A DNA stretch of 47,661 bases from Candidatus Moraniibacteriota bacterium (GCA_016182385.1 JACPGV010000005.1:1-47661), one strand, 5' to 3'; shown: positions 1-47,661, numbered from the stretch's first letter. Program-made: numbers and translations. Notes: a model not told the origin generated them from the sequence alone.

Positions 1-123
1 GCAGTACAATTAATCAACGAAAAACCGAGGAAAATCCTCGGGTATCGCTCGGCACTGGAAGTGGCACGGGAAAATGGTGTATTGTTAGAGAAAAGTAATC
101 TTTGTTTTTCTCAAGTGTCCTAA
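1..123 (+). CDS. IS30-family transposase, C-terminal fragment (runs off left edge)
   Basis: An open frame from base 1 to the TAA at 121-123 encodes 40 residues, with NEKPRKILGYRSALEV near the start. This matches the conserved C-terminal end of IS30-family DDE transposases (N-x-RPRK-x-LG-[YF]-x-[TS]-P-x-E-V). Only the extreme C-terminus is inside the window, so the catalytic DDE residues cannot be checked and I cannot say whether the element is intact. The flanking sequence after the stop should hold the right inverted repeat, but its boundary cannot be set without the left end. Family assignment is fairly secure; activity is unknown. Confidence 0.75.
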   Translation, partial: AVQLINEKPRKILGYRSALEVARENGVLLEKSNLCFSQVS

Positions 124-392
124 TTGAGGGGTGAATTTAGGCTATTCACCACTATTCCATTATACCACAAAAATCAATAAAAGTACAGCTTTTTGTCAAG
201 TATTATTCAATATTTTGGCTTATTATAAAGAAAAAATATATCGTTACAAAATAACGGATATTGCACCGCGGGGCAAACTCCACAGTAGAGACAAGCTCCT
301 CTTTTGTCTCCCCCGCGGCAAGCCGCGGGGTATTGATCCGATATTACCCGCGCTCCGCTTGGTAATAAAAAAATTCACCCAAATCAAGAAAA
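124..392. other. Non-coding stretch between IS30 end and murB
   Basis: I see no credible gene here. The first bases probably contain the right end of the IS30 element. The middle is AT-rich. The region from about 260 to 360 is strikingly GC-rich and contains the octamer CCGCGGGG at 266-273 and 323-330 and its complement CCCCGCGG at 311-318. murB ends at 393, so this DNA may also serve as the 3' end of the trmD-murB operon. Confidence 0.6.
311..330. repeat. GC-rich palindrome (REP-like hairpin)
   Basis: A perfect inverted repeat has arms 311-319 and 322-330 (CCCCGCGGC / GCCGCGGGG) around only two bases. A further CCGCGGGG copy lies at 266-273. There is no T-run on either side, so it is not a typical intrinsic terminator, although it could stabilise the 3' end of the murB transcript. 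Its place beside an IS end also fits a small REP-type repeat. Confidence 0.5.
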
Positions 393-1322
393 TCAAAAGC
401 CAATATACTGGACCTCTTCTTCCAACTTCACACGCAACTCATCACGTACTCGTGTTTTTACCAAACTCGCAAGCATCATCACGTCTTCCGCTGTGGCATT
501 ACCGGTATTGATAAGATAATTCGGGTGACGATCACTAACCATCGCTCCGCCAATTTTTTTTCCACGCAATCCGGCATGATCGATAAGCCAACCCGCCGGA
601 AGCTTATCGTCCTTTGATTCCGTTCCGGTATCCTTTTGAAACTCTTCCCTCAATGTTGTATCACGCACGAGAGGATTCATAAAAAACGATCCGGCGCATT
701 TGATATCTTGAGGGTGTTTTGATTCTCGCGTTGCCAATGTTTCCGCCATGATCCATTGCAAGGACTCCTTGTCCCCCAAAGAAAGTTTTATATCAGCGGA
801 AAGAATGAGAATTTTGGGATGCTGTTTGAAAATACTTGTTCGATATCCAAACAAACAAGCATCTTGTTTGTATTCTTTCACCATTCCCGTTTCTCGCAAA
901 AATCCTTTCACAGAAGAAACGACGTCTCCGATTTCGGCGCCAAACGCTCCCGCGTTTCCTCGTATCGCCCCACCGAATGATCCCGGAATTCCCGCTAACC
1001 GTTCAATGCCGGAAAGTCCGGCCGCACACGCCGCTTGCACCACATCAGACAATTTGACACCGGCGCCAGCAGAAAGGGTGTGCTGTGAAATATGTATTCC
1101 TCCATCAACAATCCGAATTACCATTCCTCGAAATCCGGCATCCGGAAAAATAACATTGCTTCCTCCGCTAAAAACACAGGTTGTCAAATGATGATCATCG
1201 GCATACTCAAGCGCTTCGGCCAGTTCCAACGTACCACTAACCTCAACAAAATAATCCGCTTTTCCGCCAATATGAAACGTGGTGAGTGGTGCCAAAGAAA
1301 CGTTTTTTCGTATATTTGACAT
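393..1322 (-). CDS. murB: UDP-N-acetylenolpyruvoylglucosamine reductase MurB
   Basis: MurB reduces UDP-GlcNAc-enolpyruvate to UDP-MurNAc with NADPH and FAD, the second committed step of peptidoglycan synthesis in the cytoplasm. From the chosen ATG the protein has 309 residues. FAD-binding motifs are visible: GGSN at 53-56, GIPGSFGGA at 111-119 followed by NAGAFG, the GYRTS motif at 159-163 and the catalytic-serine motif GSFFMNP at 211-217. The frame is open back to a TTG at 1364, but that would add a Lys/Phe-rich extension unlike MurB and place the start inside the gap after murC, so I prefer ATG at 1322. It is the last gene of the trmD-ftsW-murG-murC-murB run and lacks a clear Shine-Dalgarno, as do most genes of this operon. 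Confidence 0.95.
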   Translation of the reverse strand: MSNIRKNVSLAPLTTFHIGGKADYFVEVSGTLELAEALEYADDHHLTTCVFSGGSNVIFPDAGFRGMVIRIVDGGIHISQHTLSAGAGVKLSDVVQAACAAGLSGIERLAGIPGSFGGAIRGNAGAFGAEIGDVVSSVKGFLRETGMVKEYKQDACLFGYRTSIFKQHPKILILSADIKLSLGDKESLQWIMAETLATRESKHPQDIKCAGSFFMNPLVRDTTLREEFQKDTGTESKDDKLPAGWLIDHAGLRGKKIGGAMVSDRHPNYLINTGNATAEDVMMLASLVKTRVRDELRVKLEEEVQYIGF

Positions 1323-1377
1323 ATTTGTTTTAAAAAATTTTCTTTTTTTTCGCCCCGCCCACAAAAATATTTTGTAG

Positions 1378-2793
1378 CTATATTTTTTTTGCCAACGCGT
1401 GAGAAATTTCCCATACGTTTCCGGCTCCTAGCGTAATGATAACATCTTGTCGTCCCATTGTCTCTTCAAAATATTTGATGATATTTTCTGTATCGGAAAT
1501 ATGCTCCGCTTTGCCGGGAAAAAATTGATTGATATGCCCCACCAAATCATCAGAGGAAACGCCTCCCTGTTCTTCGCGAGCACTCCCATAAATATCAAGC
1601 ACGATCACCTGATCAGCAACATCAAAACTTTGAGCAAAATCGGAAAGAAGCGCCTTGGTACGGGTAAAGGTATGCGGATGAAAAACAACACGCAAACGTC
1701 GGTCAGGATACAGTTCCCGAAAGGCTTTGAGCGTAACACGAATTTCTTCCGGATGATGGGCATAATCATCGTAAATAAGGGTCCCATATCGCTCACCAAG
1801 AAGCTCAAAACGTCGTTCCGTACCAGAAAACTTTTCAAATGCCACTCTGACCTTTTCTCTTTCTTGTTTCAAAAATGAAGTAAGCGCCAAAGTAGCGGCA
1901 GCGTTTTGGGCATTATGTCGTCCCGCCAAACGTAGACGAAACGTTCCCCAATCTTCATCATTCATCCCCTTCACCCGAAATGTTTGCTTGTACGCTTCCG
2001 GATCAACCACAAATCCACCTTGCAAAGGCGTTTGATCGTAAAGACGAACCATAGAGTCCTCGAGAAATCCATAAGAGATTTTGTGACACGTCGCGTTCTC
2101 CGCCACCTTTACAACATCAGCAGAATCATTGCAATACACGAGCACCCCTTGTCGCGGAATACGCGCTACAAACTCACGAAACACTTTGAGATAGCTTTCC
2201 TTATCAGGAAAGAAATCCGGGTGATCCCAATCAACACTCGTCAAAATAACACCAAACGGTGTATACTGGGCCAATTTATTCTGATACTCATCAGCCTCAA
2301 TAACAAGATACGCGCCATTTCCGGAAAGAGCGTTTCCCTCCCAACTGACAATACGACTTCCTACGATAGCAGACGGATCAGTTCCGCAAAAACGCAATGT
2401 ATCAGCAAGAAGTGCCGATGTCGTTGTCTTTCCGTGCGTACCACAAACGGCAAGAGTCATTTTTTCACGAGTGAGCATTCCCACCGCTTCCGGATAACTC
2501 AAAACCGGTACTGAACGTTCGTACGCCGCCGCCAATTCTGGATTTTTTTCTTTGGTATACGCTGTCGAAAAAATAACCGCATCCACCATTTCAGGAATAT
2601 GTTCTGGAGAAAAATTCTCAGCATAAACGATACCGAGACGTTTCAGGATACCATCGGTAAAAAAAACTTCTTCCGTATCAGATCCGGTCACCATTACGCC
2701 CTGACGAACCAAGAGCTCGGCAAGCGCCGTCATACCGGCACCTTTGATACCGATCATGTGAACTCTTTTATAACGTAAGAGATGTTCATTCAT
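1378..2793 (-). CDS. murC: UDP-N-acetylmuramate--L-alanine ligase MurC
   Basis: MurC joins L-alanine to UDP-MurNAc using ATP, the first step of the stem peptide. The 471-residue length is typical. The N-terminal Rossmann motif HMIGIKGAGM starts at residue 12, the ATP-binding P-loop GTHGKTTT spans 118-125, and EADEY followed by a WDHPDFF segment marks the central Mur-ligase domain. The C-terminal domain contains YDDYAHHPEEI, as in Mur ligases. The EADEY form also occurs in Mpl-type ligases, so an Mpl-like activity cannot be excluded, but its place between murG and murB supports MurC. It starts 5 bases downstream of the murG stop, indicating co-transcription. Confidence 0.92.
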   Translation of the reverse strand: MNEHLLRYKRVHMIGIKGAGMTALAELLVRQGVMVTGSDTEEVFFTDGILKRLGIVYAENFSPEHIPEMVDAVIFSTAYTKEKNPELAAAYERSVPVLSYPEAVGMLTREKMTLAVCGTHGKTTTSALLADTLRFCGTDPSAIVGSRIVSWEGNALSGNGAYLVIEADEYQNKLAQYTPFGVILTSVDWDHPDFFPDKESYLKVFREFVARIPRQGVLVYCNDSADVVKVAENATCHKISYGFLEDSMVRLYDQTPLQGGFVVDPEAYKQTFRVKGMNDEDWGTFRLRLAGRHNAQNAAATLALTSFLKQEREKVRVAFEKFSGTERRFELLGERYGTLIYDDYAHHPEEIRVTLKAFRELYPDRRLRVVFHPHTFTRTKALLSDFAQSFDVADQVIVLDIYGSAREEQGGVSSDDLVGHINQFFPGKAEHISDTENIIKYFEETMGRQDVIITLGAGNVWEISHALAKKI

Positions 2794-2798
2794 ATTCC

Positions 2799-3920
2799 TT
2801 AAGACATCATTTCCCGTAGACCAGAGGCCAAAACGTCCGCAGCATCCGCGTGATAAAAAGCATGCAACTTCTCACCCATAGATTCTCGTAAGGCATCATC
2901 AAGAAGAAGTCCCTTAATCTTCTCAAGCAATATATGCTCACCAAGATTCGGTTCTTCCAATACCAACGCCCCTCCCAATTCGGCTACGTCATAGGCGTTC
3001 ATCCGCTGTTCATCATTAGCGGCGCTCGCGAGCGGTATCAAAATGGCCGCTTTTTTGAGCGCTGCCAACTCAGCAATAGATCCGGCCCCCGCCCGTGAAA
3101 CAACCAAAGACGCCATCATCAAAACATCAGCCAATTCCTCCGCTGAAAAAAAGGCCTGTGGCACATATCCACTTTCCCCGATTTTCAAACCATACGCTTC
3201 TACTGCCTCAACAATAAGTGCGTAATTTTTTTCACCTGTTTGATGTATTACCTGAATACCACTTTCCAGAAGGGCCGGCAAAATCTGAAGCAATGCCTCG
3301 TTCAAAGCATATGCTCCTTGACTGCCGCCTATGACCAAGAGGGTCTTTTTTTCCGAAGATAATCCATATCGCTTTATTGCGCGCGCCACGTTACCAGAAA
3401 GTATTTCCGTCCGTACCGGATTTCCGGTAAGGGCAGTTTTCAGTTCAGGAAAAAATTTTCGAGCACTCGGATAAGCAATAGCAATCCGCCTGGCAAAACG
3501 AGCCAAAAACCGATTGGCGCGACCAGCCACAGCATCAGAATCATGAATGAGTACCGGGATACGATACAGCCACGCGGCAAGCACTATCGATACCGACGCT
3601 GATCCTCCTTTGGAAAAAACGACATCTGGCATAAACCAAAAAAGATGCCAGAGCGCTTGCGCAAAACCAAGGGGCAATCGAAAAAGATCCGTAAAATTCT
3701 TGAAAGAAAAATATCGACGCCACTTGCCGGTCAATACATATTTCACGGGAATATTTTCTCGTCCCATAGCATCGTCCTCAAAACGTCCATGTGAACCGAC
3801 AAAAAGCAATTCAATCCCTTCCGGCAACTGAGAACGCAAAGCCCGAGCCACGGCTATCAGAGGAAACGTGTGTCCGCCGGACACCCCGCCCGTCAAAACT
3901 ACCCGAGGAATATTCTCCAT
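2799..3920 (-). CDS. murG: Undecaprenyl-PP-MurNAc-pentapeptide-UDP-GlcNAc transferase MurG
   Basis: MurG transfers GlcNAc onto lipid I to form lipid II at the inner face of the membrane. From the chosen ATG there are 373 residues. The N-terminal glycine-rich loop GGVSGGH lies at 11-17; the central GGSQGA motif and the later SRAGAGSIAELAAL segment form the GT28 UDP-GlcNAc site. The frame is open to a TTG five codons upstream, but the ATG at 3920 begins exactly where the first beta-strand (PRVVLTGG) is expected. Downstream of ftsW and directly upstream of murC, it belongs to the same operon. The more C-terminal sequence fits the GT-B fold. Confidence 0.95.
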   Translation of the reverse strand: MENIPRVVLTGGVSGGHTFPLIAVARALRSQLPEGIELLFVGSHGRFEDDAMGRENIPVKYVLTGKWRRYFSFKNFTDLFRLPLGFAQALWHLFWFMPDVVFSKGGSASVSIVLAAWLYRIPVLIHDSDAVAGRANRFLARFARRIAIAYPSARKFFPELKTALTGNPVRTEILSGNVARAIKRYGLSSEKKTLLVIGGSQGAYALNEALLQILPALLESGIQVIHQTGEKNYALIVEAVEAYGLKIGESGYVPQAFFSAEELADVLMMASLVVSRAGAGSIAELAALKKAAILIPLASAANDEQRMNAYDVAELGGALVLEEPNLGEHILLEKIKGLLLDDALRESMGEKLHAFYHADAADVLASGLREMMS

Positions 3921-3972
3921 AAAAATAAAAGCCAATAATCAATAAAATACTTCTTTTCCGTGCTCTCTCTTT

Positions 3973-5067
3973 TTATTGTACATTTTTCGAGATATTGAGC
4001 AAGATTCCGACCGCAGCCAGAAGTACCGCGAGCGACGTACCACCATAACTTATGAACGGTAATGGAATACCAGTAAGTGGAATAAGCCCGCTAATGGCCG
4101 CCATATTAATAAACGCCTGAAAGACGATCCACGAAATGATGCCAACCGCCACCAACCTCCCGAATCCGTCCGGAACACGAGAGGCGATCAAAAGTCCGCG
4201 CCAAGCAATAAAAAGAAAAAGCAGTATGACAACAACGGCGCCGACAAAACCGAACTCCTCACCCAAAACGGCAAAAATGGAATCGGTAACCGGTTCCGGA
4301 AGATAATTAAACTTCTGCCGACTCTGCCCCAAACCTTCTCCAAACAACCCTCCCGATCCAATAGCGAGCAATGCCTGCATCATCTGATACCCCGAACCCT
4401 GCGGATCGTGATCGGGATTTATGTACACCAAAAATCGCTGCATGCGGTATGGGGCCATTTTTATAAGAAGCATCAAAAAGGCGAGTCCAGCCAAAAAAAG
4501 TCCAAAGATATGTTTCACACTGGCACCAGAAGCATAAAAAATGGAAAGGGAAATAAGAAAAATAAGTCCGAGCGTTCCGGTATCCGGCTGTTTGATAATA
4601 AGAAACCCAACAACTGAAAGAATCACCAAAAAGGGAACCAATCCTTCAAAAAAATCTGCGGTTTTTCTTCGGCCCTTCATCGACAACCACGCCGCCAAAT
4701 AAAGGATGATGGAAAGTTTCATTACTTCCGATGGTTGGAAAGAGACTGGGCCAATCTCCACCCAACGCGCCGCCCCATACACCGTCGTCCCGATTCCAGG
4801 GATAAACACGAGAACGAGAAGGCCGAGCGCGACAAAAAAAATCGGTACCACGAATCGCTGCCAAGCACGGTAATCAATCCGCTGAAAAATATATAAAAAT
4901 ATCACACCGACACCGAGGCCAAGGAGCTGCTGCTTGAAGAAATAATATCCATCGCCGAAACGCACCTGCCCATACACGACACCTGCCGACGCGATCATCA
5001 TAAGCCCAATACTCAAAAGAGCAAAGATAGCAAACAAAAAACGACGATCGATAGATTTAAACATCAT
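3973..5067 (-). CDS. ftsW: SEDS-family lipid II polymerase FtsW
   Basis: This is a polytopic membrane protein of 364 residues with about ten hydrophobic helices. SEDS proteins polymerise glycan strands from lipid II; FtsW acts with a class B PBP in division and RodA in elongation. Visible signatures are the large periplasmic loop ending in LPEPVTDSIFAVLGEEFGF and the C-terminal PLPFISYGGTS motif. Its neighbours murG, murC and murB favour FtsW over RodA, because the elongation genes mreBCD-PBP2 lie far away at 33-37 kb. That distinction rests on context, not on a diagnostic residue. It begins 20 bases after the trmD stop. Confidence 0.9.
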   Translation of the reverse strand: MMFKSIDRRFLFAIFALLSIGLMMIASAGVVYGQVRFGDGYYFFKQQLLGLGVGVIFLYIFQRIDYRAWQRFVVPIFFVALGLLVLVFIPGIGTTVYGAARWVEIGPVSFQPSEVMKLSIILYLAAWLSMKGRRKTADFFEGLVPFLVILSVVGFLIIKQPDTGTLGLIFLISLSIFYASGASVKHIFGLFLAGLAFLMLLIKMAPYRMQRFLVYINPDHDPQGSGYQMMQALLAIGSGGLFGEGLGQSRQKFNYLPEPVTDSIFAVLGEEFGFVGAVVVILLFLFIAWRGLLIASRVPDGFGRLVAVGIISWIVFQAFINMAAISGLIPLTGIPLPFISYGGTSLAVLLAAVGILLNISKNVQ

Positions 5068-5087
5068 ACTGACAAAAAAATAGATAC

Positions 5088-5759
5088 CTACTTATTTCTC
5101 TTTCGCGTCATTTCCTCTGATTGATCCTTCCTCCACTCTTCGATACGCTTATGATGGCCGGAAAGGAGCACATCTGGCACGCGTGCACCGCGGAATTCCT
5201 CGGGCTTGGTGTACTGCGGATATTCGACCACTCCTTCTTCCGTGTGCGATTCGGTTTCGGCACTGATTTCGTTTCCTAACACTCCCGGAAGAAGCCGCGC
5301 CACCGAATCGACGACGATCATCGCAGGAATCTCCCCGCCCGTGAGCACATATTCGCCGATCGAGAATTCCTCGTCCGCAAAAAGCTCGACGACGCGCTCA
5401 TCAATACCCTCATAGCGCCCGCAAACAAGGATGAGCCGATCATATTCCGCTGCGAGTCGCCTGGCATCTTCCTGTGCGTACGGTTTTCCTTTGGCCGAAA
5501 ACACGATAATCCTCGTCCGGCCGCCGGTTTTATTCCTCACATCTTCGATCGCTTCCGCAAGCGGCTCGGGCTTGAGTACCATCCCCGCCCCACCGCCATA
5601 CGGCGTATCATCGACCGTTTTGTGTTTATCATACGCATAATCGCGTACATTGTGCGTATGTATTTCGATGAGTCTGTCTTCTTGCGCGCGCTTCAAAATC
5701 GACACACCGAAATACGATGCGAAGCTCTCAGGAAAGATGGATATGATGTCGAACTGCAT
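5088..5759 (-). CDS. trmD: tRNA (guanine37-N1)-methyltransferase TrmD
   Basis: TrmD methylates G37 next to the anticodon using S-adenosylmethionine and so prevents +1 frameshifting. The 223-residue protein shows the SPOUT trefoil-knot signatures: the opening MQFDIISIFPE, YGGGAGM near residue 75, the knot segment VCGRYEGIDER and SIGEYVLTGGE. The C-terminal helical domain carries GHHKRIEEWR. It is the first gene of the mur operon here, an arrangement different from the usual rpsP-rimM-trmD-rplS cluster of many bacteria. A promoter lies just upstream at 5801-5830. Confidence 0.96.
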   Translation of the reverse strand: MQFDIISIFPESFASYFGVSILKRAQEDRLIEIHTHNVRDYAYDKHKTVDDTPYGGGAGMVLKPEPLAEAIEDVRNKTGGRTRIIVFSAKGKPYAQEDARRLAAEYDRLILVCGRYEGIDERVVELFADEEFSIGEYVLTGGEIPAMIVVDSVARLLPGVLGNEISAETESHTEEGVVEYPQYTKPEEFRGARVPDVLLSGHHKRIEEWRKDQSEEMTRKRNK

Positions 5760-5800
5760 AGATATCTCAAAAAAAAGTTTCCCTCAAAAGATTTCTTTTC

Positions 5801-5830
5801 ATTGTACCAAAAATCCTCTTCTAAAAGCAA
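5801..5830 (-). promoter_or_regulatory. Promoter of the trmD-ftsW-murGCB operon
   Basis: On the minus strand a TACAAT -10 box (5801-5806) is preceded by TGG, an extended -10, and by TTGCTT (5825-5830) at 18 bases. It lies about 42 bases upstream of trmD and just after the terminator of the DUF4012 gene, so the mur operon probably starts here. Confidence 0.6.
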
Positions 5831-5852
5831 AAATGCCCGCGGTGGGCATTTT
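5830..5852 (-). terminator. Intrinsic terminator after the DUF4012 gene
   Basis: The arms AAAATGCCC (5830-5838) and GGGCATTTT (5844-5852) enclose a 5-base loop. On the minus strand the hairpin is followed by TTTTTGCTTTT, so it ends transcription of the 5879-7252 gene and separates it from the trmD promoter. Confidence 0.75.
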
Positions 5853-5878
5853 CACGAACGACGCACATGCAGTTTTCT

Positions 5879-7252
5879 TCACTCATCGAATCCGCTCCAT
5901 ATTCTATCACGATCGAGCGCAAAATGATTTTTTTCTTTTGAACCGTCTTTTTTAATGATCGTCACCGTGACAGGCGTATCGGACAGTCCAGGTTGCTTCT
6001 GGATTTTCAGATCGTACCACTGTTGTTCGATGTTTTGCGGCAAAGAGTACTCAAACGTCACCGTTTTTTCAGAATTCAACGGGACCTGTACCAATGTGCC
6101 AAAATATTTTTTACCAAAAGCTTCACCGTATACCGGTTCTTTGGTGTTCCCGGTTATCTTGTGCGCGTAACTTCCCTCTGGAACATATACCCGTAAAAAA
6201 GTCTGATATTCCTTTGTAAACCAATCCCGCGCCTTGGCAGTATGCTCATAAGTAATCGAAAGTTTTGCCTGCGGCTTTTCTTGAGAAAAATCAACCACAT
6301 AATCATAGGAACGCTTGACGAAATAATCACTTTTGAAAGAATTGAGATTGGCATCAACAGCAAAAAGATAATCATTCTTCCACGTCGTATCTACGGCGCC
6401 GTCCCAGTGCGCGTTTTTGATATATGCCTGCAAATATTCATCATGAAAGAATAATTGAATATCCTTGCCATGCAAATCGGCAAGCAAAGCTTGAAACAAT
6501 TCGTATTTCTTGGTAAGGGAAACTTTCTTCATTTCCTCCAAAACTTTCAAACCAAGTACTCCCATCACGGATTTTCGATCACCAAAAGCAATATTTTGAG
6601 AACGATATCCCTGTTCCACCTGATATTCAAGATCGATGATAGCATTGTCTGCCCCGTACGTACCGGGAAAGCCCTCTAAGGTAACCGGTCCGACAACACG
6701 CAAAAAGGAAGTGAGTACATTCGTCGTAAGAGCGATAACACCATCAAATTTTTCCGTACCGTTTCCCATGAGATAAAAACGTTCCGCCATCGCGACGTTT
6801 TCATAAAAATCCGGCGCATAATTCGAATCGCGTAATTTCCACGAATCGATACCGAGTGTTTCTTTCATTGGATACGGCGGTGTCACCGTACTCGGGATGC
6901 GTCCATCAAAATTACCCGTGTCATGTACCGCAAATTCCGTCACGCTTCCGTCACGCACCTTAAGAATACCAAAAGAACCAATGAATCCACCTCCCGGTCG
7001 TAATTCAAGATTGTTCTGAAATAACAACAAAAAAACCCTTTCTTTCCCATCAGTACGGAGTACATTGTCAGCAACCAAAAGAAGCGTTTCCATATCGGTT
7101 CGCGTCTCTTCCTTCATCGGCGCTACCTTCAAAAAAGGAAGCAAACGAGAAAGTCCTTGATGACGTACCTCCCAAAACACAAACCAACCAAACAAGAAAA
7201 GAGCGGAAAGAAAAACAAAAAAAATCCAAAATTTTGCCGAATATTTTTTCAT
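5879..7252 (-). CDS. DUF4012 domain membrane-anchored protein
   Basis: The 457-residue protein has one N-terminal transmembrane helix (about 8-27) and a large predicted extracytoplasmic part. The segment LLLFQNNLELRPGGGFIGSFG near residue 75 is the hallmark of DUF4012, a family often encoded next to exopolysaccharide genes in Actinobacteria and Patescibacteria. The reaction is unknown. Some DUF4012 regions look distantly like LytR-CpsA-Psr proteins, which attach glycopolymers to peptidoglycan, so a role in placing surface polysaccharide is a reasonable but unproven inference. It is the last gene of a cluster with the Wzz-like gene (gap 23 bases) and the GT4 glycosyltransferase, and is closed by its own terminator. 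Confidence 0.85.
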   Translation of the reverse strand: MKKYSAKFWIFFVFLSALFLFGWFVFWEVRHQGLSRLLPFLKVAPMKEETRTDMETLLLVADNVLRTDGKERVFLLLFQNNLELRPGGGFIGSFGILKVRDGSVTEFAVHDTGNFDGRIPSTVTPPYPMKETLGIDSWKLRDSNYAPDFYENVAMAERFYLMGNGTEKFDGVIALTTNVLTSFLRVVGPVTLEGFPGTYGADNAIIDLEYQVEQGYRSQNIAFGDRKSVMGVLGLKVLEEMKKVSLTKKYELFQALLADLHGKDIQLFFHDEYLQAYIKNAHWDGAVDTTWKNDYLFAVDANLNSFKSDYFVKRSYDYVVDFSQEKPQAKLSITYEHTAKARDWFTKEYQTFLRVYVPEGSYAHKITGNTKEPVYGEAFGKKYFGTLVQVPLNSEKTVTFEYSLPQNIEQQWYDLKIQKQPGLSDTPVTVTIIKKDGSKEKNHFALDRDRIWSGFDE

Positions 7253-7275
7253 AGACGTATCGTTCTTGATGAATA

Positions 7276-8364
7276 TTATTTGGTACCAGCTAAAAGTTCA
7301 TTCAATCGCCGTTTATATTCCTCGACCGTCGGTTCGCCGGTATTTTTCTCTTCAAAAATATCATTTTTGATAGCATGTTCACCCCGTACCGGAAAACCGA
7401 GAGATTCTCCCTGAATGGGAGAAAACTCCTTCGACAAATTTTCTGGATGAAAGAGAACGATATCATCTTCTTTTTTTTGTGCCCTTTCTTCTTCCTGTTC
7501 CTCGAATGAAAACGCCGTAGCGTCCACAACCGGCAGATTTGCCGGCGCCGGAGCAACAGAAAAAGAATGATTTATTTTTTTGACTCCCTCCGCATTATTT
7601 TTTTTATCACGATTTTCCTGATCGGAAAAATGTTCAAAGGCAAGACCTTCCGGTTTGGTAGGAATAAACTTTTTTGGATCTATGAAGGGCAATATCTCTT
7701 CACGAGAAAAAGAAACGATTGACGGTTTCGTTATCACTTTTTCCTCGCTTCGCTCTTTCTTCTCGCGGCGAAATAACAAAGGGAAAAGTTCCAACAGAAG
7801 AAAAAACAAAAAAGAAAATGCTAAACCCGTCAGCACACTTGTCAGAACAAAAAGCACGGGTTGCTCAATCGTCGTTCGAGAGAATGGTCCGTCGATCACG
7901 CGAATATCGATTTCCTCACCCGGTTTATAATACAAACCAACCATGGAAAAAAGCGTTTGCGATGTTTGTCTTGCCAATCGCTTGGCTTCTTCCGTTGATT
8001 CGCCTATCGCCCTCAGATGAAGCAATCCTCCGGTTTTCGTTTGGCGGACGGACACCATGTCATTCCATTCCTCTCTCCGTTCATCAGGCACCTCTCCCTC
8101 AAAAGGATCAAAACGATCATGTTCGAGAATGAGACGATCGTACAAGGAAAGTGTACCAACCAAAAAAGCGACATCAGATGCCATATCAGCTGCGGATACC
8201 TTGGCGTCACCTTTCGCTATTACCAATATCTCCATTTCGGCACGATATCCTCGAAACGTGTCCAGCCAAAACAATCCGGACGAAAACGCCAAGAAAATGA
8301 ACGTGACAAAAAACATCTTGTTTCGCACGATCGTGATGATACTCTTACTTTGCTCGTTGTGCAT
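7276..8364 (-). CDS. Wzz-like polysaccharide chain-length determinant with long cytoplasmic tail
   Basis: From ATG 8364 this is a 362-residue protein. A first hydrophobic helix near residues 15-38 ends in LDTFRGYRAEMEILV, an extracytoplasmic domain follows with QTSQTLFSMVGLYYKPGEEIDIRVIDGP, and a second helix lies near 165-195. This two-helix layout is that of Wzz/GumC chain-length proteins. The last 160 or so residues are charged, probably disordered and cytoplasmic, with no Walker motifs, so there is no fused tyrosine kinase. The frame extends upstream to 8406, but the 8364 start overlaps the glycosyltransferase end by only 20 bases. Context with GT4 and DUF4012 genes supports a role in surface polysaccharide export. 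Confidence 0.75.
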   Translation of the reverse strand: MHNEQSKSIITIVRNKMFFVTFIFLAFSSGLFWLDTFRGYRAEMEILVIAKGDAKVSAADMASDVAFLVGTLSLYDRLILEHDRFDPFEGEVPDERREEWNDMVSVRQTKTGGLLHLRAIGESTEEAKRLARQTSQTLFSMVGLYYKPGEEIDIRVIDGPFSRTTIEQPVLFVLTSVLTGLAFSFLFFLLLELFPLLFRREKKERSEEKVITKPSIVSFSREEILPFIDPKKFIPTKPEGLAFEHFSDQENRDKKNNAEGVKKINHSFSVAPAPANLPVVDATAFSFEEQEEERAQKKEDDIVLFHPENLSKEFSPIQGESLGFPVRGEHAIKNDIFEEKNTGEPTVEEYKRRLNELLAGTK

Positions 8365-9511
8365 AAGATTTCTTGACGTCATCATATTGATGTAATGCCT
8401 CCTCATACACTTCTAATGTACGACGAGCAATCGCGTCCCAGCTGTATTGCTGACGCACCCTGTCTTCGGCAAGCTTTCCAAGCGCTTGCACCTCTTCGCT
8501 TCGATTGATAAAATACGCCAATTCTTTTTTCAATCCGTTTATATCTCTATTTTGAAATACCGCTCCCGTATTGGCCACGGCCTCACGGTTTGCCGGTATA
8601 TCACTCACGATAGGCATGAGTCCATGCCCCATCGCTTCCAAAAGAGCCAGCGATAATCCCTCATCTTCAGATGGTTGGACAAAAAGATACGCGTGCGAAA
8701 AAAGCTCTTCGAGCGCCTGTCCGGTCTGCTCTCCGGTAAAAACAATACGACTTCTTCCTCGAGCCAATAACTTGAGAAAAGTTTCGTATTCCTCCGTATG
8801 TGTCGGAGAGCCGACGATGACCAATTTAAAATTGTTGGGCAATCTATTGGTATCCTCAAGCTCATTGAACGCCTTGATAAGATAATGAATACCTTTGTGT
8901 TTGATCAATCGACTCACCGAAAGAATATATTTTCCCGGGCGGACCCCCCATTGTGCCAACGCGTCAGTACTCGATACATGTCCCGTTTCCGCACCATTTG
9001 GTACAAACGAAAATGTCCGACGATATTTCGCTTCCGCGTACTGTTTCAATGTTTCGCTGATAACAATCGTTTTTTCCGGAAGAGTACAGGTAATACGCTC
9101 TGCTAAACGCAAGAAAAGACGAGCAAAAACGTTCCACTTCTGATGAAAATAATCACGACTATGAAACGTGGCAATCACACGAACGCCCGGACGCAATATA
9201 CGTGGCAAAAAAGAAAATATGCTCGGTCCGATAGAGTGATAATGAATCACATCGTAATCCTGAAAAATTGCGTGCACCGTCGCGAACAGCGTATGCGTCA
9301 TCGCGTCAAAATGTTTCGTATGCAGACTCGGCACGTGCACCAACGTAACGCCTTGATATTCTCGAAGCGTTCGATCGGTATAGTGATTACGCGCGTACAC
9401 GTATACTTCCTGTCCCTGCGAAGCAAGACGCGTCGAAAGTTTCTCCACGTGTTTTTCCACGCCGCCTGATAATGCAGGAATTCCTTTTTGTCCGATAAAT
9501 GCGATTTTCAT
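8345..9511 (-). CDS. Family GT4 glycosyltransferase
   Basis: From ATG 9511 (MKIAFIGQKG) the protein has 388 residues and a GT-B fold. The N-terminus with SGGVEKHVEKLS is like the rhamnosyl/glucosyl transferases that carry a DUF1972-type N-terminal domain. The C-terminal half has the nucleotide-sugar motif EDEGLSLALLEAM (E-x7-E) and SVSRLIKHKG at the domain junction. It should add a sugar to a lipid-linked glycan at the inner membrane; donor and acceptor cannot be told from sequence. Three more upstream codons are open, but ATG 9511 begins right at the first beta-strand. It overlaps the Wzz-like gene, so they are probably translationally coupled. Confidence 0.88.
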   Translation of the reverse strand: MKIAFIGQKGIPALSGGVEKHVEKLSTRLASQGQEVYVYARNHYTDRTLREYQGVTLVHVPSLHTKHFDAMTHTLFATVHAIFQDYDVIHYHSIGPSIFSFLPRILRPGVRVIATFHSRDYFHQKWNVFARLFLRLAERITCTLPEKTIVISETLKQYAEAKYRRTFSFVPNGAETGHVSSTDALAQWGVRPGKYILSVSRLIKHKGIHYLIKAFNELEDTNRLPNNFKLVIVGSPTHTEEYETFLKLLARGRSRIVFTGEQTGQALEELFSHAYLFVQPSEDEGLSLALLEAMGHGLMPIVSDIPANREAVANTGAVFQNRDINGLKKELAYFINRSEEVQALGKLAEDRVRQQYSWDAIARRTLEVYEEALHQYDDVKKSYAQRAK

Positions 9512-9559
9512 ATCTCCGCACAATACACAAAAATATTATTCACCAATCACCCCAAATAT

Positions 9560-10522
9560 TTAAAACCCGCGCACGATGGAAGAAAGGTTTCCTAGCGTGT
9601 TACCTTCAAAACGACTTTCATTCACTCCTTGACCAAAGGACAGATTTCCAAACATTTTTGTCCCACCCGTTGTACGAGCGACACGTGCCACGCCATAACG
9701 ATCATTTCCTACAAACGCCGAGCGCTTGAGTTCGATTGTCCCCTGAGCACCATAAGCACTCACCTCAAGACCCTCGCGATGATTATTGCGAAAACCGTTT
9801 TTCTTTCCATATAGAGACGCGCCGTCCAAAACAAGCTTGGCACCACTCCCTTTGTTGTCATTCAAACGATTTCCTTCAAGCCAGGCCTTCGTGCCAGAAG
9901 CAAGATCGATACCATCGCTTCCGTTGCCGACAACATCGCTATTCAGAATCACAATAAAACGTTTCTCAGAAAAAATACCCGCTCGATTATTATTAATGAT
10001 TCTTGTTTTATCGATAAGCACTCGATGTTTCTTGTCACACGAAGCGGAATCAATATGAATACCATCACGATCACTATTTTTAACAACAACATCAAAAACA
10101 TGAGCCTTAGCGCCCTCAAGAACACGCACTCCATGACGACCACCCTTGACGGTTATATGACTCAACACTGTTCCGTGTTTCATCGAAACAGTTGGTTTAT
10201 CATCATTATCAGATTCAATGATCACTTTATCGCGCTTTTCACTATGGCCATACAAGCTCACTTCTTTTGGGAGAGTAATATTTTCCTTATATGTTCCATT
10301 TTTCACGCGTACCTCATCACCGTCATCGGCATTCTTTAATGCTTTAGAAATCGTCTTGTACGGATGAGAAGATGTGCCATCTTCACTACCACTCGCATCT
10401 TTATCAACGTATATAACTCGCGAACCACCAAACACAAAAAGTGGCGTCACGAACAAGACGACCAACACGAGAGCGAAAAAAGCCTCTTTAGAGAGCCAAA
10501 AATTACGATAAAACATACCCAT
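9560..10522 (-). CDS. Secreted or anchored right-handed beta-helix protein
   Basis: A 320-residue protein with one N-terminal hydrophobic segment (about 13-33), either an uncleaved signal or a membrane anchor. The segment IYVDKDASGSEDGTSSHPYK, followed by TISKAL and a GDEVRVKNGTYKENI-type strand, is the usual opening of DUF1565/parallel-beta-helix proteins. About ten short turns with repeated N-x-G and DGI patterns follow (DRDGIHID, NRAGIF, GSDGIDL, REGLEV, DRYGVAR). Such folds bind or cleave polysaccharides, but I see no recognisable lyase site. It is transcribed from its own strong promoter and lies 48 bases upstream of the GT4 gene, so it may be the first gene of that cluster. Confidence 0.8.
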   Translation of the reverse strand: MGMFYRNFWLSKEAFFALVLVVLFVTPLFVFGGSRVIYVDKDASGSEDGTSSHPYKTISKALKNADDGDEVRVKNGTYKENITLPKEVSLYGHSEKRDKVIIESDNDDKPTVSMKHGTVLSHITVKGGRHGVRVLEGAKAHVFDVVVKNSDRDGIHIDSASCDKKHRVLIDKTRIINNNRAGIFSEKRFIVILNSDVVGNGSDGIDLASGTKAWLEGNRLNDNKGSGAKLVLDGASLYGKKNGFRNNHREGLEVSAYGAQGTIELKRSAFVGNDRYGVARVARTTGGTKMFGNLSFGQGVNESRFEGNTLGNLSSIVRGF

Positions 10523-10546
10523 AAAATAATAATTCTTAAACGTTAT

Positions 10547-10575
10547 ATATTATCAAATTTTTTGATTTTTGTCAA
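10547..10575 (-). promoter_or_regulatory. Promoter of the beta-helix gene
   Basis: Read on the minus strand, TTGACA (10570-10575) is followed after 17 bases by TAATAT (10547-10552). Start of transcription would be near 10540, about 18 bases before the ATG. The -35 box overlaps that of the divergent acyl-CoA synthetase promoter. Confidence 0.75.
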
Positions 10576-10597
10576 TACCCGAATTATGAGGTACAAT
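10569..10597 (+). promoter_or_regulatory. Promoter of the acyl-CoA synthetase gene
   Basis: TTGTCA (10569-10574), a 17-base spacer and TACAAT (10592-10597) lie 34 bases upstream of the ATG at 10632. The -35 box shares five bases with the oppositely directed promoter at 10547-10575. Confidence 0.75.
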
Positions 10598-10631
10598 AAA
10601 GGGTGTTTTATCCCCTCTAAATAACTTTTTT

Positions 10632-12737
10632 ATGCATTTAGAAGCTCTTTTTTCGCCTCGTTCCATCGCCGTCATCGGCGCCTCAACAAAGCAAGGAAGT
10701 GTCGGTTTCACCCTGACCGAAAATCTCCTCCAAAATGGATTTTCTGGAAAAATCTATCCCGTGAATCCAAAAACAGCTACCCTTTTTGAGCTTCCGTGTT
10801 TTCCGAATATTGCCGCTATCGAAGAAGAAATCGATTTGGCAATCATTATCGTTCCCGCCGCCATTGTACCGGTTGTTTTGCGCGAAGTGGGAGAAAAAAA
10901 GGTTCCTGCCGCTATTATTATTTCAGCCGGATTCAAAGAAACGGGTGCGGAGGGCAAAGCGCTCGAAGATGAAGTAATCACTCTCGCCAAAAAATACCAT
11001 ATCGCTCTCCTTGGTCCGAATTGTCTTGGTTTTCTTCATCCCAAAAAAGGACTCAACGCCTCTTTTGCCAAACAAATGCCAAAGGACGGTTCTATCGCTT
11101 TTTTTTCGCAGAGTGGCGCTCTCTGCACTGCCCTCCTCGACCTTACCAAAGAAAGTCTCGGCTTCTCGCATTTCATTAGCATCGGCAACAAGGCACTCCT
11201 CGATGAAAATACTCTTCTCCGTTTTCTCGCGCAAGAAAAAGAAGTAGAAACAATTGCTTTTTATACCGAAGGACTTTCCTCGGGCGAACAATTAATCGAA
11301 ACAGGTCGATCTATTCTTGCTCGCGCCGAAGCAAAACCAATCATCGCTCTAAAATCAGGAACAACAGAAGCTGGGAGTCAGGCTTCCAGTTCTCATACCG
11401 GAGCTTTGGCTGGAAGCGAACGAGCCTACCAAGGTCTCTTTCAACAAGCACGCATCTTGAGAGCTGATTCTCTCGAAAAACTTCTTGATTTTTTGAATAT
11501 TTTTTCGCACAACCCGCTCGCGCAAGGAAATCGCCTCGCTATTATCACCAATGCCGGTGGATTGGGAGTTCTCGCTACCGATACCGCGATCAAAAATAAT
11601 CTCGAACTTGCCACCCTCTCTCCCGAAACAACCGAAAGGCTCACCGCCCTTCTCCCGCCGGCCGGAAGCGTGCGCAATCCGATTGACGTGCTCGGAGACG
11701 CGCTCGCCGATCGCTATCGCATGAGTATCGATCTGGTGGCACAAGATGAGCGAGTTGATATGCTCTTGGTCATTGTCACTCCCCAAACTATGACGGAAGC
11801 GCAAAAAACAGCTGAGGCAATTATCGATGTCAAAAAACGCTCCGGCAAACCGGTGGCAGCCGTTTTCGCCGGTCATGATTCACTGTTTGATGGAATTGAT
11901 CTTTTGAAAAAGAATAATGTTTCCGTATTTTCCTATCCTGAGGCGGCCGTATCCGCTCTTGCTGGACTCCATACTATCAATACGTGGCGCAAAGAAATAG
12001 AGGCGACACCTTTTTCCTTTTCCGAAAGAGATCAACAAAAAACACGTCTTCTTTTTGAGACCGTCCGAAAAGAACAAAGAACTATGTTCAAAGAAACAGA
12101 AGCGCTCTCCGTATTACATCATTACGGATTTCCTCTTCTTCGCACTATGGTCGTACAAAACGCTACCGAAGCAAAACAAACCATCGATTCTTTCAATTGT
12201 CCCGTCGCCCTAAAAATTATCTCTCCCGACATCATACACAAATCTGACGCGCATGGCGTTCTTCTTGATATTGAACCAAAAAACATCGAAAGTGCCTACG
12301 AAACTCTCTTAAAAAATGTTTCCGAAAAAGTCCCCCTCGCCCGTATCGAAGGAGCTCTCGTTGTGGAAATGGCAAAAAAAGGCGGGCAAGAGATACTTCT
12401 TGGTCTTAAAAAAGAACCTGGGCTCGGCACAGCCGTCCTTGTCGGTCTCGGAGGTATTTTTACGGAAATATTCCAAGATGTCTCCCTTCGTTTTGCTCCT
12501 CTCACGAAAGAAGACGCGCGTGAAATGCTTACCGAACTCAAAGGGTATCCTCTTCTTTCCGGCGCACGTGGCCAAAAATCAATCAACATAGACAAGCTTG
12601 TGGATATGATTGGTCGCCTTTCTCAACTAGCTATGGATTTCCCCGATATCGCCGAACTAGATATCAATCCCTTACTCGTATTTCCTGATGAAGAAGATTT
12701 TCTCGTCCTTGATGCCCGCATCCACTTGGAAAAATAA
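10632..12737 (+). CDS. ADP-forming acyl-CoA (acetyl-CoA) synthetase, fused subunits
   Basis: The 701-residue enzyme converts acyl-CoA, ADP and phosphate to the free acid, CoA and ATP, a substrate-level phosphorylation step in fermentation. Order: CoA-binding Rossmann domain (about 1-125, RSIAVIGAS), two succinyl-CoA-synthetase-like ligase domains with the phosphohistidine motif SSHTGALAGS (His255), then an ATP-grasp domain from about 475 to the end (beta-subunit part, with ALKIISPDIIHKSDAHGV). Alpha and beta parts are fused in one chain as in many archaea and fermentative bacteria. It is a single plus-strand gene with its own promoter, ending 9 bases from the convergent glycosyltransferase. 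Related fused proteins include the protein acetyltransferase Pat/YfiQ, but I see no C-terminal GNAT domain, so the synthetase call stands; acyl specificity is open. Confidence 0.9.
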   Translation: MHLEALFSPRSIAVIGASTKQGSVGFTLTENLLQNGFSGKIYPVNPKTATLFELPCFPNIAAIEEEIDLAIIIVPAAIVPVVLREVGEKKVPAAIIISAGFKETGAEGKALEDEVITLAKKYHIALLGPNCLGFLHPKKGLNASFAKQMPKDGSIAFFSQSGALCTALLDLTKESLGFSHFISIGNKALLDENTLLRFLAQEKEVETIAFYTEGLSSGEQLIETGRSILARAEAKPIIALKSGTTEAGSQASSSHTGALAGSERAYQGLFQQARILRADSLEKLLDFLNIFSHNPLAQGNRLAIITNAGGLGVLATDTAIKNNLELATLSPETTERLTALLPPAGSVRNPIDVLGDALADRYRMSIDLVAQDERVDMLLVIVTPQTMTEAQKTAEAIIDVKKRSGKPVAAVFAGHDSLFDGIDLLKKNNVSVFSYPEAAVSALAGLHTINTWRKEIEATPFSFSERDQQKTRLLFETVRKEQRTMFKETEALSVLHHYGFPLLRTMVVQNATEAKQTIDSFNCPVALKIISPDIIHKSDAHGVLLDIEPKNIESAYETLLKNVSEKVPLARIEGALVVEMAKKGGQEILLGLKKEPGLGTAVLVGLGGIFTEIFQDVSLRFAPLTKEDAREMLTELKGYPLLSGARGQKSINIDKLVDMIGRLSQLAMDFPDIAELDINPLLVFPDEEDFLVLDARIHLEK

Positions 12738-12746
12738 TCCAAGATC

Positions 12747-13931
12747 TTACTCGTCTTTTTTATGGATGAGCGACTGACATAACCGTTCAAAGGTTTTATT
12801 GAATTGCTCTTCTCCAAAACGTTCATATGCGAAACGTTGTATTTCCTGATAAGAAAACACTTGCTCTTTTGCAAAAAACTTTTTTAATACTTGTTGTAAA
12901 TCACTTTTCTTTTCTACCAATATTCCATTTTTTCCATTTTCAATAATCTCCGTCAATGCTCCTTTTCGAAAACCAAAAAATGGTTTCCCATCGGCAATGG
13001 CTTCCAAAGCAATAAGACCGAATGTTTCAGGTAAAGAAGAGGCACTTACCACGCATGACGCCCGGTGGAGCAACAGAAGAAGTTCCTGTTTTGTTTTCTT
13101 TTCTATAACAGTTACATACGAACTTTTTCGTAAAACAAAATTATTTTCCGTCACCCCCACTATAAGAAGAGGGATCTGCAAAGTATCAAAGATATCCACC
13201 AAATCATTCACTCCCTTTTCTTCACTTATACTTCCAAAATACATGGCGTATGACAATGGTACCGTTTCGTTGTTTAGCATCACTGGTTTGATACCGGAAA
13301 TAAAATGCGGAATTACAACTATTTTTTCTCGTGGCATTCCCGCACCAACAAGAACATCTTGCACAAAACGACTAGGAGCAATAAAAAAATCAATATTGCC
13401 ATAAAAGTTAAACCACTTATTCCAATATGTTTTTACCACCAAGAGCAACCTCTTTCCAAAACTGTATTTCGACATAAAAAGAAATTTCCAGTATCGTTTC
13501 CCGATTTCCGGATAATAAGCATCTTTGTCAGGAGAAATAAGATTATAATCATGAACCGTCATAATGATCGGGATATGACGATCACGTATCGGACCAAGAA
13601 TGGATGGTGATAATTGATGATAAATATTATGCATATGTACAATATCCGGTTGCCATTCTCCAAGCAAAGATTTCATTTTAGAGCGAGCCTCAAAAGACCA
13701 AAATAATCGTCCCACACCCATAAGACGTTGCCACGCATTGGCATCAGAGGAGTGATATCCGACATAACTTGGAAAAAACTTATCAAATATCGATTGCTGA
13801 TTGCTTGGATGTTTCATGGAAAACACTTCTACTTCATGCCCATGACGACGAAGCATGTCGATAACATCAAGAAAATGCCGTTCTGCGCCGCGTCGTTCAT
13901 GAAAAAACTTATTTATTTCCAATATTTTCAT
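12747..13931 (-). CDS. Family GT4 glycosyltransferase
   Basis: A 394-residue GT-B glycosyltransferase. The N-terminus MKILEINKFFHERRGAERH is the acceptor domain opening seen in many GT4 enzymes, VHMHNIYHQL marks the conserved segment near residue 97, and SSLPETFGLIALEAIADGKP supplies the E-x7-E nucleotide-sugar motif. It starts inside the last codon of the upstream O-antigen-ligase-type gene (4-base ATGA overlap), so the two are translationally coupled and likely act on the same glycan. Donor and linkage cannot be deduced. AT content is clearly higher than in the nearby exported-protein genes. Confidence 0.88.
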   Translation of the reverse strand: MKILEINKFFHERRGAERHFLDVIDMLRRHGHEVEVFSMKHPSNQQSIFDKFFPSYVGYHSSDANAWQRLMGVGRLFWSFEARSKMKSLLGEWQPDIVHMHNIYHQLSPSILGPIRDRHIPIIMTVHDYNLISPDKDAYYPEIGKRYWKFLFMSKYSFGKRLLLVVKTYWNKWFNFYGNIDFFIAPSRFVQDVLVGAGMPREKIVVIPHFISGIKPVMLNNETVPLSYAMYFGSISEEKGVNDLVDIFDTLQIPLLIVGVTENNFVLRKSSYVTVIEKKTKQELLLLLHRASCVVSASSLPETFGLIALEAIADGKPFFGFRKGALTEIIENGKNGILVEKKSDLQQVLKKFFAKEQVFSYQEIQRFAYERFGEEQFNKTFERLCQSLIHKKDE

Positions 13932-15421
13932 ACGATCAATGTGCTTTGCGGTTTATCATTCTTTTGTCCTTCATATTTTGCTATCAACAATATACTTTTT
14001 GTCATGCCCAATACGGACCAAAAGAAAATACTCATCAAATTTGTTTCCAAGTACGGTTGCGCCAAAAACACTACAAAAAAATACACACTCAACGTCAAAC
14101 AAATATTTCTCATCCCCACCATAAAAGATCCTTGAGCCATCAAACGAAAAAGTTTATACCAAAGAACAAAAACTCCCAAGGCAAATGCGAAGAATCCAAC
14201 ACAGCCCATCTGCACCAAAAGCGCAAGCCAAGAATTATGAATATTCCGTACTTCAACAAAATCACGATACGTGCCGGATTCTACCGGAATATGAAGACCA
14301 AGCCCTGTTCCAAAAAGAAGTTTTCCTTGAATACTGTCCATGGCACTTTTCCACGTCGAACCACGCCAAGAAATACTTTCATCACCGGTATTGCCAATAG
14401 AAATAATCCGCTCCACCACGACAAAACGCATATCGTTAACAGTACGACTAAGTGATTGTGTCGGAAACAGTGTCGCCAGAAAAAGAGCTGCCGTCAAAAA
14501 AAGACCAACGCAACCAAAAATAACCCCCGTCATTCGCAACGCCGTTGCCCGATGAAAATGATCAAAAAGAAATAAGAAAGCAAATCCCAAGGAAAAAACC
14601 ATGCCAATCCACATATGTCGCATCAATGAAACTACGGTACCAATACCAAAAAAAAGAAACGTTATTAAAAAAAGAACAAAATACTTGCCCGATGACCAAA
14701 AACGCGCGGTAACAAAAAGAGAGAGAAACGCCAAAGAAAAATAGAACGCGTGTGGAAAAGCAAGAAATCGTACTCCCTCGGTGGAAAGCGGCGTATACTC
14801 CGTCCATAACCCCTCGCCTCGAACAAAACCAATAATCAAAAATACTATACCTATCATTGAGGCCGCGAAAAAATATTTCAAAAATACTACTATATTCTCT
14901 TTTGTATTCAAGAATATCGGAAATATAAATATAAATAACCCATAAAAAACATAATTTTTCCACGTACTAAAAGCAGTTGCAACTGACTGCTCTCCAAAAC
15001 CAAAAAAACTCGTCAAAAAATAGAGCGTCGTAAGAATAAAAAAGAAAATAAAAATATATTGATCAAAAGAACTTTTGGAAAGAATATTTTTGAATTTTCC
15101 TGATAAAAAGAAAAAAAGAATATGTGTATATATCCCTGTTATGATAATATCAATCGGATAAATTTTTATGATATCACGACCAAATTGAAATCCTTCAAGA
15201 GTGAAAAAGCGTTCAAACAATATAGTAAGCACAACTACAGCAAAAATACCGGCTCGCGGTCGAAATAATGAAAGAAAAAACATCGATACATATACCGGTA
15301 TTGCGATGTACCACGGCGTCAAACCGAATATTTGACGCGTCAAAAAAACAATAACAAAGCACGCTATTATCAATATTATTGTTTTTCCATCTAAAGAAAT
15401 TTTTTCAAAAACGTTTTTCAT
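13928..15421 (-). CDS. O-antigen ligase / Wzy-type polymerase family membrane protein
   Basis: A 497-residue polytopic protein with roughly 11-12 hydrophobic helices. After the long extracytoplasmic loop containing SWRGSTWKSAMD and LLFGTGLGLHIP comes RNIHNSWLALLVQMG, the H-N-x-[WY]-L motif typical of the O-antigen ligase (WaaL) and Wzy_C superfamily. These enzymes polymerise lipid-linked repeat units or ligate a glycan to its acceptor outside the membrane. In an organism probably lacking lipopolysaccharide, polymerisation or transfer of a surface glycan is more likely than lipid A ligation. It is upstream of and coupled to the GT4 gene. Confidence 0.82.
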   Translation of the reverse strand: MKNVFEKISLDGKTIILIIACFVIVFLTRQIFGLTPWYIAIPVYVSMFFLSLFRPRAGIFAVVVLTILFERFFTLEGFQFGRDIIKIYPIDIIITGIYTHILFFFLSGKFKNILSKSSFDQYIFIFFFILTTLYFLTSFFGFGEQSVATAFSTWKNYVFYGLFIFIFPIFLNTKENIVVFLKYFFAASMIGIVFLIIGFVRGEGLWTEYTPLSTEGVRFLAFPHAFYFSLAFLSLFVTARFWSSGKYFVLFLITFLFFGIGTVVSLMRHMWIGMVFSLGFAFLFLFDHFHRATALRMTGVIFGCVGLFLTAALFLATLFPTQSLSRTVNDMRFVVVERIISIGNTGDESISWRGSTWKSAMDSIQGKLLFGTGLGLHIPVESGTYRDFVEVRNIHNSWLALLVQMGCVGFFAFALGVFVLWYKLFRLMAQGSFMVGMRNICLTLSVYFFVVFLAQPYLETNLMSIFFWSVLGMTKSILLIAKYEGQKNDKPQSTLIV

Positions 15422-15465
15422 ATATGATTACTCTATCGCTACCCTCAAAATTCTTCCCTCTCAAT

Positions 15466-15474
15466 AGTATACCA
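15466..15474 (-). promoter_or_regulatory. Possible extended -10 promoter for the O-antigen-ligase gene
   Basis: On the minus strand TGG immediately followed by TATACT (plus 15466-15471) forms an extended -10 box about 45 bases upstream of the ATG. No good -35 box is visible. It sits just after the terminator of the preceding lipoprotein gene, where a new promoter would be needed. Confidence 0.4.
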
Positions 15475-15485
15475 TCTCAAAAGAT

Positions 15486-15522
15486 AAAAAATGCGGGCTC
15501 CTGAAAATACAAGAACCCGCAT
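15486..15522 (-). terminator. Intrinsic terminator of the lipoprotein gene
   Basis: On the minus strand a 10-base-pair stem (ATGCGGGTTC with GAGCCCGCAT, one G-U pair, 12-base loop) is followed by six T. It lies just after the stop of the 15541-16440 gene. Confidence 0.85.
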
Positions 15523-15540
15523 GCAGCCTACCCCCGCGTG

Positions 15541-16440
15541 CTACGTCTCTTTTTTGAGACACCGGAAGGCCATTCCGGCATTAAGAGCCGCCTGATACTG
15601 CGCGGCGATCACCCGGGCAATCATACCCTGGTAGCCGCGACGAAGCTCGGATTCTTCATCCCAACCCTTGCCGGAGGCGTTGGCCGCGATAAAAATATCC
15701 TGTGCCACGCCCATCGCGACGCCGAACCAGCTCGGCGGAATCGAAACCCCGAACGAACCGTTGGCAACGAGTTTCTCGGAAAAACTGAGTTCCGGATTCT
15801 CGCGCGACACTAGTCGCACTGCTTGTTCGGCAAGCGGCGTCCGCTGATCAACAATGCCTTTCACGCGCACCATCGACCATGCATTGAAGGTTGCAAAGAG
15901 TCCGTTTTGACTCGTCACCCCGACACCTTTTAGTCTTCGAACCGCCGTTCCACCCGAGAGCACGACCTCCTTGCGGTAGGCCGCGTCAGAGATGAGTTTC
16001 TCCGGCGTTTTCACGCTGATCGGCTCGCCGTACAGGTTGTACAGTTTGCCGTAGCGCGTCGTGGCGATGGCGCCCACTACGGACTCGTCTTGGTTGCCCT
16101 CGACGATGAACGTGAGCCGAAGCGCACACTGGGCGTACCCAGCATAGATCGCTTGAACCGGATACTCCCGGCCGGACTTCTCCCCGTACGCGACCGCGTT
16201 GTAGCGAACGCGGAGCGGGTGAAATTCGGCAAAGAGGTCCGCCGGAAAGTTCGCGAGGTGCGCCGTGAAGCGTCCTTCGCTCACCTCCTTCGTCCACTGA
16301 ACACCGACGAAATTGATCGGGTCGATGGACACCTCCTTCTTCGCTTCGCCGTCACCGGTTGAGAGCGCCACGGTGTTGCCACCGAGCGTCCCACAACCGG
16401 CAAGCAGTCCTACGAATAGCAAAACAATCAAAGTGCGCAT
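15541..16440 (-). CDS. Predicted lipoprotein of unknown function
   Basis: The start at 16440 is fixed by a perfect AAGGAGG six bases upstream and by the signal MRTLIVLLFVGLLAGC, a lipobox with Cys16; the frame is open farther upstream, but that part covers the promoter. The mature part of about 284 residues is soluble, with two later cysteines, and includes a conserved-looking stretch with GRFTAHLANFPADLFAEFHP. I do not recognise a family. GC content is visibly higher than in the flanking polysaccharide genes. The gene is alone between its own consensus promoter and a terminator, with a leader of about 125 bases. Likely a surface lipoprotein expressed at a high level. Confidence 0.8.
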   Translation of the reverse strand: MRTLIVLLFVGLLAGCGTLGGNTVALSTGDGEAKKEVSIDPINFVGVQWTKEVSEGRFTAHLANFPADLFAEFHPLRVRYNAVAYGEKSGREYPVQAIYAGYAQCALRLTFIVEGNQDESVVGAIATTRYGKLYNLYGEPISVKTPEKLISDAAYRKEVVLSGGTAVRRLKGVGVTSQNGLFATFNAWSMVRVKGIVDQRTPLAEQAVRLVSRENPELSFSEKLVANGSFGVSIPPSWFGVAMGVAQDIFIAANASGKGWDEESELRRGYQGMIARVIAAQYQAALNAGMAFRCLKKET

Positions 16441-16572
16441 GGCACCCTCCTTATGGAAGTTGAAAAAAGTACTCTTCGATACCGTTTCGGCATCGCGGGC
16501 AGAAACACGGATCACCGCCTTTCCGCCCGTCATACCAAAACATCGTTTCAAAAATATGTACGGTAACTTTAC

Positions 16573-16601
16573 ATTATACTCCTTTTTTCGCCTTTTGTCA
16601 A
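16573..16601 (-). promoter_or_regulatory. Consensus promoter of the lipoprotein gene
   Basis: On the minus strand TTGACA (16596-16601), 17 bases, TATAAT (16573-16578): a perfect sigma-70 consensus promoter. Transcription would start near 16566, giving a leader of about 125 bases before the ATG at 16440. Confidence 0.85.
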
Positions 16602-16644
16602 TGATGTTGGCATTCTTTTGGCTCATTCAAAGCATTTTTATAAA

Positions 16645-16679
16645 AAAGAACGCCCCGCTTTCCATTTGGATCGCGGGGC
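16645..16679 (-). terminator. Intrinsic terminator of the 127-residue exported protein gene
   Basis: The arms GCCCCGC (16652-16658) and GCGGGGC (16673-16679) form a stem which, on the minus strand, is followed by GTTCTTTTTTAT. It lies 30 bases after the stop at 16709. Confidence 0.8.
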
Positions 16680-16708
16680 TTGGGTTGTGGCGGGTTTCGG
16701 CGCTGAAG

Positions 16709-17092
16709 TTACTTCACTTCCAGCGCGCAGCCGGCCTTAGACTTCTTGCATTCCTGCGTCACCCCCACCATTTCGTAGGAGTTGTTCGTCGGCGTGATGA
16801 GAAGCCACTTTCCGGCTTCGTCTCGAAGCTGGAAGCGGCCGCCGTTCTTGGCGACATCCTCCAGAACCCCTTTGCCGGCTTCCATCTTGGCCTGATGGAT
16901 GAAGCCATCCTTCACGCCCTGCCCACGGAAGTGGACAAGGGATGAGGCCGGAATACCGGTGACGGTGATGACGACATTGCCGCCGTCGCGGGCAGCGGAG
17001 ATGCTGCCGCCCTTCACATCGAAGACCTCCGCTTGGGCCAGGCCGGCGAACAGGAACGAAACGATCAAAAGAAATGAACTGAATTTGCGCAT
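16709..17092 (-). CDS. Small exported protein of unknown function
   Basis: Start at ATG 17092 is supported by AAAGGAGG seven bases upstream; nine more codons are open but are Arg/Lys-rich and carry that binding site. The 127-residue product begins with a clear signal peptide (MRKFSSFLLIVSFLFAGLAQA, cleavage after AQA), leaving about 106 residues that look all-beta and end with two cysteines (QECKKSKAGCALEVK) that could form a disulfide. I recognise no family. Like its neighbours it is a single gene with its own promoter, a leader with a hairpin and a terminator, and is GC-rich compared with the rest of the window. Confidence 0.75.
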   Translation of the reverse strand: MRKFSSFLLIVSFLFAGLAQAEVFDVKGGSISAARDGGNVVITVTGIPASSLVHFRGQGVKDGFIHQAKMEAGKGVLEDVAKNGGRFQLRDEAGKWLLITPTNNSYEMVGVTQECKKSKAGCALEVK

Positions 17093-17152
17093 TTTTTTCC
17101 TCCTTTGAGAAAAGCGCATTCGAATGCCGTTGATATTATCGCGGGCGCCAAA

Positions 17153-17170
17153 TCCTTAATTTCTTAAGGA
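17153..17170 (-). promoter_or_regulatory. Hairpin at the start of the exported-protein leader
   Basis: The arms TCCTTAA (17153-17159) and TTAAGGA (17164-17170) around TTTC would form at or near the 5' end of the mRNA for the 127-residue protein, which should start near 17170. A 5' hairpin like this can protect mRNA from decay; an operator for a dimeric regulator is also possible. Confidence 0.45.
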
Positions 17171-17176
17171 CTTTTC

Positions 17177-17205
17177 ATCCTACACCAAATCTTCATTTCT
17201 GTCAA
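17177..17205 (-). promoter_or_regulatory. Promoter of the 127-residue exported protein
   Basis: On the minus strand TTGACA (17200-17205), 17 bases, TAGGAT (17177-17182). The remaining DNA from 17093 to 17404 holds only this promoter, the leader hairpin, and the terminator of the next gene upstream. Confidence 0.8.
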
Positions 17206-17241
17206 TATCTAAAAAATAGCTTTAAAAAAAGGAATTATTAT

Positions 17242-17287
17242 AAAAAAGCGAAAGGGACGTTCGGCGCGATGGCACGAAACGTCCCTT
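17242..17287 (-). terminator. Intrinsic terminator of the LysM/beta-rich protein gene
   Basis: The arms AAGGGACGTT (17252-17261) and AACGTCCCTT (17278-17287) form a perfect 10-base-pair stem. On the minus strand it is followed by TCGCTTTTTTATAA. It lies about 118 bases beyond the stop at 17405, leaving a long 3' untranslated region. Confidence 0.75.
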
Positions 17288-17404
17288 GAAATCAATTTGA
17301 AGCAGAGATCGCGTCTCAGAGCTGGCCGATACCTCGGATGCTTGCGCAGTGCCGGATACCCTTTTTATAGACCTGAGATTGATTCGCGATGTCCGCTGGC
17401 CGCC

Positions 17405-18988
17405 TTATTCGGGCGGAGCGGTTGCTTCGTAGTGCGCCGGGATAAACTCGACTTGAGCTTCCCGGGCATCGGCATCTTGTTTACGGATCTCCGTACCGAG
17501 CTCGACGCGAACGAACGCGCCGATGGTCGTAAGGTTAAGGTCTCCGTGCGAGAGAGGCTGGTTGGCGCGGCTTACACCGATCGGGACCGCGAGCTGCGGA
17601 CCGAACATCAACCATTCCTTATAGCGGAATTCGGGGATGAGCCGGAACCAATTCTGCTTGTCCCAGTTCGTGTGCTGCACTCCCGCGATCCACCGGAGCC
17701 GCCAGGCATCGTCGTCCGTGAGCTTGTGCTCGTAGACGCCGTACACACCGATGCTTCCGCGATCCTGAATCTCTTGCCCGGACCACGATGATTTTGCCGA
17801 CTGGTTCACGCCCTTCCAGTATTCCGCCACGACACCCAAGAGATCGTCTCCGTGGCGTTCGTAGTAGGAACCGTAGAGGCCGATTTTCTGGCCCTTCTGG
17901 TTGACCCAGTACCCCTCGCTGTTATGGCCCTTCATACGATCAAGAAGCCAGCGACCTTTCACCTCGAACGTGGATTTGAACCCGCGCTCATTAATGAAAT
18001 TCCGCTGGAAACCGTACTGGAGACCAATGCCGTACTCTTTGTTCCGGTACGACGACATCAGCGATTCGCCGGCGCCGCCCATCGCGTAGAAGCCCGGTCC
18101 GTGTTGCCACTCGCCGTGTTTGAACACGTGGCAGATGCCTTCGCCGTATGCCCACCGGCCGCGATAGATGCGGTTTGTGTAGACACCGGCCCCGGCCTGC
18201 AATTCGCACGGGATGACATCGCCCTCGACGGCGTGCACGGGCAAGACTTCCGTCTCTTCCGGCTCCGCTTCGGACACGACTTCTTGCGCGGGCGTGGGCA
18301 CGGGCTGGTCCTTTGGTTTCTCACTTTCTTTCGGCGCTTCTTGCGAAACGCTTTTGGAAAGCTCGATCCAGTTGCCACAGTGTGGCACCCAACCGATCTT
18401 GCGACCGTTTTTTAGGGTGTACACTGTAGCGCGGACGGTCTCACCTTTCGGCCACGCGGCGACGACGTTCTTACGAACGACGACGCTTTTCCCGTTCTTG
18501 CCGCAAAATGTCACGGCGGGGATTTTGTCCCCTTGGGAAAGCGTTGCCCACTCATAAGAATGAGTGGCGATAAGGAGACGAACTTCCGTCACCTCCTCGT
18601 CCGAAAGATGAAGAGCTTGCATCGCTTGATGAGCGATATGGGCCCGGCTTTTCTTCGGCGCGCAGGTTTTGAGCGGAGCGCCGCCGACTTTCGTCCAGCG
18701 AAATTCACCACTGCCACCGGCTATCGCGCTCTTACGAGGAGTAGTCGGCTTGGCAGAGACATTTCCGTTCTGCGCCCGCAGAACGACCGTGCGCAGGGTG
18801 TCACCCTTTTGTACGGTCATTTTTTTTAAGTTAACATCAATCACTTCTCCCGGATAAATCCGGTTACAGTTCTTGATGCCGTTTTCCTTGCACACCTGGG
18901 CCACCTGCTTCCAGGTAACCCCCGCGTCTGCTTTTTCTGGCGCAAGAAAAAGCGCCAAAAAAGCAAACAAAATAACAAAGATATTCAT
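17405..18988 (-). CDS. Exported protein with LysM-like N-terminus and beta-strand-rich C-terminus
   Basis: A 527-residue protein. The start at 18988 has AAGGAGG five bases upstream and opens with a signal peptide (MNIFVILFAFLALFLAPEKADA). Residues 24-55 (TWKQVAQVCKENGIKNCNRI, then YPGEVIDV) look like a LysM motif and MTVQKGDTLRTVV resembles a second one; a WVPHCGNWIEL segment and a Pro/Glu linker (about 210-250) follow. The last 270 residues have alternating aromatic strands (GLQYGFQRNFINERGF, SIGVYGVYEHKLT, LRWIAGVQHTNW) and suggest a beta-barrel or beta-propeller. Similar C-termini occur in outer-membrane proteins of diderms, which is odd for this lineage. Strongly GC-rich; probably a highly expressed surface protein. 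Confidence 0.75.
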   Translation of the reverse strand: MNIFVILFAFLALFLAPEKADAGVTWKQVAQVCKENGIKNCNRIYPGEVIDVNLKKMTVQKGDTLRTVVLRAQNGNVSAKPTTPRKSAIAGGSGEFRWTKVGGAPLKTCAPKKSRAHIAHQAMQALHLSDEEVTEVRLLIATHSYEWATLSQGDKIPAVTFCGKNGKSVVVRKNVVAAWPKGETVRATVYTLKNGRKIGWVPHCGNWIELSKSVSQEAPKESEKPKDQPVPTPAQEVVSEAEPEETEVLPVHAVEGDVIPCELQAGAGVYTNRIYRGRWAYGEGICHVFKHGEWQHGPGFYAMGGAGESLMSSYRNKEYGIGLQYGFQRNFINERGFKSTFEVKGRWLLDRMKGHNSEGYWVNQKGQKIGLYGSYYERHGDDLLGVVAEYWKGVNQSAKSSWSGQEIQDRGSIGVYGVYEHKLTDDDAWRLRWIAGVQHTNWDKQNWFRLIPEFRYKEWLMFGPQLAVPIGVSRANQPLSHGDLNLTTIGAFVRVELGTEIRKQDADAREAQVEFIPAHYEATAPPE

Positions 18989-19152
18989 GACTGCCTCCTT
19001 CGAAGAGAAATTCCGTTGAATTGAAAAAACTTCTATTCCAAGGTCGGCCGCCGAAGCAACCGAGCCTCGGAAAAATCCAAGACCGGAGCTGCTTCATAGA
19101 ATGAGCCTCCTTACAAATGATGCCGAAATTGAAAAGAACTTCGAATCGGACA

Positions 19153-19189
19153 TCTCGACCGTTTCGGAGATTTCCGAAACGGAACGAGA
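19153..19189. repeat. Long inverted repeat between Wzz-like and LysM genes
   Basis: The arms CCGTTTCGG (19159-19167) and CCGAAACGG (19174-19182) are perfect; after a small bulge the stem continues with TCTCG (19153-19157) and CGAGA (19185-19189). No T-run follows on the minus strand. It lies just after the stop of the Wzz-like gene and in the leader of the LysM gene, so it may be a rho-type or processing hairpin, or a regulator site. Confidence 0.6.
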
Positions 19190-19200
19190 GGTTCGTTTCT

Positions 19201-19836
19201 TTATTGAGTCATATCAAAACGAAACTCCTCTTTCATCAATTGCCATGTTGCGTTGATAAACATCCCGCACATGATGCCAAAAACAAAGAGAGCAAAAAAT
19301 GTAAACATCGATGGGTTTTTTTCAATAATGGGACCGGAAAGCAAACGCACGTTTACTTTTTCATCACCGTTCCCAAATAGCTCACCGCTTTTTGTGCTTA
19401 GCACCTCAATCGTAGCACTTGCCACTTTAGAAACTTCACGCTCACTAGAACCGGCAAATGACACTCTTATAAATCCAAGTTCTCCATTTTTTTTCACATC
19501 AAGCATGTGCGACCATTCTTCCAAACGATCTTTCTTATCGCGTGGTAAAAAATCATTATGTACGCGACCAGTATTCACAACAGCCTCGATAAAACTCTCA
19601 CTATAAATTACTTCACTCAACACGCGGCTCATATATTCAGCGGAACGTGTTGCCGTATAATAATCTTGCCCCTGCTGAGACGATGACACCATAAAATCAG
19701 CACTTGCCTTGAAACGTTCTTGTACAAAAAAAACAGACGCGATACCTAAAAACGCGATAATTAACCCCAAAAGAAATCCTCGCGAAAGGCTTTCCTTAAC
19801 AATAAACATCGCGCTTTTTTTGACTACAAAATTCAT
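19201..19836 (-). CDS. Short Wzz-like chain-length determinant
   Basis: A 211-residue protein with two transmembrane helices (about 19-40 and 178-198) bracketing an extracytoplasmic domain, the layout of Wzz proteins. The region after helix 1 (ERFKASADFMVSSSQQGQDY) and the segment ATIEVLSTKSGELFGNGDEK followed by VNVRLLSGP correspond to the same parts of the longer Wzz-like protein at 7276-8364, including the R-[VL]-[IL]-[DS]-GP motif before helix 2. It lacks the long cytoplasmic tail and any kinase. It stands alone between exported-protein genes, with a strong promoter and no polysaccharide gene directly beside it. Confidence 0.75.
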   Translation of the reverse strand: MNFVVKKSAMFIVKESLSRGFLLGLIIAFLGIASVFFVQERFKASADFMVSSSQQGQDYYTATRSAEYMSRVLSEVIYSESFIEAVVNTGRVHNDFLPRDKKDRLEEWSHMLDVKKNGELGFIRVSFAGSSEREVSKVASATIEVLSTKSGELFGNGDEKVNVRLLSGPIIEKNPSMFTFFALFVFGIMCGMFINATWQLMKEEFRFDMTQ

Positions 19837-19878
19837 ACCGTTTTCACGTAACGAATTACAAATTCAAGAAAACATATC

Positions 19879-19907
19879 ATTGTACCAAAAAAACAATAAT
19901 TTGTCAA
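19879..19907 (-). promoter_or_regulatory. Promoter of the short Wzz-like gene
   Basis: On the minus strand TTGACA (19902-19907), 17 bases, TACAAT (19879-19884) preceded by TGG, i.e. an extended -10. It lies about 43 bases upstream of the ATG. Confidence 0.8.
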
Positions 19908-19931
19908 TCCCAAAAATCTTATTTTTTACCT

Positions 19932-19978
19932 AAAAAACAAAATCCCCGAACATGCTTTATTCAAGCCTTTTCGGGGAT
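19932..19978 (-). terminator. Intrinsic terminator of the DUF5648-like gene
   Basis: The arms ATCCCCGAA (19942-19950) and TTCGGGGAT (19970-19978) form a stem followed on the minus strand by TTTGTTTTTT. It lies 12 bases after the stop at 19991. Confidence 0.85.
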
Positions 19979-19990
19979 AAATACAGGAGA

Positions 19991-20866
19991 TCAGTATTTA
20001 AGACACTGCGTCCCGTTTGGGTATTGTTGTTTTGCCGCCGGCCACCCGACTTGAACCAATTTGTCCACATTGGCCCACGAAATCTCTCCGGATTTGAGTT
20101 TCAGGTGAACCTGAACGCAGTCGTGGCTGACTGTGTTTTTTATTACGGCCACCCCATTTGTATCTGGGGCAACGCACCTCGCAGAATCATCGCCCCATCC
20201 GACATTGTCGGAATCGAGGCAAATCTTCGCCACGTCATGCAGAGAGATCTCCCTGTTCGGTGGAATAAAGCTGAGAATAAAGTCTCCAGCAAACCCCAGC
20301 GTGATAACCACTTGGTTTTGACCGACGTTCATTTGTGTCAGCCCTGCCAAGCGACTTCCGGGTGGTGGCGAAATTGCCGCGGCACCTACACAAAACTCGA
20401 TGCCGCCAACATTCCACCCACCACGGTAGAATGCATCAACCACCAACTGCTGGGTGGTAAACCGGTAACTCGTCCCCTCATAACTACGAGGGGTATTAAC
20501 GATCCATCTGACAGGTTCTGTTCCTGCCGGACAAGTGCCATTCATCGGCACGTGGGCAGTGAACACCTGCCCTTCAACTTTCCAGTTGAGATCGTTGGGA
20601 TCAAGAATCCCGCAATTTTGAGAAAAAAAATGCCCTTTTGTTATTTTGTTATAATGACGGCAAATAATCGATCCGCCATTATTAACAGGCATTGTAATAC
20701 CTGTCAAAACCCACCCGGGACCAGCGCCACCGGAATTGATGACAGCCATTTCGGCTGCATCCGAGCTCCAAAAGAAGCGGTTTGTCTGAGTATTGTAATA
20801 CTCGAACGCCTCACTCCCAAAACAAACTTGAGAGAACAAAAACAAAACGATTGTAATGAACTTCAT
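19991..20866 (-). CDS. Exported protein with DUF5648-like repeats
   Basis: ATG 20866 is chosen because AAAGGAGG lies six bases upstream and a signal peptide follows (MKFITIVLFLFSQVCFG). The 291-residue product then shows EYYNTQTNRFFWSSDAAEMA with GPGWVLTGITMPV, later CRHYNKITKGHFFSQN with WKVEGQVFTA, and a third unit near GWNVGGIEFCV. This Y-N-x-x-T-x-x-[HR]-F-[FW] ... W-x-x-x-G pattern is that of DUF5648 repeats, found in secreted proteins of unknown, perhaps carbohydrate-binding, function. Eleven further codons are open upstream but include the ribosome-binding site. GC-rich, monocistronic, with promoter and terminator of its own. Confidence 0.75.
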   Translation of the reverse strand: MKFITIVLFLFSQVCFGSEAFEYYNTQTNRFFWSSDAAEMAVINSGGAGPGWVLTGITMPVNNGGSIICRHYNKITKGHFFSQNCGILDPNDLNWKVEGQVFTAHVPMNGTCPAGTEPVRWIVNTPRSYEGTSYRFTTQQLVVDAFYRGGWNVGGIEFCVGAAAISPPPGSRLAGLTQMNVGQNQVVITLGFAGDFILSFIPPNREISLHDVAKICLDSDNVGWGDDSARCVAPDTNGVAVIKNTVSHDCVQVHLKLKSGEISWANVDKLVQVGWPAAKQQYPNGTQCLKY

Positions 20867-20934
20867 GATACCCTCCTTTGGGTCATTTTTTGAAAGCAAA
20901 AACTCTCAAAAGTTCAACAAAATGTGAACATTGA

Positions 20935-20963
20935 ACTATAAAAAAACTATCTGATTTTGTCAA
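20935..20963 (-). promoter_or_regulatory. Promoter of the DUF5648-like gene
   Basis: On the minus strand TTGACA (20958-20963), 17 bases, TATAGT (20935-20940), giving a leader of about 60 bases. Confidence 0.8.
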
Positions 20964-21030
20964 GGCTTCAGGATAATCAAAATTATTTTTCCTCTCAATC
21001 ACTGAAAATGGATAGATCGAAACAAAAACC

Positions 21031-22179
21031 CTAAAAGAAATTGGCGATGCTTTGAAAGATCTTGAATTGCGAAAAATCGCGTACCGTAATAAGAAGCATC
21101 AACAATAAAAGAAGAATAAAGCCAACCTGATGGATCAGGCTCTCGACTTTGTGACTCACTGGAGAACCTTTCAGTTTTTCTATTAAAATAAAAAGGATTC
21201 TCCCTCCATCAAGCGCGGGGATAGGAAGAATATTGATGATGGCAAGATTGATCGAAAGAAGAGCCGCGAACTGAAGAAGATATGAGAAACCAAGATCGCT
21301 CATTTGTTTGGTAAGATAGACAATACCCACCGGACCAGTGACATCAATGGCCGTTTCTTGGGATGAAACAAAAATACCGACAAGCATTTTCCCAAACGCC
21401 TCAAAAATCATACTCGTTGTCCGGTACGTCGTCAAAGCACCACGCCACAAAGCCTCGTACCACGAATAGGATACTATGGCCGTTTCCGAAAACGCGATTC
21501 CTAAAGCGCCCTCGTGTGACGGGTATTCAGTGCGCGGCACACCAACAAGCGAGATATCCCGACCCAAACGGTTCACTACGACGGAAAGCTCTTTTCCTTT
21601 GTGCGCGGTAATAATCTCACTCACCTCGATAAGCGACACTACTTTTGTTCCGTTCAGAGAAACAATTTCATCGCCCAACTGAAGACCCATCGCCTTTGCA
21701 GGCGTATTGTCACGAACATCCAAAATCTGAATCTTGGCATCAGGGTACGCCGCGCGCTCTTCTTCGGTAATCGGCTGTGACAAACCAATACCAAAAACAA
21801 GAGAAAAAAGGAACCAAGCAAATACGAAATTCATAAAAACACCGGCGCCAAGTACTTTAATGCGCACCCACGGCGATTTCCCCGCGAAACTGTCAGGATC
21901 ATGATTATGGCCATCTTCACCCTTGATGCGAACAAATCCGCCAAGCGGCAACCAATTGAATGAATAGATCGTGTGACGACTTTCCACGTCTTCACCTCCC
22001 CAAACAATACGATACCGTCCCAAATCATCATCTTTCACTATCCCTATAAGACGTGGCGGAAAACCAAAACCAAACTCATCCGCTTTGATACCATTGCGAC
22101 GCGCCGTAATAAAATGTCCCAACTCATGAACAAACACGAGTAAACCGAGAACAACAAGAAAAATAATAACGGTCAGCAT
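21031..22179 (-). CDS. rseP: Site-2 zinc metalloprotease, RseP/RasP family
   Basis: An intramembrane M50 protease of 382 residues that cuts membrane-bound anti-sigma factors or leftover signal peptides. The zinc motif HELGH is at 18-22 in the first helix, a PDZ domain spans about 125-210 (DNTPAKAMGLQLGDEIVSLN), and NILPIPALDGGRILF provides the second LDG zinc ligand region. Length and order are standard. It follows frr with a 69-base gap; frr and rseP lie close together in many bacteria, usually with dxr, uppS and cdsA in between, which are missing here. Confidence 0.92.
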   Translation of the reverse strand: MLTVIIFLVVLGLLVFVHELGHFITARRNGIKADEFGFGFPPRLIGIVKDDDLGRYRIVWGGEDVESRHTIYSFNWLPLGGFVRIKGEDGHNHDPDSFAGKSPWVRIKVLGAGVFMNFVFAWFLFSLVFGIGLSQPITEEERAAYPDAKIQILDVRDNTPAKAMGLQLGDEIVSLNGTKVVSLIEVSEIITAHKGKELSVVVNRLGRDISLVGVPRTEYPSHEGALGIAFSETAIVSYSWYEALWRGALTTYRTTSMIFEAFGKMLVGIFVSSQETAIDVTGPVGIVYLTKQMSDLGFSYLLQFAALLSINLAIINILPIPALDGGRILFILIEKLKGSPVSHKVESLIHQVGFILLLLLMLLITVRDFSQFKIFQSIANFF

Positions 22180-22248
22180 ATGATTTTTTTATCACTTCTT
22201 TCAAAATACCCCCCTCACGAAACCCCGCACATATTCATCATCAAAAAA

Positions 22249-22806
22249 TCAAACTGTGAGAATTTCTTCTTCTTTCCTTTCTCTCAATGTTTCAATCTTG
22301 GTATTATATTCGTCCACTATTTTTTGCAAATCATCTTTGCCACGAAATTTTTCATCTTCCGAAATACCACCATCTTTTTCCAGCTCTTGGATATCTTTCC
22401 AAATATCTTCTCGAATCGTACGCACGACGATACGCTCCTCTTCAGCGCGTTGATTCAAGACCTTGACCAAGTCTTTTCTGCGATCTTCGGTGAGAGGTGG
22501 CAAAGTAATACGAAGGCTCTGACCATCATTGACCGGGTTCAAACCCAAATCAGACTCCCGAAGAGCCGCCTCGATCATTACCAGACTTCCCTTGTCCCAC
22601 GGCTGAATCAAAATCTGTCGCGCTTCGGGAATATTGATACTCGCAATCTGACGAAGCGGTGTCTTCGTGCCGTAATAATCAACCGAAAGATTCTCAACCA
22701 ATCCCGGATTTGCCCGGCCCGTACGAATCTTAGCGGCTTCAGAAATAAAATGTTCTACCGCATTTTCAAAATCTGTCTTTTTCTCATCAATAAGCTCTTT
22801 CACCAT
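22249..22806 (-). CDS. frr: Ribosome recycling factor
   Basis: A 185-residue protein of the usual length that splits the post-termination ribosome together with EF-G. Conserved segments are visible: KIRTGRANPGLVENLSVDYY near residue 30, LRQIASINIPEAR, and PPLTEDRRKDLVKVLNQRAE in the long three-helix bundle, ending in a Lys/Glu-rich helix. It is transcribed ahead of rseP. There is no tsf or pyrH beside it, which is unlike the common rpsB-tsf-pyrH-frr order. Confidence 0.96.
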   Translation of the reverse strand: MVKELIDEKKTDFENAVEHFISEAAKIRTGRANPGLVENLSVDYYGTKTPLRQIASINIPEARQILIQPWDKGSLVMIEAALRESDLGLNPVNDGQSLRITLPPLTEDRRKDLVKVLNQRAEEERIVVRTIREDIWKDIQELEKDGGISEDEKFRGKDDLQKIVDEYNTKIETLRERKEEEILTV

Positions 22807-22869
22807 ACATTTCCATTAATCAATGATATCTTTATAGTATCAGTATATCCGCGTTCTTTCAAACCCATG

Positions 22870-23934
22870 CTAAAACGCACGTAAGCCAAAATACAGCACA
22901 CTAGTCTCATTTGGATCGTATTCAATAACACTCACCCCACGATCAATGGTGAGCTCGGTGGTCGCCCATTTTATTCCGCCGTCAACTGATTTATAAAAGG
23001 CGCTCCCGGCGGCATACACGATTTCATTGGAATCATTCGGGTTTACAGCGATGGCTCGAATAGGATATTTTTTTGAGCTTTCGATAATATCGATAGCCTC
23101 CCAAGTTTTTCCTCCGTCACGACTGCGAAACAAACCGTTTTTTGCTCCCACGTATATCGTTCCCGTTCCAAACGGATCAGAAAACGCCGTAAGTATTCCA
23201 TCTGGTCGCACGGTAGCGGCAAGAGACTGAGGAGTAGTCATCATAACGCCAAAATCGTCCGTCCATGTTTTTCCCCCATCATAAGACGTGCGAATTCCTT
23301 TTTCAAAAACTAACAACTGCACTTTTTCCGGTACATTCTTCTCAAAAAGAATCTTCATGACCGGACCGGAGGCGGCGCCCATATTGTCCCATGTGTCACC
23401 ACCGTTCGTACTCTTGATGGTTACACCGGCGCTCGTACCGGCATACAACACTCCTTGGACCTGCGGATGCGTGCGCAAAACGGTGATTACCGTGCCTTTT
23501 CCCGGTTCCGTATACACTTCTTTCCAATTTTTTCCTCCGTCATCGGAACGATAAATCTTTGCGATGTCCTTATACACGCCGCTTGCGTATATTCGATCGG
23601 TATATTGTCTATCGATAGTCAAACCATAATTTTTAAGCGGAGGAAACTCCAGCGGCTCCCAATGTTCACCGCCATCACTTGTTTTGAATAAGCCATTTTC
23701 CATCGTTCCAATATAAATCACCTGGGCATTGAAAGGATCGATAGCCAGAGACAACACATCGGCAGAAGAAATTTTTCTTTTTTCATCAACGGTTATTTTT
23801 GGCACAAATGTTTTTCCGCCATCAAACGACTTCCAGATACTCCCCGAAACATTCCCCGTCAAAGACGTCCCGGACAGAGTACATCCCGACAAAACAATCG
23901 CCCCCATACTTATTAAAAAGATTTTTTTCCACAT
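22870..23934 (-). CDS. BNR/Asp-box repeat lipoprotein (Ycf48/sortilin-like propeller)
   Basis: A 354-residue protein with lipoprotein signal MWKKIFLISMGAIVLSGC (Cys18). At least six Asp-box motifs of the form S-x-D-G-G-x-x-W/F occur (SFDGGKTF, TSDGGEHW, SDDGGKNW, STNGGDTW, SYDGGKTW, SRDGGKTW, SVDGGIKW), spaced roughly 40-50 residues, which predicts a beta-propeller. Such propellers occur in sialidases, sortilin and Ycf48-type assembly factors; no sialidase catalytic residues are evident, so a binding or scaffolding role at the cell surface is more likely. It is separated from frr by 63 bases and shares its strand. Confidence 0.85.
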   Translation of the reverse strand: MWKKIFLISMGAIVLSGCTLSGTSLTGNVSGSIWKSFDGGKTFVPKITVDEKRKISSADVLSLAIDPFNAQVIYIGTMENGLFKTSDGGEHWEPLEFPPLKNYGLTIDRQYTDRIYASGVYKDIAKIYRSDDGGKNWKEVYTEPGKGTVITVLRTHPQVQGVLYAGTSAGVTIKSTNGGDTWDNMGAASGPVMKILFEKNVPEKVQLLVFEKGIRTSYDGGKTWTDDFGVMMTTPQSLAATVRPDGILTAFSDPFGTGTIYVGAKNGLFRSRDGGKTWEAIDIIESSKKYPIRAIAVNPNDSNEIVYAAGSAFYKSVDGGIKWATTELTIDRGVSVIEYDPNETSVLYFGLRAF

Positions 23935-24048
23935 ACTCTCAGGTATCCTTCAAGATATCCCTCCCTACGATAACACTACACCCAAAAAACGCTCCAGGCA
24001 ATCCCATCAAAAAAATTTATTTTCCCTTCTATAAAGCTAAGAATGCTT

Positions 24049-25218
24049 TTAGACACCTCCATTTCTTTCTCGATACACCGATTTCGCGGTAACTGCCAAA
24101 AGAACAATCAAAACAATAGCAGCAAAACCAATCCCCGCCCAAGGAATCCACGCGTGTCGTTCGGTTATCCTACTCTCTTCCGTGTCACATGTGTCACCAA
24201 TACCATCCGCATCAACATCTTGCTGATCACGATTGGGATTGTCCGGACAATTATCTTTCGTATTAACAATGCCATCTTCGTCAAAGTCATCGCAAACATC
24301 ACCGCGGCCATTTTTATTTATATCCTTTTGATCGATATTCGCCATGGATATACAATTATCAAAAGTGTCCGGCACTCCATCGGTGTCACTATCCGCGACA
24401 ACGTAATCGGGATTACTTACCTGTGACGTTGTATTCAACACCAAAACATCCTGCGCAAAAGCCAAATTTCCAGCCTCTTTGAGAGGCGGACTCGTCGTTC
24501 TATCTGGATTATAATAAATACGATAAGAATGATTTGGCTGAGCTAAAAATCGAATAGCATGCGTATTGGATTTGATGGCATTATCTTCAATGAGTCGCAA
24601 CTCGCTTATATAAAGCGGCTGAGCATAAGTAAAAATGATACGCCATTTATTTGATGTTGTTTGCGGAAAACGAACGTTCTGCTCACTCATCCGTGAGTTC
24701 GCGAAAATAATTTTTTCTTGATTACCTATAAAAGCGCGGACCTCCACGGAAGTGGGTAAAGCAACATTTTGTTGGAGAAAAAGAGTGAATGCGGAGGAAG
24801 TCACAGGGAAAACACTTTCTAAAATAACTTCGGCTCTTCCTTGTGTGTTTCCCGGCAAAGAAAATTCCGTATATGTTGTATCGTTTCTATCTATTATCTT
24901 CGTTATTCCCAAAGTTTCCGGGATCGCGCTCACCGTCATCGGCGTTTCATTTATGAGAGTTTCCTGTCGAAAAAAATAAGGTTCAAAAACATTTATCGTG
25001 GTATCAAGAACAGCAAAATCAAAACGATCAATAAACTCATTTGAAAACGGAATCTCAACGACTCTCGGCGTTTGTATCGAAAAAATATCCGCCTCCCGAT
25101 AATAACGATAGGCACTTACCGTCGAAGAAACAAAATCTTTTGGCGCGGCCAAAACATCCCCTGTCAGAACACAAAGAAAAAGTAAAAAAACAAGCAAAGG
25201 AAAACATTTTAATTTCAT
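24049..25218 (-). CDS. Surface protein with thrombospondin type 3 repeats and C-terminal anchor
   Basis: A 389-residue protein with a signal peptide ([24 protein letters not shown]), a beta-rich ectodomain to about residue 270, then calcium-binding thrombospondin type 3 repeats from about 276 to 345 ([56 protein letters not shown]), and a transmembrane helix at about 357-379 with a short basic tail. The Cys-paired repeats presumably form a stiff, calcium-loaded stalk holding the ectodomain away from the membrane. The ectodomain matches no family I recognise. It stands 36 bases after the DUF2339 gene, possibly in one transcript. Confidence 0.8.
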
Positions 25219-25254
25219 ACGTGCGCAAATATTACTACTTAGTTTATTACTTTA

Positions 25255-27129
25255 TTATCTTTTTCTTCCAAAAAAAGCAGTACTTATAAACAATGTTCCG
25301 ATAAGGAAGAATGTCGCTATTCGACCGGCAAGATCCATATTCCAAATATCCACAAGAAATAAACGACCGACAACAAAACCAATCAATACACCTCCATAAA
25401 CACGAACAACACCTTTTTTGTTCATGAGACCGTAAAAGTAAGATAAGAGACCGATAATAGTGTAAAGAACCAACGCTATCATTACTGCTATATCATCATC
25501 GACCAGACCGGCATGCAATGAAAGCCACACCAGTACATACAAAAAGAAAGAACCCACAAACATCATAAATACGCCAAGCTGATGCGATTTTTTATCATCA
25601 TTTCCTGAAGCAAAACGAAGGAAAAAGATGCCCAAGAAAAAAAGTGATGCCGCCAAAAGAAAAAGCACAAAAAAGTCTTCATGAATCACTCCTGTTTTCC
25701 AGCGAGGAGAAATAATGCTTTCCAAAGAAAGAAAGATCGGTCCCAATAAAAGAAAAATCATTCTTTCGATAATTCTTATATCTCGCAAAACCACACGCGC
25801 CACCAATAAAAGCGTGATTGTTTCAATGATATAGGCAATAACGAGTGTGGCTCCGCTTAATTCTACTGCTGTTGCGGCGGCAAGCATCGCCACGCTCACT
25901 CCGGAATATATGTAAAAAGGCTCTCTCCTTCCTGTAATTTTGAAAATAAGAAAAGCTCCCACGGAAAACACAATCGCCCAAGCAACCAGTATCAAACTTT
26001 GCCACTCATTCTGAGCAGCCCGAGTAACCCAAACAATTAAAAACAAGCCGTTAAGAATGGCTGTTCCAAAATAAAAAAAACCACTCTTTTCTGATTTCAA
26101 AATTCCGATCGTGTTCGTCACGAAAAATAACGCGGCAAAAGCATATGCCAACAAAAGAAGCATTTCAATATCCGCCATTGAGGGAGATTCCAAAATGAAC
26201 AAACTATAAAAAGAAACGAAAACCAAAGCAACAAAAGTAAGCGCTCTCTGTCCGGTAAGCGCGACAACCCATATTGTTCCAAGAAGAACAATAAATAAAT
26301 AGGCATAAAGACCGACGTCATCCCTTGCTGAAGATCCTGTCAGTAACGGAGCAATATTCGCAAGCACTAGACTCAAAAAAGAAAGCACTTGGCTTTTATA
26401 TTTAACACTCGCGAGAGTAACAAGGGCTACACTCAATAACATCACCGCAAGAGCAGAAAACGGAGTAAAAAAATCATAAAACGTTCGAGCGGCAAAGATC
26501 GTCAATAAAATAGTCGTTGAACCAAAAACAAGAAAAATCCCTCCTTGACTGATATATCTTCCGATTCTCCACCATCCCAAAAGAATAAAACAAGCTCCGG
26601 CCACAATACCCAGAGCAATACGACCCATTGGTCCGATCCAATTATTCAAAAATGCGTATGTTGTAAGCCAACCAAAACCAATAAGAAGGAGCACTACGCC
26701 AAGCTTAAGAAGCCAGTCCTCTTTCAGCCATTGAGACAATGTTTCAGATGACGAAGATGTATCATTTATTACACCTACCGAAGAACTCGTGGAAAACCCC
26801 GTGACCGCATCGTTAAATGCCCTCTCAATATCAACCAATTGCCAACCATTCCCCAAAAGAGCGCTCTTGATGTCTTCTTTCTCTACACCTCGCGCCAATT
26901 GTTGCGTAACATAGGAAAACAAAGAATCAGTGGACATTGATTGTGCCGACTGATTTGATAATTCAGATTGTTGCGACACAAATTGTTGCGATTGTGCCAA
27001 AGAATTCGATACCGAGGTATTTTGAAAAAGAGCTCCCTCCATCAATCGTTCCAATTTTTTTACTCGTTCATAAAGCTGATAAATCAAAACAAAAACGACC
27101 AAAAGCCCTAAAAGAATTGTTATGAACAT
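25255..27129 (-). CDS. DUF2339 polytopic membrane protein
   Basis: A 624-residue protein with about 17 hydrophobic helices. Residues 1-20 form a first helix followed by a short coiled coil (YERVKKLERLMEGAL), typical of DUF2339. At about 70-110, GVEKEDIKSALLGNGWQLVD resembles the UBA-like G-W-x-x-x-x-I motif common in Patescibacteria membrane proteins. The core repeatedly alternates short loops and helices, with SQWLKEDWLLKLGVVLLLIG marking the start of the conserved part. DUF2339 proteins have no established function; roles in envelope maintenance have been suggested elsewhere. Nothing here indicates a substrate. Confidence 0.82.
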   Translation of the reverse strand: MFITILLGLLVVFVLIYQLYERVKKLERLMEGALFQNTSVSNSLAQSQQFVSQQSELSNQSAQSMSTDSLFSYVTQQLARGVEKEDIKSALLGNGWQLVDIERAFNDAVTGFSTSSSVGVINDTSSSSETLSQWLKEDWLLKLGVVLLLIGFGWLTTYAFLNNWIGPMGRIALGIVAGACFILLGWWRIGRYISQGGIFLVFGSTTILLTIFAARTFYDFFTPFSALAVMLLSVALVTLASVKYKSQVLSFLSLVLANIAPLLTGSSARDDVGLYAYLFIVLLGTIWVVALTGQRALTFVALVFVSFYSLFILESPSMADIEMLLLLAYAFAALFFVTNTIGILKSEKSGFFYFGTAILNGLFLIVWVTRAAQNEWQSLILVAWAIVFSVGAFLIFKITGRREPFYIYSGVSVAMLAAATAVELSGATLVIAYIIETITLLLVARVVLRDIRIIERMIFLLLGPIFLSLESIISPRWKTGVIHEDFFVLFLLAASLFFLGIFFLRFASGNDDKKSHQLGVFMMFVGSFFLYVLVWLSLHAGLVDDDIAVMIALVLYTIIGLLSYFYGLMNKKGVVRVYGGVLIGFVVGRLFLVDIWNMDLAGRIATFFLIGTLFISTAFFGRKR

Positions 27130-27260
27130 AGAATGTATGATTACTTTACATTGCTATAATAACATATTTTCAAAAAAAATATCAGTGACAATCCCATTTC
27201 TCGTTCGTAATCTATCACATATAAAAAAGACTTTCCAAGGAGGAAAATCTTTTGGTTAGA

Positions 27261-27336
27261 TGGTGGGTACAGCAGGAATCGAACCTGCGACCGTTGGCTT
27301 AAAAGGCCACTGCTCTACCGACTGAGCTATGTACCC
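27261..27336 (-). tRNA. tRNA-Lys (anticodon TTT)
   Basis: The 76-base minus-strand sequence folds into a cloverleaf: acceptor GGGTACA with TGTACCC, D-arm AGCTCAGTCGGTAGAGC, anticodon loop CTTTTAA with TTT at positions 34-36, and T-arm GCAGGTTCGATTCCTGC. The discriminator is A and the CCA end is encoded (27261-27263). Pair 27-43 is G-A, a mismatch at the top of the anticodon stem. It lies downstream of serS and could be co-transcribed with it. Confidence 0.95.
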
Positions 27337-27433
27337 GAATTATTCCGAGAAAAACAAGAAACGAGGGACAATAAACAGTAAACACTAAAAAGAAGAAAAA
27401 ATCAAGATTGCCTCTTATTTTTCTCCTTTTTCT

Positions 27434-28759
27434 TTATTTTGCTTTCGGTTCAATAAGATTCTTTCCAACAAATGATCTCAGAACCTCCGGAACCACTACC
27501 GATCCATCAGCACGTTGATAATTTTCAAGGATAGCGATCAAAATGCGCGGGCTGGGAAGCGCCGTGTTGTTTAGCATATACACGTGCTTCTTCTCGCCAG
27601 TCGAATCCTTATATTTCACATTCAAACGACGTGCCTGCCAATCAAGAAAATTGGACGCTGATCCGGTTTCTCCATAACGATTCATCCCCGGAAGCCACGC
27701 CTCCAAATCAAAGGCGCGATACTTGCCAGCACTCATATCGCCAGTACAGATTTGAATCTTGCGATAGGGCAATCCCAAATCGCGATGAAGTTCCTCAGAA
27801 ATACCAATCATTTCTTCTTGAAGACTATTGGCAAGATCAATATCCGCCGGACACAATACCACCTGTTCTACCTTCATGAACTCATGCACCCGATACATGC
27901 CTTTGGTATCTTTTCCATAACTACCAATCTCACTCCGATAACACTGACTGAATCCCGCTAGCCGAATTGGCAACTTTGCGCCATCAAGTATTTCATCGAC
28001 ATAATACGCAAGTAATGACGGTTCCGCCGTACCCACCAGAAACTTTTGTTCTTTGGAGACGGTTCCATCGGATTCTTTATCATTCGTCGCTACTTGATAA
28101 ATCTCATCTACCGCACCATCGTAAGAAGACCCTTTGAAATAACCACTCCCAAACAACGGGAAACTCTTTACCAATGTTGGCGGAATCATTGGCAAATATC
28201 CCCGAGCGACCATTTTCTGAATCGCATAAAACATCATCCCCATTACGAGAAGCACACCCTCGTTTTTCAGGTAATATCCACGATAACCGGAGGCCTTGGC
28301 TCCTCGCTCAAGATCGATAATATCAAGCATTTTTCCCAACTCGATATGTGTTCGCGGAGAAAATTCGAATTGCGGGATATTGCCATTTTTGGAAATCTCC
28401 ACATTTTCAGTATCGCTTTTGCCAATCGGGGTATCGGGGGAAACGATATTTGGCACTTGTGCCATAAGTTCCGCGTACTCTTTCTTGACCGTCTCAAAAA
28501 AAGGTTCTTTTTCTTCAAGTTTCTCTTTGATCTCTTTCCCCTTATTGATGATTTCCGAACGCTCCTCATCATTTTTCGCCTGTTTGATCAAATCATTGAT
28601 GTCATTTTTGAGAGATTTCAATTCTTCTCTTTCTTGCAAAAGAGTGACGCGCTCAACATCTTTCGCCAACAATCCTTCCACGTCAAAAGAAAGATTCTTG
28701 TTTTTTGCCGCTTCGGCTATTTTTTCTTTGTTATCACGAATGAATTGGATGTCCAACAT
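27434..28759 (-). CDS. serS: Seryl-tRNA synthetase
   Basis: A class II synthetase of 441 residues that charges tRNA-Ser. The N-terminal half-1 domain is a long antiparallel coiled coil (about 30-100, Lys/Glu-rich) that grips the long variable arm of tRNA-Ser. The catalytic core shows FLVGTAEPSLLAYY (TAE serine-binding motif), motif 2 (FSQCYRSEIGSYG with MYRVHEFMKVE) and motif 3 near TALPSPRILIAILENYQ. Length and order are standard. A promoter lies upstream at 28811-28839. Confidence 0.96.
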   Translation of the reverse strand: MLDIQFIRDNKEKIAEAAKNKNLSFDVEGLLAKDVERVTLLQEREELKSLKNDINDLIKQAKNDEERSEIINKGKEIKEKLEEKEPFFETVKKEYAELMAQVPNIVSPDTPIGKSDTENVEISKNGNIPQFEFSPRTHIELGKMLDIIDLERGAKASGYRGYYLKNEGVLLVMGMMFYAIQKMVARGYLPMIPPTLVKSFPLFGSGYFKGSSYDGAVDEIYQVATNDKESDGTVSKEQKFLVGTAEPSLLAYYVDEILDGAKLPIRLAGFSQCYRSEIGSYGKDTKGMYRVHEFMKVEQVVLCPADIDLANSLQEEMIGISEELHRDLGLPYRKIQICTGDMSAGKYRAFDLEAWLPGMNRYGETGSASNFLDWQARRLNVKYKDSTGEKKHVYMLNNTALPSPRILIAILENYQRADGSVVVPEVLRSFVGKNLIEPKAK

Positions 28760-28810
28760 ATAACTTACGCTATGAAAAAATCAAAAGAAAACCCATACAA
28801 TATCAGTGTA

Positions 28811-28839
28811 AGTGTAACGGTTTTGGCTAAAAAAATCAA
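28811..28839 (-). promoter_or_regulatory. Probable serS promoter
   Basis: On the minus strand TTGATT (28834-28839), 17 bases, TACACT (28811-28816). A second TACACT sits immediately downstream at 28805-28810. The stretch from 28840 to 29020 holds no gene that I can support. Confidence 0.55.
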
Positions 28840-29020
28840 AGGCTCCACCCACAAAACACCTCGCCTTCCTCTTTTCGCGATTGCGTAAATTGTAAGACTT
28901 TTTTTTATTATCGTTAGCGATTTTTCAAAAACAACAAAGCTCCAATTTCGCGGAACTCTCTTTTTTTCTATGATCGAATACAGATTTCACTTCTAAAAAT
29001 TTGCAAAATCCTGTTTGATG

Positions 29021-29094
29021 TGGACAATACTGGATTCGAACCAGTGACCCCAGCAATGTGAATGCTGTGCTCTAACCAACTGAGCTAATTGTCC
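29021..29094 (-). tRNA. tRNA-Val (anticodon CAC)
   Basis: A 74-base minus-strand cloverleaf: acceptor GGACAAT with ATTGTCC, D-arm AGCTCAGTTGGTTAGAGC, anticodon stem CAGCA/TGCTG enclosing loop TTCACAT with anticodon CAC (reads GUG), and T-arm ACTGGTTCGAATCCAGT. The discriminator A fits valine. The 3' CCA is not encoded (the genome reads CAT after the discriminator), unlike the tRNA-Lys 1.7 kb away, so it must be added by a nucleotidyltransferase. Confidence 0.93.
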
Positions 29095-29187
29095 CCTTCT
29101 CACCCCTGCCCATCTTGGACAGAAACCAAACTTATTCCCCACAACTTCTCCATACTACCCGAAAACTTTTCCTTGTAAAGCCCCTCT

Positions 29188-29970
29188 TTATTGTCTGAGC
29201 CCCAAACCTCTCCGAACAAAAAATACGTTCATCCCAACAAGAATTATCGTAAGAGAAAAAAGAACAACTACCGAAACGATAGGCGAAACATCGCTCATGC
29301 CAAGAAAGCCATAACGAAAACCATTGATAATATAAAATAACGGATTGGCATACGTCATAGCCTGCCACCATTCCGGCAAATTATGAACGGAATAGAAAAC
29401 ACCGCCAAGATACACCAGCGGCGTCAACACAAATGTCGGTACGATGTTAATACCATCGATTGACTTGGCGTACATACCATTGACGAAACCAGCGAGAGAA
29501 AAAAAGAGCGCCGTCAAAATCGCAAATCCAAGAATAATAAACAGCGATGTTATCGGAATGGAAAGACCCGTAAACAAAAACGCGACTACAAAAACAAGTA
29601 TCCCCGTAATAACACCACGAACAACTCCTCCTCCCACAAAGCCGGCAACAAAAAGCCACGGTGGCGTAGGCGAAACGAGAATCTCATCAATCGAACGCGC
29701 AAAAAACTTTGACGTAAAAAATGTAAATGACGTATTGGCATACGCCGTGGTAACAATCGCCAACATGACCAACCCCGGAACAACAAACGTCATATACGTC
29801 ACGCCTTGCATGTCGCCAATCCGCGAACCAAGCACCGTACCAAAAACAAGAAAGTACAATAGAGATGTCATAACCGAAGGTAAAAACGTCTGAGCCCAAA
29901 TACGGAACATCCGAACAATATCCTTACGAATCATGGTATAAAATGATATCCAACATTGGTATGAAGTCAT
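29188..29970 (-). CDS. ABC-2 type transporter permease (YadH-like)
   Basis: A 260-residue inner-membrane protein with six hydrophobic helices. VPGLVMLAIVTTAYANTSFT and the C-terminal half with PLVYLGGVFYSVHNLPEWWQ followed by ANPLFYIINGFRYG are characteristic of ABC-2 permeases such as YadH, NodJ and drug exporters. Its start overlaps the ATPase stop by four bases (ATGA), so the two form one exporter, presumably a homodimer of each subunit. Substrate unknown; drugs, lipids and glycans are all handled by relatives. Confidence 0.92.
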   Translation of the reverse strand: MTSYQCWISFYTMIRKDIVRMFRIWAQTFLPSVMTSLLYFLVFGTVLGSRIGDMQGVTYMTFVVPGLVMLAIVTTAYANTSFTFFTSKFFARSIDEILVSPTPPWLFVAGFVGGGVVRGVITGILVFVVAFLFTGLSIPITSLFIILGFAILTALFFSLAGFVNGMYAKSIDGINIVPTFVLTPLVYLGGVFYSVHNLPEWWQAMTYANPLFYIINGFRYGFLGMSDVSPIVSVVVLFSLTIILVGMNVFFVRRGLGLRQ

Positions 29971-30740
29971 ACGGTTTCTGTCGTCAATTGTATAAACACC
30001 TCTTCAAGCTTCCCTCCGCGAAAACCATCGGCTCGTTGTTCACTCTCATCATGCAATGCCAGTATTTCCGACATAGTACCATCGACAACAATCGCTCCCT
30101 TGTTGATTATGGCGACGCGCGAAGCAAGCTGTTCCGCCTCATCAAGATAATGCGTCGTAAGGAGAATAGTTAACCCTTTCACCGTCAGCGTGCGAAGATA
30201 CTCCCACATACTCCGACGAAGCTCAACGTCCACACCGGACGTCGGTTCATCAAGAATAAGAAAGCGTGGTTCATGAATCAATCCACGAGCAATCATCAGG
30301 CGTCGCTTCATGCCACCAGAAAGCGCAAAAGATCGTTCTTCCATCTTGTCACCAAGACCGAGATCCTGAAGGAGTTTTTTAGCCCGTGGCAATGCGACAG
30401 AACGCGGAATACCATAATAACCTGCTTGATTCACGACAATATCAATCGGTTTTTCAAACGGATTAAAATTCACTTCCTGTCCCACAAGACCGATATGCGC
30501 CTTGGCTTTCTCCGCGTCGGTATCAATGTCACATCCAAACACCGCAACACTCCCGGACGTCTTTCTTACGAGTCCGGTAATAATACCAATCATCGTTGTT
30601 TTTCCCGCTCCGTTCGGACCAAGAAGCGCGTAAAATCCACCAGCCGGCACGAAAAGAGAAACATCCGTCAGCGCCTGTGTTCCGGAAGAATATGTTTTAA
30701 AAAGATTTTTTATTTCCAATGCGTATACCGATTCATTCAT
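29967..30740 (-). CDS. ABC transporter ATP-binding protein (YadG-like)
   Basis: A 257-residue nucleotide-binding subunit. Walker A GPNGAGKTT is at 41-49, the Q-loop follows near VGQEVNFNP, the signature LSGGMKRRLMIAR precedes Walker B (RFLILDEPTSGVD) and the switch histidine is in TTHYLDEAEQL. The sequence type (LSGGMKRRL, DPN-like region) matches the DrrA/NodI/YadG group of ABC-2 exporters. It drives the permease encoded immediately downstream with a 4-base overlap. Confidence 0.94.
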   Translation of the reverse strand: MNESVYALEIKNLFKTYSSGTQALTDVSLFVPAGGFYALLGPNGAGKTTMIGIITGLVRKTSGSVAVFGCDIDTDAEKAKAHIGLVGQEVNFNPFEKPIDIVVNQAGYYGIPRSVALPRAKKLLQDLGLGDKMEERSFALSGGMKRRLMIARGLIHEPRFLILDEPTSGVDVELRRSMWEYLRTLTVKGLTILLTTHYLDEAEQLASRVAIINKGAIVVDGTMSEILALHDESEQRADGFRGGKLEEVFIQLTTETV

Positions 30741-30829
30741 AAAAAAATTTCAAATCATTACGCCGTACATGAAACAAAAACATCTCATCAAGAAAAGAAT
30801 GTTTTTCTTCGTTTTCTTTTCCTCCTTGT

Positions 30830-32287
30830 TTATTCGTCACTGCGCATTGGTGGGAAGATAACCGTCTCACGAACGGAACGATCCATCAAAACAGCAAACA
30901 ATCGCTCACTCATACCAAAACCACACGCTGGTGGCATTCCATATTCGAGCGCCTCAAGAAAATCTTCATCAAGCATCATTCCTTCTTTATCGCCCGCAGC
31001 GCGAAGCTTCATCTGTTCTTCAAATCGACATCGTTGGTCCGCCGGGTCATTCAATTCAGCAAAACCATTTCCCAGCTCGCTTCGTACCGCAATCGGCTGA
31101 AAACGCAACACCTTGCGTGGATTTTTCGGATCAATTTTTGCGAGTGGCGAAACTTCGAGCGGATGACCCACCAGAAAGCACGGCTCTACCAGTTTCTGAC
31201 GAACTGTTTTTTTGTACAACGTATCAATCATTCTCCCCTTACCATAATTTTTTTCGTACTTCACACCAAGTTCATCGGCCTTCCTTTGAAGTATGTCAAC
31301 AGTGATCTCATCGGACAAATCAATACCAGTTTCTTTTTGAAATTCAGAAAAATAATCAACACGAGGAAACGGTTTTGACCAATCAATCGTCTCACCTCCA
31401 TGAGTCGTCACCATTCCTCCCTTAATGGCTTGCACAATATCCTTATATAATTTTTCCACAAGCATCATGCCTCGTTCCATATCCATATACGCGGCATAAA
31501 ACTCCATATGATCGAATTCCTGTAAATGCTCACGATCAATACCTTCATTTCTAAATACACGTCCGATTTCGAATACACGTTCATACCCACCAACCAAAAG
31601 ACGCTTCAGCGAAAGCTCAAGAGAAATACGCAAATAAAAATCTTGGCCAAGCGCGTTGTGATGCGTCACGAATGGTTCGGCCTCAGCGCCTCCGGGAATA
31701 CGCTCGAGAACAGGTGTCTGCACTTCCAAAAATTTTTCGGAGGAAAAAAATGTACGGACTGTTTGCCAAAAAATATTCTTCTTGATAAAAAGCTCCCTTG
31801 TCTCAGTGTTCGTCAAAAGATCAAGGTAACGACGACGCAACTTCTCTTCCTCATCCTGCAACCCAAAATGCTCCGTCGGGATCGGACGCATGGATTTACC
31901 CAGTATATTCCAATCAGTCACTTCAAGCGTTTTTTCGTTTTGTTTGGTAAGAAAGAGTGTGCCGGTCGCCTCAACGAAATCACCCAGCTCAATATTCTCC
32001 ACAAAAAGACGTAGTTTTTCCGTACTGGTTGTTTTTTCACTCAAAAACAATTGTATTTTTCCATTTCCATCTTCAATGTGCGCAAAGGCGATTTTTCCCA
32101 TCGGACGAAAACTTCGTACCCGACCAACAAGTACTACCGCCTCTCGTGTCGAAGCAAACTTATCAAAAGAGGCGATCGCTTCCGCATTTGAACATGTTCG
32201 TTTTGTCTGCTCAGGATAAACCGTACCAAATGCCTCAGTAAGACGAGCGAGCTTTTCTTGTTTTGTTGTAAGAATATCTTCACGCAT
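30830..32287 (-). CDS. lysS: Lysyl-tRNA synthetase, class II
   Basis: A 485-residue enzyme that charges tRNA-Lys. The N-terminal OB-fold anticodon domain (about 50-150, with VVLVGRVRSFRPMGKIAFAH) precedes the class II core: motif 1 near FLEVQTPVLERIPGGAEAEPF, motif 2 at VFEIGRVFRNEGIDREHLQEF and motif 3 in PPACGFGMSERLFAVLMD. The middle carries EPCFLVGHPLEVSPLAK, typical of LysRS. It ends in a short acidic tail. The gap of 89 bases to the ABC ATPase suggests a loose operon lysS-ABC. Confidence 0.95.
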   Translation of the reverse strand: MREDILTTKQEKLARLTEAFGTVYPEQTKRTCSNAEAIASFDKFASTREAVVLVGRVRSFRPMGKIAFAHIEDGNGKIQLFLSEKTTSTEKLRLFVENIELGDFVEATGTLFLTKQNEKTLEVTDWNILGKSMRPIPTEHFGLQDEEEKLRRRYLDLLTNTETRELFIKKNIFWQTVRTFFSSEKFLEVQTPVLERIPGGAEAEPFVTHHNALGQDFYLRISLELSLKRLLVGGYERVFEIGRVFRNEGIDREHLQEFDHMEFYAAYMDMERGMMLVEKLYKDIVQAIKGGMVTTHGGETIDWSKPFPRVDYFSEFQKETGIDLSDEITVDILQRKADELGVKYEKNYGKGRMIDTLYKKTVRQKLVEPCFLVGHPLEVSPLAKIDPKNPRKVLRFQPIAVRSELGNGFAELNDPADQRCRFEEQMKLRAAGDKEGMMLDEDFLEALEYGMPPACGFGMSERLFAVLMDRSVRETVIFPPMRSDE

Positions 32288-32415
32288 AAATAGATTCCAA
32301 AATACTCTCTCTTTGCTTTCAATATTGATTGTTTCCTTTACCGAAAAAAATTATTTTCTATAAAAAACTTTTTATTGAACACATACCCATACTATCGATT
32401 TTTTTCTTTTTAAGC

Positions 32416-32450
32416 AAGAAAAACCCCGCTTCCTAAAAAAGTGGGGGTTT
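32416..32450 (-). terminator. Intrinsic terminator of greA
   Basis: AAACCCC (32421-32427) pairs with GGGGTTT (32444-32450). On the minus strand the hairpin is followed by TTTTTCTTG. It lies 24 bases beyond the greA stop. Confidence 0.8.
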
Positions 32451-32473
32451 ATCAAAAACGATAAAAATCGTCA

Positions 32474-32929
32474 TTATTTGATCGAAATAATTTCGTACTT
32501 TACCGTGCCGGCTGGCGCAGCAACTTCTACTTTATCACCCTTGCCCTTACCGATAAATTCCTTGCCAAGTGGCGATTCATTGGAAATCTTTCCTTGAGAG
32601 GGATCAACTTCGTTCGAACCGACAATCTCAAACTGCAATTCTTTGCTCCCGACCTTCACGGTCAATCTTGAACCGATACCAACAACGGAAGAGCTTTTGC
32701 TTTTGGTGGCCACGACAGAGTCCTTAAGCATACCTTCCAGTTCAGCGATGCGTGTCTCATTTTCATTCTGACGACGCTTGGCCTCGCTGTATTCGGCATT
32801 TTCAGAAAGGTCTCCCTGTTCCTTCGCCTCCTTGATAGCTCCAGCAATTTCTTGACGGAGTGCCCCCTTGCGCTCTTCAAGTTCGGTCTGTAATTTTTTC
32901 AATCCTTCTTCAGTAAAAATTCTCGCCAT
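32474..32929 (-). CDS. greA: Transcription elongation factor GreA
   Basis: GreA enters the secondary channel of RNA polymerase and stimulates cleavage of backtracked RNA. The 151-residue protein has the N-terminal coiled coil with the acidic tip GDLSENAEY (Asp40 and Glu43) and a C-terminal FKBP-like domain with SRLTVKV, ISNESPLGKEFIGKGKGD and the terminal beta-hairpin. Length is typical. It is a single gene with its own promoter, leader hairpin and terminator. Confidence 0.95.
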   Translation of the reverse strand: MARIFTEEGLKKLQTELEERKGALRQEIAGAIKEAKEQGDLSENAEYSEAKRRQNENETRIAELEGMLKDSVVATKSKSSSVVGIGSRLTVKVGSKELQFEIVGSNEVDPSQGKISNESPLGKEFIGKGKGDKVEVAAPAGTVKYEIISIK

Positions 32930-32985
32930 AATACTCTATCAAAAGTAAAAAATTATTTTCTTTTGGAAACGTCACCTTCTCAAAC

Positions 32986-33008
32986 AAAAACTCCTCTTTC
33001 AAAAGGAG
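32986..33008 (-). terminator. Terminator-like hairpin inside the greA leader
   Basis: On the minus strand CTCCTTTT and AAGAGGAG (32991-33008) can pair around a short loop, and the hairpin is followed by TTTTTGTTTG. It lies between the greA promoter and the greA start, about 20-40 bases after the expected transcription start, so it could attenuate greA. It could also end read-through from the PBP2 operon, whose last stop is at 33093. Confidence 0.6.
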
Positions 33009-33031
33009 AAAAAACGTTTCAAAGTTTCTCT

Positions 33032-33059
33032 ATGGTATCAAAAATGAACGAATTGTCAA
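33032..33059 (-). promoter_or_regulatory. greA promoter
   Basis: On the minus strand TTGACA (33054-33059), 16 bases, TACCAT (33032-33037). It begins 34 bases after the stop of the PBP2 gene and would give a leader of about 95 bases containing a terminator-like hairpin. Confidence 0.7.
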
Positions 33060-33092
33060 TGCTCCTATTTTTTGCTTTTTTCAAAGCATATT

Positions 33093-34991
33093 TTACTCCT
33101 CCAAACCATCCGGGCGGGAAAAATACCACTCCAATACTTCTTTCGTTATGGGAACGGCATTATACCCATCCTCTTCCTGACCTTCTACAAGAACGATCAT
33201 GGCAAGTGTCGGTTTCTCGTATGGCGCGAAAGAAACGAACCACCCATGCGTCTTTTCCTCGTTACCAAACTGCGCCGTACCGGTCTTACCAGCCACAGAA
33301 ACAGGAAGCGTCGAAAGTGATTGTGCTGTCCCCTGAGTAACAGTTTCACGCATTCCTTCACGAACAATACGAAGAATATCTCTATCAATGAAATCTTTCC
33401 GCACCACTTCTGAAGATACAGGAATAATGTTCCCATCAAGTGAACGAATCTGCGCTACGACACGAGGAGTAAAAAGCGTACCATCATTGGCGATAGTGGC
33501 AATCGTATTCAAAATCTGCAGTGGCGTCGCCGTAATAAAACCCTGTCCGATGGATGCGTGATAATCATCACCAATATACCACCGCTCTCCGATTTTTTCT
33601 TTTTTCCAATCAGCATCAGGAAGGAAACCATCAGCCTCACCAAAAATATCAATACCGGTCTTTTTTCCATACCCAAACAATTCTTCATATTTTTTCATAA
33701 GTTCCATACCCAAGCCACGAATACCGCCGTACCCGCCTCCAAGAGAATAGAAAAAAACGTCACTCGATACAGCAATCGCTCGGCGAATATCGGTAAACCC
33801 GTGCGCTTTCCAGTCACCGAAAAAAAACTTCCCCACACTGATCCCGCCACGACTCTCAATTCTCGTGTGCTCATCGACAACCCCCTCACTTAAAGCGGCC
33901 GCAGCCAAAACCGGTTTAATGGTGGAGCCGGGGGGATATTCACCGGCAAGAGCTCGATTGAATAAAGGAAGTGCCGGGTCATTGATCAGCGCTTGATATT
34001 CGGAAGTTTCTATTCCACCAACAAAAAGATTGTTATCGAAACTTGGCACACTCACAAGAGCGCGAACAGCGCCACTACGAGGATCAACAGCCAAAGCCGC
34101 ACCGCGACGTAAACCTTTTTTTTCCAATGTTGTCTGCAAAACATCAAACATCTTTTTTTGCAAATCACCATCTATGTGAAGAATAAGATCGTTGCCGGGC
34201 AGAGAAGGAGTGATTCCCAATTCTTTTTGCACCCGACCAAGCGCATCAACCTCTACCTGCTGAAAGCCATGCTTGCCACGCAACACCGCTTCATAACTTT
34301 TCTCTATCCCCTGCTTACCGATAGAATCGGTAAACAAATATTCCGGATGATCAACCAACTCCTCTTTACGAATCTTGCCTTCATATCCCAGTATATGTGA
34401 AAAAATCACGCTATCGATATAGTGACGTTCCGTTGTTTTATACAAACTCACGCCCGGCAATTCCCGACTACGACTGAGAAACAAAAGTGTTTCTTCTTGA
34501 CTAACTCTCTCCTTCAAAAGAAGAGGTTTCAACGAACGTGGATCAAGACGTTCAAAAATTCCGTTTATCACTTCAGACTCCAAAGAAAAAATGGCACGAA
34601 GAGATGCTTTTATAGTTTCCTGCGTCTCCGGATCTTCAGGAATATCAGCCGGTATAAGAATAGCATCGATACTCGGCACGTTCTGCACAAGTTGTTTACC
34701 AAAACGATCGTAGACAATACCGCGTGACGCAGGTATCACCAAAGCGCGCAAGCTATTTCGTTTTGCCGCTTCACGATATTCCTCGCCTTTCACCACATCA
34801 AGATACATTACCCGAGCGGCAAGCAAAACAAAGATACAACAACCAAACCACCAAAAAAAATTTATTGTCCCGCGGCGCAACGGCCATTCGATTTTCGCCG
34901 CGTCACTTTCAGTCAACGTCAAAACAGCATCTTCAATCTCCACCTCATGCCTTTTTACCGAATAAGTATTTCTTCTTGAAAAAAGAGCCAT
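33093..34991 (-). CDS. mrdA: Class B penicillin-binding protein 2 (elongasome transpeptidase)
   Basis: A DD-transpeptidase of 632 residues that crosslinks new peptidoglycan during rod elongation. After a short cytoplasmic part, one transmembrane helix lies at about 46-68. The PBP dimerisation domain follows (about 80-270, SIDAILIPADIPEDPE). The transpeptidase domain has the active-site SxxK motif GSTIK, SSD as the SxN equivalent and KTGT as the KTG motif near the C-terminus. ATG 34991 is preferred: it lies 10 bases after the mreD stop, while an upstream in-frame start would overlap mreD. Last gene of mreB-mreC-mreD-PBP2; the usual rodA is not beside it. Confidence 0.93.
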   Translation of the reverse strand: MALFSRRNTYSVKRHEVEIEDAVLTLTESDAAKIEWPLRRGTINFFWWFGCCIFVLLAARVMYLDVVKGEEYREAAKRNSLRALVIPASRGIVYDRFGKQLVQNVPSIDAILIPADIPEDPETQETIKASLRAIFSLESEVINGIFERLDPRSLKPLLLKERVSQEETLLFLSRSRELPGVSLYKTTERHYIDSVIFSHILGYEGKIRKEELVDHPEYLFTDSIGKQGIEKSYEAVLRGKHGFQQVEVDALGRVQKELGITPSLPGNDLILHIDGDLQKKMFDVLQTTLEKKGLRRGAALAVDPRSGAVRALVSVPSFDNNLFVGGIETSEYQALINDPALPLFNRALAGEYPPGSTIKPVLAAAALSEGVVDEHTRIESRGGISVGKFFFGDWKAHGFTDIRRAIAVSSDVFFYSLGGGYGGIRGLGMELMKKYEELFGYGKKTGIDIFGEADGFLPDADWKKEKIGERWYIGDDYHASIGQGFITATPLQILNTIATIANDGTLFTPRVVAQIRSLDGNIIPVSSEVVRKDFIDRDILRIVREGMRETVTQGTAQSLSTLPVSVAGKTGTAQFGNEEKTHGWFVSFAPYEKPTLAMIVLVEGQEEDGYNAVPITKEVLEWYFSRPDGLEE

Positions 34992-35001
34992 AAATAAAAA
35001 T

Positions 35002-35547
35002 CTAGCGTATGCGTGAAAACTCACTCTGCACAATATTTTTTATATATTCCTCGAACATTCGAATACTATAATAAGCGGGAAAGAAAAGAAAAAACGAAAG
35101 AAAAAACGAAAGAAAAAACTGCCAAGAAAAAACTGCCGTCGCAATTTCAGATAATAAGAAAAAAGAAATATCGTTTTTTTGAAAAAAAATCTTCACAAAC
35201 AACATGAAACCAAGAACATTTATAGCGGAGAAAAAAGCATATATTGCCATACTCAAACCTCGACGTTCAGCAAGCAATCGTCTGGAAAAAAAACCCGTCG
35301 CATACGAAAGCAGTACCGCATAAAGAGTAAGCGCTGATATGGTACCCAATGAAACACAATCAAAAATAATCGTGAGTGGAAGAAGAAAAATAATCGCTCG
35401 CGGAAAACCAGCCACAAGAGTCCACGCGACCACGGTCGACAAAAGTAATACGGGAACAGTAATGATGGGAAAAAGAATATCCAAAAAAGAATATTCGAAA
35501 AAAAGTATTGTTACAATGAAGAGAAAGCGGAGAAAAAAAACTTTCAT
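35002..35547 (-). CDS. mreD: Rod shape-determining protein MreD
   Basis: An integral membrane protein of 181 residues with about five helices, the usual MreD size. MreD links MreC and the elongasome enzymes. The sequence itself is poorly conserved; the call relies on hydrophobic layout, the segment with PRAIIFLLPLTIIFDCVSLGT and its place between mreC and PBP2. Near residues 140-155 the helix is written with tandem short repeats (WQFFLSFFLSFFLFF) encoded by A/T-rich direct repeats at 35084-35138, an unusual feature. Confidence 0.85.
   Translation of the reverse strand: MKVFFLRFLFIVTILFFEYSFLDILFPIITVPVLLLSTVVAWTLVAGFPRAIIFLLPLTIIFDCVSLGTISALTLYAVLLSYATGFFSRRLLAERRGLSMAIYAFFSAINVLGFMLFVKIFFQKNDISFFLLSEIATAVFSWQFFLSFFLSFFLFFPAYYSIRMFEEYIKNIVQSEFSRIR
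35084..35138. repeat. Tandem A-rich short repeats inside mreD
   Basis: Three near-identical 12-base units GAAAGAAAAAAC (35084-35095 with one change, 35096-35107, 35108-35119) run into two 14-base units AGAAAAAACTGCC(A/G) (35111-35124 and 35125-35138). Changes in the 12-base units keep frame; changes in the 14-base units would shift the mreD frame. Confidence 0.8.
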
Positions 35548-35570
35548 ACCTGTTGTCTATCCCTCTATTA

Positions 35571-36389
35571 CTAACGGGGATATTCGTCTTTAATAATAAA
35601 AACATATCGCAGACGATCAAAACGTACCGGGGAAATAAGAGATGCCTGCTGAAACAATCTGTCATGAGAAAAACGTATTTCTTGCAACGTTCCTATTATC
35701 AATCCTCTCGGTGTATCTCCTCCAAGACCCGACGTCACGATGGTATCACCCTGCTTGAGAGCATTCGACTGAAGGACCATATCGAAAAGAATACTCAGTC
35801 CATGTTCACCTCTCACTATTCCTTCAGCTTCCGTATCAAGCGCCACACCACTGAGCACGCTCTCCGGATTGGTAAGCAATATGACACTGGCACTCGCAGG
35901 AAAAACGTCCGCCACCTTTCCTACCAACACGCCGGCATCAACAATAACCGCCATTCCCTTTTCTATACCATGCATCGAACCCTTATCAATAGAAAAACGA
36001 TTTCCCGTTCCAGAAGGATCACGTCCGATCACTGAAGCGGTCATCAAAGAAAATTTTTCTCTTGGTGCTATTTCCAGTTCTCGACGTAATAGCCCGTTTT
36101 CTTTTTCGATATCGACACACTGAGCATTTTGCGTAAGCAATTTCAAACGTTCTTTTTCCAGGCGTTCATTTTCTTCTTTCAACTCTCCAATCGAAGAAAA
36201 AAAACGAAATGTATCAGAAAATTCGAAAGCTATCACGGAAAGCACCTTCTGCGCCGGAAGAGTCACTGTCATGACAACCGTACGCAAAGGATGTATGAGC
36301 CACTGCGGACTCACAACAAACAACAAACACAACACACTGAAAATTATGGTCGCTTGAAAAAATTTTGTTTGTGTGAATTTCCTTTGCAC
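35571..36389 (-). CDS. mreC: Rod shape-determining protein MreC
   Basis: A 272-residue bitopic protein: N-terminal helix (about 10-30), then a coiled coil (about 65-105, LKEENERLEKERLKLLTQNA) and a C-terminal double beta-barrel with VIGRDPSGTGNRFSIDKGS and GDTIVTSGLGGDTPRGLIIG. MreC forms periplasmic filaments that activate PBP2. Length and order match the family. It sits 23 bases after mreB and 23 bases before mreD. Confidence 0.93.
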   Translation of the reverse strand: MQRKFTQTKFFQATIIFSVLCLLFVVSPQWLIHPLRTVVMTVTLPAQKVLSVIAFEFSDTFRFFSSIGELKEENERLEKERLKLLTQNAQCVDIEKENGLLRRELEIAPREKFSLMTASVIGRDPSGTGNRFSIDKGSMHGIEKGMAVIVDAGVLVGKVADVFPASASVILLTNPESVLSGVALDTEAEGIVRGEHGLSILFDMVLQSNALKQGDTIVTSGLGGDTPRGLIIGTLQEIRFSHDRLFQQASLISPVRFDRLRYVFIIKDEYPR

Positions 36390-36412
36390 AAATGCTCGCG
36401 ACTATTACAAAT

Positions 36413-37507
36413 TTATCCAAGCGGTTTATCAGCCGCTTCCTCAATAAGCACTTCTTTCAAGTGTTCCATATCATCAAGCACAATGCCGGTCCCGCGTACC
36501 ACCGCCGTTAAGGGATCCTCCATAAGACGAACCGGAATACCGGTCTGGTTGGCGATCAATTTATCCAATCCACGAATAAGACTTCCGCCACCAGCTAAAA
36601 TAATACCGCGATGCATAATATCAGCCAATAATTCCGGTGGCGTTTCCTCGACGATGGTCTTGATACTATTCACAATGATACGAATAGAACGAGAAAGCGC
36701 TTCTCGAATATGTTCATCAGTCGCAACAACCTCTTTTGGCAGCCCTGAAACCAAATCTCGACCGCGCAAAGGAAAGGTCAAGCGTTCACGTTGCGGATAA
36801 GCGCTCCCAATAGCAATTTTTGCTTCTTCCGCAGTTTTTTCACCAATCAAAATATTAAACTCATCACGACTATAACGAACGATATCTTCATTCATTTCAT
36901 CTCCAGCTACTCGCAAACTACGTGATATCACTACGCCACCAAGAGAAATAACAGCAATTTCCGTTGTTCCTCCACCAATATCAACCACCATATTACCAGT
37001 CGCGTCAATAACCGGAAGACGCGCTCCAATAGCCGCCGCCATCGGCTCATCAATGAGAAATGCCTGCCGTGCCCCTGCGTTCTGCGCCGCTTCAATCACA
37101 GCGCGCTTTTCCACCTCCGTCACACCAGAAGGAATACCGATAAGCACGCGTGGTCGTCGAAAGAAAACAAAGTTGTCTTTCGTAACTTTGTTAATAAAAT
37201 ATCGAAGCATCTGTTGCGTAATTTCAAAATCACTTATCACCCCGTCGACCAGCGGTCGCGTGGCAACTATATGGCCGGGAGTTTTCCCTACCATTTTTTT
37301 CGCCTCACGCCCAATAGCGAGAATTTGGCCGGTACGCTGATTTACCGCCACCACCGACGGTTCATTAATAACGATGCCCTTTCCTTTCACATAAACAAGC
37401 GTATTGGCTGTTCCAAGGTCAATACCAATATCCTGTGTAAGATTGCCAAAAAAACGCTCTATAAAGCCTTTTTGTATTTTTGAAAAAAATTTTTCTCTGC
37501 TTATCAT
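36413..37507 (-). CDS. mreB: Rod shape-determining actin MreB
   Basis: A bacterial actin of 364 residues that forms membrane-associated filaments guiding the cell-wall elongation machinery. After an amphipathic N-terminal segment (SKIQKGFIERFFGN, a likely membrane-binding helix), phosphate-1 motif DIGIDLGTANTLVY is at about 26-39, then VVAVNQRTGQILAIG, phosphate-2 region MVVDIGGGTTEIAVISLGG and the adenosine motif IILAGGGSLIRGLD. It leads the operon mreB-mreC-mreD-PBP2, with a terminator of the upstream aspS gene about 30 bases before it. Confidence 0.96.
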   Translation of the reverse strand: MISREKFFSKIQKGFIERFFGNLTQDIGIDLGTANTLVYVKGKGIVINEPSVVAVNQRTGQILAIGREAKKMVGKTPGHIVATRPLVDGVISDFEITQQMLRYFINKVTKDNFVFFRRPRVLIGIPSGVTEVEKRAVIEAAQNAGARQAFLIDEPMAAAIGARLPVIDATGNMVVDIGGGTTEIAVISLGGVVISRSLRVAGDEMNEDIVRYSRDEFNILIGEKTAEEAKIAIGSAYPQRERLTFPLRGRDLVSGLPKEVVATDEHIREALSRSIRIIVNSIKTIVEETPPELLADIMHRGIILAGGGSLIRGLDKLIANQTGIPVRLMEDPLTAVVRGTGIVLDDMEHLKEVLIEEAADKPLG

Positions 37508-37528
37508 ACTTTATCGAAAAAAACACTT

Positions 37529-37562
37529 GCAAAAAATGAGATACGCTTCATTGTATCTCATT
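37529..37562 (-). terminator. Intrinsic terminator of aspS
   Basis: The arms AATGAGATAC (37535-37544) and GTATCTCATT (37553-37562) form a perfect stem. On the minus strand it is followed by a run of T then GC. It lies 28 bases beyond the aspS stop and just upstream of mreB. Confidence 0.85.
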
Positions 37563-37590
37563 TCCAAAAAATATTCCAGAAAGACAGGTT

Positions 37591-38916
37591 TTACGGCGTA
37601 AGACGCTTGACATCACGCGGAAAAAGCACGGCTTCTTTAATACTACCAAGCCCAAGAAGCTTTTGGATAATACGCTCAGAACCAAGCCCCCAACCACCAT
37701 GCGGCGGCGCGCCATATTTGAAAATATCAAGATAATCTTTAAACTGTTCCGGATCAAGGCCTTTGCGACGAATGCTATCAATAAGCATCTCATATTCATG
37801 AATACGCTGTCCGCCGGACGCAATTTCAATACCGCGAAAAAGCAAATCAAACGTTTCTGTATACTCTGGATTATCTTTACTCGGCATACTATAAAACGGA
37901 CGAATGGCTGCTGGGTAATGGGTAAGAAATACAAAATCAGAACCATATGTTTTCAAAACATACTCCCCAATCATTTTCTCTCCCTCGCTATCAATATCCT
38001 CACCGTCGGTTTCCTTGTTATATTCTTTCTTGAGAATTTCTACCGCCTCGGAAAGACGAATTTTTGGAATGGCAATTTCTTTAGGAATAGACGCGCCATA
38101 AAATTCAAGTTCGTTCTTACCGCGCGCATCTATTTCTCGAACAATCTCCATTATTATTCCCTCAAGTTCCATCATCACATCATCAACGCTGTTTATGAAC
38201 CCCATCTCCGCATCCAAACCGGTATATTCATTGACGTGACGAGTAGTAAAATGTGGTTCAGCGCGAAATACCGTACCAATTTCAAACACGCGTTCAAATG
38301 CGCTCATCGCCGCTTGTTTATAAAATTGTGGTGACTGAGCAAGATATGCCTCACGATCAAAATACTTAATCTTAAAAAAATTTGCCCCGCCTTCAGTCGC
38401 CGCTGAAAGAATTTTTGGAGTTTTAATTTCAAGAAAACCTCTTGTGCGACAAGCCTTAGCATACGTCTCAAGAAGAAGCGAATACAAAGAAAAAATAGCG
38501 CGAATCTTCTTATTACGCAAAACAAATGTCCGATTGTTCAGAAGTGTCTCCAGATTCAAATGAAGTTCCGATTGAGAAACATCGATAGGTAACTCACCAA
38601 CGGGACGTGAAATTATCGAAAGCTCCATCACCTCTATTTCCAGATTATCGGCAACAATGTGTCCACTTTCATTTTTCCTGGGACGCTCTTTCACCAAACC
38701 AATCACGTCTATCACGTACTCGCTTCGAATATCCTTGGCAATAGAAATTACTTCCGGCTTATCTGGGAGAATAACAAGCTGTACTTTTTCACTTCGATCG
38801 CAAAATTCAAAAAAAATCAATTTTCCATGATCACGCCGAAGAGACACCCAACCAGAAAGTTTTACCACCTCACCAACATATTGTGGTGTTTCAGAAATCA
38901 ATATTCGTTTTCCCAT
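37591..38916 (-). CDS. aspS: Aspartyl-tRNA synthetase, archaeal type
   Basis: A 441-residue class IIb synthetase. OB-fold anticodon domain at about 1-100 (VKLSGWVSLRRDHGKLIFFE), then class II motifs: motif 1 GFLEIKTPKIL, flipping loop SPQFYKQ, motif 2 VFEIGTVFRAE, and the end GGWGLGSERIIQKLLGLGSI with FPRDVKRLTP. The short length, absence of the bacterial GAD insertion domain and the RLTP ending match the archaeal/eukaryotic AspRS type (often non-discriminating) rather than the roughly 590-residue bacterial type. ATG 38916 lies 7 bases after the receiver-protein stop; an upstream start at 38952 would overlap it. If non-discriminating, it would need GatCAB to make Asn-tRNA. Confidence 0.92.
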   Translation of the reverse strand: MGKRILISETPQYVGEVVKLSGWVSLRRDHGKLIFFEFCDRSEKVQLVILPDKPEVISIAKDIRSEYVIDVIGLVKERPRKNESGHIVADNLEIEVMELSIISRPVGELPIDVSQSELHLNLETLLNNRTFVLRNKKIRAIFSLYSLLLETYAKACRTRGFLEIKTPKILSAATEGGANFFKIKYFDREAYLAQSPQFYKQAAMSAFERVFEIGTVFRAEPHFTTRHVNEYTGLDAEMGFINSVDDVMMELEGIIMEIVREIDARGKNELEFYGASIPKEIAIPKIRLSEAVEILKKEYNKETDGEDIDSEGEKMIGEYVLKTYGSDFVFLTHYPAAIRPFYSMPSKDNPEYTETFDLLFRGIEIASGGQRIHEYEMLIDSIRRKGLDPEQFKDYLDIFKYGAPPHGGWGLGSERIIQKLLGLGSIKEAVLFPRDVKRLTP

Positions 38917-38923
38917 AACATTC

Positions 38924-39745
38924 TTATTTATCCTTGTCTCGAAAAAAATCATTCACGGCGTATGTCAATTCACTTGGTGTAATCTGCGTCTTCATATAGA
39001 CCTTATTTACAATACCAGCTTCAGATAATTCTTTCATATATTCCTCCTCCATAGAAGCAGAGAGAAGCACCATGGGCGTATTTTTATTTTTTTCAGTATC
39101 ACGTAATCGCAAAGCCATTTCATGTCCAGTCATACCAGGCATACGCACATCAGAAACGATCATGTCAAACTGTTCATTTGTTGCCCTCTCCAATCCCATT
39201 CGTCCGTCACGTTCAATAACGACATCATATCCTTCATCGGATAACCGTTTGCCAAACATTTCGACAAACACGGCCTCATCTTCAATAAAAAGAACTCGTT
39301 TCCCCTGTTTTTTTTCATTCTGCGACATGTCTCCTTTATGCTCCTGGCGAGAAAAATTTTTCTCTTGCTCGTTAAACTGGCGCAAAAAACGATTGACCTC
39401 ATCCACTACGCCGGATGGAGAAAATTCTGTTTTAGAGATAAATCCGTTCGCACCAAGCTTGAGACATTGTTCCCGATCTTCTTGACTACTCAAATTACTA
39501 AAAATAATCACTTTCAGATCTTTGGGATATTCCGGATTATGGCGCAATTCACGCAACACTTCTGTTCCACTCATTTCAGGAATAACAAGGTCGAGAAGCA
39601 CCAAATCATATTTATTTTCTTTCGCTTCCTTGAAAACCGCTTTTCCATTCGTCACATTGAGCACGTCAAAACCGGAAGATTCAAACTTCTTTTTATATAT
39701 TTCCGCGATAAACGGATCATCTTCAACAAATAAAACCTTCGGCAT
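38924..39745 (-). CDS. Double receiver-domain response regulator without output domain
   Basis: A 273-residue protein made of two CheY-like receiver domains joined by a polar linker (about 122-147). REC1 (1-120) has the acidic pair ED at 8-9, phosphoacceptor Asp52 and Lys105; REC2 (149-270) has ED at 155-156, Asp199 and Lys252. Both look functional. There is no DNA-binding or enzymatic domain, so it probably works as a phosphorelay or protein-binding module. It follows the histidine kinase gene with a 56-base gap and precedes aspS by 7 bases, so it may be transcribed with both. Confidence 0.9.
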   Translation of the reverse strand: MPKVLFVEDDPFIAEIYKKKFESSGFDVLNVTNGKAVFKEAKENKYDLVLLDLVIPEMSGTEVLRELRHNPEYPKDLKVIIFSNLSSQEDREQCLKLGANGFISKTEFSPSGVVDEVNRFLRQFNEQEKNFSRQEHKGDMSQNEKKQGKRVLFIEDEAVFVEMFGKRLSDEGYDVVIERDGRMGLERATNEQFDMIVSDVRMPGMTGHEMALRLRDTEKNKNTPMVLLSASMEEEYMKELSEAGIVNKVYMKTQITPSELTYAVNDFFRDKDK

Positions 39746-39801
39746 ATGTTTTTATTGCTACTCTTTCACAATAACTGAAAAAAAACGGAAAATCAAGGAA
39801 A

Positions 39802-41478
39802 TTATCCTCTGTAACTCTCTTTAAAAGAATCAATATCTTCTTGTAAAGCATGTGGATTAACAAATGGTAATTCCACAATAAATTTTGCGCCCTTCCCTGG
39901 TCCTTCCGATTCTGCCCAGATTTTCCCGCCGTGCGCCTCCACAAAATTTTTGCCGACATACAAACCCAATCCACTACCAGAAGTAACAAGTTTTATAGTT
40001 TCTTTACTTCGAACAAACTTTTGAAACAGTCGCTCTTTTTGCTCGGAAGAAAAACCGATACCCGTATCTGAAACAACAACCTGAACGGCGTTTTCCGTAA
40101 TGTGTATCGACACCGTAATATTTCCTTCGGTTGTATACTTGATCGCGTTATCGATTAAGTTAGATAATACTTCTTTTATTTTATTAATATCCAAGGTCAT
40201 TTTTGGCACCGTCTCCTTTGCGGGTTGTATCACGAGATCTAATTGTTTTGCTTTTGCTTGCAGACGAAATATATCGACAACGTCCGTAATAAGCGAAACA
40301 AGTTCTGTAGAAACAAACTGGTAACGCACTCTGCCTGATTCAATGCGCGAAACATTAAGAAGGTCTTCGACAAGTTGCACCAAACGACCATTTACCAAAT
40401 ACACCTTTTCGAGTACGTCTTCAACAGACACGGGGATTTTCCCGTACGACCCCTCAAGAATAAGAGAGACATACCCCTTGATAGCGGTAAGTGGCGTACG
40501 AAGCTGATGCGAAGCAATAGAGATAAATTCCGACTTAGCATTATCAAGCTCTTTCAATCGCTCATTCGCGATCGCTAAACTATCAGAGATCCGCTGCAAT
40601 TCTTCTTTACGATGTATCTCGCCCTCAACAGATTTCATCAATATAGAAATCAAAACAAGAACTATAACAAAAACTATCAGACGCAACATCATCTGATACC
40701 ATCCATTAGAGAGAAATATCTGAACAAATAATATAAGAAGTATACCGAAAGAAAGAATTTCTGTGGCCAATATTCTTACGTTAAATAAGCGATGTCTAAT
40801 GATAGCGTACCCCGGAAAAAGAACAACAAAGATTGTACTAAAAACACCTAGGCGTGAAAAAAATTGATAATATGGTCCTGATTTAATGCCTTCGGAAGGA
40901 AAAACGTTGGTAACAAGAACAATAATTATAGCCAGAGATAAACCAATTAAAAGATAAATGTAACGAGTTTTTTCCACGATGTCAGACGTATTATATTTCC
41001 AAAAAATAATCCCTACTCCGGCAACAAGAAAAAAAGAAACGGCAAAATTATATACCATTCCCATATTACTAAAAACCGGCTCAATGATACCGTAAGAACT
41101 GACATGATAAGTTGAAATAATAATATCAGTAAAGAAAATTAAAGCACTAAAAAGAATGGGTACCGTCATAAGTAATGAACGGAATGGTTTCTTTGTTATG
41201 AACGACAAACGGGCCATGTCAGCACAAAATATAAAGATAAAAAAAGAACTTAAAATACCAAAAGAAAAATCCGCCTCCACAAACAAAATCCTCTGTGCCA
41301 AATCGAAGGCCCCGTCTTCAAAATATGACATTATTATCCAAAACATCATTGAAAAGGATACTAAAGCAAAACTTTGACTGGGACGGTCTTTTCTATCTTT
41401 ATAAAGAACAAATGAGCCAATAAAAAAAAGCAGGAAGACAACCACCCATAAAAAAACACTTTCTAAATAGAAAAACAT
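39802..41478 (-). CDS. Membrane sensor histidine kinase (multi-helix N-terminus)
   Basis: A 558-residue kinase. The N-terminal ~290 residues hold eight or so hydrophobic helices arranged like 7TM-type/MASE sensor domains, with little extracytoplasmic sequence, so it may sense a membrane or small-molecule signal. A short coiled linker precedes the HisKA domain with FISIASHQLRTPL (phosphorylated His near 325), followed by the HATPase domain: N box NLIDNAIKYT, G1 DTGIGFS, G2 GSGLGLYVGK. It is cognate with the downstream double-receiver protein by proximity. Confidence 0.9.
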   Translation of the reverse strand: MFFYLESVFLWVVVFLLFFIGSFVLYKDRKDRPSQSFALVSFSMMFWIIMSYFEDGAFDLAQRILFVEADFSFGILSSFFIFIFCADMARLSFITKKPFRSLLMTVPILFSALIFFTDIIISTYHVSSYGIIEPVFSNMGMVYNFAVSFFLVAGVGIIFWKYNTSDIVEKTRYIYLLIGLSLAIIIVLVTNVFPSEGIKSGPYYQFFSRLGVFSTIFVVLFPGYAIIRHRLFNVRILATEILSFGILLILFVQIFLSNGWYQMMLRLIVFVIVLVLISILMKSVEGEIHRKEELQRISDSLAIANERLKELDNAKSEFISIASHQLRTPLTAIKGYVSLILEGSYGKIPVSVEDVLEKVYLVNGRLVQLVEDLLNVSRIESGRVRYQFVSTELVSLITDVVDIFRLQAKAKQLDLVIQPAKETVPKMTLDINKIKEVLSNLIDNAIKYTTEGNITVSIHITENAVQVVVSDTGIGFSSEQKERLFQKFVRSKETIKLVTSGSGLGLYVGKNFVEAHGGKIWAESEGPGKGAKFIVELPFVNPHALQEDIDSFKESYRG

Positions 41479-41564
41479 ATCGTATTTTTATTTTCTTTCT
41501 TTTTCATTTTAAGTCTTTTTCCGATAAACAGCAATTGTTTTAAATAATTGTTACCCATTTATTC

Positions 41565-41592
41565 TTGACAAAGCAAAAAAATATGCCATAAT
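41565..41592 (+). promoter_or_regulatory. Promoter of the GNAT gene
   Basis: TTGACA (41565-41570) and, 16 bases later, CATAAT (41587-41592) lie upstream of AAAGGAG (near 41621-41627) and the ATG at 41634. This is the only other clear plus-strand promoter in the window. Confidence 0.65.
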
Positions 41593-41633
41593 AAAAAACT
41601 AGTAACTTACCAATCTTATGAAAGGAGTACGCA

Positions 41634-42350
41634 ATGTCGAAAATAAAAGTGCGACGAGTTTCCAGTCTTCTCCAAGAAGGGTTTGATAAAGAAAAAATAG
41701 CAGAAGCATTTGTCGACGTAAACAAAAAAGCCTGGCCACCTCCAGTACCAGAAAGATACCTCTGGACAAGAGAAAAGGTTCTCTTACAAATACAACACTG
41801 CCCTCACATGCTTTATTGTGCGTTCAAAAAAGACCAGATAATAGGAACGCTCAGCTCCATTCATACAACACAAAATGATGTTGAGCAGACAAAAAGTTGG
41901 GAGTCTATAAGCGGCAATGGCACTCTTTCAACACACAATGAAGATGGGGACGTCTCCTTTGGACTCGATCTTTCTGTCGATCCAAAATTTCGCGGACTCG
42001 GAGCACAAGACATCCTGATCCAAAAAGCATTTTTGATCTGCGTTGTTTTTGGAAAGAAAAAGGGAGTTTTTCTCGGTTCTCGAGCACCAAAGCTTCACAG
42101 ACAAACTAAAACAATGTCCGCCGAAGATCACATTTTTGGAAAAAACGGAAAAAGTCGAGATCCTGAAGTGCGGATGTATCAAACGGAAGGGTTCTTTATA
42201 CGAAAAATCATCCCTGGTTACATGGAAGATCCAGATAGTCTCGACTACGGCGTACTCATGTTTTATCCAAATCCGACGTACACATGGACAAAATGGATCC
42301 CATTATTCATCATGGGGACACTCGGAAATATTGTTGAAAAAATATACTAA
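41634..42350 (+). CDS. GNAT-family acetyltransferase-like protein
   Basis: A 238-residue protein. LDLSVDPKFRGLGAQDILIQ (about 111-130) matches GNAT motif A, with RGLGA as the acetyl-CoA pyrophosphate loop (R-x-x-G-x-G/A), followed by FGKKKGVFLGSRAPKLH. The substrate is unknown. Starts 41634 after a good ribosome-binding site (AAAGGAG, seven bases upstream). It stands alone on the plus strand between the histidine-kinase gene and the small membrane protein. The C-terminal 30 residues end in a hydrophobic stretch (WIPLFIMGTLGNIVEKIY), possibly membrane-associated. Confidence 0.78.
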   Translation: MSKIKVRRVSSLLQEGFDKEKIAEAFVDVNKKAWPPPVPERYLWTREKVLLQIQHCPHMLYCAFKKDQIIGTLSSIHTTQNDVEQTKSWESISGNGTLSTHNEDGDVSFGLDLSVDPKFRGLGAQDILIQKAFLICVVFGKKKGVFLGSRAPKLHRQTKTMSAEDHIFGKNGKSRDPEVRMYQTEGFFIRKIIPGYMEDPDSLDYGVLMFYPNPTYTWTKWIPLFIMGTLGNIVEKIY

Positions 42351-42356
42351 AAATTG

Positions 42357-42391
42357 AAAGGAGAGTTCCAGATTCGGAACCCTCCTTTTTT
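42357..42391 (+). terminator. Terminator of the GNAT gene, overlapping the convergent stop
   Basis: The arms AAAGGAGAGTTCC (42357-42369) and GGAACCCTCCTTT (42376-42388) form a 13-base-pair stem with one mismatch, followed on the plus strand by T. The stop codon of the opposite-strand gene at 42390-42392 abuts it, so it may serve both directions. Confidence 0.8.
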
Positions 42392-42863
42392 ACTTCCACC
42401 ACAGAGAAACAAAAATAAATACGGTAATAAAGATTTCCAACACTATTTCGATCCACGCGGAAAAGAAAAAGTATGGATGGAGTTTTTTTCCTCCCACTAC
42501 CAGCAAATAACCGGGCGAAAGAAAAGAAATGCTTCGATTGACAAAAAAACCGAGCCAACCGAGCCAACCGATAATTTTTATCGTCGTCACATCAAAAGAT
42601 TTCAAAATCTCATACGCTCGATAAAATTCAAGATTGGCAAAGTGTTGCGTTACGTTTATACCCATAGCAGCCAAAATCATTATCGCTCCTATGATATATA
42701 CAAGCTCCGTAAACGCCACTAAAAACAGATAGGTCTGAAGAGGAACTCCTATGACACTCTGCATCTTTTTCCCTTTGACCACGGCAACAACACTAATACC
42801 GATACCTATGGCCCAAGCAACAATTGTCGCTCCATTAACAAAGATCTTTAGCCAGTCATCCAT
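42390..42863 (-). CDS. Small four-helix membrane protein of unknown function
   Basis: A 157-residue protein with four hydrophobic helices (about 8-29, 44-68, 94-121 and 131-156). A good ribosome-binding site AAGGAG lies about seven bases before ATG 42863. I recognise no family. The size and topology recall the membrane proteins of the 43-46 kb array, but the EVFxxWxRF signature is not present, so I do not group it with them. It lies 74 bases downstream of speD on the same strand, possibly in one transcript. Confidence 0.7.
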   Translation of the reverse strand: MDDWLKIFVNGATIVAWAIGIGISVVAVVKGKKMQSVIGVPLQTYLFLVAFTELVYIIGAIMILAAMGINVTQHFANLEFYRAYEILKSFDVTTIKIIGWLGWLGFFVNRSISFLSPGYLLVVGGKKLHPYFFFSAWIEIVLEIFITVFIFVSLWWK

Positions 42864-42937
42864 TGACTTTCTCCTTATATCAAAAACAAAGAACTAATCG
42901 TACACTTTAACATCTTCAAAAAATTCCTGCAATACAT

Positions 42938-43327
42938 CTATTCCATTACATATTTTCTATACTCTTTACCGCGCTCAACAAGATTTATTTCTAATTTCCC
43001 AAGAGAAAATTTTTCTTTAAAATAATCAGCAATAAAATCAACCTTCAAACCATTCTTGCAAGTATACGCATCTATAGTTACAAATCCGTTTCCCGGGAAA
43101 GTATGAACGCTAATGTGGCTTTCCGCAATAACCACAAATCCACTCCATCCACCCGGATCCTTCTTGCCATTACTAGGAGCTTCGTACACCACCGGATCTG
43201 CCAACATATGCATACCCAAAATACCAGGTAATTCATTAAGGCTTTGCAACACCAATTCCTTATCATTCAATTTTTCGTAACTTCCCTGATACCCATCAAT
43301 CATCAAGTGTTCTCCAAAATGCTCCAT
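42938..43327 (-). CDS. speD: SpeD-family pyruvoyl-dependent decarboxylase (S-adenosylmethionine decarboxylase-like)
   Basis: A 129-residue proenzyme of the short bacterial type. The self-cleavage site is in AESHISVHTFP: Glu69-Ser70, where Ser70 becomes the pyruvoyl group, with His75 downstream and Cys90 in DAYTCK as the other catalytic residues. Family role: decarboxylation of S-adenosylmethionine to supply aminopropyl groups for spermidine. Some SpeD homologues have changed into ornithine or arginine decarboxylases, and no speE lies nearby, so the substrate is open. The first residues MEHFGEHLMIDGYQG are typical of the family. It has an extended -10 promoter about 50 bases upstream. Confidence 0.9.
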   Translation of the reverse strand: MEHFGEHLMIDGYQGSYEKLNDKELVLQSLNELPGILGMHMLADPVVYEAPSNGKKDPGGWSGFVVIAESHISVHTFPGNGFVTIDAYTCKNGLKVDFIADYFKEKFSLGKLEINLVERGKEYRKYVME

Positions 43328-43377
43328 TTTTTTATTTCTTACTTCAATAACAAATTACGTTGTTTAAAACACAATTT

Positions 43378-43386
43378 ATTATAGCA
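43378..43386 (-). promoter_or_regulatory. Extended -10 promoter of speD
   Basis: On the minus strand TGC directly followed by TATAAT (plus 43378-43383) forms an extended -10 box about 50 bases before the ATG. There is no clear -35 box. The DNA from 43387 to 43432 holds nothing else I can recognise. Confidence 0.6.
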
Positions 43387-43459
43387 CAGGATATTATAAA
43401 AATTTTTCTTTTACTCGTGAATAAAAAGTTCCATTTTTAATTTAACTTCTTGTTATTAC

Positions 43460-43529
43460 TTAATACTCAATAGCCATCTCCCCCTTCTTGCTCTCTAGAT
43501 ACAAGAATATCTTTCTTTAAATCTTCGTC
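43460..43529 (-). pseudogene. Tail copy 5, internally deleted
   Basis: The minus strand reads DEDLKKDIL, then after a frame change YLESKKGEMAIEY and TAA. This is the beginning and the very end of a tail, with the middle removed and the two parts out of frame. It closes the array and is followed by another copy of the shared AT-rich spacer (43433-43459) and then non-coding DNA before speD. Confidence 0.75.
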
Positions 43530-43757
43530 CTTTTGTACGCCCGGATAATCTTGATAAGAGAGACGAGGATGAAGATGATGTAGAAAATGCTGATGATAAG
43601 AAAGTTGAATGCTCCGGCTACCGCTCCGCTAATACCCATTCCATTCGGATATTCATGCATGTTTTACTGATATAACAAGTATGAGAGTCTAAAACGAAAA
43701 GAAATGCTAAAATTAACGTTCCTACTATTCCAATTAAAAACACACTTTTTTCATCAT
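43517..43757 (-). pseudogene. Array ORF6, broken four-helix membrane protein
   Basis: Two lesions are visible. After the double ATG at 43757 an A6 tract leads to an early stop (MMKKVCF); one more A would restore KKSVFLIGIVGTLILAFLFV, which matches ORF2 (KKSVFLVGVLGTLILGLLFV). Then, relative to ORF2, the segment between CMNIR and MGISGA is deleted with a further frame change. The last 40 codons (MGISGAVAGAFNF to RAYKRTKI) are intact and nearly identical to ORF2. It is therefore a decayed paralogue. Confidence 0.8.
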
Positions 43758-43788
43758 ACTCTTTTTTAATTTAACTTCTTGTTATTAC

Positions 43789-43977
43789 TTAATACTCGAT
43801 AGCCATCTCCCCCTTCTCACTTTCCAGATACGGAATCACCATTCCTGGAAGCTTCGTCTTGATCGATCGTCCTTCGTTTTCATCCTCATCATCGCTCTCA
43901 TTGAGATCTTTCGGTCGTTCCCAGATCCACGTCTCGTTTTTCTTTGGGAAGAAACGGGATTCAAGCCTTGTTTCTCC
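43789..43977 (-). pseudogene. Tail copy 4 (type A)
   Basis: An open frame without a start codon reads GETRLESRFFPKKNET, then a distinct acidic stretch (NESDDEDENEGRSI), then KLPGMVIPYLESEKGEMAIEY and TAA. Beginning and end match the intact surface protein (GETRLESRYFSKKDET ... KLPGMVIPYLESEKGEIGIKY); the acidic middle is its own. Its first 16 bases are the end of ORF5 in another frame. Confidence 0.8.
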
Positions 43978-44320
43978 TCGAAAGGAAAAAGATGTAAATA
44001 AGTGATATTACAAGATAAAGAATCGAGAGAACAAGACCAGCCATCCCCTTGGTAAAGCCTACAATTTCATCACCAACAGACCATGGCATAAGAATAATGA
44101 TGAAAAGATACACCAGAACTGAAAAAAGCGTAAGTTTTTTCCATTTCAAAAAAATATCTTCTGAAGCCCAGTATATAGCTAGTGATGAGATAAGGAATGC
44201 TGGTCCAAAAAGAAATATTGACTTGAACAACTTAAACAGCTCTCTACAGGTGACACTAGGATCTATACCACAAAACAAAAATTTCAAAGTATTTGGATAA
44301 AAAACGATCAAAAAGAACAC
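43961..44320 (-). CDS. Array ORF5, small membrane protein (5' end probably frameshifted)
   Basis: From a GTG at 44320 the frame gives 119 residues with about four hydrophobic segments and the family-like motif SEDIFLKWKKLTLF. Just upstream an ATG (44357) followed by AAAAA and T7 (44340-44346) reads MKKNFFNC and stops. With T6 it would read MKKNFLIVSLVWVFFLIVFYP and run into this frame, as expected from the other members. I therefore think the original start is at 44357 (or 44363) and that the gene is out of frame by one base, through a real slip in the T tract or a sequencing error. The C-terminus (LSRRNKA) overlaps tail copy 4. Confidence 0.6.
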   Translation of the reverse strand: MFFLIVFYPNTLKFLFCGIDPSVTCRELFKLFKSIFLFGPAFLISSLAIYWASEDIFLKWKKLTLFSVLVYLFIIILMPWSVGDEIVGFTKGMAGLVLSILYLVISLIYIFFLSRRNKA

Positions 44321-44367
44321 CCAAACTAAACTAACAATTAAAAAAAATTTTTCTTCATACTCATAAT

Positions 44368-44482
44368 ATTAATATTCCCAAATTATCTCCCCTTTTTCCG
44401 TTCTCACGTTTATGGATACGAAGCCTAGTTTCATTGTTACGGTTCTTGTCTTTTCTTCCTTGTCTTTCTTTAAATCTTCGTC
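44368..44482 (-). pseudogene. Tail copy 3 (type B, shortened)
   Basis: A start-less frame reads DEDLKKDKEEKTRTVTMKLGF, then VSINVRTEKGEIIWEY and TAA. Compared with tail copy 2 the block from ILTDLDTEL to KIIEK is missing, with the join inside the repeated AAAGA sequence. The last 30 codons are almost identical to copy 2. It begins inside the end of ORF4. Confidence 0.75.
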
Positions 44483-44880
44483 CTTTTGTACGCCCGAGTG
44501 ATTTTGATAAGAGAGACGAGGATGAAGATAACGTAAAAGACAGAGGTAAAGAAAATAGCAAAATCATTGTTTCCAATATTGCCTCCTCCTTTGGAATTCA
44601 TGAAGATATATTGGAAAACAATAATCACCGGTACAAACCAAAGAGCAAACCGAAACCAGGACTGGAAAACCTCGTCTTTCATCTTGTAGGTGAGGAGGGA
44701 GAGGAGGAACATCACAATAAAGGGGAAAAGAAACGCTTCTTTGGAATCATCAAGAGGGATAGGGCATCTTTTCAGTCCAAAAAAACGACAAAACTGTAAC
44801 TCTTCTGTAGACAGGAGAGCAACCAATACTAAAACCACTAAAAATACTAAAACATTTTTCTTCGTTACAAGCTTTTCCAT
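44470..44880 (-). CDS. Array ORF4, small membrane protein
   Basis: 136 residues with about four hydrophobic helices. Its last 90 residues are nearly the same as ORF1: LLSLLTYKMKDEVFQSWFRF, ALWFVPVIIVFQYIFMN, a Gly/Asn loop (SKGGGNIGNNDF) and the C-terminal helix with SLIKITRAYKRTKI. The first 45 residues differ and include a short loop with two cysteines (FCRFFGLKRCP). The pattern is variable N-terminus plus conserved C-terminus. Function unknown. It starts 23 bases after ORF3. Confidence 0.75.
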   Translation of the reverse strand: MEKLVTKKNVLVFLVVLVLVALLSTEELQFCRFFGLKRCPIPLDDSKEAFLFPFIVMFLLSLLTYKMKDEVFQSWFRFALWFVPVIIVFQYIFMNSKGGGNIGNNDFAIFFTSVFYVIFILVSLIKITRAYKRTKI

Positions 44881-44903
44881 ATGATTGTTTTTAACTCACT
44901 AAT

Positions 44904-45299
44904 TCAAACTCTCTTAAACTTCAGATACGCTATGTATATCAACGACATCACTGCATACACGATCACCCCCCCGATAGCAACGGTTTCCTTATAGAAGAGA
45001 ATAAAATCAGGAGCATCCGTCGGGGTAAATATAAAAAATACAAGATATAACACTAAAAATATAATAGTAAATCTCTTCCATTTTTCATACACTTCGTTAT
45101 TCCAGCTAATTAAAATCACAAAAAATATACCTATTGGCACAAAGATAAATAAATATTGTGCTATAACCTCACACAGATTTGTCAATTCCTGCATACCAAT
45201 CGGGATACAAACTGGCGGATAATCACCATTTAAAAGAATTAATAAAAAAATATATCCCCAAAATAACAAAATTACACTTCCAAATATTTTTTTAGACAT
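44904..45299 (-). CDS. Array ORF3, small membrane protein
   Basis: 131 residues with four hydrophobic helices. It is the most divergent intact member: the motif NEVYEKWKRFTIIFLVLYL corresponds to DEVFQAWFRFSLWFVPIII of ORF1, and the C-terminus is YLKFKRV instead of RAYKRTKI. It contains two cysteines in the first loop (VCIPIG, NLCEV). No tail copy follows it; ORF4 begins 23 bases later. Function unknown. Confidence 0.7.
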   Translation of the reverse strand: MSKKIFGSVILLFWGYIFLLILLNGDYPPVCIPIGMQELTNLCEVIAQYLFIFVPIGIFFVILISWNNEVYEKWKRFTIIFLVLYLVFFIFTPTDAPDFILFYKETVAIGGVIVYAVMSLIYIAYLKFKRV

Positions 45300-45318
45300 A
45301 AATATTTTAATAATAAAC

Positions 45319-45534
45319 TTAATATTCCCAAATTATCTCCCCTTTTTCCGTTCTCACGTTTATGGATACGAAGCCTGGTTTCATTGTTACGGTTCTTGTT
45401 TTTTCTTCCTTGTCTTTCTCGATGATCTTCGTTTCGTCTTTCTTCTTCCGATACTCCGCTTTCAGTCTTGATTTCTCCTTTATACGGAGTTCGGTATCGA
45501 GATCTGTAAGAATATCTTTCTTTAAATCTTCGTC
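45319..45534 (-). pseudogene. Tail copy 2 (type B)
   Basis: A start-less frame of 71 codons: DEDLKKDILTDLDTELRIKE, KSRLKAEYRKKKDET, KIIEKDKEEKTRTVTMKPGF, VSINVRTEKGEIIWEY and TAA. The first half matches tail copy 1, the second half is a different ending (type B) shared only with copy 3. The KKKDET hinge separates the two parts. Its beginning overlaps the end of ORF2 in another frame. Confidence 0.8.
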
Positions 45535-45836
45535 CTTTTGTACGCCCGGATAATCTTGATAAGAGAGACGAGGATGAAGATGATGTAGAAAATGCTGATG
45601 ATAAGAAAGTTGAATGCTCCGGCTACCGCTCCGCTAATACCCATTCCAGTGAGGAGGGAGAGGAGGAGAAGAATCGGAGTCAAAAAAAGCACGGAAAATA
45701 TATCATGGTTAAAAAACCTTCGAATATTCATACATGTCTCACTAACATAACAAGCATGAGAATCTAAAACAAAAAGAAGTCCTAAAATTAATGTTCCTAA
45801 TACCCCAACCAAAAACACGCTTTTCTTTATTGACAT
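45522..45836 (-). CDS. Array ORF2, small membrane protein
   Basis: 104 residues, shorter than its relatives, with about three hydrophobic helices and a loop with two cysteines (HACYVSETCMN). The N-terminus matches ORF6 (KKSVFLVGVLGTLILGLLFV), the C-terminus (FYIIFILVSLIKIIRAYKRT) matches ORFs 1, 4 and 6. Compared with ORF1 the EVFxxWxRF middle is replaced by GMGISGAVAGAFNFLIIS. It starts 27 bases after tail copy 1, using the shared spacer. Function unknown. Confidence 0.75.
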   Translation of the reverse strand: MSIKKSVFLVGVLGTLILGLLFVLDSHACYVSETCMNIRRFFNHDIFSVLFLTPILLLLSLLTGMGISGAVAGAFNFLIISIFYIIFILVSLIKIIRAYKRTKI

Positions 45837-45863
45837 ATTTTTAATTTAACTTCTTGTTAATAT

Positions 45864-46112
45864 TTAATACTCGATAGCTATCTCTCCCTTCTCACTCTCA
45901 AGATACGGGATTACCATTCCGGGAAGTTTCATCTTGCTTGGTCGTTTGTCGTTGTCTTCACTATCATTTTCCTCGTCATTGTCTTCTTTCAAATATTCCG
46001 GTTTTTCCATTATCCCTGTCTCGTCTTTCTTCTTCCGATACTCTGTTTTCAGTCTTGATTTTTCCTTGAGACGGAGTTCCGTATCGAGATCTGTAAGGAT
46101 AGCTTTCTTAAG
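45864..46112 (-). pseudogene. Tail copy 1 (type A ending)
   Basis: A start-less frame reads KKAILTDLDTELRLKEKSRL, KTEYRKKKDETGIMEK and then the same acidic Asp/Glu/Asn stretch and KLPGMVIPYLESEKGEIAIEY as the intact surface protein, before TAA. So its first half is like tail copy 2 and its second half like the intact gene. The frame is shifted by one base relative to copy 2 at the ORF1 stop (one base fewer). It could be read only by coupling or after recombination. Confidence 0.8.
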
Positions 46113-46512
46113 CCTTCGTCCTCTTATACGCCCGGATGATTTTGATGAGGGAAACAAGGATGAAGATGATGTAGAAAATAGAAGTGAAGAAAATAGCGAA
46201 ATCATTATTTCCAATGTATCCCCCTCCTCCGGAGTTCATAAAGATATACTGGAAAACAATAATAATCGGCACGAACCAAAGGGAAAAACGGAACCAAGCC
46301 TGGAAAACCTCGTCTTTCATCTTGTAGGTGAGGAGGGAGAGGAGAAATACCGGAAAGAGAGGCATAAACACAAAAATTACCCTTCCAAATGGATCATCTT
46401 CGCGGATATTGCACCAATCAGTATGTGACTGACAATTGATACTCACAAGAACAAGGATGATTGAGTATACTATATATGCGAATGAAATGAAGAGAACACT
46501 TTTTTTTATCAT
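46108..46512 (-). CDS. Array ORF1, small membrane protein next to the surface protein
   Basis: 134 residues: helix 1 (about 4-25) follows a start written ATGAT plus A8; then a loop with two cysteines (NCQSHTDWCN), helices near 43-62 and 74-92, a Gly-rich loop (MNSGGGGYIGNNDF) and a C-terminal helix ending SLIKIIRAYKRTKA. The motif KDEVFQAWFRF is conserved in the array. It begins 30 bases after the surface-protein stop, so the two are presumably co-transcribed and may function together, for example as partner, anchor or protective factor. No domain is recognised. Confidence 0.8.
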   Translation of the reverse strand: MIKKSVLFISFAYIVYSIILVLVSINCQSHTDWCNIREDDPFGRVIFVFMPLFPVFLLSLLTYKMKDEVFQAWFRFSLWFVPIIIVFQYIFMNSGGGGYIGNNDFAIFFTSIFYIIFILVSLIKIIRAYKRTKA

Positions 46513-46542
46513 ACTCTTTTTAATTTAACTTCTTGTTAATAT

Positions 46543-47661
46543 TTAATACTTAATCCCTATCTCTCCCTTCTCACTCTCAAGATACGGGATTACCATTCCG
46601 GGAAGTTTCGTCTTGCTTGGTCGTTTGTCGTTGTCTTCACTATCATTTTCCTCGTCATTGTCTTCTTTCAAATATTTTGGTTTTTCCATTATCCTTGTCT
46701 CGTCTTTCTTCGAAAAGTAACGGGATTCGAGTCTTGTCTCTCCTGCCTTCAGGCTTGAGGCGAAGAAACGATAATTCTCTTGCTTGTCGATCTTCCATTG
46801 GTACTGGGTTTCGGTGTCTTTCAGGGTCGTTTCCTCTCCATCATACCCTATGGAGAGCAGTCGGACAAAGATGAAACCATCCCTGTCTTTGGTCTTCTCG
46901 AAAGAGAGACTTGTGGTGTGGCCGGCCTGATCGGTGATGATGGCAAGGCTGTCGGGGAGGTTCTTCTTGTGCTTCTTGTACCAGTGGGGAAACCAGTCCT
47001 TGATCTTCTTTGTTTTCTTGCTTGTCGATATGAGCTCTTGTTTTTCAAGGATGGTGACGGATGTATCCGAGAGATTGTCTGTGCCTGATATATCGAGCTT
47101 CTGAGTTTCTTTGTTGAAAGAGATCTTCGCTTCGGGAGCAGTTTTGTCGATCTTAATGTTCTCTGTTTTTGTTTCTTCTTGATTGTTAGCTTTGTCGGTA
47201 GAGCGATATTGGAGAATCGTTTCGCCTTCGGTCGAGATCGTGAACAGATCGGTATACAAATTCCACGTGGTGCCGTTATCGAAAGAATATTCGGTTTTGT
47301 CGATACCACTCCCGTTTTCGTTATCCGTAGCCGTAAATGTGACAATTCCGTCGCTTGTGTACCAATCATTTGCTCCCTGGGTACCAGAGAAGGAGAGAGT
47401 CGTTGTCGGAGGGATTGTATCTAACTGCTCCGTCGTTACGACTTCACCGATCTTTGGTTCAAGCGAGAGATCTGTCTCGCCGTTACCATCATAGTCGATG
47501 ATGAGGGGTTCGGCGTGTTCGATGGTACCGTCGGGAAAGTCCATTATGACCTGGGTATCGGCGGTGCTGGGGATAGCGGCAAAGGTTGCTTCGGCGATAG
47601 TTGTATCACCTTCCGTTTCCTTGATTTCGAGTGTGAAGGAGCCTTCGGTTTCGCCGTCGAG
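46543..47661 (-). CDS. Large surface protein with Ig/OmpL47-like domain, partial at 5' end
   Basis: The frame is open to the window edge, so the gene starts beyond it; 372 residues are visible. A domain with TTTLSFSGTQGANDWYTSDG, VTFTATDNENGSGIDKTEYS and ILQYRSTDKANN is typical of OmpL47/chitobiase-like Ig-fold repeats in surface proteins. After a second module (about 170-300), the C-terminal tail (from about 306) carries GETRLESRYFSKKDET, a strongly acidic stretch and KLPGMVIPYLESEKGEIGIKY. This tail is the one copied several times downstream. No membrane helix or sortase LPxTG motif is seen, so how it is retained is unclear. Codon usage is more GC-rich than that of the small ORFs. Confidence 0.82.
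   Translation of the reverse strand, partial: LDGETEGSFTLEIKETEGDTTIAEATFAAIPSTADTQVIMDFPDGTIEHAEPLIIDYDGNGETDLSLEPKIGEVVTTEQLDTIPPTTTLSFSGTQGANDWYTSDGIVTFTATDNENGSGIDKTEYSFDNGTTWNLYTDLFTISTEGETILQYRSTDKANNQEETKTENIKIDKTAPEAKISFNKETQKLDISGTDNLSDTSVTILEKQELISTSKKTKKIKDWFPHWYKKHKKNLPDSLAIITDQAGHTTSLSFEKTKDRDGFIFVRLLSIGYDGEETTLKDTETQYQWKIDKQENYRFFASSLKAGETRLESRYFSKKDETRIMEKPKYLKEDNDEENDSEDNDKRPSKTKLPGMVIPYLESEKGEIGIKY

Follow-up and report, generated by a model that had tools for sequence, protein, structure and literature searches.

The window analysed is a stretch of 47,661 nucleotides from a Candidatus Moraniibacteriota bacterium (GCA_016182385.1 JACPGV010000005.1). Between nucleotides 15541 and 20963 its minus strand carries four genes for exported proteins, together with a gene for a Wzz-like protein. 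The features of this region are as follows.

15491..15522, minus strand: intrinsic terminator of cassette gene 1, with a 13-bp stem and a T-run
15541..16440, minus strand: cassette gene 1, specifying a 299 amino acid lipoprotein (family F4)
16573..16601, minus strand: promoter of gene 1, TTGACA-17-TATAAT, 12/12 consensus
16640..16680 (ends approximate), minus strand: terminator-like hairpin of gene 2, with a GCCCCGC stem and a T-run
16709..17092, minus strand: cassette gene 2, specifying an exported small protein of 127 amino acids (family F11)
17177..17205, minus strand: promoter of gene 2, TTGACA-17-TAGGAT, 10/12 consensus
17243..17288 (ends approximate), minus strand: terminator-like hairpin of gene 3, with an 11-bp GC-rich stem, then CGCTTTTTT
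17405..18988, minus strand: cassette gene 3, specifying an exported protein of 527 amino acids
17447..18217, minus strand: part of gene 3 for the predicted barrel; used for profile A5
19201..19836, minus strand: gene for a putative Wzz/CapA-like chain-length determinant, of ordinary composition and with no Shine-Dalgarno site; in relatives it adjoins the cassette on the upstream side
19879..19907, minus strand: promoter of the Wzz-like gene, TTGACA-17-TACAAT, with TG before the -10
19991..20866, minus strand: fourth gene, specifying an exported DUF5648 protein of 291 amino acids, with its own promoter, AAGGAGG and terminator
20963-20935, minus strand: promoter of the fourth gene, TTGACA-17-TATAGT, 11/12 consensus

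Initiation sites and transcription signals

The initial annotation, made from the sequence of the window, had credited each of the four genes with a full AAGGAGG and an export signal, and both attributes were confirmed. Checked base by base, AAGGAGG stands 5–6 nt 5' of the ATG in all four cases (starts at 16440, 17092, 18988 and 20866, all on the minus strand). The N-termini, judged by eye, are signal peptides or, in gene 1, a lipobox (LLAGC) the cysteine of which is invariant in 16 homologs. AAGGAGG is absent from every other gene in the window's list of 39. The background for the 776 kb genome comprised 14 stretches plus the window, with 243 genes from a simple ORF caller that may miss genes or misplace starts; 220 of these genes contain no Shine-Dalgarno motif, as had been claimed for most other genes in the window. 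Genome-wide, AAGGAGG-N3-10-ATG occurs 30 times versus 17 for the reversed control, and five of the 30 occurrences fall within the 5 kb of the four genes. A search of the genome with the exact 16S 3'-end pattern gave no match.

Promoters of the TTGACA-17-TATAAT type, which had been assigned to three of the genes, are indeed present ahead of gene 1, gene 2 and the fourth gene, matching the consensus at 10/12 to 12/12 positions. Gene 3 has no promoter of its own; the closest is that at 19907, ahead of the Wzz-like gene, which probably serves gene 3 as well. Twelve promoter-like sites were counted in the region versus 4.8 ± 2.0 in shuffles. A stable hairpin followed by a T-run lies 3' of each of the four genes, in keeping with the claim that a terminator is close to every one of them.

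A conserved cassette in a probable polysaccharide locus

The cassette is flanked, and in part preceded, by the following additional features.

12747..13931, minus strand: gene for a GT4 glycosyltransferase, part of the Wzz/Wzy locus
13928..15421, minus strand: gene for a Wzy/O-antigen-ligase-like polymerase (PF04932), downstream of the cassette
19095..19112, minus strand: AAGGAGG-N8-ATG that opens a short leader ORF (MKQLRS...) ahead of gene 3
19138..19203, minus strand: conserved, covarying hairpin directly after the stop codon of the Wzz-like gene

The product of 13928..15421 possesses the Wzy_C feature (PF04932, E 2.2e-12) of Wzy polymerases and O-antigen ligases, while that of 19201..19836 matches TIGR01006 at E 1.4e-6 and Wzz at E 0.043, in each case short of the curated cut-off. 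Homologs of the gene 3 product, the lipoprotein and the small protein occur in 23, 18 and 11 of 55 genomes, respectively (own genome and relatives), and are mostly adjacent to one another. In 20 loci from relatives the arrangement is Wzz-like gene, then lipoprotein, barrel protein and small protein genes, then Wzy-like gene and GT4; the order inside the cassette differs between lineages, and frr and rseP often lie beyond the Wzz-like gene. A Wzz-like neighbour is present at 18/20 of these loci and a Wzy-like neighbour also at 18/20, the loci without a flank being three at contig ends (L085, L086 and L087) and L083, where no Wzz-like gene appeared among the ORFs called. An ORF on the opposite strand masks the barrel gene of L080, which was read on its own.

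Genes 1, 2 and 3 make up a single conserved cassette for exported proteins in Moranbacteria. The fourth gene was rejected as a member, being an unrelated orphan found in 1/55 genomes, its own; the four genes were likewise rejected as a single unit, with this orphan at one end and the Wzz-like gene, of ordinary composition, in between.

Searches for further homologs were carried out in several ways. An alignment-based scan with the family of the 527 amino acid protein yielded 8 loci, several of them in Candidatus Moranbacteria/Moraniibacteriota; the scan of genome contigs with the single protein gave no confirmed match, and phages searched by tblastn gave no match. The lipoprotein belongs to no Pfam family. 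Comparisons that in effect covered part of its structural model yielded nothing by Foldseek at a threshold of 0.001 and nothing by VIA with a Z over 2.5.

Across 21 loci, and with one start-picking rule for cassette and flanks, 45 of 53 cassette genes have a Shine-Dalgarno motif ahead of them, versus 9 of 149 flanking genes; the associated p value of 1e-27 overstates independence, because the loci are related. The motif is thus retained by this set of genes throughout the order, and the earlier view is upheld in so far as it has the proteins exported or at the surface, with initiation sites under selection.

The hairpin that follows the stop codon of the Wzz-like gene, ahead of the next cassette gene, was present in 12/12 loci folded (z -3.0 to -7.1). 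Across six close loci its 24 pairs hold in 93.6% of cells and 11 of them show compensatory changes, well over shuffles and slid controls. It possesses no U-tract, and an Rfam search gave no match. The hairpin may separate the expression of the Wzz-like gene from that of the barrel gene, though covariation is also expected from a DNA palindrome. In close relatives it is followed by a short Shine-Dalgarno-led ORF (MKQL or similar), and the leader ORF of the window is similar in five relatives.

The four genes had also been described as GC-rich. This holds for the cassette genes (GC3 0.70, 0.76 and 0.68 for genes 1 to 3; the 243 sampled genes have a mean of 0.413, sd 0.076) and, to a slight degree only, for the fourth gene, the GC3 of which (0.51) is within 1.3 sd of the sample mean. 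Housekeeping genes, the comparison on which the initial annotation had staked its proposal, were read in the str and S10 regions of the same genome. The contrast stands: the EF-G and ribosomal protein genes sampled have a GC3 of about 0.36–0.48, and the Shine-Dalgarno site is missing in almost all of them.

These data bear on the proposal that very high expression, with codons selected as in abundant surface proteins, lies behind the features. Consensus promoters, strong Shine-Dalgarno sites and private terminators would be in line with such a proposal, and cassette GC3 varies less between genomes than backbone GC3, with a slope of 0.40 and a centre near 0.6. However, EF-G and ribosomal protein genes are themselves expected to be highly expressed, and expression-driven codon selection, as originally put forward, is unsupported because their GC3 is ordinary and they have almost no Shine-Dalgarno sites. 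Moreover, cassette GC3 exceeds that of the backbone in AT-rich genomes but is about equal to it, and no higher, in GC-rich ones. We consider this explanation rather unlikely; the contrast in composition and sites is real, but high expression alone is no sufficient explanation for it.

The predicted barrel of the 527 amino acid protein

The structure of the gene 3 product was predicted with AlphaFold2 from 19 sequences. Its layout is a signal peptide, a degenerate LysM, an alpha/beta domain (residues ~95–211), a disordered Pro-rich linker, a barrel (residues 261–496) and a short tail. The predicted barrel has 12 long strands, mostly with pLDDT >90. Its top Foldseek matches are autotransporter translocator domains (best E 2.2e-7), and VIA-align gave Z 20.5 against BrkA (2.6 Å, 219 residues) and Z 16–19 against EspP, NalP, KdgM and intimin. 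The hydrophobic in/out alternation along the strands is 4.79 versus 2.60 ± 0.63 in residue shuffles (p 0.0004), and the invariant polar residues of the barrel favour the inner side (12 vs 3); these two results are not independent, because the face was assigned by hydrophobicity.

A LysM domain was detected in 13/19 family members (best E 2.8e-9), the copy in the window scoring 15.5 bits, under the Pfam cut-off of 20.9. A Pfam scan of the 19 members at E<=0.1 revealed nothing beyond LysM and chance-level matches, and the barrel profile found no homolog among the solved structures when run against PDB sequences. The barrel-only profile detected the domain in 29/129 genomes of the order, in five family groups. 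L089 and L092 keep the N-terminal part with a C-terminal domain that is not alignable to the barrel, and the C-terminal domains of L090 and L091 align to it weakly. Run across the phylum, the full-length profile drew mainly LysM-only matches and so says little about the barrel beyond the order.

Moranbacteria are tiny bacteria, a lineage of Patescibacteria (CPR). Transmembrane beta-barrels are a hallmark of the outer membrane, and Omp85 proteins insert them. Omp85 (PF01103) was found over cut-off in 0/55 genomes, with 7/14 control genomes positive, and the usual insertase is therefore missing within the reach of that search. Patescibacteria have been described as having no outer membrane (PMC12102498), and envelope data are missing for most CPR (PMC8871954). 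The barrel is surprising because the lineage is thought to be without an outer membrane and because no usual barrel-assembly gene was found. A literature search, most subscription journals and preprints lying outside it, returned no outer-membrane-type barrel reported in Patescibacteria.

The C-terminal domain is nevertheless confidently predicted to be a transmembrane-type 12-stranded beta-barrel. A soluble beta-rich surface domain, drawn as a membrane barrel by AlphaFold2, would be easier to reconcile with the Omp85 result, with the envelope as described for the phylum and with the replacement of the domain in some relatives. It would leave unexplained the high pLDDT across 12 strands, the similarity to solved membrane barrels at Z 20.5 and an alternation of lipid-side and inside residues that exceeds chance, and we judge it unlikely.

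History and proposed role of the cassette

Two trees inferred by maximum likelihood for ten genomes, one from concatenated backbone proteins and one from the cassette proteins, have identical topology. The window's genome pairs with one relative, G022, in both (support 80/89 in the backbone tree, 93/93 in the cassette tree); the Wzz, Wzy and GT4 proteins are placed slightly differently, with weak support. Recent transfer of the GC-rich genes together from a GC-rich donor, Shine-Dalgarno sites included, would be in line with a GC3 of 0.68–0.76 against the mean of 0.41, with the GC-rich character of G022, the nearest relative of the cassette (locus 56% GC, cassette GC3 about equal), and with the higher score of the small protein against G022 than against genomes of the same genus. 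Yet the locus and its flanks are the same in relatives, the pairing with G022 is found in the backbone too, and cassette Shine-Dalgarno sites occur in GC-rich and AT-rich genomes alike. The shared topology is evidence against recent joint acquisition, which we hold to be very unlikely. The earlier idea that the four genes were acquired together is not supported, three being syntenic at the same locus with matching trees and the fourth an orphan. In-place exchange of the cassette between close species may have occurred, the support of the joining branch being moderate. Both causes originally proposed, joint acquisition and strong expression with selected codons, are weakly supported.

The reading that we favour, and which we believe somewhat likelier to be right than wrong, is that the cassette specifies a peptidoglycan-anchored barrel protein, a lipoprotein and a small protein of a Moranbacterial surface-polysaccharide system; it draws on synteny, signals, history and the hairpin as observed and on the fold as predicted. 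The gene 3 product would be secreted, its LysM domain probably holding it to peptidoglycan and its Pro-rich linker carrying the predicted 12-stranded transmembrane-type barrel, with the lipoprotein and the small protein as likely partners. The set would most likely be an outer station where, or through which, the polymer made by Wzy is passed or fixed. Expression of the set would stand apart from that of the site-less flanking genes through strong Shine-Dalgarno sites and through separate promoters and terminators. We infer peptidoglycan binding, insertion into a lipid layer and polymer handling, the gene neighbourhood being what suggests the role in polysaccharide handling.

More tentatively, it is possible, though doubtful, that Moranbacteria make LysM-anchored barrels without Omp85, either in a wall-tethered outer lipid layer which handles polysaccharide or in a membrane belonging to the cell on which they live. 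That the barrel does not serve the cell's own envelope and goes instead to the outer membrane of an epibiont's Gram-negative host appears quite improbable: some Patescibacteria live as epibionts on Gammaproteobacteria (PMC13059738) and such a host would supply the BAM to a barrel from genomes with no detected Omp85, but the LysM and the lipoprotein partner point to anchoring on the cell that makes the protein, and the position in a Wzz/Wzy locus suggests a role in that cell's own coat.

If the preferred reading of a wall-anchored barrel is true, its presence in an order without detected Omp85 bears on the question of a second membrane in Patescibacteria, on barrel insertion without BAM and on how epibionts encounter hosts. 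In addition, the locus is a clean natural case of Shine-Dalgarno initiation kept inside a genome mostly without such sites.

Several known systems share part of this design. The oligosaccharide porins KdgM and NanC are 12-stranded like the predicted gene 3 barrel (Z 16.4 and 15.3), and the charged invariant residues placed on its inside can be likened to theirs; they are, however, free-standing porins without LysM, and no sequence relationship to the barrel was found. The OmpM and SlpA tethers use SLH domains, coiled coils and other barrels. They belong to true diderms, whereas the 527 amino acid protein combines LysM, an alpha/beta domain and 12 predicted strands. These tethers, as reported from diderm Firmicutes and Deinococcus (PMC10628300, PMC9388160), and the gene 3 product have in common that a domain for wall binding is linked to a beta-barrel, predicted in the latter. 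In the OPX/porin systems for Wzx/Wzy export of Myxococcus a barrel is tied to a Wzz/Wzy locus as here, according to PMC9603273 and PMC9601211; their setting is Gram-negative, whereas OPX/Wza (Poly_export, PF02563) was detected in 0/55 genomes here.

The inverse autotransporters of type Ve (intimin, invasin and YeeJ, the last of which binds peptidoglycan; PMC5595812) share with the gene 3 product the order of signal peptide, N-terminal LysM and 12-stranded barrel, and the predicted barrel matches those of intimin (4e1s, Z 16.1) and invasin (4e1t, Z 15.8). Present in the family are the signal peptide, recognised by eye, the LysM (13/19, the window copy being sub-cut-off) and the 12 predicted strands. 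A Pfam autotransporter or inverse-autotransporter barrel match is absent (19 members, E<=0.1), as is a C-terminal Ig-like passenger, the tail past residue 496 being short and containing no Pfam passenger domain. Unlike type Ve proteins, the 527 amino acid protein belongs to a lineage without detected Omp85, and it adds an alpha/beta domain and a Pro-rich linker ahead of the barrel.

Region upstream of the barrel gene

Three features were recorded upstream of the barrel gene, which specifies an exported protein with a predicted C-terminal barrel.

19095-19112, short ORF (MKQLRS...), Shine-Dalgarno-led, immediately upstream of the barrel gene
19138-19203, intercistronic hairpin with strong covariation, 3' of the Wzz-like gene
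19991-20866, gene encoding an exported DUF5648 protein, served by a private promoter and terminator and preceded by AAGGAGG

The hairpin was kept in every relative folded, despite sequence divergence, and matched no Rfam family. Five relatives have an ORF similar to the short one seen here, which possibly encodes a leader peptide.

DUF5648 and other GC-rich genes

The DUF5648 gene, having no counterpart in the other 54 genomes searched, is probably a surface gene acquired alone. Elsewhere in the same genome are two further GC-rich genes, L107:13968-14672 (234 aa; GC3 0.78; AAGGAG) and L113:2244-2729 (161 aa; GC3 0.70; AGGAGG), the product of the latter being apparently exported.

Arrangement in relatives

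The 376 amino acid protein at 7276-8406 had no NCBIfam match; in relatives its position is occupied by a second Wzz-like gene. At two loci of relatives, the exported protein (L089:6774-8549 and L092:2886-4466) retains the N-terminal part, but its C-terminal domain does not align with the barrel; these same relatives have the Wzy-like gene in the reverse orientation, on the other strand.
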